The translations under genes and the position numbers were made by a program. A stretch of DNA of 64,000 nucleotides from Nitrosomonadaceae bacterium (GTDB lineage: Bacteria; Pseudomonadota; Gammaproteobacteria; Burkholderiales; Nitrosomonadaceae): NCBI GenBank assembly GCA_014190895.1, contig BJGV01000002.1:1-64000 (forward strand), read 5' to 3'. Positions 1-64,000 of the stretch are shown one piece after another. Within the stretch, counting starts at the first letter, position 1. Every line of letters starts with the position of its first letter. The notes beneath the pieces are model-generated. The model saw only the letters and a list, made by a program, of their open reading frames with translations. It was not told the DNA's origin and made no database searches.

Positions 1-1
1 T

Positions 2-124
2 TATATGAATATTTTCCGTGCCACGATAGGGCCATTGATATTCATACTACTGCTCTCTTTTGTTGGATATAAGATTATGAAGTCGAAACGAGTGCAACGT
101 TGGCGAGAAACCCGTCGCTCGTAG
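2..124 (+). CDS. C-terminal end of an unidentified membrane protein (partial, open at the left edge): ...MNIFRATIGPLIFILLLSFVGYKIMKSKRVQRWRETRRS*
   Basis: Reading frame open from the window edge to TAG at 122-124; one hydrophobic segment followed by a basic tail. Confidence 0.4.
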   Translation, partial: YMNIFRATIGPLIFILLLSFVGYKIMKSKRVQRWRETRRS

Positions 125-192
125 AGAGAGGGATTTGCCGAGCAAAAAGAAAAAGAAAATTAAATAATTTATAATTCTATAAGAGCTTAATA

Positions 193-783
193 ATGTCTTT
201 TCAATCTATAAGATCTGTTTTCATCTGTGTAATGTTCGTGAGCACATTTCTATTTTCTACACAATCATATGCTCACGGGGGGCTGTCGCTTGCTGATGAT
301 ATTTGTAAACTTGTGATCGGCCCCTATACCATGCATTTTACGGGCTATCAACCAGATAATACACAAGAAAAGGAATTTTGTGAGGACATTCCCTCAACTG
401 GGCGAACAGTAGTAGCGCTTGATTATATTGAGGAGGCATTGCGCCCTTTGCCTACCGAAATTCGGGTAATCAAAGATATCGGCTCGGAAACAGACATTGA
501 GGCCATCACGATTCTTCACGTCCCGTCCAAGGTTTATTCTAATGGTTCAATTAACTTTGAGTACACCTTCACCCAACCAGGCAAGTTTGTTGGTCTGGTG
601 ACCACGGGAGATAAGCAGGAACATGTATCACGCTTCCCATTTTCAGTGGGACAGCCTAAGGGAATTCTCAGTGCAGCGGTCCAATCCCCTCTTCTTATTT
701 TGGGAATTACAGTTTTTGTTGGTGCGGCTCTCATTTTAGTAGGCAGACGTCGTAAACAATCGTCAGATATCAAAAGTTCGTAA
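193..783 (+). CDS. Secreted, C-terminally membrane-anchored hypothetical protein (two-Cys family, paralog of 41665..42297)
   Basis: Signal peptide ending SYAHGG, conserved C...C...P-TG and P-K-Y-GSI motifs, C-terminal TM followed by GRRRK. Confidence 0.8.
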   Translation: MSFQSIRSVFICVMFVSTFLFSTQSYAHGGLSLADDICKLVIGPYTMHFTGYQPDNTQEKEFCEDIPSTGRTVVALDYIEEALRPLPTEIRVIKDIGSETDIEAITILHVPSKVYSNGSINFEYTFTQPGKFVGLVTTGDKQEHVSRFPFSVGQPKGILSAAVQSPLLILGITVFVGAALILVGRRRKQSSDIKSS

Positions 784-904
784 ACAATCAAGCAATCAGA
801 CGCTTACACCGTACAATATACTCGAACCATAACTAAATAAAACGGTCAAATAGATAATCAAGTTGTTATGTTTAGGCGTAACAATCCTAGATAGGACGGT
901 CATT

Positions 905-1315
905 ATGAAATCATTAATGGTTTTCGTGCCAAAATGGGCCATAACCAATAGCGCAATATTGGTAGCGTTGTGCGTGCATACTTTGCCAGTGTCGGCCCAT
1001 GCAATGTTACTTAAAGCGGAACCAGCGCGTCGAGGAGTGCTTACGAAGGCGCCAACACAGGTACGTTTATGGTTTAATGAGGAAATTGAGAGCGCTTATA
1101 CCTCTCTTTTTGTTCTCGACGCTAACAAGAAGCCTGTAACCGAAACCAAGCCGCATGTTGTCAAAGACGACCCAAGATCTGTTGTTCTTCCGTTGCCCGA
1201 GTTACTGCCTGGAAAATATTCAGTTAAATTTCGAGTCTTATCGGTAGATGGTCACGTTGTTGATTCATCTTTTGACTATACAGTTAAGAACAAGAGCAGC
1301 GCACAAGAGAAATGA
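905..1315 (+). CDS. copC: CopC-domain periplasmic copper-binding protein (ORF opens at 863; ATG at 905 gives a better signal peptide)
   Basis: HAMLLKAEPARRGVLTKAPTQVRLWFNEEIE...VLSVDGHVVDSSFDYTV is typical CopC/PcoC. Confidence 0.85.
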   Translation: MKSLMVFVPKWAITNSAILVALCVHTLPVSAHAMLLKAEPARRGVLTKAPTQVRLWFNEEIESAYTSLFVLDANKKPVTETKPHVVKDDPRSVVLPLPELLPGKYSVKFRVLSVDGHVVDSSFDYTVKNKSSAQEK

Positions 1316-3330
1316 TTGAGACTGTTGCAGCGCTGGCTCGTTGGTTTCAGTTAGCAGCCAACATGACTTTAGTGGGCGGTTGTATTTTTCTTGTTATTGC
1401 TGGTTGGAACAAGGCCGCGCTTCCAAATTTATGGATTACTCGTCTCGAGCGATCTCTGCCTTGGTTGGCAACGGCTCTTTTGTTGGGGCTTCTGGTGGTG
1501 CTTGCCACCACCACAGCGCAGGCCACAGGCATTGCTGAAAACGTCTGGCAACCAGGAGCCTGGTTTGGGATTCTATTAGAAACCCGTATGGGACATATAT
1601 GGGCGGCACGTGCAGCCCTGGGGCTTATAGTTTTAGGGATCGCTTTTTATGTGCGAAATTCCCCTGGGATTCAAGGGCTGCTGTTATGTGCCACGGTCGC
1701 TGCATTTACGTTAGCCGCAGGGTCGCTTGCGAGTCATTCTGCAGCTGAAGAGCTGTCTCTAATATCGATACTACCTTATACACTGCACATCATCTTAGCC
1801 AGCATTTGGTTTGGGGCTTTGCCAGCTTTTCTTTTAGTGTTATTTTTCAACAAGGGACAACAGAAAAACGCAATAGTTGACCAATCGGATGTTCAAACTT
1901 TAAAGCGCTTCTCGATTCTGGCCTTACCCGTGATGCTGGGCATAATTGCAACCGGTATTTTTGTGGCTAACCGGATGATAGATACAAGCTACAGTGCGCT
2001 GTTTGCAACTAAATACGGCTGGCTTCTGAATGCAAAAATTTTTCTGCTCATAATAGTCCTAATGATTGCTGCACGCGCTCGCTCTGTTTGGTTACCATCT
2101 CTCACCCAAGACCAGAATCTAGTGGCTGCCGGTAGTCAGAAAATGCGAAAATGGGTCTGCATAGAATTTGTGCTCGCATCAACGATTGTTTTGTTGGCGA
2201 CCATATTAGCAAATAGCGTACCAGCAAAACACGCCATTATTCAAGATTGGCCTTATCCATTCAGGTTCTCTATAGCCGCCACTTGGGACGATCCAACAGT
2301 AGTGATGCGTGTGTGGGGCGGAATCATTTTGCTTATTTTGGCAGGAGGAATAGTCGTATATAGCCAAATTAAAAAATGGACAATGAAGCACCGTGTTGGC
2401 ATCTCAGCCCTATTAGCGATTTGTGCTTTATTTTTGGCATTACCCTCTCTTGCCATCCAAGCTTACTCAGAAACTTATCGCAAGACGCCAGTTCCATTTG
2501 ATGCCATCTCCATCGCCAATGGCTCAGGTTTATTCGCCAAGAACTGTGTCACCTGTCATGGATTTCAAGGAAAAGGCAATGGTATTTTAGCAAAGAGTTT
2601 TACTAAGCCCCCCGTGGATATGCTGACAGAACCACATACAGCTAAACATACCGCAGGAGATTTTTTTAATTGGCTAACTTACGGTATTCCTGGTACCGGG
2701 ATGCCAGATTTTGCTAACAAACTTGAGGAAGAAGAGCGTTGGGACGTAATAAACTATCTTCATGCCATGTCTCGCGGTTATCAGGCGCGACTCATGAACC
2801 CTAATATTGTTCCCAATCAACCTTCTCTAGGCCCGCCCGGCTTCTCTTATTCTGCTCATGATGGCTCAAGCGGTATCTTAAAAGATTTCCGTCAGAAAAA
2901 AACAGTATTATTGGTTCTATTTTCATGGCCAGACTCGCGAGCGCGCCTTGATCAATTGAGACGATCGTATGGTGCTTTAAGTGCGGGCAATACAACGATA
3001 TTGGCAGTGCCCATGAACGATCTTGATTTACAGGACATGGCGACAATTACGGCAGATAGTCCATTTCCAATTGTGACCGAGGGTGCGCCAGAAATTACAC
3101 GCAGTTACGCTCTTTTTCGCAGGACTCTCAGTAAACCCGATCTGCTTGGGGAGGGATCGCTGCCCAAACATATGGAGTTTTTAGTGGATCGCTACGGTTA
3201 TTTGCGCGCGCGCTGGATTCCTGAAGCGGATGGCGATAACTGGATAAATATCGATACAATGGCAGAGCAGATTGCTCGACTTAGCAGGGAAAAAGAAATC
3301 TTGCCGCCACCGGGCGACCATGTACATTAG
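1312..3330 (+). CDS. CopD-domain copper transport protein fused to a cytochrome c domain and a C-terminal redoxin-like domain
   Basis: Multi-TM CopD-like N-terminus; CVTCHGFQGKGNG heme motif; C-terminal thioredoxin-fold-like segment VLLVLFSWPDSRARLDQLRR...; start overlaps the copC stop (ATGA). Confidence 0.8.
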   Translation: MIETVAALARWFQLAANMTLVGGCIFLVIAGWNKAALPNLWITRLERSLPWLATALLLGLLVVLATTTAQATGIAENVWQPGAWFGILLETRMGHIWAARAALGLIVLGIAFYVRNSPGIQGLLLCATVAAFTLAAGSLASHSAAEELSLISILPYTLHIILASIWFGALPAFLLVLFFNKGQQKNAIVDQSDVQTLKRFSILALPVMLGIIATGIFVANRMIDTSYSALFATKYGWLLNAKIFLLIIVLMIAARARSVWLPSLTQDQNLVAAGSQKMRKWVCIEFVLASTIVLLATILANSVPAKHAIIQDWPYPFRFSIAATWDDPTVVMRVWGGIILLILAGGIVVYSQIKKWTMKHRVGISALLAICALFLALPSLAIQAYSETYRKTPVPFDAISIANGSGLFAKNCVTCHGFQGKGNGILAKSFTKPPVDMLTEPHTAKHTAGDFFNWLTYGIPGTGMPDFANKLEEEERWDVINYLHAMSRGYQARLMNPNIVPNQPSLGPPGFSYSAHDGSSGILKDFRQKKTVLLVLFSWPDSRARLDQLRRSYGALSAGNTTILAVPMNDLDLQDMATITADSPFPIVTEGAPEITRSYALFRRTLSKPDLLGEGSLPKHMEFLVDRYGYLRARWIPEADGDNWINIDTMAEQIARLSREKEILPPPGDHVH

Positions 3331-3419
3331 AAGTGTTATTGTGCAAGGTGCAAAAATAAAGTTAGACTAGCATACCGATTGAGCAATTAATCTAATCCCT
3401 GTTGTTTTAAGGAAAGAAA

Positions 3420-3902
3420 ATGAATAGATTGTTAGCCATAATTTTAATTAATGTTGCGCTTGTTTTTCCGTCCCAAGTTCATGCGCATACTGATGCACAC
3501 CTAGACACTGTCAACGCTCCTCATGGGGGGCAGTTACGGATGGCGGGACCATATCATTTAGAGCTTGTTGTCAAAGATAGAGAGATTGCACTCTATGTTA
3601 TGGATCATGCGAATGGAAAAATTAATGCGGATGGTGGTGTAAGCAAAGCAATTGTTCAAACTGATAAAGTTAAGACCTCGGTTAAGTTAGAGCCTTTTGG
3701 TGAAAATGTACTCAAGGGCAATGCTGAATTTTTAGCTAGACCAGAAACAACGGTCACCGTCTTTATTACACTACCCAAACAAGAAGCTCAAACTGCTCGT
3801 TTTAAACCTTTTGCACCTAAAAATAAAGAAATTAAAATCAAAGAAGGGGCTGGGGAGGCCCCCGCCCCACAGACAGCCGATCACAACAAACACCACCATT
3901 AA
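3420..3902 (+). CDS. Periplasmic His-rich hypothetical protein, possibly metal-binding
   Basis: Signal peptide, HTDAHLDTVNAPHGGQL N-terminus, His-rich C-terminus DHNKHHH. Confidence 0.7.
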   Translation: MNRLLAIILINVALVFPSQVHAHTDAHLDTVNAPHGGQLRMAGPYHLELVVKDREIALYVMDHANGKINADGGVSKAIVQTDKVKTSVKLEPFGENVLKGNAEFLARPETTVTVFITLPKQEAQTARFKPFAPKNKEIKIKEGAGEAPAPQTADHNKHHH

Positions 3903-3945
3903 TAGGGACACCCAAAGTTAATGATCTTAATATCTGGCCCTCGAT

Positions 3946-5307
3946 TTATTTTGAATAAATCAAAGAGGGTGTGGTCTTAGTGTGTAATGCCGATCTTCGA
4001 CCCCTGCGCACATCGACACTCATTAGCACAATCAGACCAATTATAAAATAACTGCCAGTTAACAACATTGCAAGGCGATGGTTGCCGCTTGAAAACCAAC
4101 TTATTATTCCATATGTAATTGGGCCGATTATCGACGAAAATTTCACAGCTAGGCCCCATAGACCAAAAAATTCAGCATAGCGAAGAGGCGGGGTAAAGAA
4201 TCCAACTAATGCGCGCCCTGCTGATTGAGAGGCGCCCAAACACAGACCAGCAATATTAGCGGCCAACCAAAATATAGGGCGACTTTCCGCGGTCCAGATC
4301 AGCAAAATCATAATAATCCAACCAAAGAGAGTTAGGGCAATGGTTGGTATGTGGCCAATTTTATCTTGTATGTTGCCAAATATGAGCGCGCCTAACGCAG
4401 CGGTAATGTTGACCACTATTACGAGTAACATGGTGTCAGCAACATTAAAATGCATTGCTTGTTGAGCGTATACAGCCGCCAATACAATCACAGTCTGGAT
4501 TCCAGCCTGATAAAATATCAGACAGATAAGGAAACGTAGTAAATCACGATAATTACTCAGACCTTTAATCGTAGTACTAAGCCTTTTAAATGCCGCATGC
4601 ACATTGTCTTGACTGGCCGGATGTGATTGTGGCAAGCCCCCTTCCTTTAGATAGAAGAAAGTTGGAATGCAAAATAGGGCAAATAAAGCAGAAGTTATCA
4701 GCATGGTTACTGGCACAAATTGATCAGCTTTTTGTCCTTGTTCTTCCGCCCAGATTACGTATACGAGTGAACATCCAAGGCTCACTAGGCCGCCAATAAA
4801 ACCAAGACTCGTGCCCCAGCCAGAAATCCGCCCAAGGGCCTTTCCTTGTGCAAGCTCCGGCAAAAATGCGGCAATTAGGTTTTCACCGGTGCCAAAAAAG
4901 AAATTAGCAATAATAATAAGAGCCATCGCTAGCCACAAATCCCCTGACCCAACAAAGAAGAGCAATCCGGTAAAAACAATGCAACCCACAGTAGAAATAA
5001 ACAGAAATCGTTTTTTTGCAGCACAGATATCAGCGTATGCTCCTAGCATTGGTGCAGTTAAAATGATAAGCAGATATGAAATTGCCAATGTTCCGGTCCA
5101 CAAGAATGTCGCCCATTCTTGGTTATTTGCTACTATTGCAACGAAATAGGCGCTAAAAATAGTGGTGATGACAGAAGTGGTATAACCAGAATTGGCAAAA
5201 TCGTACATTGCCCATGACCAAATTTCCCTTTGGTTTACGCCGCTGGCACGGTATTGCGATTTTATTTTTAGGGTCACAACAAGGGCTCTATTCTCTTTAA
5301 ACAACAA
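3946..5307 (-). CDS. MFS transporter, UMF1/Atg22-like family
   Basis: REIWSWAMYDFANSGYTTSVITTIFSAYF is the N-terminal signature of the UMF1 family; about 12 hydrophobic segments. Confidence 0.85.
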   Translation of the reverse strand: MLFKENRALVVTLKIKSQYRASGVNQREIWSWAMYDFANSGYTTSVITTIFSAYFVAIVANNQEWATFLWTGTLAISYLLIILTAPMLGAYADICAAKKRFLFISTVGCIVFTGLLFFVGSGDLWLAMALIIIANFFFGTGENLIAAFLPELAQGKALGRISGWGTSLGFIGGLVSLGCSLVYVIWAEEQGQKADQFVPVTMLITSALFALFCIPTFFYLKEGGLPQSHPASQDNVHAAFKRLSTTIKGLSNYRDLLRFLICLIFYQAGIQTVIVLAAVYAQQAMHFNVADTMLLVIVVNITAALGALIFGNIQDKIGHIPTIALTLFGWIIMILLIWTAESRPIFWLAANIAGLCLGASQSAGRALVGFFTPPLRYAEFFGLWGLAVKFSSIIGPITYGIISWFSSGNHRLAMLLTGSYFIIGLIVLMSVDVRRGRRSALHTKTTPSLIYSK

Positions 5308-5382
5308 TTAAAGCACAGTTCTTCATTTGAATAGAAAACGGTTTTTGGGGGGGGCGCGGGACTCCATAAGATATTATTTTAT

Positions 5383-5431
5383 TGGTGCTGTTGAGAGGAA
5401 TCAAATCTCCGACCTACTGATTAAGAGCCAG
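5383..5431 (-). repeat. Diverged copy of the 3' half of tRNA-Thr (putative att remnant or tRNA pseudogene)
   Basis: First 20 nt identical to 6811-6830; 38/41 identical over 5383-5423 vs 6811-6851; about 43/49 through 5431. Confidence 0.8.
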
Positions 5432-5442
5432 ACATCTTATCT

Positions 5443-6315
5443 TTAAAGCTCGTCCAACTTAGTCCGCAGGAGAATTGAATCGTCTAATACCATATCGGAC
5501 AAAAGAGTGTCTTTGACGATGCATGGCTCGTTATAACGATTAAAATAATCAATATTCCTAGTATTCTCCTCTATTTTATTTGTAGCATCGCCTCTAGTCA
5601 TTTTAATTTTTGTAAAATATTCTAGACTTTGAGTTACATAGTGGTTGATTTGAAACATCTCATTATCTGAGATAGTACGCGATGAACAAGCCCATTTAAT
5701 CTTGTGAATACCTAGATCTTTGAGATTGGTTAGAATCTTTGTTTGACATATCCACTTTGTGCGGGAATGGCCACCTAATTCTTTATGCCGCATAAGTAAT
5801 TGGGTACGAAGACTGTTCGGGTGGATTTTATATCCCCCACTCCCGAATACCGACCAGTTTGTATAAATCACATCAAATTCATCGTAATGACCTAATGCCT
5901 CACGAATATTTACACCCTCTTTTTTACAAAACCAAAACTCATCCAGATCGGCGATCATGAGCCATTGACACTGATCAGCAATCTTGAACTGTTTAAAAGC
6001 AGTTCGGTAATGTGCCTTTTGTTTATAAGGTTCTTCCAGCTGAATTAATTTCAGCACACCCTGATCAATCCAGGGTTGGAGCAACTTCAAGCTATTATCA
6101 GTACTCCCATTATCTATTAAGTAAATTTGTTCGATACCTTGCCAAAGATAATGCCCAATCCACTCTTCTAAATTCATGGCTTCATTCTTCATAATCGCCA
6201 TAACACCCAGTTTATATCTTTGATGGAACTTCTTATTTATCGAAGTCCTATTTCTAATTTTTCTCGCTCTGTTCCATTGAAGCAAGGCTTGCCATATTTT
6301 TATAAACATCCACAT
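5443..6315 (-). CDS. Glycosyltransferase family 2-like / GT92-like protein
   Basis: GVMAIMKNEAMNLEEWIGHYLWQGIEQIYLIDNGSTDNS...WLMIADLDEFW. Confidence 0.85.
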   Translation of the reverse strand: MWMFIKIWQALLQWNRARKIRNRTSINKKFHQRYKLGVMAIMKNEAMNLEEWIGHYLWQGIEQIYLIDNGSTDNSLKLLQPWIDQGVLKLIQLEEPYKQKAHYRTAFKQFKIADQCQWLMIADLDEFWFCKKEGVNIREALGHYDEFDVIYTNWSVFGSGGYKIHPNSLRTQLLMRHKELGGHSRTKWICQTKILTNLKDLGIHKIKWACSSRTISDNEMFQINHYVTQSLEYFTKIKMTRGDATNKIEENTRNIDYFNRYNEPCIVKDTLLSDMVLDDSILLRTKLDEL

Positions 6316-6562
6316 TTAGCCGTATACTGATTATTAAAATGCGCTTGGCTACTCAAACTGTATAAAAATTAGAAATAAATTAGCAGATTTCGATATGTAC
6401 AACAGACCGAGGGGTGTTGCCGGGATAAAAAAAGGGGGGTGAAGCAAAAATCATCTACTACCCGCGCCACCTACACCCCATACGCACACTACTAAACGTA
6501 GAATTACCCCATCAGACGTCCAGATTTGACTGCACAGAGAGATTAGGTACCATCAAGCCAAT

Positions 6563-6766
6563 TTAGGGGGGGGGGTGCCGGGTGGGTGGGGTGCTTGCTT
6601 CGGTTACCTGAAGATGCTGGGTTGTCGCATTGGCTGCACCACGCAAGACACTTTCCTCGGCCAGAAGGCGCTGCCTGAAGCTCGTCAATTGCGCTTCGGG
6701 CGGTGGCATTGCAAGTATTTTGTGTTGTGAATATCTTTGGTTAACTGTCCCAAAAATGTCCCACAA
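6563..6766 (-). pseudogene. Possible decayed coding remnant (weak resemblance to the C-terminus of a type I restriction specificity subunit)
   Basis: Short ORF FGTVNQRYSQHKILAMPPPEAQLTSFRQRLLAEESVL... ending in a G10 tract; GC-richer than its surroundings; resemblance judged by eye only. Confidence 0.25.
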
Positions 6767-6800
6767 AAGAAAAAGGACCTAAACCGTTAAGGCCTAAGTC
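6766..6800 (-). terminator. Putative intrinsic terminator downstream of tRNA-Thr
   Basis: On the minus strand AGGCCTTAACGGTTTAGGTCCTTTTTCTTTT: imperfect hairpin followed by a T-run. Confidence 0.45.
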
Positions 6801-6810
6801 TTTGTTTTGT

Positions 6811-6886
<76 letters not shown>

Positions 6887-7198
6887 ATGAAGAAACACAA
6901 CGTCAGATTATAGAGGTTTGATAAACGACGGGCAAACTAGAGACATTCCAAATTAAAAGAAAAAATTAGCGTAGCCAAATCCGCTTGATCGCATTGTAAT
7001 GTAGATTGCATCACCCAAAGCAAAGTTCATGAGCACTTAATCTTTTGACCGGTATCTCTTGGTGCTTTCTTGATAGTTTTATTTTTCAGAGTCTGTACTT
7101 GTAGAACAGTAAATAGCATTTTTTCAAATTTTCTACTAATTTCTATTAAAATCAGCAAAAGTATAGACATCTTAAGCTAATTACGGCAAAATGATGAA

Positions 7199-7654
7199 AT
7201 GAGAATAGAGCCAATAGCAACAAAAAACATCCTAGTAATTCACGGGCCAAATTTAAATCTTCTGGGTACACGAGAGCCAGAGATTTATGGAAATATGACA
7301 TTAGATGAAATTAACAGAACTTTGCTTAAAATAGCTACAGATGCCGGAGCTAAGCTTGCTAGTTTTCAGAGCAATAGTGAGACTGAATTAATAAGCCGCA
7401 TTCATCAGGCGATTGAAGATAAGACCGACTTTATTATTATTAATCCGGCAGCTTATACGCATAGCAGTATTGCCCTGCGGGACGCCCTGGCAGCTGTAAA
7501 ATTACCGTTTATTGAGGTCCATCTTTCCAATATTTTCGCACGTGAATCTTTTCGCCAAAAATCATATTTCTCTGATCTTGCGCTTGGCGTTATAAGTGGC
7601 CTGGGCAATAAAGGCTATGAACTGGCCCTAGAGTATGTTTTAAAAATGCGCTAA
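7199..7654 (+). CDS. aroQ: Type II 3-dehydroquinate dehydratase
   Basis: [49 protein letters not shown]. Confidence 0.95.
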
Positions 7655-7794
7655 GTTTTTATTTTTAATGAATATATAAACGAAACCCCTTTCAGAAAAA
7701 ACGCATTCCTCGTAGATGCAGAGAATACAATTATTCCGAGTGTTTAAGTAAACAGGTAACACTTTGTAATGAAAGATTGTTGTGAGAGGACATC

Positions 7795-8250
7795 ATGGAT
7801 TTAAGAAAACTTAAAAAATTAATTAGTTTGGTTGAGGAATCTGGCGTTGCTGAGATAGAAATTACTGAAGGCGAAGAAAAAGTTCGTATCAGCAAATCTG
7901 GATCGGGGGTACAGAGTTATGTGACCACCCCAACAATAATGATACCGCCAGAGGCCCCTCACCCTCCTTCCCCGACAGCTATTGATTTAAAAGAGACTCA
8001 GAAAGTAGTGCCTGATAAACATCTGGTGAAATCTCCCATGGTTGGAACATTTTATCGCACGTCTGCTCCTGGTGCGGTTGCATTTGTAGAGGTAGGACAA
8101 ACAGTAAAAGTGGGAGACATCCTGTGTATTATTGAGGCAATGAAACTTCTTAATGAAATTGAATCTGACAAGAACGGCACCATTGAGGAGGTGTTAATTG
8201 AAAACGGTCAACCTGTAGAGTATGGCGAGCCATTATTTACAATCGTGTGA
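7795..8250 (+). CDS. accB: Acetyl-CoA carboxylase biotin carboxyl carrier protein
   Basis: C-terminal biotinyl motif [15 protein letters not shown]-terminal [23 protein letters not shown]. Confidence 0.95.
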
Positions 8251-8334
8251 GATTTTATAAAGTTCCTCTACATGTTGAGGCTCAGGAATAAGATTTGTAT
8301 CCCATTCGAAATTTAAAATAATTCCCCGGACAAA

Positions 8335-9696
8335 ATGTTTGAGAAAATACTTATAGCCAATCGTGGTGAAATTGCCCTGCGAATTCAGCGGGCCTGTCGT
8401 GAGATGGGAATCAAGACAGTTGCGGTTCATTCGGAAGCAGACGCCGATACTAAGTACGTAAAGTTGGCCGATGAATCTGTATGTATTGGGCCAGCACCAT
8501 CAATTCAGAGTTATCTTAATATGCCGGCCATTATTAGTGCGGCAGAGGTAACAGATGCTCAGGCTATTCACCCCGGCTATGGATTCCTCGCAGAGAATGC
8601 TGATTTTGCTGAACGAGTAGAGAAAAGTGGTTTTGTTTTTATAGGCCCACGCCCAGAAACCATTCGATTGATGGGCGATAAAGTCAGCGCTAAAAATGCC
8701 ATGAAAAAAGCCGGAGTGCCTTGTGTTCCTGGCTCTAATGGGGCATTGCCAGAGTCTCCTGAAGAGATTAAGGAAATTGCCCGGGCTATTGGTTATCCGG
8801 TTATTATCAAGGCATCTGGGGGCGGAGGCGGACGTGGAATGCGTGTAGTGCACACTGAAGCAGCGCTCTTAAATGCGGTTATTGTGACGCGTAATGAAGC
8901 CCAGACAGCATTCGGCAACCCAATGCTTTATGTAGAAAAGTTCATGGAAAATCCCCGCCATATTGAATTTCAGGTTCTGGCTGACGAGTATCGTAATGTG
9001 ATTTGGTTGGGGGAGAGAGACTGTTCAATGCAGCGTCGTCATCAGAAAATTATTGAGGAAGCGCCAGCACTTTTTATCTCTTCTAGGCTACGCGATAAGA
9101 TAGGATCCCGTTGTTCCGACGCTTGCCGCCGCATAGGCTATCGTGGAGTGGGCACATTCGAGTTTTTATTTGAAAACAATGAATTTTACTTCATTGAAAT
9201 GAATACGCGTTTACAAGTAGAGCATCCTGTCACAGAAGCGACTACAGGGATTGATTTGGTGCAGGAACAAATTCGTGTTGCTGCGGGGGAGAAGTTACGG
9301 ATTCGTCAGAAAGATATTGCCCTTAAGGGGCATGCCATTGAATGCCGAATCAATGCCGAAGACCCTTATAAGCTTACTCCTTGCGCTGGCCGCATTACCC
9401 AATACCATGCTCCTGGCGGGCCCGGTATTCGTGTTGATTCTCATATTTATAATAACTATGTAGTGCCCGCGTATTATGACTCTTTGATTGGCAAAGTAAT
9501 TGCTTATGGCGATAATCGTGATCAGGCTATTGCTCGTATGCGTATAGCGTTATCTGAAATGGCGATTGAGGGGATCAACACAAATATCCCGCTGCACCTC
9601 GATCTGTTGTCCGATGCCGCTTTTTTACGCGGGGGCACAACCATTCATTATCTTGAACAGAAACTCGCTGCACATAATAAGATAAAAAAAGATTAA
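8335..9696 (+). CDS. accC: Acetyl-CoA carboxylase biotin carboxylase subunit
   Basis: [40 protein letters not shown]; follows accB. Confidence 0.97.
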
Positions 9697-9804
9697 TTTT
9701 TTGCTGTGCATCGTGGAAATTTTTGAAAATTAACCAATAACACTGTGCATACACCATTAATTAAAGTCGGCCGATTTCTTTGAGTAGATCTCTTATTTTT
9801 TAAT

Positions 9805-10722
9805 ATGTCGTGGACCACTCTTGCCGTAGAGACGGATGCCGATCATGCCGAAGCATTGAGCGATGCGCTGCTTGATCTAGGCGCACTCTCTGTAGATATT
9901 CACGATGCAGCCGCTGGTACAGAACAAGAACAACTGTTGGTTGGGGAACCTGAGCAACCCTCTGTAAGAATCTGGTCAAAAACAGAAATAACAGCCACGT
10001 TTAATTCGGATGTAGATGTATTTGCCGTGATGAAGGTTGCTGCGCAAGTAGCCCAACTTTCTAGCTTTCCCAATTGTCGCTTGGCACAAGTAGAAGAGCA
10101 AAATTGGGTGCAACTGACACAATCGCAATCCGGCCCAATTAAAATATCATCACGATTGTGGATTGTACCTAGTTGGCATCAAATACCGGACCCCGCTGCC
10201 ATTAATTTGATAATTGATCCAGGGTTAGCTTTCGGTACGGGCAGCCATCCGACCACTCAATTGTGCCTTGCATGGCTTGACAAAAATTTGCAAGAAGGAG
10301 AATTTGTGCTTGATTTTGGTTGCGGCTCCGGCATACTTGCTATTGCTGCGTTGAAATTAGGTGCGGATCATGTGACGGGGCTGGACATAGATCCTCAAGC
10401 AATCAAAGTCAGCCAAGATAATGCCACGCGTAATTTATGTACCCAAAAGAGAATAGAGTTTTATAAGACATCCCTTGAAATACAAAAAAAGTTTTTGGGC
10501 GAAAAGTGTTTTGATGTAGTCATCGCTAATATTCTTGCTGGTCCGCTAATTATATCTGCCCCCGCGATTGCACACACTCTTCGCAAGAATGGACATATTG
10601 TGCTTTCTGGTATACTTAAAGAGCAAGCGGAAGAAGTATTAAACGCCTATCAGCAGTGGTTTGAAATGCGCACCAAGGGAGAACAAGATGGCTGGGTATT
10701 ATTGACGGGAATAAAGAGATGA
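9805..10722 (+). CDS. prmA: Ribosomal protein L11 methyltransferase
   Basis: DPGLAFGTGSHPTTQLCLAWL and VLDFGCGSGILAIAALKLGA. Confidence 0.93.
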   Translation: MSWTTLAVETDADHAEALSDALLDLGALSVDIHDAAAGTEQEQLLVGEPEQPSVRIWSKTEITATFNSDVDVFAVMKVAAQVAQLSSFPNCRLAQVEEQNWVQLTQSQSGPIKISSRLWIVPSWHQIPDPAAINLIIDPGLAFGTGSHPTTQLCLAWLDKNLQEGEFVLDFGCGSGILAIAALKLGADHVTGLDIDPQAIKVSQDNATRNLCTQKRIEFYKTSLEIQKKFLGEKCFDVVIANILAGPLIISAPAIAHTLRKNGHIVLSGILKEQAEEVLNAYQQWFEMRTKGEQDGWVLLTGIKR

Positions 10723-10970
10723 GACGTTTTAGATAAGGGGAATCAATCATACCGTTAATTTGCGTACAGAAAGGCAGAAACTGTTATTAAGTTTTTGCTT
10801 TATTTTAATTTCTTGGCATATGTTTATAAGTTAATATAAATTATTCCTTGTGGCATCAAGATCCCGAACTCAAAAAGTTTTGCTTATTAGATTTTTCTCA
10901 GAGGGTATTCGGGCGAGCCAATCTCAAAATTTTGGCAGATTTATTAAATTCAACAGAGACCTTTATTAGA

Positions 10971-11783
10971 ATGTTAACTGATACCTTAATTGAAATAAAA
11001 GAGCTAAGTTTTTCTTATGGCAATCGTGCCATCTTGAAGGGTATTAACTTAACCGTGCCACGTGGCAAAGTTGTTGCTATTATGGGAGGTAGTGGTTGCG
11101 GTAAAACCACGTTGTTACGTTTAATTGGGGGTTCAGTCACCCCATCTTCTGGCCACGTTATGCTTGCCGGTCAGGCGGTGCATAAGCTCAATAGAAATGA
11201 TCTTTTTTTAATGCGCCGAAAAATAAGCATGTTGTTTCAATTTGGCGCATTGTTCACAGATCTTTCGGTGTTTGAAAATGTAGCGTTTCAGATACGAGAA
11301 CATACCAATTTTCCAGAGTCTATTATTCGAGATTTGGTGCTGATGAAGCTACATGCGGTTGGCTTGCGAGGCGCCCATAATTTAATGCCAGCAGAACTTT
11401 CTGGCGGAATGGCTCGACGTGTAGCGTTAGCCCGCTCCATTGCGCTAGATCCAATGCTTGTTATGTATGACGAGCCGTTTACCGGCCTCGATCCAATTTC
11501 ATTGAGCGTTATTGGAAACTTAATTCGTCGTTTAACTGATGCATTGGGCATGACATCGATTTTAGTAACGCATGACGTACAAGAATCGTTGAAAATCGCA
11601 GACTACATCTATTTTATTTCTGAGGGAGTAATTGCGGCTCATGGCACACCAGCAGAAGTGCGCAGCTCCATCTCACCTTTTGTGCATCAATTTGTACATG
11701 GCGAAGAAAATGGTCCAGTCCCATTTCACTACCCTTCTGGGACATATGCAGGCGATTTGAGTTTGGGGAATAACTTTGTCTAA
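10971..11783 (+). CDS. mlaF: Phospholipid transport ABC ATPase MlaF (ORF opens at 10848; ATG at 10971 more likely)
   Basis: GGSGCGKTTLLR Walker A, LSGGMARRVALARSIALDP; followed by mlaE. Confidence 0.93.
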   Translation: MLTDTLIEIKELSFSYGNRAILKGINLTVPRGKVVAIMGGSGCGKTTLLRLIGGSVTPSSGHVMLAGQAVHKLNRNDLFLMRRKISMLFQFGALFTDLSVFENVAFQIREHTNFPESIIRDLVLMKLHAVGLRGAHNLMPAELSGGMARRVALARSIALDPMLVMYDEPFTGLDPISLSVIGNLIRRLTDALGMTSILVTHDVQESLKIADYIYFISEGVIAAHGTPAEVRSSISPFVHQFVHGEENGPVPFHYPSGTYAGDLSLGNNFV

Positions 11784-12573
11784 ACCTATCATTATTAACA
11801 TTCAAGACATCGGACATCGAGTGATAGAAAGTATTTTTCGCTTGGGTCGCGCCAGCCGTTTTTTTTTACTACTACTATTAAAATCTGGGATGAGTTTGCG
11901 TCGGTTTGATCTGGTCATTCGGGAGTTGTATTTTACTGGCGTGTTGTCACTAATCATCATCCTGATCTCGGGACTCTTTGTTGGCATGGTACTGGGTTTA
12001 CAGGGCTATGAAACACTGCAAAAATATGGGGCGGAATCAGCTATAGGCGCATTGGTGGCCCTGTCGTTAGTACGAGAGCTGGGGCCAGTAGTTGCGGCGC
12101 TCTTGTTTGCTAGTCGTGCCGGTTCTGCTATTACTGCTGAGATTGGACTAATGAAAACTACCGAACAATTAGAAGCGATGGGAATGATGGCGGTAGATCC
12201 AATCGCGAGGGTAGTTGCGCCACGATTTTGGGCAGGAGTAATTTCGATGCCGTTTTTAGCAGCAATATTTTCTGCGGTAGGGGTATTTGGCGGTTATTTG
12301 GTGGCTGTGGTACTTGTTGGGGTAGATGACGGTTCATTTTGGTCACAGATGCAGAGCATGGTAGATTTTCGTTATGATATTGTTAATGGCATTATTAAAA
12401 GTTGTATTTTCGGCGTAGCTGTGACTGCAGTCGCAGTGTTTGAGGGCTATGATGCTGTACCTACGGCACAAGGAGTATCTGGTGCCACCACTCGTACTGT
12501 GGTGACTTCATCATTGGTTATATTAGGATTAGATTTTATTTTAACCTCATTCATGTTTAGGGGAGTAAGTTAA
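11776..12573 (+). CDS. mlaE: Phospholipid transport permease MlaE
   Basis: GMVLGLQGYETLQKYGAESAIGALVALSLVRELGPVVAALLFASRAGSAI. Confidence 0.95.
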   Translation: MSKPIIINIQDIGHRVIESIFRLGRASRFFLLLLLKSGMSLRRFDLVIRELYFTGVLSLIIILISGLFVGMVLGLQGYETLQKYGAESAIGALVALSLVRELGPVVAALLFASRAGSAITAEIGLMKTTEQLEAMGMMAVDPIARVVAPRFWAGVISMPFLAAIFSAVGVFGGYLVAVVLVGVDDGSFWSQMQSMVDFRYDIVNGIIKSCIFGVAVTAVAVFEGYDAVPTAQGVSGATTRTVVTSSLVILGLDFILTSFMFRGVS

Positions 12574-13058
12574 TGCAGCGGACAATGATGGACTTATGGG
12601 TGGGGTTGTTTGTTATGGCAGGAATAGGCGCGCTATTGATGCTGGCATTAAAAATTGGAAATCTAGGCACTTATAGCACGGCACAGAGCTACACATTAGT
12701 TGGAAATTTTGAAAATATTGGCGGGCTGAAGATTAGAGCACCCGTAAAAAGTGCCGGTGTAGTAGTGGGCCGTGTGCTTGATATACAATTTAGCGTCGAA
12801 ACTTTCGATGCTGTTGTAACTATGCAGCTAGACAATCGTTATAAATTTCCCAAGGATACCTTTGCCAGTATTCTTACTGCCGGACTTTTGGGTGAGCAAT
12901 ACGTTGGTCTGGCCGCAGGTGGCGATGAAGCGCCGCTGAAGAATGGCGATAAGATAATGAAGACTAATTCGGCAATAGTTTTAGAAGATATAATCGGGCA
13001 ATTTCTATTTAATAAAGCATCAGAAAACAGTACAAGTAAAAGTGGTGGCAAAGAATAG
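12573..13058 (+). CDS. mlaD: Phospholipid transport substrate-binding MlaD (MCE domain)
   Basis: DLWVGLFVMAGIGALLMLALK; MCE domain; LGEQYVGLAAGG. Confidence 0.94.
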   Translation: MQRTMMDLWVGLFVMAGIGALLMLALKIGNLGTYSTAQSYTLVGNFENIGGLKIRAPVKSAGVVVGRVLDIQFSVETFDAVVTMQLDNRYKFPKDTFASILTAGLLGEQYVGLAAGGDEAPLKNGDKIMKTNSAIVLEDIIGQFLFNKASENSTSKSGGKE

Positions 13059-13111
13059 AATAAATTTTAATTATCGCTCTGGCCCATTTTTGGTTTTATA
13101 GATAACGATAG

Positions 13112-13762
13112 ATGAAAGGACAATTTTTTATGAGAAGAGGTTTGAATATAATTTTTTCGCTCGTCCTGCTGGCATTTACCCCTGTGCAAGCGGCAGAGAT
13201 TGAACCGCATAATTTAGTAGAGAGTACGGCACAAGAAGTGCTTGCAATTATTAAACAGGACAAAGATATTCAGGCCGGTAATAAAGCCAAGATTCTTGGC
13301 CTTGTAGAGGCTAAAATTCTGCCCCATTTCAACTTTTCTCGTATGACAAAATTAGCCATGGGAAAAAACTGGCCCAAAGCTACACCTGAGCAGAAAGAAG
13401 GAATGATAAAGGAGTTTCGCACCCTGTTAGTGCGCACTTACTCTAATGCATTATCAACTTATCGCGATCAAGTTATTAAGGTAGAGCCAACTAAAATACA
13501 GCCTGCTGATGTAGATGTTGTGGTTAAAACCCAAGTGATGTTGAAGCAAGGCCAACAAGCTGTAACCATTGATTACAGTATGGAAAAAATTACCAATGAT
13601 TGGAAGGTTTATGACGTCACAGTGGCTGGGATAAGTTTAGTTACTAATTATCGCAGTTCTTTTGATTCGCAGGTTCGTGCAAATGGGGTGGAAGGACTTC
13701 TAAAAACCCTGATAGAGAAAAATCGTTCCATGGAAGATAAAGACAAAAATGCTGATAGTTAA
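13112..13762 (+). CDS. mlaC: Phospholipid-binding protein MlaC (ATG at 13130 also possible)
   Basis: ILPHFNFSRMTKLAMGKNW...KVYDVTVAGISLVTNYRSSF. Confidence 0.93.
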   Translation: MKGQFFMRRGLNIIFSLVLLAFTPVQAAEIEPHNLVESTAQEVLAIIKQDKDIQAGNKAKILGLVEAKILPHFNFSRMTKLAMGKNWPKATPEQKEGMIKEFRTLLVRTYSNALSTYRDQVIKVEPTKIQPADVDVVVKTQVMLKQGQQAVTIDYSMEKITNDWKVYDVTVAGISLVTNYRSSFDSQVRANGVEGLLKTLIEKNRSMEDKDKNADS

Positions 13763-13781
13763 TAATATATGACGTTATGAA

Positions 13782-14063
13782 ATGATTCTGCGCGACGGTA
13801 ATAAACTGAAAGTTCAGGGGCCAATAAACGCAAGTAATGTTCTTGCTGTGGTTGAGCAGGGGGTTGCTTTATTTGAGCATAGCGACCTAGTAATTGATCT
13901 GGCACAAGTAACTGAGGTGGATTCATCAGCCGTCAGCATGCTGCTGGAATGGCAGCGCAGAACCAATACTCATAGCCAGCGATTATTTTTTTCTAACATA
14001 CCAGTACAATTAAAAAATCTTGCTGAATTGTATGGCGTTTACGAGATGATCGTGCAAGTGTAG
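13782..14063 (+). CDS. mlaB: STAS-domain protein MlaB
   Basis: LVIDLAQVTEVDSSAVSMLLEWQR; end of the mla operon. Confidence 0.88.
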   Translation: MILRDGNKLKVQGPINASNVLAVVEQGVALFEHSDLVIDLAQVTEVDSSAVSMLLEWQRRTNTHSQRLFFSNIPVQLKNLAELYGVYEMIVQV

Positions 14064-14086
14064 CTTACAAATCATTTATAAGAGCA

Positions 14087-14112
14087 CGCTGTTTTTCAAC
14101 AGCGGGTTTTTA
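14087..14112 (+). terminator. Intrinsic terminator of the mla operon
   Basis: CGCTGTT-TTTC-AACAGCG perfect 7-bp stem followed by GGTTTTTA. Confidence 0.8.
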
Positions 14113-14239
14113 TAGTTAATCCCTATAAGAACGTTGACGTCTAATCCCATGTTCTGTACATGAAGTTAAATAAAATTTTTACTCGCAGAGCGGGTACTTA
14201 TGAACCCATGAACAGCACTTTTCTAGGATCGCATCTTCG

Positions 14240-15157
14240 ATGATTCCGGCAATTGAAATTAAGCATGTACATAAATGTTTTGGTGCAGTACATGCCCTGA
14301 GGAATATTAATCTTGAAATTCCTATAGGTGAGTTTTTTGGGTTGCTTGGGCCTAATGGCACAGGCAAAACTACGCTAATTAACATTTTGGCGGGGCTGAC
14401 ACTTTCCAATAGTGGCAGCGCTAAAGTAATGGGGCACGATGTTGTGACTGATTATCGTGAAGCCCGCCATGCACTGGGGGTGGTGCCACAAGAGTTGGTA
14501 TTCGATCCATTTTTTACCGTACGAGAAATTTTATCCATTCAATCTGGCTACTACGGTCTAAAGAATAATAACCTGTGGATAGAGGAAATACTTCATTACT
14601 TGGACCTTGCAGACAAAGCGAATATTAATATGCGAGCATTATCAGGCGGCATGAAGCGGCGTGTACTGGTTGCCCAAGCGTTAGTGCATAAGCCGCCAGT
14701 GATTGTGTTAGATGAACCAACTGCAGGAGTAGACGTAGAATTGCGCCAGGCACTTTGGCGCTTCATTAAACGGCTGAATTATAATGGCCACACTATTGTT
14801 CTTACTACTCATTATTTGGATGAAGCAGAGGAGTTATGTAGTCGAGTTGCAATGTTAAAACAGGGTGAAGTTGTCGCGCTTGATAGCACGAAGAATCTCA
14901 TTAGTAACATAGCTGGCTGCTCAATTCAGTTACGCTTGTCGCCCGATAAGTTGCCCGCAGCATTGCAATCAACCATGATTAGTTATGCCGAGGGTAGTTA
15001 TATTTTGTCAGTTAAAGATTACACTCAAATTGAGGGGGTTCTTACCGCATTGCGCGTAGCTCAGGTGCGGGTCCTAGAAATGCAGTTATTACGACCCCAC
15101 TTGGAAGAAGCATTTATCAAAATTATGAATGATGTTGAAAATCAGGAACCTGCATGA
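14240..15157 (+). CDS. ABC-2 type exporter ATPase (YadG-like)
   Basis: LLGPNGTGKTTLINILAGL, LSGGMKRRVLVAQALVHKP. Confidence 0.9.
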   Translation: MIPAIEIKHVHKCFGAVHALRNINLEIPIGEFFGLLGPNGTGKTTLINILAGLTLSNSGSAKVMGHDVVTDYREARHALGVVPQELVFDPFFTVREILSIQSGYYGLKNNNLWIEEILHYLDLADKANINMRALSGGMKRRVLVAQALVHKPPVIVLDEPTAGVDVELRQALWRFIKRLNYNGHTIVLTTHYLDEAEELCSRVAMLKQGEVVALDSTKNLISNIAGCSIQLRLSPDKLPAALQSTMISYAEGSYILSVKDYTQIEGVLTALRVAQVRVLEMQLLRPHLEEAFIKIMNDVENQEPA

Positions 15158-15909
15158 TTGGTTTTTATACGCTCTTTCGCAAAGAAGTGCTGCGATTCTG
15201 GAAGGTCGGTTTCCAAACCATAGGTTCCCCCATGCTGACTACTTTACTTTATCTATTAATTTTTTCACATGTACTAGAAAGGCATGTACAGATTTACCCT
15301 GGCGTGGAGTATACAGTTTTTTTAATTCCAGGTTTGGTGATGATGGCTATGTTGCAAAATGCTTTTGCCAATTCCTCCTCTAGTCTAATCCAGTCAAAAG
15401 TCACTGGTAATATTGTTTTTGTCCTGTTGTCTCCATTGTCTTACCTAGAAGTATTTCTTGCTTATGTACTGGCATCAGTAGCGCGTGGATTGCTTGTGGG
15501 GCTAGGTTTTTATTTGGTGACATTAATTTTTTTTATAGTGCCACTGAGCTCATTTTTATGGGTTTTTTTATTCACTCTAATGGGCAATGCATTATTAGGA
15601 TCTCTGGGAGTTGTTGCCGGTATCTGGGCAGAAAAATTTGATGAACTTGCTGCATTTCAGAATTTTTTTATTCTACCGCTAACATTTTTATCGGGAGTAT
15701 TTTATACGGTTCATTCATTGCCATCGTTTTGGCGAAATCTCTCCTACCTCAATCCATTTTTTTACATGATAGATGGTTTTCGTTACGGCTTCTTTGGCAT
15801 ATCAGAGATCCCACCCCATTTTAGTTTCATGGTCGTAACAACATTCTTTTTGACGATATCATGGCTTGCGCTGAGAATGCTTAAAACAGGGTACAGGCTT
15901 CGTCATTAA
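15154..15909 (+). CDS. ABC-2 type exporter permease (YadH-like)
   Basis: Six hydrophobic segments, LNPFFYMIDGFRYGFFG; overlaps the ATPase stop. Confidence 0.9.
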   Translation: MIGFYTLFRKEVLRFWKVGFQTIGSPMLTTLLYLLIFSHVLERHVQIYPGVEYTVFLIPGLVMMAMLQNAFANSSSSLIQSKVTGNIVFVLLSPLSYLEVFLAYVLASVARGLLVGLGFYLVTLIFFIVPLSSFLWVFLFTLMGNALLGSLGVVAGIWAEKFDELAAFQNFFILPLTFLSGVFYTVHSLPSFWRNLSYLNPFFYMIDGFRYGFFGISEIPPHFSFMVVTTFFLTISWLALRMLKTGYRLRH

Positions 15910-15987
15910 AATCAATTGCTTGCAAGTTGTTGTAAGAAGGGTATGTAAACATTTTAAAAAATTCTTTAGATTCGGGGGGAAGAAAAA

Positions 15988-16233
15988 ATGATCACATCAG
16001 AAGACATAAAAAGTTATATTGAAGCTGCCTTGTTATGTGAGTTAGTGCGTATAGAAGGGGATGACGGACATCATTTTAATGCAACTATTGTTAGCGCTGA
16101 ATTCCGGGGCCAAAGCACGGTACAGCAACATCAGCTGGTTTACCGAGCGTTGGGGGATAAGATGAAGCAAGAGATTCACGCATTGTCTATAAAAACACTA
16201 ACACCGGAACAATGGCTAGGTAAAAATTTCTAG
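15988..16233 (+). CDS. ibaG: BolA/IbaG family protein
   Basis: GDDGHHFNATIVSAEFRGQSTVQQHQLVYRALGDKMKQEIHALSIKTLTPEQW. Confidence 0.88.
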   Translation: MITSEDIKSYIEAALLCELVRIEGDDGHHFNATIVSAEFRGQSTVQQHQLVYRALGDKMKQEIHALSIKTLTPEQWLGKNF

Positions 16234-16399
16234 AAGCTTTTGTTTCGGGGCCAAGTTATTTTTATCGGCAAGGCTCGAGTAAGTTGTGAATTTAAAAAAT
16301 AAGCTACGGATGCTCTGTAACCAACAAAAATTTTTATTTGCAAAGAACTGAGGTTGCATTAGTCAAATAATGAAATAGTAACCGCAATCTCCGCACACT

Positions 16400-17236
16400 T
16401 TAGGTCATTGCTTCTCGCATTTTTTGTATCGCTTTAACCTCAATTTGACGAATACGTTCGGCTGATACGCCAAATTCGTGAGCAAGATCATGCAGTGTTG
16501 CACCTTTTTTTTCTTGTAACCAACGCGTTTCAACAATGCGACGGCTACGCTCATCAAGAGAGGCCAATGCTCGATCTAACCCCTCGACATGCTGACAGCT
16601 ATTTTGTTCGTTCTCTAGTGTTTGTGATGGTTCGGAACCGTTGGTCAGGTAAGCTATAGGGCTATATTTTTCATCTTCCTCTTCGGATAAGGGCTCGATT
16701 GAAATATCGCGCCCACTGAAGCGGGTCTCCATTTCTATAACCTCTTTCACCTTCACGCCTAAACGTTTTGCCATAGAATGAGCTTCTTCCGGGCGCATGG
16801 TGTCAAGAGTTTTCTTCATGCTACGCAAATTAAAAAATAACTTACGCTGTGCCTTAGTGGTGGCAATTTTTACTAGTCGCCAATTGCGCAGTATAAATTC
16901 ATGGATCTCAGCTTTAACCCAGTGCGATGCAAATGATACCAATCGCACACCTCGTTCCGGATCAAAGTGCCTGACTGCTTTCATTAGACCAACATTACCC
17001 TCCTGGATTAAATCGGCTTGTGGCAAACCATAGCCTTTGTAACCGCGAGCAATAGTAATGACCATGCGTAAATGTGACAACACCAATTGACGGGCGGCAT
17101 CAATATCAGCACCATCCCGTAGACATCGAGCCAGACGAGTTTCTTCCTCTTGCGAGAGAATGGGGAAGCGATTAGCGGATCGGACATAGCCTTCAATGCC
17201 GCCACCAATCTCTGGTACAGTTAAAGCAAAAGTCAT
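16400..17236 (-). CDS. rpoH: RNA polymerase heat-shock sigma factor sigma-32
   Basis: LSQEEETRLARCL..., LIQEGNVGLMKAVRHFDPERGVRLVSFASHWVKAEIHEFILRNWRLVKIATTKAQRKLFFNLR. Confidence 0.96.
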   Translation of the reverse strand: MTFALTVPEIGGGIEGYVRSANRFPILSQEEETRLARCLRDGADIDAARQLVLSHLRMVITIARGYKGYGLPQADLIQEGNVGLMKAVRHFDPERGVRLVSFASHWVKAEIHEFILRNWRLVKIATTKAQRKLFFNLRSMKKTLDTMRPEEAHSMAKRLGVKVKEVIEMETRFSGRDISIEPLSEEEDEKYSPIAYLTNGSEPSQTLENEQNSCQHVEGLDRALASLDERSRRIVETRWLQEKKGATLHDLAHEFGVSAERIRQIEVKAIQKMREAMT

Positions 17237-17312
17237 GATGACCTCCTAATTCTAACAACTACAACCATTCTAGCATCTTCAATGAGCACACGCTAGTGAC
17301 TTTACGGGACCC

Positions 17313-18248
17313 TTAGTGGGTATATTTTGTGTCTTTGAACCACCTTGATTCTGTTTTCCAGAGGCAATTTGCAACCGATAACCAGGCACCAAACCAACCT
17401 AAGCAGGCCGAGGATAGCAATAAAATAGCGCTATCTTCACTTGAGAGATGATGTAGGCGCAAATCAACCGTGTAAAGCTTGGCTAGACTAGTTAGCTCAT
17501 TACTTATTAAATGCAGAATAAAAGCAGTGATGAGCCATGCTGTTATCCCTCCAATTGCCGCTTGGATTGTGCCAAAGTAAAGAAAAGGACGGCGTACAAA
17601 GTCGTTGGTCGCCCCAATTAATTTGGATATCTCAATTTCATCTCGCCTAGTAAGAATCTGTAAACGTACGGTGTTAAATGTTATAGCCACCAGCGCGAAA
17701 CCCAATAGAAAAGCAAGTGTCAATGCTGCTAACTTCCCTAGTTTAAGCAGGGCATCTAGTCGCCTAGTCCAAGCAGAATTAAATTGTACGTAACCTGCCT
17801 CTGGCCATTTTTGTATTTCTGTGTGCAGGGATTCTAGTGACTCAGGCGCAGCATCTTTGACGTTAATTATAAAAGCATCAGGTAACGGATTTTGTGCGAG
17901 ATCATCTATGATATCGGCCAGTCCATCTCTTTTTTTTAGTTGCTGTAAGGCCACGTTCTTGGGAATAAATTGAAAACTTGCGATTTGAGGGTGTTGCGTT
18001 AAGCGTGATTCCAACTCTGCTATTTTATTTTTGTCTGTATCTAGTGCTAAGAATAAATTTAATTGCGGCGCCCCTGATACCTGCCCAGAAAAGACCTGGA
18101 GATTTTCTAGTAATATGTAAGCTCCTGTAGGCAAACTGAAAGCAACCCCGATTACCACTATATTGAGTAGACTAGTAATAGGAGCATCTGTTAGTTTTCG
18201 TAATGCCGAGACAAGGGCATGCCAATGATGAGAAAACCATATACTCAT
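17313..18248 (-). CDS. ftsX: Cell division ABC permease FtsX
   Basis: Topology and paired overlap with ftsE; LQILTRRDEIEISKLIGATNDFVRRPFLYFG. Confidence 0.94.
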   Translation of the reverse strand: MSIWFSHHWHALVSALRKLTDAPITSLLNIVVIGVAFSLPTGAYILLENLQVFSGQVSGAPQLNLFLALDTDKNKIAELESRLTQHPQIASFQFIPKNVALQQLKKRDGLADIIDDLAQNPLPDAFIINVKDAAPESLESLHTEIQKWPEAGYVQFNSAWTRRLDALLKLGKLAALTLAFLLGFALVAITFNTVRLQILTRRDEIEISKLIGATNDFVRRPFLYFGTIQAAIGGITAWLITAFILHLISNELTSLAKLYTVDLRLHHLSSEDSAILLLSSACLGWFGAWLSVANCLWKTESRWFKDTKYTH

Positions 18249-18898
18249 AATGTTAGTTCTCCATGACTGAGCGCTAGAATACGTTGCTGGGCATTGCCAA
18301 GTAGCCCCGTATTATGAGTAGCAATCAGTACAGTTATCCCTACTTGATGAAGTGATTTAAATATATTTATTATGTCATTAGCATAATCAGTATCAAGATT
18401 GGCTGTTGGTTCATCAGCAATTAGAATAGATGGGCGACCAACTACCGCACGAGCGACACACAGTCGCTGTCGTTCGCTTCCTGATAGAGTTATGGGACGG
18501 GATTTTGCATTCTTTAGCAATCCTACCTTATCAAGCGCGGCATATACTCTTTCGGTTGCTGTTTTAAAATCAAAACCATTAATTTGCAACGGCAATAGCA
18601 CGTTATCAAAAACGGTACGGTCAAATAAAATTTTTTGATCTTGAAATACCAAACCTAAGTTGCGACGTAAAAATGAAATCTCATTGCTGTTAAGGGCGGC
18701 CAAGTTCTGACCATTAATAACTATACTACCGGTAGTGGGGCGTTCAATGGCGGCAATAAGCTTTAATAACGTGCTTTTTCCAGCACCAGAGTGGCCGGTA
18801 ATAAAGACCATTTCTGCTGGTTCAATAGTGAAATTGATATTTTTTAATGCTTCGAAACCACTCAGATAGCGTTTGTAGACACCACTAAAGCTGATCAT
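18245..18898 (-). CDS. ftsE: Cell division ATPase FtsE
   Basis: MISFSGVYKRYLSGFEALKNINF, GHSGAGKSTLLKLIAAIERPT. Confidence 0.95.
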   Translation of the reverse strand: MISFSGVYKRYLSGFEALKNINFTIEPAEMVFITGHSGAGKSTLLKLIAAIERPTTGSIVINGQNLAALNSNEISFLRRNLGLVFQDQKILFDRTVFDNVLLPLQINGFDFKTATERVYAALDKVGLLKNAKSRPITLSGSERQRLCVARAVVGRPSILIADEPTANLDTDYANDIINIFKSLHQVGITVLIATHNTGLLGNAQQRILALSHGELTL

Positions 18899-18944
18899 TT
18901 AGAATATCCCTAGAATGTACAAGCAAAGAATGTGTAATAAGGAA

Positions 18945-19892
18945 TTAATCAAACAAGGCCTCTACAAATTTTCTTGCATCGAAAGGCTTTAAGTCATTTA
19001 TGTTTTCACCCATCCCGATAAAATATAAGGGCAATGTATTGTCCTGACGTATCTTAGCAATAGCAGCAATAATCCCACCCTTGGCGGTGCCATCGAGTTT
19101 GGTGACCACTAAACCAGTAATTTTTAGCGCATTATCGAATGCCTCTACTTGATTGATTGCGTTTTGACCAATGTTAGCATCTAACACTAATAACACTTCA
19201 TGTGGCGCTCCCTGTTTGGCCTTGGCAATCACACGTTTTATTTTTTTAATTTCTTCCATTAGATGTAATTGTGTGGCTAGTCTCCCAGCGGTGTCTGCCA
19301 AAACAATATCTATATTTCTTGCCTTGGCAGCATTAATCGCATCAAATATTACCGACGCAGGATCACCATTTTTTTGACTACTATCCTGGGCAATAACGGG
19401 TACATTGTTACGCTCACCCCAAGCGATGAGCTGTTCGCGTGCAGCAGCTCGGAAGGTGTCGCCAGCAGCAAGTAATACAGATTTTCCTTGAGATTGAAAA
19501 TAATGAGCAAGTTTCCCAATAGAGGTGGTTTTTCCTGCTCCATTTACACCCGCCAACATAATAACAAATGGTTTCTCTGTATCAGTATCAAATGACCGTG
19601 CTAGCGGAGCCAGCAATGCAAAGAGGACCTCTTGTAAAGCCCCTCGTAACTGTGCTGCATCGGTCAGATTTTCGCTTTTTACTTTTTTTCGTAGTGCGTC
19701 AAGTAACCAAGTGGTTGCGTTTACACCGGCATCCGCGGTAAGTAATATAGCCTCTAGTTCTTCATAGAGAACCTCATCTATTTTTCCGCCACCAAGTAAG
19801 CTGGACAAATGTTTGCCAAAACTTTCTCGTGTTTGAGAGAGGCCTAGTTTTATTTCAGAGATCCAATTTTTAGTCATGATTTTGGCGACCAT
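18945..19892 (-). CDS. ftsY: SRP receptor GTPase FtsY
   Basis: LAGVNGAGKTTSIGKLAHYF, GDTFRAAAREQL, DTAGRLATQ, TKLDGTAKGG. Confidence 0.96.
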   Translation of the reverse strand: MVAKIMTKNWISEIKLGLSQTRESFGKHLSSLLGGGKIDEVLYEELEAILLTADAGVNATTWLLDALRKKVKSENLTDAAQLRGALQEVLFALLAPLARSFDTDTEKPFVIMLAGVNGAGKTTSIGKLAHYFQSQGKSVLLAAGDTFRAAAREQLIAWGERNNVPVIAQDSSQKNGDPASVIFDAINAAKARNIDIVLADTAGRLATQLHLMEEIKKIKRVIAKAKQGAPHEVLLVLDANIGQNAINQVEAFDNALKITGLVVTKLDGTAKGGIIAAIAKIRQDNTLPLYFIGMGENINDLKPFDARKFVEALFD

Positions 19893-19998
19893 AGGGTTTT
19901 TTCAGATTTAAATGAACCCAGTATTCTGATAGGCTGTCATAGTAGTCAAATATTAGAAGTGTAATTTTATTCCGTTTACTTAAACTTAGGCTATTAAA

Positions 19999-21399
19999 AT
20001 GAAATCTGTTCCCAACTTTGCTTTTCATTTTCTCGGCACACAGATCGCCATCATAACTTTGGCCTCATTGGCTTCATTTGCGACCTTTGCCAATCCACAC
20101 GAGTACATCCTTGCTAACGGCCTTAAATTAATTGTCAAAGAAGACCATCGTTCACCGGTAGTAATTTCTCAGATTTGGTATAAAGCGGGCAGTATTGATG
20201 AGTTAAACGGTACTACAGGCATTGCTCATGCATTGGAGCACATGATGTTTAAGGGAACGAAAAAGGTTCGCGCGGGTGAATTCTCAAGGCGCATTGCAGA
20301 GGCGGGTGGGCGTGATAATGCGTTCACAGGCCAAGATTACACAGCGTATTTTCAACAATTACACAAATCCAGACTCTCATTAGCAATGGGTCTAGAGGCC
20401 GACCGGATGCGCAACTTAAAATTAACCAAGGAAGATTTTATCAAGGAAATTAAGGTGGTAATGGAAGAGCGCCGATTGCGTACCGATGATCAGCCTCGCT
20501 CAGTAATGCATGAAAAAATGATGGCTGTAGCTTATCAATCACATCCATATGCCCGGCCGATTATTGGCTGGATGAATGATTTGGAGAATATGAGCGTACA
20601 TGATGCACAGGATTGGTACGATCGTTGGTATTCGCCCAATAACGCTGTATTAGTAGTGATAGGAGATGTAAATCCGATAGAGGTGTTTTCTCTAGCACAG
20701 AAACATTATGGCAAGATTAAATCTCGCCCCGTGCCGTCTCTGGCTGCACGTAAACCCCAGGTGGAGCCACCACAAATCGGGACCAAGCGATTGGTAGTAA
20801 AAGCGCCGGCACAATTGTCTTATCTCGTAATGGGCTATCATGCACCAGCGCTGCGCAATGCCGATACAGACTGGGAACCATATGCACTGGAGATGTTGGC
20901 GGGAGTATTGGACAGTAATGCGTCTTCTAGACTGAATAAGGAATTGGTACGTAATCAGCGCATTGCTAGTTCAGTAAATGCAAGTTACGATTTCGCCGTG
21001 CGTGGTCCCAGTATGTTTTATCTTGAGGGCACGCCTAGCGAAGGAAAAACTGTGACAGAATTGGAGGTATCTTTGCGCGGGGAGATAGAGAAACTTATAC
21101 GTAATGGCGTAACCGAAGAAGAGCTTACACGCGTTAAAGCCCAAGTAATAGCGAGCCACGTGTTCCAGCTTGACTCAACATTTTATCAGGCGATGCAGAT
21201 CGGTAAATTAGAGACCATTGGATTGTCCCATCGCGATTTAGACGTGATGTTAAAAAAACTACAATTTGTCACTGCTGAGCAGGTGCGCGAGGTAGCAAAA
21301 AAATATCTGATAGATGATGCCTTGACCGTTGCAATGCTAGATCCTCAGCCATTGGAAGAGCGATCTCTGGTTCCCTCATTTAGTGAGTTGCGACATTGA
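19999..21399 (+). CDS. M16 zinc peptidase (catalytic, HxxEH present)
   Basis: GIAHALEHMMFKGTKKV. Confidence 0.93.
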   Translation: MKSVPNFAFHFLGTQIAIITLASLASFATFANPHEYILANGLKLIVKEDHRSPVVISQIWYKAGSIDELNGTTGIAHALEHMMFKGTKKVRAGEFSRRIAEAGGRDNAFTGQDYTAYFQQLHKSRLSLAMGLEADRMRNLKLTKEDFIKEIKVVMEERRLRTDDQPRSVMHEKMMAVAYQSHPYARPIIGWMNDLENMSVHDAQDWYDRWYSPNNAVLVVIGDVNPIEVFSLAQKHYGKIKSRPVPSLAARKPQVEPPQIGTKRLVVKAPAQLSYLVMGYHAPALRNADTDWEPYALEMLAGVLDSNASSRLNKELVRNQRIASSVNASYDFAVRGPSMFYLEGTPSEGKTVTELEVSLRGEIEKLIRNGVTEEELTRVKAQVIASHVFQLDSTFYQAMQIGKLETIGLSHRDLDVMLKKLQFVTAEQVREVAKKYLIDDALTVAMLDPQPLEERSLVPSFSELRH

Positions 21400-21490
21400 G
21401 TCTTAAGGGTGGATTGGCCATGAATAGGAATTAATTGACGATAAACATACAAGTTTCACCCATGTTAAATTTTTAATGGAATTTTTATAG

Positions 21491-22795
21491 ATGATACGTT
21501 TTTTATTTTTTTTATTTTTAAGTATTTGTTCTCAGACAACTTTTGCTGTCTTGCCGATTCAGCACTGGCAAACATCCTCCGGTGCAAAGGTATATTTTAT
21601 TGAGAGTCACAATCTGCCGATATTGGATGTTGGTGTGGACTTTGTCGCAGGTAGCGGCACCGATAAGCCAGAAAAATCAGGGCGCGCTAGTTTAACGCTG
21701 CATTTATTGGATCTTGGTGCAGGGAGTTTATCTGAAGACCAGATTTCCAAAACATTGGCCGATGTGGGGGCACAATTAAGTGTTCACTTTAATCAAGATC
21801 GTGCTGGTGTTCTGTTGCGGACCTTGAGTGGTGAACGTGAGCGTGAGCAAGCGCTAGGCATATTATCTCATATGATACAGCGTCCAGATTTCCCAGAAGA
21901 TGTAATGGAGCGTGAGCGCACAAGAGTTATTGCGGGGCTGAAAGAGGCAGAAACCAAACCCGAGTATATTGCTGACCGCACACTGAAGAAAATGCTCTAT
22001 GGCAACCATCCTTATGGCCTAGGTAGTTCGGGTGAGATAACTTCATTAAGTACATTGCGGCGCCAAGATTTGGTTGATTTCCATCGCTCTAATTACGTTA
22101 GCTCAAATGCGGTAGTGTCTATCATGGGCGATGTGAATTACGCCGAGGCGACCGTCATTGCCGAGAGACTATCGAAGGATTTGCCAAAAGGCGAATCAGG
22201 AGATTCCTTGCCACCAGCAACCCCACCTATTTCTGAAACCAAGAGAATTTCTCATCCGGCGACACAAAGTCATATCCTCACCGCTTATATAGGGTTGCGA
22301 CGTGATGATCCCGACTACTACCCTTTGGTAGTTGGGAATTATATCCTTGGTGGTGGTGGTTTTGCCTCGCGTTTGATGGCGGAAATTCGTGAGAAACGTG
22401 GATTGGCCTATAGTGTTTATAGCAGTTTTTCTCCATTAAAAGAAATGGGCCCGTTTGAAATCAGTCTGCAGACGAAGAAAGAACAGTCTGAGGAGGCTTT
22501 AAAATTTACTCGAGATGTCCTGACTAATTTCATTGCTAGTGGCCCAACAGAAAAGGAGCTGATTGCAGCGAGACGAAACATTATTGATGGTTTCCCACTT
22601 CGTATAGATAGCAATAAGAAGATTATAGAGTACCTTGCTGTGATAGGCTTTTACAGTCTTCCCTTGAGTTATTTTGATGATTATGTGAAGGCGGTGGGTA
22701 AAGTGACTGTAGCACAAATTAGAGAAGCCTTTCGCCGACGTATTGACTCACAAGGAATGGTAACAGTCATAGTGGGGGCTATAGAAGAGAAATAA
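21491..22795 (+). CDS. M16-family protein, likely non-catalytic partner (HxxEH absent)
   Basis: M16 fold motifs (GGGGFASRLMAEIREKRGLAYSVYS); active-site region reads SLTLHLLDLGAG. Confidence 0.9.
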   Translation: MIRFLFFLFLSICSQTTFAVLPIQHWQTSSGAKVYFIESHNLPILDVGVDFVAGSGTDKPEKSGRASLTLHLLDLGAGSLSEDQISKTLADVGAQLSVHFNQDRAGVLLRTLSGEREREQALGILSHMIQRPDFPEDVMERERTRVIAGLKEAETKPEYIADRTLKKMLYGNHPYGLGSSGEITSLSTLRRQDLVDFHRSNYVSSNAVVSIMGDVNYAEATVIAERLSKDLPKGESGDSLPPATPPISETKRISHPATQSHILTAYIGLRRDDPDYYPLVVGNYILGGGGFASRLMAEIREKRGLAYSVYSSFSPLKEMGPFEISLQTKKEQSEEALKFTRDVLTNFIASGPTEKELIAARRNIIDGFPLRIDSNKKIIEYLAVIGFYSLPLSYFDDYVKAVGKVTVAQIREAFRRRIDSQGMVTVIVGAIEEK

Positions 22796-22834
22796 TGTCG
22801 ATGTATTTTAAATACCCCTAGAGTTCTTTGCTAA

Positions 22835-23372
22835 ATGCTTTCAAATCAAAATAAAATTCGCATTATCGGTGGGAAATGGCGAACTCGTAGCATTACTTTT
22901 TCAAATAGTACGGGCTTGCGCCCCACTCCAAATCGGGTACGGGAAACTGTATTTAATTGGCTGGGGCAGGATCTGACTGGCAAGACATGTCTTGATTTGT
23001 TTGCGGGTAGCGGAGCAATGGGGTTTGAGGCCTCGTCTCGGGGGGCTGAACAGGTAGTGATGGTAGAATCAGATCCTAAGGTATTTTGTACGCTACAGAG
23101 TAATTTGCAAAAACTAGAGGCAATTCAGATAGAGGTAGTATTGATAGATGCGCTTAAATTTATTGCTTCTAATCAAAAACTTTTCGATATAATTTTTTTG
23201 GACCCACCTTACCAACTCGATTTGTTGTCTAAAATGTTATCCCTGATCTTGCCGCATCTTAAGAAACACGGGATAGTGTATGTGGAAGATTGTAATCTTT
23301 TAGAGTTTGGCGGGGATTGGTTAGTTTGGCGTTACGGCCGGGCTGGTAAGGTACACTATCAATTGTTAAAAT

Positions 23373-23389
<17 letters not shown>
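22835..23389 (+). CDS. rsmD: 16S rRNA m2G966 methyltransferase
   Basis: IIGGKWRTRSI, LRPTPNRVRETVFNWL, LDLFAGSGAMGFEA, IFLDPPY. Confidence 0.95.
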
Positions 23390-24859
<1,470 letters not shown>

Positions 24860-25130
24860 AATCTACGAGACTGGCCCGCATCCTTATTTAAATTAATTGC
24901 CATTAACAGAATATTATAACAAATATAATAGAATCTCCTGCCTTTTCGGTCAAGAAGAAAGCCCCAGATCCAGTTTTTTGGATATGGACACAATTAGTGC
25001 TATCAATAGCCAAGCCCCCAGCGTCTTTAGGAGCTGCTATGAATTTCAAGATAATATTTGTCCTAATTCAGGGCATCTTGATAAGCATCTCTTGACAGTT
25101 TTTTTATGAGATATTAGAATCTCGCCTTTC

Positions 25131-25511
25131 ATGCGTTGTGCTTTGCTCATGGAATCCAGCGTACACTATACGGCAAGACTGCAGATTGTAATCTTGGCAA
25201 TAGTCGGGATTTTAGGCTATGTCTTGGAAGGACAGGTATTGGCGACAGGGGCTGTATATGGCTCTGTTATTGCATTAATAAATACTTTATTGTTACTCTG
25301 GCGCATGCGACCTAGCAAGCAAAGCATGTTGCTCGAGACGCACAAGCATCTGTGGTTGTTTTATCGCTCTAGTTTGGAGCGTTTTGTGATTGTATCTGTT
25401 CTTCTTGTGCTTGGAATGGGGCTGTTAAAACTTGCCCCGGTAGCCGTTTTAATTAGTTTTGTATTGGGACAGTTTGCTTGGGTAATCGCCCCTCTAAAAT
25501 GCGAAAAATAA
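25131..25511 (+). CDS. atpI: ATP synthase assembly protein AtpI
   Basis: Small 4-TM protein immediately upstream of atpB. Confidence 0.8.
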   Translation: MRCALLMESSVHYTARLQIVILAIVGILGYVLEGQVLATGAVYGSVIALINTLLLLWRMRPSKQSMLLETHKHLWLFYRSSLERFVIVSVLLVLGMGLLKLAPVAVLISFVLGQFAWVIAPLKCEK

Positions 25512-26408
<897 letters not shown>

Positions 26409-26435
26409 TTTTTTTTTGCATCACTTTTTTTATAG

Positions 26436-26681
<246 letters not shown>

Positions 26682-26714
26682 AGTTACCACCTATAATTTA
26701 GGAAAGGTTCTTAC

Positions 26715-27185
26715 ATGAATATCAATGCTACTTTGCTCGGACAAACAATCATGTTTATCTTGTTTGTCTGGTTTTGTATGAAATTTGTGTGGCCACCCAT
26801 TATGCAAGCGCTTAGTGAGCGTAAGAAACAAATTGCAGATGGTCTCGCGGCGGGCGAACGTGGTAAGCATGAGTTGGAGTTAGCTTCTAAGCGCGCTACA
26901 GAGAATCTGCGCGAGGCAAAGCAGAGGGCTTCTGAAATTATAGCCCAAGCTGAAAAACGGGCCTCTCAAGTTATTGAAGAGGCAAAAGGAACAGCTAAAG
27001 ATGAAAGTAATCGCATCCTTGTTGGTGCCAAAGCCGAAGTTGAACAGGAGGTATTTCGTGCTAAAGAAGCGTTGCGTCAACAGGTGGCTGATTTGGCGAT
27101 AGCTGGTGCGACAAAAATCTTACAACGTGAAGTGGACGCTCAAACGCATGCCGACCTGCTTTTATCAATAAGGGCGGAACTATAA
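26715..27185 (+). CDS. atpF: ATP synthase F0 subunit b
   Basis: [44 protein letters not shown]. Confidence 0.96.
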
Positions 27186-27188
27186 ATA

Positions 27189-27725
27189 ATGGCTGAAGCG
27201 CTTACAATCGCACGTCCCTATGCCGAAGCAGTTTTTAGGTTGGCTAAGACAAAGAATGCCTTGTCTGCGTGGTCTGATATGTTGCAGCTTGCAGCAACGG
27301 TAACTAGCGATGAACGTATTCGTGCCCTTATCGGTAATCCAAAAATTTCCGCTAAACATCTGGGCGAGTTGTTGCTTGGGATATGCGGTAATAAGTTGAG
27401 CATTGAAGGCTGCAATTTTATTTTATTGTTAATAGAAAATGCTCGGGTTGAGTTATTGCCACAGGTAAGAGATTTATTTGAACAATTAAAAACACAACAT
27501 GAGGGCGTATTAGAGGCTAAAGTAATTTCTGCATTTGCTATGAGTGACTTGCAATTAAAGAATTTGGTGGCGGGTCTCGAAGCCAAGTTCAAGCGTAAAA
27601 TAGAGGCTAAAGTAAGTATAAATAAGGAATTGATAGGCGGGGTAAAAATTGAAATTGGGGATGAGGTGCTAGACGCCTCTGTGCGCGGTAAACTAGAAGC
27701 TATGTCCATTGCTCTTAAAAGCTAG
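27189..27725 (+). CDS. atpH: ATP synthase F1 subunit delta
   Basis: ARPYAEAVFRLA..., C-terminal INKELIGGVKIEIGDEVLDASVRGKL. Confidence 0.96.
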   Translation: MAEALTIARPYAEAVFRLAKTKNALSAWSDMLQLAATVTSDERIRALIGNPKISAKHLGELLLGICGNKLSIEGCNFILLLIENARVELLPQVRDLFEQLKTQHEGVLEAKVISAFAMSDLQLKNLVAGLEAKFKRKIEAKVSINKELIGGVKIEIGDEVLDASVRGKLEAMSIALKS

Positions 27726-27737
27726 GAGTCATAAGAA

Positions 27738-29279
27738 ATGCAGTTAAATCCATCTGAAATTAGTGAACTGATTAAAAACAAAATAGAGGGGCTTGCCGTT
27801 ACATCGGAGGTTCGTACGCAAGGTACCATTGTCTCGGTAACTGACGGCATTGTACGCGTTCATGGACTATCTGATGTGATGCAGGGCGAAATGCTGGAAT
27901 TTCCAGGTAACACTTTTGGTCTTGCGCTCAATCTTGAACGAGATTCTGTTGGTGCGGTTATTCTGGGCGCATACGAGCATATTACTGAAGGCGATACCGT
28001 TAAATGTACTGGCCGTATTCTGGAAGTGCCGGTGGGTGAAGGACTAATGGGCCGAGTTGTAAATGCCCTGGGGCAGCCAATAGATGGGAAGGGTCCAATA
28101 ACTGCACAAGGTTCCGAGCCGATTGAGAAAATTGCACCAGGTGTGATTTGGCGTCAATCAGTTAACCAGCCGGTGCAGACTGGATTGAAATCGATTGATG
28201 CCATGGTTCCTGTGGGGCGCGGCCAGCGGGAATTGATTATTGGCGACCGCCAAACTGGTAAAACTGCGGTAGCAATAGATGCGATTATCAATCAAAAGGG
28301 CGAGAACATGGTGTGTATTTATGTTGCGATTGGACAGAAAGCCTCGTCTATTGCAAACGTAGTACGAAAATTGGAAGAACATGGCGCTATGGAATATACC
28401 ATTGTAGTTGCCGCTACTGCGTCTGAGTCGGCAGCGATGCAATTTATCGCGCCCTACTCTGGCTGTACTATGGGTGAATACTTTCGCGATAAAGGCGAGG
28501 ATGCTCTTATTATCTATGACGATTTGACTAAGCAAGCATGGGCGTATCGGCAAATTTCATTGTTGCTTCGTCGTCCACCCGGTCGCGAAGCCTACCCTGG
28601 AGATGTATTTTATTTGCACTCTCGCTTGTTAGAGCGAGCTGCCAGAGTTAGTGCTGCGTACGTAGAAAAAGCTACGAAAGGAGCAGTTAAAGGCAAAACT
28701 GGCTCACTTACTGCAATGCCCGTAATTGAGACCCAAGCAGGGGACGTTACCGCTTTTGTACCCACTAATGTAATCTCGATTACTGACGGCCAGATCTTTT
28801 TGGAAACAGACTTGTTTAATGCAGGTATCCGTCCCGCAATTAATGCAGGGGTGTCAGTATCGCGCGTAGGCGGTGCAGCGCAAACTAAAGTTATTAAAAA
28901 ACTAGGTGGCGGTGTACGTTTGGCTCTTGCACAATATCGTGAATTAGCGGCCTTTGCACAATTCGCATCCGATCTTGACGAGGCCACCCGTAAGCAATTA
29001 GAGCGAGGCAAAATGGTGACCGAACTGATGAAGCAAGCGCAATATGCTACTTTAAGCGTATCTGAAATGGCGCTCACATTATTTGCCGTTAATAAGGGTT
29101 ACTTAGATGATGTGGAGGTTAGGCGTGCATTAGCATTTGAGGCGGCTCTAAAAGGTTATATGCGGAGTAAATATAGCGTCATTATGGACAAGATTGAGAC
29201 TAGCAAAGATCTTGATGCCGCAACTGAGAAAGATCTGGATGCTGCAATTCAAGATTTTAAGAAAAACGGAACATACTAA
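27738..29279 (+). CDS. atpA: ATP synthase F1 subunit alpha
   Basis: [15 protein letters not shown]; full-length 513 aa. Confidence 0.98.
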
Positions 29280-29282
29280 AAA

Positions 29283-30170
29283 ATGGCCGGTAGCAGAGAA
29301 ATACGCAACAAGATTAAGAGCGTAAAAAATACGCAGAAGATCACGCGTGCCATGGAAATGGTGGCGGCTTCTAAAATGCGCAAAGCACAGGAGCGCATGA
29401 AAAAAGCCCGTCCTTATGGCGATAAGATTCGTAATGTTGCCGCACACATGAGTCGTGCTCACAGCGAATACCGTCATCCCTTTCTAGTGAAAAGAGATAC
29501 GGTTAAGCGTATTGGCATTATAGTGGTTACGTCTGATAAAGGTTTGTGTGGCGGCCTTAACACTAACGTTTTGCGCATGGCATTGGCAAAAATGAAAGCG
29601 TGGGAAGCTGAAAAGGAGCAAATTGAAGTTTGCTGTATCGGTAACAAAGGTTTGGGTTTTATGAACAGATTCGGGGCCAATATAGTATCGCATGTCGTCG
29701 GGTTAGGCGACGCTCCTAATTTAGAAAAGCTCATTGGTGCGGTGAAAGTGGTTCTTGATGGCTATACTCAGGATCGTTTTGATCAAGTGTTTATTTTTTA
29801 CACTCGTTTTATTAATACCATGAAACAAGAACCTATGATGGAACAGTTGTTGCCGTTATCCGATGCTCAGCTTCATAACGGGGATGAAGAAAATCACAGC
29901 AATCAGAATAATATATGGGACTACATTTATGAACCTGATGCTAAAACCGTGATCGATGAAATCATGACACGTTATGTAGAGGCAATAATTTATCAAGCGT
30001 TGACAGAAAACTTGGCTTCTGAACAATCTGCCAGAATGGTGGCAATGAAAGCTGCATCAGATAATGCCGGCAGCGTGATTGACGAACTTACATTAATTTA
30101 CAACAAGACCCGCCAAGCAGCTATTACAAAAGAGCTTTCCGAGATAGTCGGTGGCGCCGCTGCGGTTTAG
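29283..30170 (+). CDS. atpG: ATP synthase F1 subunit gamma
   Basis: [43 protein letters not shown]. Confidence 0.98.
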
Positions 30171-30191
30171 AGACTTCGATTTAGTATTTAA

Positions 30192-31577
<1,386 letters not shown>

Positions 31578-31589
31578 TAAAATAAAACT

Positions 31590-32015
31590 ATGGCAATGAC
31601 AATTCATGTAGATGTGGTAAGTGCTGAGCAGGCTATTTTTTCAGGAATAGCTGAAGTTGTGATTGTGCCAGCACAAATGGGTGAGGTAGGAATTTATCCG
31701 CGCCACGCACCCTTGATTACCAAGATGAAACCCGGGTCAGTTCGAATTAAGATACCCGATCAATCTGAAGAGGAACTAATTTATGTTTCTGGTGGAATGC
31801 TGGAAGTGCAACCCGGCATAGTGACTATTCTCGCCGATACTGCTGTACGTGGCGCTGATCTCGACGAAATAAAGGCCACCGAAGCCAAGAATCGTGCAGA
31901 GGATGCCATGAAAGACCGTTCTTCTGCGATTGATTATGCTCGAGCTGAAGCGGAATTAGCGGAGTCTGTGGCGCAAATTGCGACGATTCAGAAAATGCGA
32001 AATCGTGCACATTAA
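31590..32015 (+). CDS. atpC: ATP synthase F1 subunit epsilon
   Basis: [23 protein letters not shown]; end of operon. Confidence 0.97.
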
Positions 32016-32021
32016 GCTCTT

Positions 32022-32077
32022 ATTCTTCAGAAAAATAAAAAGACAACTACGGTTGTCTTTTTATTTTTCTGAAGAAT
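32022..32077 (+). terminator. atp operon terminator: 26-bp perfect inverted repeat with TACG loop
   Basis: ATTCTTCAGAAAAATAAAAAGACAAC-TACG-GTTGTCTTTTTATTTTTCTGAAGAAT, read directly; 7 bp after the atpC stop. Confidence 0.9.
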
Positions 32078-32194
32078 AATTTTCACCTTCAGAGACTGAT
32101 GTTAATTTCATGTGCACGATCAAGTTGCATTTAAGCTATGATCGACTCATCAGTGCATACTTTCTATTAATAACCTATTATTTTATCTGACATT

Positions 32195-33562
32195 GTGCCA
32201 AAACTAGACATTGTTATTCTTGCTGCTGGACTTGGCAAACGCATGCATTCGGAATTGCCTAAGGTTCTGCATAACCTCGCAAACCGACCCCTGCTTTCTT
32301 ATGTTCTTGATACAGCAAGCGCCCTATCACCGCAAAGAATTTGCGTAATTTACGGCCATGGAGGTGAGCTTGTACCAAAAGTAATAAATAACGACAAAGT
32401 TACTTGGGTAAAACAAGAACTACAATTAGGTACTGGTCATGCACTGATGCAAGCTTTGCCATATCTTGATAAAGAAGGCATCACTCTAGTTTTATACGGC
32501 GATGTGCCATTAATTCAAATTGAAACCCTAGAAAAATTAATAGCAATGACAGCAGAAACAAGCCTCATTCTGTTGACTGCAGAGTTAAATCAGCCATCAG
32601 GCTACGGCAGAATCGGACGAAATGCAAAAACAAACGAGATAACTTTCATTATTGAAGAAAAGGATGCCACCATAATCCAGCAAGAAATTCGAGAAATTAA
32701 CACTGGTATTATGGCGATTTCTAATAAGTATTTATACAATTGGCTTGGTCAACTGAAGAACAGTAATGCACAGGGAGAGTACTATTTGACTGATATTGTG
32801 ACAATGGCAGCTAAAGCGAACGTCAAGATTAATGCAATTCAGCCCGAGCATGTTTGGGAGGTGTTAGGTGTGAATAGCAAGGCACAGTTAGCGGCACTTG
32901 AGCGCATTTATCAAAATAATTTTGCAAATAGACTAATGGAACAAGGGGTAATTTTAATAGACCCATCTCGTATCGATATTCGTGGACAACTTAATTGCGG
33001 CACAGACGTGACAATAGATATTAATTGTATTTTTGAGGGATTAGTCCAATTAGGTGATTTTGTAATAGTGGGAGCACATAGCATATTAAAAAATGTAAAA
33101 GTTGCAGCAAATACAATAATTGCCCCATTTAGTTTAATTGAAGAGAGTGAGATTGGCGAAAATTGTCGTATTGGGCCTTATGCTCGAATACGTCCAGGAA
33201 CAGAATTGGCCAATGAAGTTCATATCGGTAATTTTGTTGAGATCAAAAACAGCAGTTTTTCTGCTGGGAGCAAGGCAAATCATCTGAGCTATATTGGCGA
33301 TACCGTGGCAGGTAAAAATGTCAATATTGGTGCTGGGACAATTACCTGCAACTACAATGGAGCTAGTAAACACCAAACTGTTATTGAAGATGATGTGTTT
33401 ATTGGTTCGGGCACTCAATTAATTGCACCGGTAAAGTTGGCAAAGGGTTCCACCATTGGTGCAGGCTCAACCATTACTAGGGACACCCCATTAAATCAAT
33501 TGACCTTATCGCGTACTAAACAAATAAGCGTTCCTGGGTGGAAGCGGCCAGCAAAAAAATAA
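32195..33562 (+). CDS. glmU: Bifunctional GlcN-1-P acetyltransferase/UDP-GlcNAc pyrophosphorylase (GTG start)
   Basis: VILAAGLGKRMHSELPKVLHNLANRPLL; C-terminal left-handed beta-helix hexapeptides. Confidence 0.97.
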   Translation: MPKLDIVILAAGLGKRMHSELPKVLHNLANRPLLSYVLDTASALSPQRICVIYGHGGELVPKVINNDKVTWVKQELQLGTGHALMQALPYLDKEGITLVLYGDVPLIQIETLEKLIAMTAETSLILLTAELNQPSGYGRIGRNAKTNEITFIIEEKDATIIQQEIREINTGIMAISNKYLYNWLGQLKNSNAQGEYYLTDIVTMAAKANVKINAIQPEHVWEVLGVNSKAQLAALERIYQNNFANRLMEQGVILIDPSRIDIRGQLNCGTDVTIDINCIFEGLVQLGDFVIVGAHSILKNVKVAANTIIAPFSLIEESEIGENCRIGPYARIRPGTELANEVHIGNFVEIKNSSFSAGSKANHLSYIGDTVAGKNVNIGAGTITCNYNGASKHQTVIEDDVFIGSGTQLIAPVKLAKGSTIGAGSTITRDTPLNQLTLSRTKQISVPGWKRPAKK

Positions 33563-33626
33563 AAATTTAATGGAAGATTCTCTGTGATCTTTATTTTTGT
33601 AGCTTTTAACGAAAAAAGGTTTTCTC

Positions 33627-35471
33627 ATGTGCGGCATAGTTGTTGCGGTAGCTAAAAATAATGTGGCTTCTGTCTTGTTAGAGGGGCTATCCCAACTTGA
33701 GTATCGTGGTTACGACTCGGCTGGAATTGCGTTGATGAACGGTGGTTTCCATAGATTACGCACTACTGGACGGGTTGCCGAGCTTAATAAAATCGTGAAT
33801 GAGCGGAAATTGCAAGGCAAGACCGGTATTGCACATACCCGCTGGGCCACACATGGCGAACCATCTGAGCACAATGCCCATCCTCATTTTTCTGGCGAGG
33901 CATCAAGAATTGCAGTTGTGCATAACGGTATCATTGAAAATTATGAGACGTTGCGTCAACGTTTGCAAGCCGCAGGACTTAAATTTATATCTGATACTGA
34001 TACCGAAGTCATCGCCCATCTTATTACATTTAATTTAGAGCGCACCCTTGATTTATTTGAAGCGGTTAGAGACTCCGTTACCGAGCTACAAGGCGTATAT
34101 GCTATTGCTGTAATGGAAGAGGCGCGATCAGATCGTATTGTTGTTTTTCATAATGGAACTCCTTTATTGCTAGGATTGGGCACATCTGGCAATTATGCTG
34201 CTTCCGATGCCTCTGCTCTAATACAGGTTACTAAACGCATGATTTATTTAAAAGAAGGGGATTTAGCAGAGCTATATTGTGACAGTTATCGCATTGTTAA
34301 TTGTTTTAATGGCAGCATGAGCGAGGTAGACCGTATTGTACATGAAAGCAAATTAACCACAGAAGATCTAGGAATCGGATCTTATGCTCATTTCATGCAG
34401 AAAGAAATATTTGAGCAACCAAGTGTAGCGGCCAATATCTTAGAAGAAATATTTAATACTAACTCCGCCTCCCCTCAACTCTTTGGGGATGCTGCGAAGC
34501 ATATTTTTACACAAATTGACAAAGTTCTGATACTTGCTTGCGGTACCAGTTATCACGCTGGTTTGGTCGCCCGTCATTGGCTAGAAACTGTGGCAAAGTT
34601 GACGTGCAACGTTGAAATAGCCAGCGAATATCGTTACCGTAATCCAGTAATTCAAGCTAACACATTGGTAGTGGGGATCTCTCAATCAGGAGAAACTGCG
34701 GACACTCTGGCTGCGCTTAGTTATGCAAAGGCATTTGGACATCGCTATAGTCTTGCTATTTGTAACGTGGCTGAAAGCACGCTCACGCGACAGACTGATT
34801 TATGTTTTCTCACTCGTGCAGGTCCAGAAATTGGGGTGGCTTCTACTAAAGCGTTTACTACTCAGTTAACTGGATTAATGCTGCTTGCGGTGGTTTTAGG
34901 AAAGTTACATGGAAAGCTATCAAATGAAGATGAATCTAAGATAATCGGTGCATTGCGTCATCTTCCGGTCTCATTAAATCGAGTGCTAAGAGCAGAATCA
35001 GAGATTAAAGTTTGGGCTAAAAAACTTTCTGAGAGCCAGCATATATTATTTCTTGGCCGTGGCATTCACTATCCTATAGCCATGGAAGGGGCGCTCAAAC
35101 TGAAAGAAATTTCCTACATCCATGCTGAAGCTTATGCCGCTGGAGAATTGAAGCATGGCCCGCTTGCACTTATAGATAAAGACATGCCGGTGATTGTCAT
35201 TGCCCCTAATGATGAATTGCTTGCAAAAATTAAATCCAATTTACAAGAAGTGCGTGCAAGGGGGGGCAAACTTTATGTCCTTGCTGACAATGATTCTTCT
35301 GTTGAGAGTAGTTCAGGGTTAGAGGTTATAAGATTGACAGAGTATGCGGGATTACTAAGTCCAATTCTCCATACCATCCCATTGCAATTGCTCGCCTACC
35401 ATATTGCCCTAATAAGAAACACTGATATTGATAAGCCTCGGAATCTAGCAAAATCAGTAACGGTGGAGTAG
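33627..35471 (+). CDS. glmS: Glutamine-fructose-6-phosphate aminotransferase
   Basis: MCGIVVAVAKNNVASVLLEGLSQLEYRGYDSAGI; SIS domains; C-terminal LAKSVTVE. Confidence 0.98.
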   Translation: MCGIVVAVAKNNVASVLLEGLSQLEYRGYDSAGIALMNGGFHRLRTTGRVAELNKIVNERKLQGKTGIAHTRWATHGEPSEHNAHPHFSGEASRIAVVHNGIIENYETLRQRLQAAGLKFISDTDTEVIAHLITFNLERTLDLFEAVRDSVTELQGVYAIAVMEEARSDRIVVFHNGTPLLLGLGTSGNYAASDASALIQVTKRMIYLKEGDLAELYCDSYRIVNCFNGSMSEVDRIVHESKLTTEDLGIGSYAHFMQKEIFEQPSVAANILEEIFNTNSASPQLFGDAAKHIFTQIDKVLILACGTSYHAGLVARHWLETVAKLTCNVEIASEYRYRNPVIQANTLVVGISQSGETADTLAALSYAKAFGHRYSLAICNVAESTLTRQTDLCFLTRAGPEIGVASTKAFTTQLTGLMLLAVVLGKLHGKLSNEDESKIIGALRHLPVSLNRVLRAESEIKVWAKKLSESQHILFLGRGIHYPIAMEGALKLKEISYIHAEAYAAGELKHGPLALIDKDMPVIVIAPNDELLAKIKSNLQEVRARGGKLYVLADNDSSVESSSGLEVIRLTEYAGLLSPILHTIPLQLLAYHIALIRNTDIDKPRNLAKSVTVE

Positions 35472-35575
35472 ATGAATTGTAGGAAAACGGCAAGCATGTG
35501 GGAGCTACTCAGCATGATATTTTATTACTCTCCCACAAAGCAGTTTACAATAGGAGACTTAGCGACGATTCTTCT

Positions 35576-36136
35576 ATGCAAAGCACCAATCTGACTCATC
35601 ATTTTCTGATTGCCATGCCGGCCACGGCAGACCCCTTCTTTTCTAATACGCTCACCTATATTTGTGAACACAATGAACGGGGTGCGTTAGGTCTGGTAAT
35701 TAATCGAGTCACTAATTTGACACTGGGGAATCTATTTGAGCAATTTAATATTCCTTTCACAGACCCATCTTTCAATGAGCTGCCAGTATTGTTTGGTGGA
35801 CCAGTGCAATTGGACTGTAGTTTTGTGTTACATCAACCTGCGGGAAACTGGCAGTCCACTATAGTGGTCAATTCAGCATTAGGGTTGACCACCTCATCAG
35901 ATATCTTGCAAGCAATTGCAAATGGCAAAGGCCCAGAACAGACGCTGGTCACGCTGGGCTACTCCGGTTGGGCATCTGGTCAGATTGAGCATGAATTAAC
36001 TCAGAATGCTTGGCTTACAGTGAATGCTTCACCTAGTATCATATTCGAGTTGCCACCTGATAAAAGATTGTCAGCAGCGATGGAATTATTAGGAATTAAT
36101 TTTTCCAGTTTATCCGGAGATGCGGGACACTCGTGA
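35576..36136 (+). CDS. YqgE/AlgH family protein (ORF opens at 35498; ATG at 35576 more likely)
   Basis: LTHHFLIAMPATADPFFSNTLTYICEHNERGALGLVINR; FGGPVQ. Confidence 0.92.
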   Translation: MQSTNLTHHFLIAMPATADPFFSNTLTYICEHNERGALGLVINRVTNLTLGNLFEQFNIPFTDPSFNELPVLFGGPVQLDCSFVLHQPAGNWQSTIVVNSALGLTTSSDILQAIANGKGPEQTLVTLGYSGWASGQIEHELTQNAWLTVNASPSIIFELPPDKRLSAAMELLGINFSSLSGDAGHS

Positions 36137-36178
36137 GAATAGCGTGTAATATTTAATTGAAATATATTTGCTCTGTCT

Positions 36179-36655
36179 ATGAAAAATAAGATAACTCAGG
36201 ACCCTATGTTTGATACCAAACACCAATTATTCGTTGGAACGGTTTTAGCATTTGATTTTGGTGAAAAGCGAATTGGCGTAGCAGTGGGAAACATGGAGCT
36301 GGGTTTGGCCCACCCTCTTGTTACAGTAAAGGATGAAATTATAGAGCGTCGTTTTGACGCTATCGATAAATTAATTAAAGAGTGGCGGCCAATAAAATTA
36401 ATAGTAGGGCTGCCTACTCATGCTGATGGCAGGGAACACAAACTGACCCAGTTGAGCCGTCGCTTTGCTCGACATTTAGAAGTCCGTTTTGGTATTATGA
36501 CTGCTCTAGTTGACGAGCGCTACACCTCTATTACTGCAAGTATGGCATTACGAGAGGCGGGTATAAAAACAAGAAAGCAAAAAACAATGCTAGATCAGAT
36601 AGCTGCTCAACAAATACTACAATCTTATTTCGATGGATGTCATGCAACTACCTAA
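36179..36655 (+). CDS. ruvX: Holliday junction resolvase-like RuvX (YqgF)
   Basis: VLAFDFGEKRIGVAVGN; LIVGLPTHADG; LVDERYTSITA. Confidence 0.93.
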   Translation: MKNKITQDPMFDTKHQLFVGTVLAFDFGEKRIGVAVGNMELGLAHPLVTVKDEIIERRFDAIDKLIKEWRPIKLIVGLPTHADGREHKLTQLSRRFARHLEVRFGIMTALVDERYTSITASMALREAGIKTRKQKTMLDQIAAQQILQSYFDGCHATT

Positions 36656-37154
36656 TGCTGAACAATTACTTGTCGAGCTAACTGAAAAGATGCGACCAGA
36701 CGTTGCCACGAACATTGCGCTGGTGGGCATCTATACCGGTGGTGTTTGGCTGGCAGAGAGACTTCACCAAGATTTAGGAATTACTCTTCCTCTGGGAGTT
36801 CTAGATAGCTCATTTTATCGCGATGATTTTGATCAGATCGGTTTGCACTCTCAAGTTAGATCTTCTAACATCCCGTTTAAAGTAGACGGTAGTCATATTA
36901 TCCTGATAGATGATGTGCTCTTTACGGGACGTACTATCCGTGCCGCTACTAATGAGTTATTTGATCACGGGCGACCAGCTAGCATCCGCCTTGCGGCCCT
37001 TATAGATCGAGGCGGAAGGGAGTTACCCATTGCTATTAATTATGTTGGCACGACGATAGTGCTTTCAGAAGACAAGATGTTGGCACTGGAGCGGAATAAG
37101 AATGGAAAATTGAATTTGAGTTTATATGACAGAGTAAACAGAAACAGTGAATAA
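36633..37154 (+). CDS. pyrR: Pyrimidine operon regulator/uracil phosphoribosyltransferase PyrR
   Basis: [59 protein letters not shown]. Confidence 0.92.
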
Positions 37155-38097
37155 TAACCCGCAACTGAATAGGGACGGCGAGTTACAGCATCTCCTTACC
37201 ACGGAGGGGCTACCTATTTCTATTCTTTTAAAAATACTGGATACTGCCGAATCTTTTGTTGGCGTCACCGAGCGAGATATAAAGAAGGTGCCACTACTAC
37301 GCGGGAAATCTATATTTAATCTCTTCTTTGAGCCGAGTACTCGTACCCGAACTACATTTGAAATTGCTGCTAAGCGCTTGTCAGCCGATGTGGTTAATCT
37401 CGATGTTGCGGCTTCCTCACAATCTAAGGGGGAGACGATGCTAGACACGGTAAATAATCTATCGGCAATGCACGCTGATATGTTTATTGTGAGACATTCA
37501 CAAAGCGGTGCGGCGCATTTAATAGCGCGTCACGTCAAACCAGGAATTCATGTTATTAATGCTGGTGACGGACGTCATGCGCATCCTACCCAAGCGTTAC
37601 TGGACATGTTTACTATTCGTCGTTATAAGAAAGATTTTCATAGTTTGCGTGTTGCTATTATCGGGGATATTTTACACTCAAGGGTGGCCCGTTCCCAGAT
37701 TCATGCCCTTACTACATTAGGCGTTCCAGAGGTCCGAGTCATCACACCCAAAACCCTGCTGTCAAATAAAGTCGAGCGTTTGGGCGTGCAAGTTTATCAC
37801 GACATGGCGCAAGGACTAAAAGACGTGGATGTATTACTGATGTTACGGCTACAAAACGAGCGCATGCTAGGTGCTCGTCTCCCTAGCGCCGAGGAATATT
37901 TTAAATACTACGGACTTACGCAAGAAAAATTGGCACTGGCCAGTCAAGATGCTATCGTGCTACATCCTGGCCCAATGAATCGCGGTGTTGAGATTGACTC
38001 TGCCGTAGCTGATGGGAAACAGTCAGTTATTTTGTCACAGGTAACATTCGGTATTGCCGTACGAATGGCAGTAATGACCATCTTGATGGGAAATTAA
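37147..38097 (+). CDS. pyrB: Aspartate carbamoyltransferase catalytic subunit (GTG start)
   Basis: [34 protein letters not shown]. Confidence 0.96.
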
Positions 38098-38166
38098 AGA
38101 GCATTTATGAGTGCAGGGTTTGGGCTAATGGAAACCAATAGTTTAATGGCCGTATAAAGAAATCCT

Positions 38167-39441
38167 ATGAAGATACACATTAAAAATGGTCACTTAATAG
38201 ATCCAAAGAATGGCATTGATGTCATCAAGGATGTGTTTATTGCTGCCGGAAAGGTTGTTGCAATAGGCGCAGAGCCAAGTAACTTCAAAGCTAGTCGTGT
38301 AATAGATGCAAAGGGCTTGTTAGTGTTTCCAGGCTTGGTAGATTTATCAGTACGGTTACGTGAACCGGGTTTTGAGTACAAGGCCACGCTAGAGTCTGAA
38401 ATGAAGGCGGCAGTAGCGGGCGGGATTACCAGCCTAGCATGTCCGCCCGATACTGACCCACCTTTAGACGAGCCTGGTTTGGTAGAGATGTTAAAGCATC
38501 GTGCTAAGAGTCTTAATCAGGCACATGTCTACCCCATTGGAGCTCTTACTCAAGGCTTAAAGGGGGAGCGATTGACAGAAATGGCGGAATTGCATGATGC
38601 AGGCTGTGTTGTTTTTGGTCAGTCTGATGCACCATTCATTAATACGCGTGTAATGATGCAAGCAATGCAGTACGCAGCTACTTTTGGTTTTAGTGTTTGG
38701 TTGCGCCCACAGGATGTAAGTCTTGCCAATAGTGGTGTGGCTCATGATGGTGAAGTTGCGACTCGTCTGGGTTTGCCAGCGATTCCGGTATGCGCGGAAA
38801 CAATCGCCTTATCAACTATTATTTTAATGGCTAGAGAAACCGGCGCCAGGGTACATTTATGTCGAATTTCTAGTGCAGAAGGTGTTTCCATGATACGCGC
38901 CGCTAAAAAAGATGGCCTAACTATAACTTGTGATGTGGCGGTTAATCACATACATCTCTCTGAGATGGACATCGGTTTCTTTGATTCTAATTGCCATCTT
39001 GTCCCACCATTGCGGAGTTTAAGTGATCGTGATGCGTTGCGCATAGGTCTAATGGATGGAACAATAGATGCGATATGTTCAGACCATACACCAGTAGATG
39101 AAGATGCTAAGTTGCTACCCTTCGGTGAATCCGAAGCAGGCTCTACCGGACTAGAGCTGTTGCTGTCACTTGTTTTGAAATGGTCATTGGAGATGAAAAT
39201 TCCATTGATCTCAGCGTTGGCTGCGATAACCACAGAACCAGCCAAAATACTTGGTATAGATGTTGGCCATCTGTCCCTTGGCGCCATTGCTGATCTGTGT
39301 ATCTTTGATCCCAATCAGTATTGGAACGTGGAAGCAACAGTACTTAGAAGTCAAGGTAAGAACACGCCATTTCTAGGCATAGAACTGCAGGGTAAGGTAA
39401 AGTATACCTTGGTGAATGGTAGTATTGTATATGAAAATTAA
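38167..39441 (+). CDS. pyrC: Dihydroorotase / dihydroorotase-like (PyrC family)
   Basis: GLLVFPGLVDLSVRLREPGFEYKATLESEMKAAVAGGITSLACPPDTDPPLD; note SVRLREPG in place of the canonical HxH. Confidence 0.88.
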   Translation: MKIHIKNGHLIDPKNGIDVIKDVFIAAGKVVAIGAEPSNFKASRVIDAKGLLVFPGLVDLSVRLREPGFEYKATLESEMKAAVAGGITSLACPPDTDPPLDEPGLVEMLKHRAKSLNQAHVYPIGALTQGLKGERLTEMAELHDAGCVVFGQSDAPFINTRVMMQAMQYAATFGFSVWLRPQDVSLANSGVAHDGEVATRLGLPAIPVCAETIALSTIILMARETGARVHLCRISSAEGVSMIRAAKKDGLTITCDVAVNHIHLSEMDIGFFDSNCHLVPPLRSLSDRDALRIGLMDGTIDAICSDHTPVDEDAKLLPFGESEAGSTGLELLLSLVLKWSLEMKIPLISALAAITTEPAKILGIDVGHLSLGAIADLCIFDPNQYWNVEATVLRSQGKNTPFLGIELQGKVKYTLVNGSIVYEN

Positions 39442-39504
39442 ATCGAAATTCAAGAGCGCAGATAGACGCCCGTGCTGACTCCCTAATTACCATCTTGGAC
39501 TAAT

Positions 39505-41601
39505 ATGATCAATCCTTTGCTTGATTTTTCTGGGCTACCGCGTTTCTTAGACATTCAAACCAAACACGTGAATTCATCAGTCAAAAAGTTGCTGGCCGCC
39601 AGTCATGCCGTAGTTAATAAGTTGCGCAATGATGTTATTGCACCCACTTGGCAAAACTTCGTCGAGCCGATGGCAGATGTTCATGAACATCTGCAACGTT
39701 CTTGGGGACAGGTTTCACATTTAAATGCAGTAATGAATAGTCCAGAATTACGAGAGGCATATAATGTTAATTTACTGACGATCACCCAGTATTACGCTGG
39801 TCTTTCTCAGGATAAGGTATTGTTTGAAAAATTTAAACAACTCCGCCATAGCGATGAATTTAAAAATTTGAATCAAGCTAAAAAAATAATTATTAAAAAT
39901 AAATTACGAGATTTTCTTTTGGGTGGCGCAGACCTATTACCAGAAAAGAAAGAACGATTCCTTGGTATTCAGGAAGAGTTATCGGCGAACTCTTCCAGAT
40001 TTAGCGATAACCTCCTAGACGCAACCAGTAATTTTGTGCTGCATATAGAGAATGCGGATGACTTGCTTGGTATTCCAAGTGACGTGTTACAAACAGCTAG
40101 AGAAGTCGCTATAAAAAGTGGTGTTCTTGGTTGGAAGTTTACGTTGCAAGGACCCTCTTTTCAACCAATCATGCAGTATGCGGATAATCAAGAGTTACGC
40201 AAAAAAATGTATCGCGCTTATTCTACCAGGGCCAGTGAAGTTGGTGCACTTGAGGGATCTCTTGCTGCTGAAGTTAATTGGGATAATACGCTGTTAATAA
40301 GTAAAATACTCAAATTGCGCAAGGAAGAAGCGCAAATGCTCGGGTTTAATTGTTATGCTGAATTGTCATTGATGTCAAAAATGGCCTCTACACCAGATCA
40401 AGTGATAAGTTTCCTTGGCGAATTAGCTGTTATGGCCAAACCTTATGCTCAACGTGATCTAGAGGAACTGAGTCACTTCGCTATTAATCAATTGAAACTC
40501 AGTAAACTTGAATCTTGGGATATAGTTTATGCCAGTGAGAAGTTAAGAGCCGAATGTTATGCTTTTTCTGATCAGGAAGTGAAACAGTATTTTCCGGAAA
40601 CTAAAGTGTTATCAGGCATGTTCAGGCTAGTTGAAAATCTTTATAGCATTATTATTACCGCTCCAGAAGAAATGTCACGCATTCAACTCTGGCATCCAGA
40701 TGTAAAATTTTTTAATGTTAGCGATATTAATGGGAAATTAATTGGACAATTTTATATAGATTTATATGCGCGACCCGGTAAACGAGGCGGTGCGTGGATG
40801 GACGATGCAATTACTCGCCGCCGCATTAAAGGCAATAAACTTGTTATACAAACACCGGTTGCGTACCTTAATTGTAATTTTTCTGCACCTGTTAATTTCG
40901 GTGATCAAAAAACGCCAGCTTTATTTACTCATGATGAAGTAATAACTTTATTTCATGAGTTTGGCCATGGTCTGCATCATTTACTTACTGAAGCCGAAGA
41001 ACTTGGAGTATCCGGTATAAATGGAGTTGAGTGGGATGCTGTGGAGCTTCCTAGTCAGTTCATGGAAAATTTTTGCTGGGAGTGGGAGGTGCTGATCAAC
41101 ATGACGCAGCATGTTGACACTGGAGAGTCTTTGCCTCGGACATTATTCGATAAAATGCTCGCAGCAAAAAATTTTCAAAGCGGCCTTAAAACTTTACGTC
41201 AGGTAGAGTTTGCACTATTTGACATGCGCCTACATTCTGATTTTAATCCAAGCGGGGAAAAAACAGTGCTGCAACTGCTAAATGAGATTCGTGAGCAAAT
41301 TGCTGTTATTAGCCCGCCAGATTTTAATCGCTTTCCCCATAGTTTTTCACATATTTTTTCGGGCGGATATGCGGCAGGTTATTACAGCTATAAATGGGCA
41401 GAGGTTTTATCTTCTGATGCCTATAGTGTTTTTGAGGAAAGTATCGATGGGAAAATGAGTGCCAAAGTTGGCGCTCATTTTCGTGATGAAATTCTTGCGG
41501 TGGGCGGAAGCCGCCCAGCGCTAGAATCGTTTATCGCATTTCGTGGACGTGAACCAAACACGAGTGCACTTTTGCGCCATAACGGCATGACAATTACATA
41601 A
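39505..41601 (+). CDS. prlC: Oligopeptidase A, M3 family
   Basis: LFHEFGHGLHHLLT zinc site; SGGYAAGYYSYKWAEVLSSDAYSVFEE. Confidence 0.96.
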   Translation: MINPLLDFSGLPRFLDIQTKHVNSSVKKLLAASHAVVNKLRNDVIAPTWQNFVEPMADVHEHLQRSWGQVSHLNAVMNSPELREAYNVNLLTITQYYAGLSQDKVLFEKFKQLRHSDEFKNLNQAKKIIIKNKLRDFLLGGADLLPEKKERFLGIQEELSANSSRFSDNLLDATSNFVLHIENADDLLGIPSDVLQTAREVAIKSGVLGWKFTLQGPSFQPIMQYADNQELRKKMYRAYSTRASEVGALEGSLAAEVNWDNTLLISKILKLRKEEAQMLGFNCYAELSLMSKMASTPDQVISFLGELAVMAKPYAQRDLEELSHFAINQLKLSKLESWDIVYASEKLRAECYAFSDQEVKQYFPETKVLSGMFRLVENLYSIIITAPEEMSRIQLWHPDVKFFNVSDINGKLIGQFYIDLYARPGKRGGAWMDDAITRRRIKGNKLVIQTPVAYLNCNFSAPVNFGDQKTPALFTHDEVITLFHEFGHGLHHLLTEAEELGVSGINGVEWDAVELPSQFMENFCWEWEVLINMTQHVDTGESLPRTLFDKMLAAKNFQSGLKTLRQVEFALFDMRLHSDFNPSGEKTVLQLLNEIREQIAVISPPDFNRFPHSFSHIFSGGYAAGYYSYKWAEVLSSDAYSVFEESIDGKMSAKVGAHFRDEILAVGGSRPALESFIAFRGREPNTSALLRHNGMTIT

Positions 41602-41664
41602 ATTACTAAAAGTAGAGTGGCTGTCTTTGTAATTATACGGTGTCCAGTCTATTCTAGCATCGTG

Positions 41665-42297
41665 TTACGTTGCGTTGGTTCGACGGCGCCACCAGAAGAA
41701 AGCTGCGGCGCTACCCACCCCTAGCAGCAGCAAAATTTCTGTTAAACCGATCCCAGAGCCACCATGTCCGTCATGCCCACCTCCTCCACCCACATGTATC
41801 GGAATGCTAACCGCCATAATTAATTTGCCATCTTTTTCTGTTTCTAGTAGTAAATTGTATTGACCCAACTCTTGTAAATTTGCTGCAAGTGTAATGCTTC
41901 CAGATGGGTATAATTTAGCTGGTTCAGAAATGATTGCATGGCCATCACCGTGACCTTCCATTATTAAGCGCAAGGCAATTGGAATTTCGCGAGTTGTACC
42001 GTCTTTTAAGTCCACTGTAAAAATCATTTCACCAGTATTTGGGACGTGATCACAGTATGCATGTGTAGGCGGAAGGGCACCTTTCGGCTTTTCATAGGCA
42101 CTAAATGCAACAGGGAAATTCCCAGTTTTAATAGCGCAATCCCCGCTATGGTGACCTTCATGAGCAAGCATTAGTTGCGCATGAGCTGGCGTCATCAATC
42201 CAATCAATCCAATCAATCCAGTACGTAAAAACCAATGTAACCACATGGTTTTATATTCAAACACCTTATTCATAATATCTCCATATCTATTCATCAT
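41665..42297 (-). CDS. Secreted, C-terminally anchored two-Cys family hypothetical (paralog of 193..783)
   Basis: Shares C...C-PxTG..., PAKLYPSGSI, C-terminal TM plus RRR with 193..783; His/Gly-rich linker GGGGGHDGHGGSG. Confidence 0.8.
   Translation of the reverse strand: MMNRYGDIMNKVFEYKTMWLHWFLRTGLIGLIGLMTPAHAQLMLAHEGHHSGDCAIKTGNFPVAFSAYEKPKGALPPTHAYCDHVPNTGEMIFTVDLKDGTTREIPIALRLIMEGHGDGHAIISEPAKLYPSGSITLAANLQELGQYNLLLETEKDGKLIMAVSIPIHVGGGGGHDGHGGSGIGLTEILLLLGVGSAAAFFWWRRRTNAT
42194..42220. repeat. Three perfect copies of the 9-bp unit ATCAATCCA inside the signal-peptide coding region
   Basis: Read directly; encodes the GLIGLIGLM segment on the minus strand. Confidence 0.9.
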
Positions 42298-42754
42298 TCA
42301 TTGTGTGGTTGTGTGCTCAGCAATTCTATTCGAGCAAGCAGGGGGGGGGTGATTGTATAACAAATAAATTAAAATTAAGTAACAGAATTTAGCAATAAGT
42401 CACGCTAATATGTAAATATAGCCATTAAAAAAATTTTAAAAAGTACGCAAAGCATAATGCGATATGTTAAGGCAATATGTAATCTTATTTTAAAGTTAAA
42501 CAGTGAGGGTGTTTATGTTAAATGACTTTTGTCATATACAATTTTACCAGAACACAGTCATTTGTTTCTAAGCGATAAAGAAAGATAAATTTTCAGTTAC
42601 AGCCTCCCCAAGTAGATTACTTTCTGGTATTGTCGACGTCAATGATTGGGTTAGAATAGTCTATCTTTTTAAAGTACCTGTGCGTCAGTATATAGTAGCT
42701 GTTCTAATAAACTGAGAATTAAATTAGACATGATTTGGATTTGTAATTACGGCA

Positions 42755-43384
42755 ATGGATGAAATAAAAATTGACCAAGGGTTGTCGACGTCTGATCTCT
42801 GCATTCAATATGGTCGAGAGATGTTAACTTCACAGCTACCCCTTACCGAAAAGAAGGGATATGATTTCGCGCCCCCATTTCACGAAATGATAGTTCACCT
42901 CTATTTGCTAGGGGTTATGTGGCGTCATGGTGAGAGCCTGAATTTACTAATAGATTCTCGTGAACACGCCCTAGCAGCGTTACGGTTAATGCTGGTTAAT
43001 GCTGGTATGAATAATAATAAATCCCTTAAACATATTGTATTTTTGGATAAGATGTCTCGGATAAAGGACGGTAGCGACGCCCTTGCTTTGACAGCTGGCT
43101 ATCAAGCCACTTTAAATGACGGCAGTTTAGATATGGTTTTTGATGAGCATCGTGATGAAACAAGAACCTCCGGAGCTCTCTGGCGACTTTACGACCGTAG
43201 CAAGAAAATTATGCTCATGGGCGGCGGTGCTGCAGCTTTTGTTGCGATTTGGTTTGTTACAATTTTTATACCATCAAGCACCGGAATGGCGATACTAACG
43301 GCAGGAATCATTGCTGCTGCTTTTATTGTGATTCCAACATTTATAATTGGAATGTTGATTTATCGAATAAAATTTAAGAATTAA
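42755..43384 (+). CDS. Orphan hypothetical protein, soluble N-terminal region plus two C-terminal TM helices
   Basis: 209-aa ORF in otherwise non-coding DNA; KIMLMGGGAAAFVAIWFVTIFIPSSTGMAILTAGIIAAAFIVIPTFIIGMLIY. Confidence 0.7.
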   Translation: MDEIKIDQGLSTSDLCIQYGREMLTSQLPLTEKKGYDFAPPFHEMIVHLYLLGVMWRHGESLNLLIDSREHALAALRLMLVNAGMNNNKSLKHIVFLDKMSRIKDGSDALALTAGYQATLNDGSLDMVFDEHRDETRTSGALWRLYDRSKKIMLMGGGAAAFVAIWFVTIFIPSSTGMAILTAGIIAAAFIVIPTFIIGMLIYRIKFKN

Positions 43385-43601
43385 AATATTCGGACCATAT
43401 TTTTACTTATTATGTTTGTTGATATTGTTTTGAAGTTAAGTGCATATGACCCATTTTTAAAATGTATCGGGTTTTACAGTAATTGCTACTAAACAACACA
43501 GCCCTGGGAATTGTTTATACGAAAAGATAGTTTTAGGGGCGAGTGTTGTAAGCAGACACAGTATAATTGACCATATAAACATCTCCAAAGATACAATTGA
43601 T

Positions 43602-44471
43602 TTGAATATGGAAGCTAAAATTATAGATGGGAATGCGATTGCTAAAGAAGTCCGTACCGAGTGGAGATTACGTGCTGAGTACTTGACAAGATTGGGTGTG
43701 CAACCAGGGCTTGCGGTTATTATTGTAGGAAACAATCCAGCCTCGAGCATTTATGTGCGCAACAAAGCTAAGGCTTGTGACGAAACTGGTATTTATTCTG
43801 AAATACATGAATTTTTGGAGAATGCTAGTCAGAATCAGGTGATAGAGCGCATTCAGGAATTGAATAAAGATTCTAAAATCCATGGCATATTGGTGCAATT
43901 GCCATTACCTCGACATTTTGAAATCAATAAAATAATTGCTTCTATTGCGGTAGAAAAAGATGCAGATGGTTTTCATCTCTATAATGTGGGTGCGCTCGTT
44001 GCTGGCCAGACCTTGTTCCCACCCTGCACGCCTTCTGGCGTTATGAAAATGTTAGAAAAAATAGGGATTGTGATTGAAGGACGGCATGCAGTGGTAGTAG
44101 GGCGTAGCAATATTGTCGGTAAACCAATGGCGCTGATGTTATTAGAAAAAAGTGCAACCGTTACCATTTGTACATCAAAGACGCATAACTTGATGGAGCA
44201 TACAGTACGTGCCGATATCCTGGTAACAGCTATCGGCAAACCCCGCATAATTTCCGCTGATATGGTGAAATCTGGCGCAACCGTAATAGATGTGGGCATT
44301 AATTTGATGTCTGATGGTAAGTTGACGGGCGATGTAGATTTCAATTTGGTCAAGAAGAAAGCGGGATATATTACGCCGGTGCCGGGCGGAGTGGGGCCAA
44401 TGACCATTACCATGCTGTTATGCAACACTATTAAGGCAGCGGAACGTTTTTATGCCCAGATCTCAGCATAA
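43602..44471 (+). CDS. folD: Methylenetetrahydrofolate dehydrogenase/cyclohydrolase
   Basis: [62 protein letters not shown]. Confidence 0.97.
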
Positions 44472-44513
44472 ATAACGTAAATAAAGAAAAGTAACAATTA
44501 TAAAATATAAGGT

Positions 44514-47180
44514 ATGGAACAATTACCCGACATCGATCCGCAGGAAACACAAGAATGGCTAGATGCACTTGAATCTGTATTAGCAGAAGAAGGGGTAGAT
44601 CGAGCGCATTATTTATTAGAGAAGTTAGTAGAGAAAGCTCGAAGATCCGGTGCTTATCTTCCGTATACTGCCAACACTGGCTATATCAACACTATTCCGC
44701 CTAGCAAAGAAGAGCGTTCGCCTGGTAATCATGCCATAGAGCACCGTATTCGTTCATACGTACGTTGGAATGCCATGGCAATGGTATTGCGTGCCAATAG
44801 AAATACCAATGTTGGCGGACATATTGCAACTTTTGCTTCTGCTGCAACGCTTTATGATATTGGCTATAACCACTTTTGGCATGCCGCCAGTGAAAATCAT
44901 GGCGGGGATTTAGTGTTGGTTCAAGGACACTCTTCTCCTGGTATTTATGCCTATGCTTTTATGCTAGGAGAATTAAAACAGGAGCAACTTGATAATTTTC
45001 GTCAGGAAGTAGGAGGCAAAGGATTGTCTTCTTATCCACATCCATGGCTCATGCCAGAGTTCTGGGGATTTCCAACAGTGTCGATGGGGTTGGGGCCGCT
45101 AATGGCAATTTATCAAGCTCGTTTCATGAAGTATTTAGACAGTCGCGGATTAATTAAAACCGAGGGCCGCAAAGTTTGGGCTTTTATGGGCGATGGGGAA
45201 ATGGATGAACCAGAGTCATTAGGCGCAATTTCATTGGCCTCGCGTGAGAAACTTGATAATCTGATATTCGTTATTAACTGTAATCTTCAGCGACTGGATG
45301 GCCCGGTACGTGGCAACGGTAAGATTATTCAAGAGTTAGAGGGTGATTTTTGTGGGGCCGGTTGGAATGTCATTAAAGTAATCTGGGGATCTTACTGGGA
45401 TCCTTTGCTGGCAAAAGATACCAAGGGCTTGCTACAGCAACGCATGATGGAATGTGTCGACGGAGAGTATCAAACTTTCAAATCCAGAGACGGGTCTTAC
45501 GTGCGCAAACATTTTTTTGGCAAATATCCAGAGTTATTAGAAATGGTTGCCAATATGTCCGATGATGATATTTGGCGTTTAAATCGAGGCGGCCATGATC
45601 CGCATAAGGTTTATGCCGCCTACGCTGCTGCAGTAAAACACACGGGACAGCCCACAGTGATACTTGCCAAGACCATTAAAGGGTATGGTATGGGAGAGGC
45701 CGGTGAAGCGCAGAACATTACCCACCAACAGAAAAAAATGGGCACCACCTCGTTGAAAGCATTTCGAGACCGTTTTGGTTTGTTAATTCCAGACGATAAA
45801 ATAGATGATGTGCCTTATCTTGTATTTGAAAAAGATTCGACAGAGTATGCTTATATGCAACAAAAACGCGAAGCATTGGGCGGCTTTCTTCATCGCCGTC
45901 GTCGTCGCGCAGAAGTGTTGCAGGTACCCAGTTTATCGGTATTTGAGGCATTACTTAAAGCCAGCGGTGTAGGGCGAGAATCCTCCACCACCATGGCGTT
46001 TGTACGCATACTCAATATCCTGGTTAAAGACAAAAATATCGGTAAGCGAATAGTACCGATTGTAGCAGATGAGTCGCGCACCTTCGGCATGGAGGGTATG
46101 TTTCGACAACTAGGTATTTGGTCATCAATGGGGCAGCTTTACACTCCAGAAGATGCAGATCAATTGATGTATTATAAAGAAGATAAGAATGGCCAGATTT
46201 TACAAGAGGGAATTAATGAAGCGGGGGCTATGTCATCATGGATAGCAGCAGCAACTGCCTATAGCACTCATGGCGTGCAAATGATCCCTTTCTTTATTTT
46301 TTATTCTATGTTTGGTTTTCAGCGTGTTGGTGATCTTGCTTGGGCTGCAGGCGATATGCGTTGCCGTGGTTTTTTGTTGGGCGGCACCGCTGGACGGACC
46401 ACCCTAAATGGCGAAGGTCTGCAGCATGAGGACGGACATAGTCATCTTATTGCCTCTTCTATTCCGAACTGTATATCTTATGACCCCACGTTTGCTTACG
46501 AACTTGCGGTTATCATTCAGGACGGTTTGCGTCGAATGTACCAAGAGCAGGAGGACGTGTATTACTACATTACTGTAATGAACGAAAATTACTCGCATCC
46601 AGAAATTCCTAAGGGGGTGGAGCAGGGGATATTAAAAGGCATGTATTTGTTCAATGAGGGTAATAAGACAAAATCTGGTACCGGGTTACGAGTTCAGTTA
46701 TTAGGCTCTGGCACTATCTTGCGTGAGGTTATCGCGGCAGCGGAGATACTAGAAAAAGAATACGGTGTTAATTCTGATATCTGGAGCGTTACCAGTTTTA
46801 ACGAATTGCGGCGCGAAGCTCTTGACGTAGGACGTTGGAACATGTTGCACCCCACCCAACCAGAGAAGTCATCTTATGTAAAGATTTGTTTAGAAGATCG
46901 CGAAGGACCAAAAGTGGCGGCAACCGACTACATGAGGATTTTTGCTGATCAGATACGTGAATTTGTGCCAGGACGTTATAAGGTGTTAGGCACAGATGGT
47001 TTTGGACGTTCTGATACACGTGAGAAGCTCCGTTATTTCTTTGAAGTAGATCGTTACTACATTACTGTTGCCGCACTTAAGGCTCTGGTTGAGGATGGAA
47101 AAATATCAGCAAAAATAGTAGCACAAGCGATGGATAAATTTGGTATTGATCCAGATAAACCAAATCCAACAGAGGTATAG
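44514..47180 (+). CDS. aceE: Pyruvate dehydrogenase E1 (homodimeric type)
   Basis: 888 aa; QETQEWLDALESVL, GGHIATFASAATLYDIGYNHFWHA, GDGEMDEPESLGAI. Confidence 0.98.
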   Translation: MEQLPDIDPQETQEWLDALESVLAEEGVDRAHYLLEKLVEKARRSGAYLPYTANTGYINTIPPSKEERSPGNHAIEHRIRSYVRWNAMAMVLRANRNTNVGGHIATFASAATLYDIGYNHFWHAASENHGGDLVLVQGHSSPGIYAYAFMLGELKQEQLDNFRQEVGGKGLSSYPHPWLMPEFWGFPTVSMGLGPLMAIYQARFMKYLDSRGLIKTEGRKVWAFMGDGEMDEPESLGAISLASREKLDNLIFVINCNLQRLDGPVRGNGKIIQELEGDFCGAGWNVIKVIWGSYWDPLLAKDTKGLLQQRMMECVDGEYQTFKSRDGSYVRKHFFGKYPELLEMVANMSDDDIWRLNRGGHDPHKVYAAYAAAVKHTGQPTVILAKTIKGYGMGEAGEAQNITHQQKKMGTTSLKAFRDRFGLLIPDDKIDDVPYLVFEKDSTEYAYMQQKREALGGFLHRRRRRAEVLQVPSLSVFEALLKASGVGRESSTTMAFVRILNILVKDKNIGKRIVPIVADESRTFGMEGMFRQLGIWSSMGQLYTPEDADQLMYYKEDKNGQILQEGINEAGAMSSWIAAATAYSTHGVQMIPFFIFYSMFGFQRVGDLAWAAGDMRCRGFLLGGTAGRTTLNGEGLQHEDGHSHLIASSIPNCISYDPTFAYELAVIIQDGLRRMYQEQEDVYYYITVMNENYSHPEIPKGVEQGILKGMYLFNEGNKTKSGTGLRVQLLGSGTILREVIAAAEILEKEYGVNSDIWSVTSFNELRREALDVGRWNMLHPTQPEKSSYVKICLEDREGPKVAATDYMRIFADQIREFVPGRYKVLGTDGFGRSDTREKLRYFFEVDRYYITVAALKALVEDGKISAKIVAQAMDKFGIDPDKPNPTEV

Positions 47181-47248
47181 AATGATCCTAGGGTGCAGAA
47201 ACTAACCCCTTTATTTTAAGTGCTTAGCAGACAAACAGGGGAAGAAAT

Positions 47249-48544
47249 TTGGCCGAAATTAGACAAGTATTGGTTCCCGATATCGGAGATTTTAAAGACG
47301 TTCCGGTGATTGAAGTGCTGGTAAAATCGGGCGATAACGTTAAAGTAGAGGATCCCCTAATCTCGTTAGAGTCTGATAAGGCAACGATAGAGGTGCCTTG
47401 TCCTTTTGTGGGCGTAATCAAGGAAATTAACGTTCGGGTAGGTGACAAAGTTTCTGAGGGCTCGCTTATTTTAACAATAGAGATCTCTATAACAGATCAC
47501 GTGGTTTCAGCTGCCCCTGCATTTATTCCATCCGTAGCTCCCCCGCCCCTAATTTTGGGAGTAGCCAACCCAGAGCAAATTAAAATTCTTGTTCCGCAAC
47601 CCAATAAACAATCGTGGAAAATCCCTAAAGATCCCTCTGATATCATGCATGCCGGTCCCTCGGTGCGGCGTTTTGCACGTGAGCTAGGCGTGAGTCTTAA
47701 TTTGGTTTCTGGTAGCGGCTCAAAACAACGCATTCTGAAAGAGGATGTGCAAAATTACGTTAAAACAGAGCTATCAAAATTAGGTAGCGGCAGTAGTGGC
47801 GCAGAATTAAATTTACTACCATGGCCACGAATCGACTTTACCAAATTTGGTAAAGTAGAATTAAAGTCGCTATCGCGCATTAAAAAGATGTCAGGTGCAA
47901 ATTTGCACCGTAATTGGGTGATGATCCCACATGTTACACAGTTTGACGAAGCCGATATCACCGACCTAGAAGTCAAAAGGAAAGATTTTGCTATGAAGAA
48001 AGGCGGTGCAAAAATTACAATACTAACTTTTCTGATACAAGCGCTAGTAGTCGCATTAAAAAAATTTCCAGAGTTTAATGCCTCACTTGATTACAGTAAT
48101 GATGAAATGAATTTAGTAATAAAGAATTACTATCACATTGGTTTTGCGGTGGATTCACCAGATGGCCTGGTGGTACCGGTAATTCGTGATGTAAATCAAA
48201 AAAAAGTGACCATCATTGCTGAGGAATTAAAAAATCTCTCTACGCTCGCCCGTGAGGGTAAGTTAAAGCCAACTCAAATGCAAGGCGCAAGTTTCACTAT
48301 TTCTAGTCTTGGTGGTATTGGCGGGACTGCATTCACGCCCATTATTAATGCGCCAGAAGTTGCCATTCTTGGCGTTTCTCGTGCCAGCATGAAACCAGTA
48401 TATCGTGATGGTCAGTTTGTTCCACGTTTAATGCTTCCATTGTCACTGTCTTATGATCACCGCGTAATTGACGGCGCATCTGCTGCACGTTTTAGTTCGC
48501 ATCTAGCCGATTTACTTGCTAACACGTCAGAGATATTTTTGTGA
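47249..48544 (+). CDS. aceF: Dihydrolipoamide acetyltransferase E2, single lipoyl domain (TTG start)
   Basis: LESDKATIEVP lipoyl motif; LPLSLSYDHRVIDGASAARF. Confidence 0.95.
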   Translation: MAEIRQVLVPDIGDFKDVPVIEVLVKSGDNVKVEDPLISLESDKATIEVPCPFVGVIKEINVRVGDKVSEGSLILTIEISITDHVVSAAPAFIPSVAPPPLILGVANPEQIKILVPQPNKQSWKIPKDPSDIMHAGPSVRRFARELGVSLNLVSGSGSKQRILKEDVQNYVKTELSKLGSGSSGAELNLLPWPRIDFTKFGKVELKSLSRIKKMSGANLHRNWVMIPHVTQFDEADITDLEVKRKDFAMKKGGAKITILTFLIQALVVALKKFPEFNASLDYSNDEMNLVIKNYYHIGFAVDSPDGLVVPVIRDVNQKKVTIIAEELKNLSTLAREGKLKPTQMQGASFTISSLGGIGGTAFTPIINAPEVAILGVSRASMKPVYRDGQFVPRLMLPLSLSYDHRVIDGASAARFSSHLADLLANTSEIFL

Positions 48545-48595
48545 AAGTAACATTGAATTTTTTTGTTTCTTTGTGTTGCCGTCCTTCAATTAACA

Positions 48596-49270
48596 ATGTT
48601 CGAATCTGAGCGCACTCTTATCGGTATATTTGGCGGTACTTTTGACCCTATACATTACGGTCATTTACGAGCAGCTGAAGAAATTATTGAGACAGTTGGT
48701 TTACATAATATGCGTTTTATTCCTGCTGGAGAGCCATGCTTACGATCTTCTCCTGTGGCATCATCGAAACATCGAATGGAAATGCTACGTCTAGCAATCA
48801 AGAATAACCCTAAATTTATTCTGGATGACCGTGAGATTCTTCGTCAAGGCCCGAGTTACACCATAGATTCACTGTGTGAAATTAAGCAGGAATTAGGAGA
48901 AACAGCTGCACCATGTTTTGTTATAGGAGTAGATGCTTTCACAAAATTGTTTAAATGGCATAATTGGCAAGAGCTTTTTAGATTGTGTCATTTTATTATC
49001 ATTGCTCGTCCTGGTTATATATTAGGAATGAACCACGGTGTGTTGTCATCAGAGTTAAACTTAGAGTGCTTGCATCGCCAGGTATCTACAATTAGTAGCT
49101 TAAGAAGAATTTCTAGCGGATTGATATTTATTGCGCCAACGACTATGCTCGATATTTCAGCAACTTCTATTCGTGCGCATGTTGCCGCAGGAAAAAGTGC
49201 GCATTATATGATTCCTGATGTAGTTTTTGATTATATTGTAGCGAACCAACTGTATTCAGGAGAAAAATGA
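48596..49270 (+). CDS. nadD: Nicotinate-nucleotide adenylyltransferase (ORF opens at 48563; ATG at 48596 more likely)
   Basis: IGIFGGTFDPIHYGHLRAAEEI. Confidence 0.95.
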   Translation: MFESERTLIGIFGGTFDPIHYGHLRAAEEIIETVGLHNMRFIPAGEPCLRSSPVASSKHRMEMLRLAIKNNPKFILDDREILRQGPSYTIDSLCEIKQELGETAAPCFVIGVDAFTKLFKWHNWQELFRLCHFIIIARPGYILGMNHGVLSSELNLECLHRQVSTISSLRRISSGLIFIAPTTMLDISATSIRAHVAAGKSAHYMIPDVVFDYIVANQLYSGEK

Positions 49271-49698
49271 AGCTCAGTAAATTAGTAAAAATAGTCGTTG
49301 TTGCGTTGGAAGATATTAAAGCATTTGATATAGAAGTGTTAGACGTGACCGATGTAAGCACTATATGTGATTGCATGATTGTTGCTAGTGCGGTTTCAGC
49401 TCGTCAGACTAAAGCTCTTGCAAAAAATGTGCAAGAAAAAGTGAAGGCTTCTGGCGGTGTAGTTTACGGCACGGAAGGAGAGCAAACTGGCGAATGGGTT
49501 TTGGTGGATTTAGGCGATTTGCTAGTACATGTAATGCAACCCACCGCACGCACACATTATAATTTAGAAGAATTATGGTCCGGAATAGAGACGGTAAAGG
49601 TAAAGAAGCCCGTTACCAAAAAGACCCATGCTGCTAAAAAATCTTCCGTTGCTAAAAAAGCTCCTGTCGTCAAAAGAATTAAATCTGAAAAAATTTGA
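49267..49698 (+). CDS. rsfS: Ribosome silencing factor RsfS with Lys-rich C-terminal tail
   Basis: ALEDIKAFDIEVLDVTDVSTICDCMIVASAVSARQTKALA. Confidence 0.94.
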   Translation: MKLSKLVKIVVVALEDIKAFDIEVLDVTDVSTICDCMIVASAVSARQTKALAKNVQEKVKASGGVVYGTEGEQTGEWVLVDLGDLLVHVMQPTARTHYNLEELWSGIETVKVKKPVTKKTHAAKKSSVAKKAPVVKRIKSEKI

Positions 49699-49728
49699 TT
49701 ACACTGACTAGTATAAAATACCCCGACA

Positions 49729-50199
49729 ATGAGATTAATTATTTTGGCAGTTGGTAACAGAATGCCGGAGTGGATACAGGCAGGTTTCATGGAGTATGTT
49801 AAGCGCATGCCCTACGAAGCAACTATTGAATTAATCGAAATAAAACCAGAAAAACGTGGCGGCGGTAAAAAAACGGAACAGCTATTAAATGCTGAGGCTA
49901 TTCGTATTTTAGGGGTTTTGCCACCTAAATGCCGCGTTGTTGTGATGGATGAACGTGGCAGACAGTGGACAACAATGAAGTTGGTTGATTCACTTATCGG
50001 ATGGATGAGAAATGGCGGCGATACCGCTTTTATTATTGGTAGCGCAGATGGACTGGATGCTAGAATTAAAAATTTGGCTGACGAAATTCTAGCGCTATCC
50101 ACTTTGACATTGCCACATGGCTTAGCAAGAGTATTGTTAGCAGAACAATTGTATAGAGTGGTATCGTTCATTAAACATCAGCCTTATCATCGGGATTAA
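49729..50199 (+). CDS. rlmH: 23S rRNA pseudouridine1915 N3-methyltransferase
   Basis: [51 protein letters not shown]. Confidence 0.95.
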
Positions 50200-50504
50200 T
50201 AAGAGGCCGACTCTCAAAGCGTTATTATTTTTTTCCCGATTTATGTAAGAATTTGAGAGTTTTATTGTGCTCGATGGCTGCTCTAGCAAAATAACTTGTA
50301 GTAATTAATAGCTGCATAGATTTACTTCCAAAGATAATTTTAGCTTTGTAAGTTGAGTTTCCTAAAAGTATTAAAGATGGGTAAGCTATTGTGCAATTAC
50401 ATTAATTAAGCTCTTGAATTGAAATTTTGTATTAAGTCATCTCCTAAATTCCGACACCAAAGTATCTTTTTTGGCTGCTAATACGTTGCAAAAAATTCTA
50501 TAAA

Positions 50505-51713
50505 ATGAAGTCCACTGTAAGTAACGAAATTCTTGTCAATATTACCGCTCAAGAGATCCGTGTTGCACTCATGGAGGGGGGTGTGGTTCAAGAATTGCAC
50601 ATAGAGCAGGCTAATAATCCTGGTGTTATTGGTAATATATATAATGGTCGAATTAGTCGAGTGCTTCCTGGAATGCAAGCAGCTTTTATAGATATCGGTC
50701 TTGATTGCCCTGCTTTTCTGCATGTGACGGATATTTTTAACCCACATCAAGGTGATAAAATTGGAAGACCGATTGAGAAAATGTTGCACGAGGGAGAGAA
50801 TATATTAGTACAGGTTATTAAGGATTCTATTGGTAATAAAAAGGCAAGATTGTCCACCCAGATAAGTATTGTTGGACGGATGCTGGTTTATCTTCCACAG
50901 GAATCCAGTATTGCTATTTCTCAGCGTATTGAGGATAAAATTGAACGTGAGTTATTAAGAGAAAAATTGCAGCGGCTAATACCCGCTGTTGAAGAGGGCG
51001 GTTATATAATTCGTACTATGGCAAGAGCCGCAAGCGAAGCTAGTTTACTGGCAGATGTCAGATACTTGCATAAACTGTGGCTTAACATTAAAAAAGATTT
51101 CCTGAGTACTTTTCTACCTACGTTGCTTTACCAAGATTTGAATCTTAGCCATCGCATACTACGTGATTTTGTAAATGATGATACGGTGCGAATTCTAGTG
51201 GATTCACAAGAAATTTTTCAAAAAATGATTATTTTTACCCAAGAGTATATGACTGATATAACGAAAAGAGTGGAGTGCTATATTGGAAAACCCCCGCTAT
51301 TTGATCTGTATAGAGTAGAAGATGAAGTTGTAAAATCCCTAGCGAGACAAGTCAACTTGAAATCCGGTGGCTATTTAGTTTTTGATCAGACCGAGGCACT
51401 TATTGTCGTTGATGTTAATACTGGCAAGTTTGTTGGTGTATATAGTTTTGAAGATACTATTCTTAAAACTAATCTGGAAGCAGTATTTGCAATTGCACAT
51501 CAGCTGCGTTTACGGAATCTCGGCGGCATTATTGTCATCGATTTTATCGACATGGAGAATAAAGAACACAGAAGCACTGTGCTTGTTGAGCTAAGAAAAG
51601 CACTTATGAGAGACCGAATGCGCTCAACTGTGCATGGATTCACTAAATTAGGGTTGGTAGAGATGACGCGTAAGCGTATACAAGGAAATCTTGCTAGTGT
51701 TGTCGGGCCCTAA
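50505..51713 (+). CDS. rng: Ribonuclease G, C-terminally truncated (402 aa)
   Basis: MKSTVSNEILVNITAQEIRVALMEGGVVQELHIE; S1 domain; ends GLVEMTRKRIQGNLASVVGP* with no CPxC Zn-link. Confidence 0.9.
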   Translation: MKSTVSNEILVNITAQEIRVALMEGGVVQELHIEQANNPGVIGNIYNGRISRVLPGMQAAFIDIGLDCPAFLHVTDIFNPHQGDKIGRPIEKMLHEGENILVQVIKDSIGNKKARLSTQISIVGRMLVYLPQESSIAISQRIEDKIERELLREKLQRLIPAVEEGGYIIRTMARAASEASLLADVRYLHKLWLNIKKDFLSTFLPTLLYQDLNLSHRILRDFVNDDTVRILVDSQEIFQKMIIFTQEYMTDITKRVECYIGKPPLFDLYRVEDEVVKSLARQVNLKSGGYLVFDQTEALIVVDVNTGKFVGVYSFEDTILKTNLEAVFAIAHQLRLRNLGGIIVIDFIDMENKEHRSTVLVELRKALMRDRMRSTVHGFTKLGLVEMTRKRIQGNLASVVGP

Positions 51714-51760
51714 TGGGAAAAATAAGTTTCCTGGGGAACAAGAATATTCCTCAATAGTTT

Positions 51761-52294
51761 TTAGTGCTCATTGTCTTCAAATTCACAAAGAGAAAAAACT
51801 TTTTGATTTTGTTTCTCTAGTTTGATGCGACCACCAAGATCAGGTAGATTGATGACAAAACAAGATTCTACAATTTTTCCTCCTGCAGTTTCAATTAGTT
51901 TTATTGCGGCCTCGGCTGTTCCACCGGTAGCAATTAAATCATCCACTAACAAAATGCGATCTCCTTGAGATATCGCATCTATGTGTATTTCAATGCAGTC
52001 AGTAGCATATTCTAACTCGTAGCTCTGACTGATTGTTTTTGCAGGCAGTTTTCCTCTTTTGCGAATTGGTATGAAACCAACGCCTAATTGAAAAGCCAGA
52101 GCCGCACCGATGATAAACCCACGTGCTTCGATAGCCGCTACCTTATCAATTTTTACCCCATTGAGGTGATCAAATAATTTATCGATGGTAGCCCGAAATC
52201 CCGCCGGATCTTTTAATAATGTTGTTATGTCTCGAAACATTACTCCTTGCTTGGGATAGTGAGGAATAGTTCGAATTTTTGATTTTATAGGCAT
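51761..52294 (-). CDS. apt: Adenine phosphoribosyltransferase
   Basis: [46 protein letters not shown]. Confidence 0.96.
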
Positions 52295-52445
52295 AAGTTT
52301 TTTCCGAAAAAAAAGATAAAGTCTTATTTTTAATTAGAAATTGTAATTTTAAGGCTTACCAGGTAAAAATAACATATTGATTAGCATAATATTTATCAGC
52401 TTATTTTCTTTAAACAAGATGAATTCTTAAAGTAGTGTAGCAGTT

Positions 52446-53048
52446 ATGTTATTTTACCAGTGCGCCTTAGCAATATTTTTTGGAGCATGGTTTATGCCTA
52501 AGAAATTTTTTAAGAAATATCTTCCTTCCTATGAAAGCATTCAACAGAATAAATTTGTTGGAAAGTTCGGAAAAATTTTGCATCATCATAATCTGTGGTA
52601 CCTAAATCGCCGTTTGGTATCGGGCGGAGTAGCTGCTGGTTTGTTCGCTGGTTTAATTCCTGGCAGCAATCCAGTACAGTTCTTTTTTGCAACCGTACTC
52701 GCCATTTTATTTAAAGTAAATTTACCAGTGGCATTATTTGTCACACTGTATTCTAACCCACTAACAATCGTGCCAATTTACTTGGTTGCTTATGCTATTG
52801 GGGCATTCGTGACTAATGATGTGGCTAATAATATGTCTTGGGCAGAGTTGCATCTATTAGATAAGAACATGAACGAGTGGGTCCCTTTGATATTCGACTG
52901 GCTGTTTTCTTTTGGAAAGCCACTTTTGATTGGAATATTTTTGTTGGCCTTGTTACTTTCAGTAATGGGTTATTTTATGGTACAAGGAGCATGGCGTTTA
53001 TATATCATGTATGAATGGGAAAAAAGAAAGAAACGCCGTCATCATTGA
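52446..53048 (+). CDS. DUF2062 family membrane protein
   Basis: RRLVSGGVAAGLFAGLIPGSNPVQFFFATVLAILFKVNLPVALFVTLYSNPLT. Confidence 0.88.
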   Translation: MLFYQCALAIFFGAWFMPKKFFKKYLPSYESIQQNKFVGKFGKILHHHNLWYLNRRLVSGGVAAGLFAGLIPGSNPVQFFFATVLAILFKVNLPVALFVTLYSNPLTIVPIYLVAYAIGAFVTNDVANNMSWAELHLLDKNMNEWVPLIFDWLFSFGKPLLIGIFLLALLLSVMGYFMVQGAWRLYIMYEWEKRKKRRHH

Positions 53049-53059
53049 TTAGCGGACAC

Positions 53060-53665
53060 ATGGCTCCAGTTTACTGGGAACAGGCCATCCAAGAGTTAGC
53101 TGATAATGACGGAGTAATGCGAAATCTTATTTTACGCTTTAAAGGAACTTTTATATATTCACACAGCGATGCCTTTACTACTTTAGCGCGTTCTATTGTT
53201 GGTCAGCAGATTTCTGTAAAGGCGGCCGAAAGTATATGGCAAAAAGTAGTCACTGCCGTGGTTGAAATTACCCCTCATAGATTTTATGACACACAGAGAG
53301 GCGCATTACATAATTGTGGTCTTTCTTTACGGAAAGCAGACTATCTTCAAGATCTATCGCTGCATTTTCTTGATAAGGAGTTGAATAAGACTGCGTGGCA
53401 AGAAATGAGTGATGAAGCGGTGATTGTTAAATTGATGCAGATTAAGGGCATTGGGCGTTGGACCGCCGAGATGTTTTTAATTTTTCATCTGCTACGTCCA
53501 AACGTTTTGCCATTAGGTGACTTAGGCTTGCAACGTGCACTCAGTCTTCACTACAATACCAATCAATTTACCAGTAGATTTGAGATACAAGAAATAACCA
53601 GATTATGGAAACCCTGGTGCTCTGTGGCGACGCGGCATTTATGGCGCAGCCTTGAACCGCCATGA
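53060..53665 (+). CDS. DNA-3-methyladenine glycosylase II (AlkA-like; ORF opens at 53015)
   Basis: FTTLARSIVGQQISVKAAESIWQK; LMQIKGIGRWTAEMFLIFHLLRPNVLPLGDLGLQRAL. Confidence 0.93.
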   Translation: MAPVYWEQAIQELADNDGVMRNLILRFKGTFIYSHSDAFTTLARSIVGQQISVKAAESIWQKVVTAVVEITPHRFYDTQRGALHNCGLSLRKADYLQDLSLHFLDKELNKTAWQEMSDEAVIVKLMQIKGIGRWTAEMFLIFHLLRPNVLPLGDLGLQRALSLHYNTNQFTSRFEIQEITRLWKPWCSVATRHLWRSLEPP

Positions 53666-53723
53666 GTTAAGTCTTTTCCATTTTCTGTTTTGGGCCTAGT
53701 AATTTGGCACGCGCTATGGATGT

Positions 53724-54401
53724 TTATTCCATTAATACGCCATCTATTAGTCGCAGTGTTTTTTTGGCTCGATTGGCTAGCTGTAGATCGTGGGTAACAA
53801 TGATAAGACTTGCGCCTACACTGTGATTAAGTTCTAACATTAACTCAAATACCTCGCCAGCGGTGTGTCGGTCAAGATTTCCAGTGGGTTCGTCTGCAAG
53901 AACACAAGCAGGTTTGGTGACTAATGCACGCGCGACTGCTGCACGTTGACGCTCTCCACCGGAGAGCTCCCCAGGTGTATGGAGAAGACGGTGACCGAGA
54001 CCCACTTTCTTCAGTATTTCTTCTGCACGACCGTACGATTCATCGTTGTTAATTCGCCTGATTAGCAGCGGCATGGCAACATTTTCTAGCGCACTGAATT
54101 CAGGCAACAGATGATGGAATTGGTAAATAAACCCCAGTGCTTGATTGCGCAAACGACATCTTTCTTCTTCTGCTGTGGTGGCCATATTTTTTCCTAAAAG
54201 ATAAATCTCTCCACTAGATGCCACATCTAAACCGCTTAATAGATGAAGCAATGTGCTCTTACCAGAACCAGATATACCAACAATAGCTAGCATCTCATCT
54301 GCCATTATGTCCATGTTTATACCTGCTAACACTGGGACCTCGAGCTTGCCTTGATAATAGCTCTTGTGTAAATTCCGACAAGAAAGAATTACCTTATTCA
54401 T
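53724..54401 (-). CDS. lolD: Lipoprotein-releasing ABC ATPase LolD
   Basis: GISGSGKSTLLHLLSGLD; LSGGERQRAAVARALV; next to LolC/E permease. Confidence 0.94.
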   Translation of the reverse strand: MNKVILSCRNLHKSYYQGKLEVPVLAGINMDIMADEMLAIVGISGSGKSTLLHLLSGLDVASSGEIYLLGKNMATTAEEERCRLRNQALGFIYQFHHLLPEFSALENVAMPLLIRRINNDESYGRAEEILKKVGLGHRLLHTPGELSGGERQRAAVARALVTKPACVLADEPTGNLDRHTAGEVFELMLELNHSVGASLIIVTHDLQLANRAKKTLRLIDGVLME

Positions 54402-55656
54402 ACCGCAGCGCTTCTGCTGGATTAATTTTAGAGGCTCGATAGCTTGGATAGATTGTTGCTAATAGGGTTAACACAAATGATGCGATCGCTACGGTCACTA
54501 TGTCTGCTAGTTGTGGATCCGAGGGAATCTCGCTGATGTAATAAACTTCGCGCGATAGGAATTGTACTGTGAATACATGCTCAATCATCGCTATTACTGA
54601 ATCCACATTGTATGCTAACAATACCCCTCCAATTAACCCTAGTATTGTTCCTAAAATGCCAATTAACGTGCCTTGTACGATAAAAATTTTCATAATACTG
54701 CTCGGACTTGCCCCAAGTGTCCGGAGAATAGCAATATCAGGTTGTTTATCGGTCACTGCCATTACTAGAGTGGATACAATGTTAAATGCTGCAACCGCAA
54801 TAATCAAAGCGAGGATAAGAGATAACATACGTTTCTCGATCTGAATTGCACGGAAATAATTAGCATGTTGAGTAGTCCAGTCGCTAATATAAGCGTTTGA
54901 AGAAAGCATTGGCGCAAGTTCTTTTGTTACTTGTGGCGCTTGGAATAAGTCGTGTAATTTTAGTCTTACGCCGGAGACCTCATTATTTTTCATATGATAA
55001 AGTTTTTGTGCGTCAATTATATGAATCAGCACCAGTGAAGAATCGTATTCAAAGTGCCCTGCTTCAAAGATGCCAACAATGTTGAATTGTTTGAGACGCG
55101 GGAGTATTCCGGCTGGCGTTATTTGCCCTTGTGGCGAGATCAAGACGATTTTATCGCCTTTTATTACACCTAAAATTCTGGCTAATTCCCCGCCTATAAT
55201 GATGCCAAATTCCCCCGGCATGAGGTCATTGAGTTTTCCATGTGTCATCATCTTGGAGAAATCAGCTACTTTGTCTTCTGCATCAGGTAAGACGCCACGT
55301 ACTAAGACCCCACGAACAGCCTGATCAAAAGAGAGCATGCCTTGAGCGCTGATATAAGGGGCAGTGGCAGCCGTTTGTGGGTGCTTACTTGCCTCATGGG
55401 CCGTTCCCTGCCAGTCAGTTAATTTGTCATTTATGTCACTTATTTGGACATGCGACGCTACACTTAGAATGCGAGTGCGCACTTCTTTCTGGAAACCATT
55501 CATTACTGACATTACGGTGATTAAAGCCGTCATACCAAGCGTGATACCTAACAGCGAGATCAGCGAGATGAATGAAATAAAGTGATTTTCTCGTTTGGCG
55601 CGCGTATAACGCAGACCAACGAAAAGTTCATAGGAAGACACTGATAGTAGACTCAA
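54394..55656 (-). CDS. lolC: Lipoprotein-releasing ABC permease LolC/LolE
   Basis: YELFVGLRYTRAKRENHFISFISLISLLGITLGMTALITVMSVMNGFQKEVRTRIL. Confidence 0.95.
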   Translation of the reverse strand: MSLLSVSSYELFVGLRYTRAKRENHFISFISLISLLGITLGMTALITVMSVMNGFQKEVRTRILSVASHVQISDINDKLTDWQGTAHEASKHPQTAATAPYISAQGMLSFDQAVRGVLVRGVLPDAEDKVADFSKMMTHGKLNDLMPGEFGIIIGGELARILGVIKGDKIVLISPQGQITPAGILPRLKQFNIVGIFEAGHFEYDSSLVLIHIIDAQKLYHMKNNEVSGVRLKLHDLFQAPQVTKELAPMLSSNAYISDWTTQHANYFRAIQIEKRMLSLILALIIAVAAFNIVSTLVMAVTDKQPDIAILRTLGASPSSIMKIFIVQGTLIGILGTILGLIGGVLLAYNVDSVIAMIEHVFTVQFLSREVYYISEIPSDPQLADIVTVAIASFVLTLLATIYPSYRASKINPAEALRYE

Positions 55657-55884
55657 GTATGAGAAAAAGTGTTAATTTTTTGTATTCGTATTCTATTGAA
55701 TCCGAGTATACAACTAAATTGATCATGCAGAATTGCAGTTTTATTCTCCATAAGGAGACTGGTTTATTAAAGCAAATGTTTTGCTAGGCAATTCCAATGC
55801 GTCTTTCTATGAGCAGTAATGGAATTATTTACTAGACTGTATTTTTCGGGCCATGAATTTAGTTTCTCTTCTTGCGGCGCCTTG

Positions 55885-57936
55885 TTAAAACTCACCCCTG
55901 ATCCCGACTACTAAAGCCCTTCCTGGTAATGGCGCATAATCTTTTAAGTAAGAAGTATGTATGCGCGCTTCTTCATTAAGCAGGTTTCTTCCTTGAAGAA
56001 AAATTCTAAGACTACCCAAGCCACTTAATTGAGTTTCTTTAATTAAGAAACTTGTTTCGATATTAACTAATGTGTAGTCGGGAGTTTTGGTTTCAAGTTC
56101 GGCAAGACGATTCTGAGCCAGCACATAAATTGTCTTAAGATTAAACGTCCAAGGTCCTCTCTTATGGTTTAATTCTAATCCAAATCTTTGTGGACTTGTG
56201 CGAGGTACGTTGCTTCCATTATCTAACTTAGCGCGCACGTAATCAGTAAACAAACGTAAATCAAGCGCGGGTTGGCGTAATTTGAAAGTCACCTCAGCTT
56301 CTGCGCCATAAAATACTGCACCAGTTTGTGCAATATTTTGTCTTTTGAGATCACCCCCCATTTCGCCGTCACTGTCGACCATATCCGCCCTACCATCGCC
56401 GTCGCTATCAGTATTTTGTAGAAATATATAGTTATCAAAATAATTACGGAAAAAATTAATTTTCCAACGTGTGGCCCCAGAATCTTTACGCAAAGAAAGA
56501 TCAACATTACTAGAAATTTCTTTTTTTAGAGCGCTACTGCCGGTTTGATACGATGCTGTGCCATGATGCGCACCAAGTACATATAATTCTTCCGTTGCTG
56601 GTGCACGCTCTCCTCGCGTAGCTGTTAAACCTAGCCCATAGCCATCGATGAATCTCCATAAAGTACCCATAGAGCCACTGAAGAGATTGAATTCGCGCGA
56701 TTGATTATTTTGTGGGTTTTGTGTGGCATGCTCAAATCGTCCGCCAAACTCCATCTTTAATCGATCCCAATTCCGTTCCTCAAGCAAGAATAAACCGGTA
56801 GAGCGAGATTTTGTGATTGGAATAATTGCTTCTTCACCGAGAGCAGAAAAGTTACGATCTTGAAATTGTACACCGAGTGCCCCCATCCAATTTAGTACAG
56901 GGGAGTGCAGAAGTTCGACCCGACTTTCTAACCCCTTATTTTTAAAACGAGTTGCAATTTCACCGGTATTCTCAATCTCATTGTGTTTGTAATCGTTGTA
57001 ACCTGCGCGCATCTTAAGTTTCTCAAAACCAATAATTGGGTTATATAATTCGCCTGCCAGATCATAACGAGTTTGTTTCAGGTCAATCGTTGCAGTATCT
57101 GGACTGGGTATGCCATATTTGCTTTCAAATCGAGAAATCGACCCACCTAGAAATCCACTTGCACCAACAATCGATCCACCTCCAGAGAGCCCACCCGAAT
57201 CAATCGAACTATTTCTCACGGTATTTCGCCCTGGGGTATGATAGTCGTTGGCGCTTCGCCTGAAGCCGCCAGCACTCCAAGAAAAATTTTGGCCAGCCCC
57301 ACCATTTATGTTGAGTGCTCCGGTTTTTTCTTCTGTTGCTGTATTGCCGCGCACTTCAAAATTACCATTTATAGGTTTGCCATTTAATGATGTGAATGGC
57401 TTATCTGGAATACGACCTGTAACAGCATTGATTACCCCACCTGTGGCCCCTCCGCCATAAAGTAACGTTGCTGGACCACGTATAATCTCAATTTGTGTGG
57501 CGTTGAGTGATTCGATTGGAACAGCGTGATCTGGACTAAGGCTAGAGACATCAAGGGTATTTACACCATTTTCTAGTACCTGAATACGAGGCCCGTCTAG
57601 AGAACGAATAATAGGACGACCTGCACCTTGTCCATAGGCGGACGATGTTACGCCTAGCTCACCGGAAAGAGTATCACCCAGATTTGCTCCTCTTTTTCGA
57701 CGCAGATCCTCATCTTTCAGGACACTAATGGACTGGATCAGATCGAACTCATCGCGACTTTGAAGTATGTTCGCGTTTATTACGATTGGAGGCAATAAGG
57801 CCTCCTTGGCTATAGTTTCTTCTTGAGCAATAGCCGCGTTGAATAAACCAGACATTGAGATAATGGCAGTTAGTATCAGCAGTCTATTAATTTGCTTTAA
57901 AATTACGAATCTACCTAGCTTGCTATAATTCATCAT
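55885..57936 (-). CDS. TonB-dependent outer-membrane receptor, ZnuD-like
   Basis: Plug motifs RPIIRSLDGPRIQVLENGV, IEIIRGPATLLYGGGATGGVINAVTGRIP; C-terminal beta-barrel end ...RALVVGIRGEF. Confidence 0.92.
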   Translation of the reverse strand: MMNYSKLGRFVILKQINRLLILTAIISMSGLFNAAIAQEETIAKEALLPPIVINANILQSRDEFDLIQSISVLKDEDLRRKRGANLGDTLSGELGVTSSAYGQGAGRPIIRSLDGPRIQVLENGVNTLDVSSLSPDHAVPIESLNATQIEIIRGPATLLYGGGATGGVINAVTGRIPDKPFTSLNGKPINGNFEVRGNTATEEKTGALNINGGAGQNFSWSAGGFRRSANDYHTPGRNTVRNSSIDSGGLSGGGSIVGASGFLGGSISRFESKYGIPSPDTATIDLKQTRYDLAGELYNPIIGFEKLKMRAGYNDYKHNEIENTGEIATRFKNKGLESRVELLHSPVLNWMGALGVQFQDRNFSALGEEAIIPITKSRSTGLFLLEERNWDRLKMEFGGRFEHATQNPQNNQSREFNLFSGSMGTLWRFIDGYGLGLTATRGERAPATEELYVLGAHHGTASYQTGSSALKKEISSNVDLSLRKDSGATRWKINFFRNYFDNYIFLQNTDSDGDGRADMVDSDGEMGGDLKRQNIAQTGAVFYGAEAEVTFKLRQPALDLRLFTDYVRAKLDNGSNVPRTSPQRFGLELNHKRGPWTFNLKTIYVLAQNRLAELETKTPDYTLVNIETSFLIKETQLSGLGSLRIFLQGRNLLNEEARIHTSYLKDYAPLPGRALVVGIRGEF

Positions 57937-58123
57937 TACTCATCTTTAAATATCAATTTCTTACTTGTTGGAAATGAATAAGAGCTGGTCTTCCTGATTG
58001 TTCCTAAAATCTTAGGAGCAACACATAATTTGGTTGCATCAAAAACAACACACTAAAAAGTTAGTTTGTTAGATTATTGATCACAGCAGATATCCTTAAA
58101 TATAAAATATTTAAGAAAATGTT

Positions 58124-58456
58124 TTATGCTATTGGGGGGGGTGGACGTACAAGATAGGGAGCAGAGAAGCCGTAAGGCACATACTGGCGTTTTAGACGTA
58201 GCAGTATTTTTGACGCGGATTGATTAAAAAAGAAAGTCGAGATAAGAAAGATAGCGTTAAGCGCCATCGAAACTAGGCAACTCAAGCAAGTCTCCTCACT
58301 GTCAGAGCTATTCTCTTCTGAGCTGTTATCGACTTGGATTGTGTCGATTACATTAATTTGCGAGATATGAGTTAGCGCGTGGGCAAACTGTAATATCGGT
58401 ATCAATATTACAAAAAAAGTTAGAAATAAAAGTAAATGTTTACTATATTTGGTCAC
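58124..58456 (-). CDS. Small DUF2946-like membrane protein
   Basis: N-terminal hydrophobic segment, ETCLSCLVSMALNAIF core, C-terminal FSAPYLVRPPPP. Confidence 0.6.
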   Translation of the reverse strand: MTKYSKHLLLFLTFFVILIPILQFAHALTHISQINVIDTIQVDNSSEENSSDSEETCLSCLVSMALNAIFLISTFFFNQSASKILLRLKRQYVPYGFSAPYLVRPPPPIA

Positions 58457-58500
58457 TGTATGGTTTTTAATATGTTGGCAATTTTTAACAAGAAATCATG

Positions 58501-58926
58501 TTAAGCGCATGCAACACACAATCCTTTCACTGTTAATTCAATCTCTTCTAGTTGATAACCATCGGGCAAAGCTTTTTTGTATTCTGTTTTTAAGTCATCG
58601 AGGCAGATAATTTTTTTGCAAGCAGTGCATTTGAAGTGAGCATGTTGATGCAGCTGAGCAGTAATGTTGGCAAGAAAGCGCCACTTACGATCATCGCTTG
58701 CGATCTTGTGCACCAGATTCTTCTTGTTGAGCCACTCAAGTACACGATATAGCGTAACTCGATCAATCGCCCGATTATCGCCTAGGCCAACGCAAGCAAT
58801 CTCTTCATGAGAAACGGCCTGTTGTTTTGCTAACAAAATACCAAGAACTCGAATCCTGATGGGCGTCGCTCGACCACTGGCATGCTGGATGATATCCTTG
58901 GCCCGCTGATAAAAATCAATTAACAT
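58501..58926 (-). CDS. Fur-family regulator, probably Zur-like
   Basis: HASGRATPIRIRVLGILLAKQQAVSHEEI...IDRVTLYRVLEWLNKKNLVHKI; CTACKKIICLDD and C-terminal CVACA. Confidence 0.9.
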   Translation of the reverse strand: MLIDFYQRAKDIIQHASGRATPIRIRVLGILLAKQQAVSHEEIACVGLGDNRAIDRVTLYRVLEWLNKKNLVHKIASDDRKWRFLANITAQLHQHAHFKCTACKKIICLDDLKTEYKKALPDGYQLEEIELTVKGLCVACA

Positions 58927-59129
58927 AGAAGAATAGATGCAACATAGTTGCGTTAACTATAATTGATGTATTCTCTACTTGCAAGGAATAATTTATAAAA
59001 CTACTGAGAAGTGAGTTAATTAAACAAATGCGACTGGCACTCTATGTAATAAAGAAGAGTCGATGGAATCAATTAATCAGATCGTAACATTCTCATAAAT
59101 CAGTGTTTCAAGAATAGTAAGGAAATTGG

Positions 59130-59948
59130 TTAACGTAATCCAAGTACATCTTGCATATCAAATAAACCATTCTTTTTGTTCATCAGAAAATGAGCTGCAC
59201 GTAATGCACCCGCGGCAAAAGTTTCTCGATTGTTGGCTTTATGTGAAATATCAATCCGTTCCCCAGTGCCTGCGAACATTACGGTATGGTCCCCAACAAT
59301 ATCCCCGCCACGTACACTAGAGAAACCGATAGCAGAAGATTTGCGTTCCCCCGTGAATCCCTTGCGAGCATAGACTGCAACGTCCGAAAGATTTCTATTA
59401 AGCGCTTGTGCCATTACTTCTCCCATCTGTAAAGCGGTGCCCGAAGGCGCATCTTCTTTATGACGATGATGGGCTTCAATAATCTCAATGTCATAACCAT
59501 CATTCAATGTTCTGGCGGCTATTTCTAAGAGTTTAAAGGTAACATTCATCCCCACACTCATATTGGGTGCAAATACAATGGCGATATCTCTTGATGCCGT
59601 TTCAAGCATTTTCTTTTGTTCTGATGAGAAACCCGTGGTCCCAATTACCATCTTTACTCCATTAGTGCGACAAGTTAAAAGATGTTTGAGCGTTCCATCG
59701 GGGCGAGTAAAATCAATTAGCACATCGCTGCCAGGAAGTGCGGTAGAAAAATTATCAGTAATAGCAATGTCGAGATGAGCAGCAATCAGTTCGCCAGCGT
59801 CTTTCCCAAGAAAAGAGTTTCCGGTTTGCTCCAAAGCCGCATATAAACGTAAGCTTGGCGCCTTTAAAATTTCTTTTAATAGGGTCCGTCCCATACGTCC
59901 AGAGCTTCCAGCAATAGCGATATTTAATGTTTTCATTTGCGTTCTCAC
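59130..59948 (-). CDS. dapB: 4-hydroxy-tetrahydrodipicolinate reductase
   Basis: NIAIAGSSGRMGRTLLKEI; IEAHHRHKEDAPSGTALQMGE. Confidence 0.96.
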   Translation of the reverse strand: MRTQMKTLNIAIAGSSGRMGRTLLKEILKAPSLRLYAALEQTGNSFLGKDAGELIAAHLDIAITDNFSTALPGSDVLIDFTRPDGTLKHLLTCRTNGVKMVIGTTGFSSEQKKMLETASRDIAIVFAPNMSVGMNVTFKLLEIAARTLNDGYDIEIIEAHHRHKEDAPSGTALQMGEVMAQALNRNLSDVAVYARKGFTGERKSSAIGFSSVRGGDIVGDHTVMFAGTGERIDISHKANNRETFAAGALRAAHFLMNKKNGLFDMQDVLGLR

Positions 59949-59995
59949 AAAGTTATTCTTAAAAAATATTATTTTAAAGACACTGGATTTCCCAA

Positions 59996-60589
59996 TTAAT
60001 CCGCCTCTATGCCATCTGAAATACCAGGCGGCGGTGGTCGTTCTCGACCAGAAGTGGCCGACTCTAATGGAACTTTGGCGACATACTTTTCTTCAGTGCT
60101 AGATTTAGTTGGGACCACTAATTTAGGCGTTACATCACTAGTAGATTTGAGTGTCTTTGGATTCTGCTGAGGACTTAATGCAGTTGTCTCCGGCGAAAGT
60201 GTGGTGGCTTCCTTTTTCTCAGTAATGAGCCCATCCGATTTAATAAGGGCGGGAGAGACAGAGACAAATGAAGGCAAAGTGTCTCCTTCGGTGCGTATTA
60301 ATTTATCATTTTCAAAAAATACTGTTAGCCGACGTTGCTCAATTAATTTCCCATCTTGTACCAGTCGGTAAACATAGTCCCAGCGATTATCGTGAAAGGG
60401 ATCGCTAATTAACGCTGAGCCAAGGACAAAACGAACCTGTGATTTTGTCATGCCTAGGTTTAATTTATCCACTATTTCCTGAGTGATGAAGTTCCCCTGC
60501 TGAACATCGATTCTGTAAAGCAAAGACGGCACAGATGAACATCCAGCAAGAAGTAATAAACTAAGTAACGTAAATAATTTTGCAAGCAT
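59996..60589 (-). CDS. bamE: Outer-membrane assembly lipoprotein BamE with long C-terminal extension (ORF opens at 60661; ATG at 60589 gives a lipoprotein signal)
   Basis: LLLLAGCSS lipobox; DKLNLGMTKSQVRFVLGSALISDPFHDNRWDYVYRL. Confidence 0.93.
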   Translation of the reverse strand: MLAKLFTLLSLLLLAGCSSVPSLLYRIDVQQGNFITQEIVDKLNLGMTKSQVRFVLGSALISDPFHDNRWDYVYRLVQDGKLIEQRRLTVFFENDKLIRTEGDTLPSFVSVSPALIKSDGLITEKKEATTLSPETTALSPQQNPKTLKSTSDVTPKLVVPTKSSTEEKYVAKVPLESATSGRERPPPPGISDGIEAD

Positions 60590-60663
60590 TTTAGCAACAC
60601 ATGTTTTCAAAGCGCATTTAAGGTTATATGATACAGTAATTAATTTATTAGGCGGGTACAACT

Positions 60664-61092
60664 ATGGGTAAATCAAGCGATCTTAAGACTATGGGCTTAA
60701 AGGCCACATTTCCGCGACTGAAAATACTCAATTTGTTTGAAAATACTCTGGTGCAGCATCTATCAGCTGAAGATGTCTACAGAGCACTTATGAATGAAAA
60801 CGAGGACATTGGTCTTGCTACCGTCTATCGAGTGCTTGCTCAATTTGAGCAGGCAGGACTGCTGAAAAGACATCACTTTGAAAGTGGGAAGGCGGTATTT
60901 GAGCTGAATCGGGGCATACACCATGATCACCTAGTTTGTTTGCAATGTGATCATGTAGAAGAATTTTGTGATGAAGAGATTGAAAGACGTCAAATTAAAG
61001 TTGCCACAGATCGTGGTTTTAAAATTAACGAGCATTCGCTGTCGCTCTATGTGGACTGCATAAAACCAGTTTGTCCTCATAGAAAAATCTGA
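60664..61092 (+). CDS. fur: Ferric uptake regulator Fur
   Basis: [41 protein letters not shown]. Confidence 0.96.
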
Positions 61093-61164
61093 AAAGACGG
61101 CGGCTCTCGGTACATTATCAAGAAGTTAAACTAGCAATCTGAACACTTTAGCGTAGTTATTAAA

Positions 61165-61629
61165 TTAGACGGTTGGTGCTTTATAGAACTGAATAAAGAA
61201 ACTTACGATGCCGAGTGGCTCTACGTTGTGCATAATCTCAGGTATAATAATTCCTGATTTATCTTGAGATAACTCCATGTCTGCTTTTAAAATATCTACG
61301 CGATACCGTAGCTTTCCCTCAGAAATAATAATTTTTGCCCAAATTCCAATTTTGGTTGAATGATCTCTTGTTAAAGCAACAGGCAAGGATTCTTCAGTAA
61401 AAATAGGAGTTTTTTTATACGGAACAAAATGATCTGGTAATTCAAATTTATCGCATTGAAAGCAATTGAGATTAACTCCTATGGGACTGTTAGAAATCTC
61501 TTCCAGTGCAATCTTTGTTTGATTAATAAATAGTGAATTACGTTGTGAGCGCTGTGAATGTCCACAACTAAGGGTTGCGATGTCGTCTCCCAGCCGGTTG
61601 CTCTCAAATTGTATAATTGGCCGTCTCAT
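61165..61629 (-). CDS. Fusion of a DUF3565-like zinc-ribbon-type domain and a DUF1971/YeaR-like domain
   Basis: N-term IIQFESNRLGDDIATLSCGHSQRSQRN...NLNCFQCDKFELP; C-term FVPYKKTPIFTEESLPVALTRDHSTKIGIWAKIIISEGKLRYRV...PLGIVSFFIQFYKAP. Confidence 0.75.
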   Translation of the reverse strand: MRRPIIQFESNRLGDDIATLSCGHSQRSQRNSLFINQTKIALEEISNSPIGVNLNCFQCDKFELPDHFVPYKKTPIFTEESLPVALTRDHSTKIGIWAKIIISEGKLRYRVDILKADMELSQDKSGIIIPEIMHNVEPLGIVSFFIQFYKAPTV

Positions 61630-61866
61630 TTTTCACAATTCTTTCATAGTATCAAATTCTACAAATTAATCGGTTATTGGCTCAGAGTCTGTAACAATCT
61701 AGGAGGAAGTCTTTTGGTATACGCATACCTGTAGTCCATAATTTTATCTGAATTACCCTTATCTCTGTCATAGTAGATTTTGAACTTGACCAACATTATC
61801 AAAATCCAGTACCTTCTGCACCTGAGGCAAAGAATTTATTTTTAAATTTTCAGAGGAGCGGCAACG

Positions 61867-62124
61867 ATGCAAATTCATGTCTATGATACATATGTTAAAG
61901 CGCAGGATGGCCATACAATGCATTTTGATGTGTTTACTGAAGTAAAAGATGACCAGAAAGCAGTTGAGTATGCCAAGCAATGGTTAATTTCAATTGGCGA
62001 GACTGACGCAACAATTTCGAGCAAGGAGTGCAAATTTTGTCATAGCCAAAGCGCCCCTAATGATGTTGTTGCTGCGATTAATAGAGATGGTTATTTTATT
62101 TATAAAATGGAGGGTTGTGATTAA
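61867..62124 (+). CDS. DUF2024-like small protein
   Basis: MQIHVYDTYVKAQDGHTMHFDVFTEVKDDQKAVEYAKQWL...CKFCHSQ. Confidence 0.75.
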   Translation: MQIHVYDTYVKAQDGHTMHFDVFTEVKDDQKAVEYAKQWLISIGETDATISSKECKFCHSQSAPNDVVAAINRDGYFIYKMEGCD

Positions 62125-62171
62125 CCGCCGTCGCGCGCTCGGGGAAGGGAGCGAATAATTTGTGCGCTAGA

Positions 62172-63635
62172 TTAAGTTATTAGATCCTTCCAAATTTCGT
62201 CCACACGAACTTTAACTGCTGCATCCATTGCGATTGGCGTGCCCCATATACGATTAGTTTCCCCTGCCCATTTATGAGTGGCATCTAGGCCCATCTTTCC
62301 ACCTAAACCAGCCACTGGACTTGCAAAATCAAGATAGTCTATGGGTGTATTCTCAATTATTAATGTGTCTCGTGCGGGATCAACACGAGTGGTAATGGCC
62401 CAGATGACCTCTTTCCAATCGCGGATATTTACGTCATCATCGGTAACAATGATGAATTTTGTATACATAAATTGTCGCAGGAAACTCCATACCCCAAACA
62501 TCACACGTTTGGCGTGACCGGCATACTGTTTTTTCATACTTACTATCGCCATTCGGTAGGAGCAACCTTCTGACGGCAAGTAAAAATCAGCGATCTCGGG
62601 AAATTGTTTTTGCAGTAATGGTACGAATACTTCATTGAGGGCTAAACCTAAAATTGCCGGCTCATCTGGTGGTTTACCTGTATAGGTGGAGTGATAAATT
62701 GGATTGCGTCGCATAGTAATGCGCTCGATCGTGAATACCGGAAATGTTTCTTGCTCGTTGTAATAGCCGGTGTGATCGCCAAACGGACCTTCAAGAGCTT
62801 TTTCGCCCGGAAGAATAAATCCCTCAAGTACGATTTCTGAACTTGCTGGAACTCGTAGGTCATGCCCCAGACATTTAACAATTTCTGTTTTTGCTCCACG
62901 TAGCAATCCAGCAAATTGGTATTCGCTTAAGCTATCTGGGACCGGAGTAACTGCTCCAAGTATAGTCGCAGGATCTGCTCCTAACGCCACGGCAATCGGG
63001 TAAGGTTGTCCTGGATTAGCTAGACAAAAATCACGAAAGTCTAGCGCGCCACCACGGTGAGCTAACCAACGCATGATAAGTTTATTGGGCGCAATTACCT
63101 GCTGCCGATAAATACCAAGATTTTGTCTTGTTTTCTGGGGACCTTTGGTAACAGTTAGACCCCAAGTAATTAGAGGACCCGCATCTCCAGGCCAGCAAGT
63201 TTGAATTGGCAATTTACCAAGATCCACATCCTTCCCTTCCCATACGATTTCTTGACACGGTGCGCTTGAAAGTTCTTTTGGAGCCATGTTAAGAACTTGT
63301 TTTAGTACTGGTAATTTATCCCAAACATCTCTTAAACCTTTAGGAGGGTCTGGTTCTTTTAGGTAAGCTAAAAGTTTTCCCACTTCTCGGAGTGCCGCCG
63401 TCGAGCTTTGTCCCATGCCCATTGCTACACGTTTAGGAGTGCCAAATAAGTTTCCCAATACAGGGATGGTGTGCCCTCTTGGTTTTTCAAATAAAACAGC
63501 AGGACCGCCTTTTTTTAATAGCCGATCACAGATTTCAGTCATTTCTAAAATCGGGTTAATTTCTATCGAAATTCGTTTTAATTCACCCTGACTCTCGAGT
63601 TGTGCAATAAAATCTCGTAAATCTTTATATTGCAT
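62172..63635 (-). CDS. ubiD: 4-hydroxy-3-polyprenylbenzoate decarboxylase UbiD
   Basis: [43 protein letters not shown]. Confidence 0.97.
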
Positions 63636-63646
63636 TAGAGTCGCAC

Positions 63647-64000
63647 TTATAAGATTGTTCTTGTAAAGTAATCGAGCACAATACCAAAAAATATTGTTCC
63701 GCCCACCCAGTTGTTATGCAAAAAAGCCTTGAAACAATGTGCCGGGTTCCGATCATAAATTAAAGAATATTGATAAATTATAAGACCTAATGAGATTCCA
63801 AGGCCAATATAATAAAGAAAACCCATTTTTTGAGCTACTCCCACACCAACCATGATAGTCAGGAAAATCAGATGACATAACATGATTCCAACTATATCGA
63901 AACGCCCGAAGGTTATCGCAGAAGTTTTAATGCCGATTTTAAGATCATCAATTTTATCCACCATTGCATATTCAGTATCATAAGCGATCACCCAAAGCAA
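63647..64000 (-). CDS. ubiA: 4-hydroxybenzoate polyprenyltransferase UbiA (C-terminal part; N-terminus outside the window)
   Basis: [31 protein letters not shown]. Confidence 0.95.

Follow-up and report, generated by a model that had tools for sequence, protein, structure and literature searches.

The position of copC and copD in amo and pmo operons is already known (PMC6189053, PMC3764937, PMC5960693, PMC10472526). AMO has never been purified in active form (PMC6189053), and the locus described here may bear on how AMO and pMMO receive their copper, and in which redox state.

For YcnJ of Bacillus subtilis, transfer of Cu(II) to the CopD part is proposed, with its reduction treated as an unsettled step (PMC13344008, PMC12362106). 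No reductase is known to associate with YcnJ (PMC13344008). A conserved CopD histidine is needed for copper uptake both in YcnJ and in YebZ (PMC13344008).

The end of an amo operon and its three-domain copD gene

The window, meaning the whole stretch of 64,000 nucleotides that was analysed, starts with base 1 of its contig (G000:C2). It opens with the end of the ammonia monooxygenase operon, in a Nitrosomonadaceae bacterium with a small genome; this genome (G000) is 1.32 Mb long and 99.97% complete, and its relatives are Nitrosomonadaceae. The contig begins inside amoE (orf4), whose 3' end at positions 2-124 (+ strand) encodes the peptide MNIFRATIGPLIFILLLSFVGYKIMKSKRVQRWRETRRS, a match to the C-terminus of amoE in locus L030. 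It is followed by amoD (orf5, 193-783, +), which codes for a periplasmic protein of the PmoD/AmoD family with a C-terminal membrane helix. This protein is 65% identical to the L030 amoD product and 56% identical, over 154 aa, to a protein in the copper membrane monooxygenase (CuMMO) operon L101.

The next gene, copC, most likely starts at 905 and ends at 1315 (+). It encodes a periplasmic copper protein (Pfam CopC, E 9.4e-21) with the predicted mature N-terminus HAMLL. Its best relative of solved structure is CopC 5icu (E 6.4e-17), then the CopC domain of YcnJ, 9c14. The predicted His1 and a D-G-H motif suggest a CopC of the Cu(II) histidine-brace type.

Downstream of the copD fusion gene lies orfX (3420-3902, +), a gene for a conserved His-rich secreted protein with the mature start HTDAHLD, the motif PHGGQLRMAGPYHLEL and the end HNKHHH. 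No Pfam, NCBIfam or PDB match was found for it. It stands 3' of copD in most Nitrosospira-type loci, in L030 (8203-8703), in the CuMMO operon L101 (5973-6485, 37% identity) and in locus L105 (8418-8891), and is likely to be another copper protein of the operon. An MFS-like transporter gene follows on the opposite strand.

The order amoE-amoD-copC-copD is shared by the window and loci L030, L032, L038, L040, L042, L047 and L049; the whole operon of the Nitrosomonadaceae reads amoC-amoA-amoB-amoE-amoD-copC-copD, with copD as the fusion. Profile searches of G000 with PF02461 and PF04896 gave no matches, and the contig itself starts in amoE. In streamlined freshwater Nitrosospira, amo operons have been described as unbinned, which can happen when the repeated copies escape assembly or binning (PMC9239080). 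Because the contig breaks within the operon and this precedent exists, the absence of amoA and amoC from G000 is read as an assembly gap. The source organism may be a streamlined freshwater Nitrosospira of that kind. The case also illustrates that absent amo genes in near-complete assemblies can be artefacts.

A sequence-only reading of this DNA had described the fusion gene as a single ORF, translationally coupled to copC and sharing a copper role with it, that joins a CopD part, a cytochrome c and a thioredoxin-fold segment lacking redox cysteines. These claims hold up. Translation of the window gives an uninterrupted 672-aa ORF at 1312-3330 (+), composed of a CopD core, two extra membrane helices, a cytochrome c and a thioredoxin-like domain. 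The copC stop and the start of the fusion overlap in ATGA at 1312-1315, and the two stretches quoted in that reading, CVTCHGFQGKGNG and FSWPDSRARL, both occur in the ORF exactly as given. A copper role common to the fusion and copC is likewise supported.

The CopD-type core spans residues 2-302 (1315-2217, +), with eight helices in the AlphaFold2 (AF2) model. Pfam recognises CopD (PF05425) at residues 195-299 with E 2.5e-19 and 70 bits, against a curated cut-off of 32.1; in the NCBIfam copper_CopD equivalog model NF033808 the protein scores 102.8 bits, short of the 195 set for equivalogs. The AF2 secondary structure shows two further transmembrane helices (residues 328-380; 2293-2451, +) that lead into the periplasmic part. 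The cytochrome c domain follows at residues 401-486 (2512-2769, +), where Pfam Cytochrom_C matches above its cut-off (E 6e-15). Judging by the CxxCH motif (CVTCH, 412-416), the distal axial ligand Met464 and the profile match, this appears to be an intact mono-haem class I cytochrome c domain.

The last domain occupies residues 509-659 (2836-3288, +) and is free of cysteines. AhpC-TSA matches residues 509-632 of the full protein with 21.2 bits (E 2.8e-4), below the 26-bit cut-off, and the isolated domain with 24.9 bits (E 2.1e-5), just under it; the homologue in L103 exceeds the cut-off with 28.7 bits. A profile made from 28 homologous C-terminal domains finds Bcp1 (3drn, E 1.5e-7) in the PDB, then AhpE and ResA. 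The AF2 model of the domain (pLDDT 81, pTM 0.80) leads Foldseek to structures of Bcp, ResA, TlpA and GPX, with a best E of 1.5e-8 and a probability of 1.00. By its predicted fold the domain belongs to the thioredoxin superfamily, and the sequence-only reading, which a structure prediction without this fold would have refuted, is upheld on the point. Confidence is lower for the full-length model (pLDDT 76, pTM 0.54), and a Foldseek search with it brought no gain over the domain result. This model has ten long helices ahead of the haem domain and places that domain and the Lys/Arg-rich loops on opposite sides. Because of these loops and the haem attachment site, the haem and thioredoxin-like domains are probably periplasmic.

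At the position of the CxxC or peroxidatic cysteine the domain has WPDS (residues 539-542; 2926-2937, +). A His620-Met-Glu622 motif (3169-3177, +) lies within P-x-H-M-E-F-L-V-D-R, and in the alignment with Bcp1 His620 sits at the arginine of the Bcp1 motif R-x-T-F-V-I-D (RITFVID). The protein closes with an H-x-H tail, HVH (residues 670-672; 3319-3327, +). Two other identities were ruled out: a Sco-type copper site (CxxxC plus a distal His), since the cysteines are absent, and an FTR1-type iron permease, since many plasmid matches have only the haem domain in common with the protein.

Conservation and occurrence beside CuMMO genes

More than 30 independent Nitrosomonadaceae assemblies contain full-length homologues, so the fusion is not a chance event; the recurrence of the same ORF also rules out a fusion produced by assembly or sequencing. 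Located close to the periplasmic side of the CopD core, His142 and His159 are present in 44 of 44 homologues; in the alignment, their counterparts in E. coli CopD (YebZ) are H135 and H154. The haem residues C412, C415, H416 and M464 are equally constant (44/44). Within the 35 Nitrosomonadaceae sequences, whose identity to the window protein goes down to about 45%, His142, His159, C412-x2-C415-H416 and Met464 are all invariant.

No homologue has a CxxC in the thioredoxin-like domain. In the betaproteobacterial set of 41 sequences (the 35 from Nitrosomonadaceae and six from elsewhere), no conserved cysteine that could be the catalytic residue of AhpC/TSA or TlpA proteins was found past the haem motif. 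Other residues are kept instead. Nearly all Nitrosomonadaceae sequences have WPxS, and most of the other betaproteobacterial homologues have P-x-S-x-x-R. Of the 41 sequences, at least 40 retain H620 and E622, and nearly all retain R632-A-R-W635. Local decay of a redoxin is ruled out by this pattern. The sequence-only reading had called the domain degenerate, which was right as to the missing CxxC; the absence is a feature of the whole family, and the domain has conserved residues of its own.

The protein ends in PPPxDHxH. Outside the main clade of amo-linked Nitrosomonas copies, and with two alphaproteobacterial homologues included, all 32 sequences terminate in His and 28 of them have H670. 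Most amo-linked Nitrosomonas copies have lost the H-x-H tail and end in ..EDFVR. Nitrosomonas genomes also contain a second fusion copy, away from amo and without copC, that keeps the tail (L034:6171-8204, L036:9757-11778, L041:4463-6481, L043:2049-4073, L044:4510-6573, L045:4660-6681 and L046:4385-6406). The tree separates the tail-less amo-linked clade from the tail-bearing unlinked copies, which suggests a duplication and a division of labour.

The link with CuMMO genes was surveyed in 399 genomes of the order, with the amoA/pmoA family PF02461 as the CuMMO marker. The full-length architecture occurs in 13 Nitrosomonadaceae genomes (counting G009, where it is partial at contig ends) and in 7 others. 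All 13 genomes with a PF02461 match have the fusion, compared with 7 of the 386 genomes that lack the marker (Fisher p 9e-20). Outside the Nitrosomonadaceae the figures are 4/4 with CuMMO and 3/382 without (Fisher p 4e-8); both p values overstate the evidence, because related genomes are not independent. Four of the seven fusion genomes without PF02461 are Nitrosomonadaceae assemblies from which amo genes were not recovered. The other three (G503, G547 and G749) lie outside the family and have the fusion with no CuMMO detected; in G547, an amoD-like gene, copC, the fusion and orfX are still clustered. In genus g26, two CuMMO genomes have the fusion and two non-CuMMO genomes do not. The CuMMO link of the fusion is well supported.

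The same architecture recurs next to divergent CuMMOs. Locus L101 has the order amoC-amoA-amoB-amoD-copC-copD fusion-orfX, as in the window, and the fusion also adjoins CuMMO genes in L103, L104 and L107. These loci (L101, L103, L104 and L107/L129, from genomes G566, G490, G658 and G760) belong to Burkholderiales that are not AOB and are divergent amoCAB/pmoCAB-like operons that include amoD, copC and the fusion. A gene for a CRP/FNR-like regulator stands beside the operon in L101 and L103. In G802, a congener of the alphaproteobacterial methanotroph G245, pmoD, copC and the fusion form a cluster, and PF02461 was not found there.

Outside the Nitrosomonadaceae, a search with the C-terminal domain across the phylum, in a sample with very few CuMMO genomes, yielded nothing but stand-alone peroxiredoxin- or TlpA-like proteins. 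Proteins of a Burkholderia type (L070, L108:3699-4886, L110:3911-5998 and L112:3499-4671) combine membrane helices with a cytochrome c, have a C-terminal domain related to the present one, and end in His. They have no CopD core and were set aside as cousins; those in L070 and L110 adjoin ABC-transporter genes.

The survey thus places the architecture in amo operons across the Nitrosomonadaceae, in divergent CuMMO operons of other Burkholderiales and, in a more divergent form, in an alphaproteobacterial pmo operon. The sequence-only reading had the domains, the fold and the copper role, and missed the amo operon, the conservation across CuMMOs and the fact that the literature already lists the position as copD. 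Its idea of a haem-driven reduction of Cu(II) during import may be right; the results speak neither for it nor against it. The architecture is no local oddity and no product of decay, and the fusion appears to be a CopD subfamily dedicated to CuMMOs.

Possible roles in copper supply

The favoured, still tentative model, with a little less than an even chance of being correct, is that the fusion is a dedicated copper-loading factor for CuMMOs, with haem redox at the handover from CopC to CopD and docking or metal relay by the thioredoxin-like domain. In this model, the CopC of the operon would bind Cu(II) in the periplasm and pass copper to the CopD core, whose His142 and His159 are at the periplasmic face. 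The tethered cytochrome c would then change the redox state of the copper during the handover, most likely from Cu(II) to Cu(I), allowing import of the copper or its insertion into the monooxygenase. A haem-bearing CopD is a natural candidate for the reduction step, for which YcnJ has no known reductase.

The thioredoxin-like domain cannot be a thiol oxidoreductase or peroxidase, because it has no thiols. In the model it most likely acts as a module for docking or for relaying metal, a role suggested by its conserved His620/Glu622 and by the H-x-H tail. The amount of protein is also relevant. CopD makes up about 0.02-0.03% of the proteome, compared with 3.5% for AmoB (PMC5960693), and such scarcity is more in line with an assembly factor than with a stoichiometric partner.

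Several observations count against the copper-loading model or limit it. Class I cytochromes c with His/Met ligation usually have a high potential, so that reduction of tightly bound Cu(II) is not obviously favourable. The haem could reduce such copper only if Cu(I) is well stabilised, and might instead take the electron of Cu(I). The fusion in G503, G547 and G749, where no CuMMO is detected, and the loss of the tail in most amo-linked Nitrosomonas would also speak against copper loading. Some genomes, such as that of Nitrosomonas sp. Is79, have no copCD beside amo (PMC3764937), so an amo-linked copy is not strictly required. The wider proposal that CuMMO operons of ammonia oxidisers, methanotrophs and their relatives share a haem-driven copper loader, with a thiol-free thioredoxin-like relay ending in H-x-H, is possible but rather unlikely.

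The opposite direction of electron flow gives a different protein. As a cuprous oxidase serving copper protection, the fusion would pass the electrons of Cu(I) through the haem to the respiratory chain, and copper would be kept as Cu(II) and sequestered instead of imported. A His/Met cytochrome c is well suited as an electron acceptor, and the CopC of the operon is of a type predicted to bind Cu(II). CopCD was originally described as a system of copper resistance and periplasmic sequestration (cited in PMC6769254). However, the CopD homologues YcnJ and YebZ aid copper uptake under limitation (PMC13344008), and resistance is handled elsewhere by plain CopD with no haem. This role seems unlikely. 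Alternatively, there may be no net redox change of copper at all: the fusion would be a copper-loading chaperone whose haem is a sensor or a structural element, and whose thioredoxin-like domain docks on the monooxygenase or on CopC. Low CopD abundance and conserved motifs without catalytic residues agree with this, as does the YtkA domain, which has a comparable place in YcnJ and aids oxidase metallation (PMC13344008). Fully conserved haem ligands beside the CopD site nevertheless exceed a structural need, and such a chaperone is decidedly improbable.

As a further alternative, the cytochrome c may exchange electrons with AMO/pMMO, or with the CuA-type PmoD proteins AmoD/AmoE, leaving the CopD part as a mere anchor. 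In favour of this are the strong co-occurrence with CuMMO genes and the fact that PmoD forms a CuA site by a motif common to AmoE (PMC6189053). But since CopD is about 100-fold scarcer than AmoB (PMC5960693), electron donation to AMO is less likely; the CopD histidines are moreover fully conserved, and fusion copies exist away from amo. This role is more doubtful still than that of a non-redox chaperone. An ordinary CopD with decayed, functionless C-terminal domains might be suspected from the missing cysteines and an AhpC-TSA match just below the Pfam cut-off. Against this, different genera share S542, R545, H620, E622, R632-W635 and the tail, and alphaproteobacterial proteins of only about 28-30% identity still have the domains in this order. 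Its probability is very close to nil.

If CopD does carry its own redox centre, the copper supply of AMO and pMMO and the step from Cu(II) to Cu(I) become testable through one gene. If the haem-driven loader is real, it would be at once a copper metallochaperone and a metalloreductase of a new type, and would provide the metallation factor so far missing for AMO and pMMO.

Comparison with known systems

The closest relative is the CopD of the beta-AOB amo operon (amoCAB-amoE-amoD-copCD; PMC6189053, PMC3764937, PMC5960693), which is the same gene in the same position. The open papers cited here treat it as a plain CopD copper transporter, whereas here it carries cytochrome c and thioredoxin-like domains. 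No description of these domains was found in the open literature, subscription papers being outside the search; the Pfam domain combination is probably already listed in domain databases. In this respect the finding corrects the usual picture of amo and pmo operons, which takes their copD for the gene of a simple copper transporter.

The pmo CopD of alphaproteobacterial methanotrophs (G245, L127) occurs in the same order, pmoCAB-pmoD-copC-copD. It has 650 aa, a cytochrome c, a C-terminal domain and the end H-S-H, again an H-x-H, but it is only about 28-30% identical to the window protein and the next gene is not orfX. Pfam confirms CopD and cytochrome c in this version; the last domain goes unrecognised and was matched by alignment alone. 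Its C-terminal region (L127:3767-5719, L128:1777-3711) contains two cysteines (FARC.., GDC or GSC) outside a CxxC, which could form a disulfide or a metal site. Other CopD matches in the family of G245 are plain proteins of 297-338 aa or of other types.

Sco, TlpA, ResA and Bcp share the fold of the C-terminal domain, and Sco and TlpA serve copper-site assembly. The domain of the fusion differs from them in that CxxC, CxxxC and a peroxidatic Cys are all absent. Cytochrome c/FTR1 proteins likewise join a metal permease to a cytochrome c; they are iron permeases, with an unrelated membrane part and no thioredoxin-like domain.

CtiP of Corynebacterium glutamicum (CopD-CtaG) is another CopD fused to an assembly module for a copper enzyme. 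Its module is the membrane protein CtaG, and no cytochrome c or thioredoxin-like domain has been described in it. YcnJ (CopC-CopD-YtkA) has no haem; its CopC is fused, and YtkA takes the place of the cytochrome c and thioredoxin-like domain. Like the fusion, YcnJ adds extra extracytoplasmic domains to a CopD core with functional His, and it supplies copper to a membrane copper enzyme, as is proposed for the fusion.
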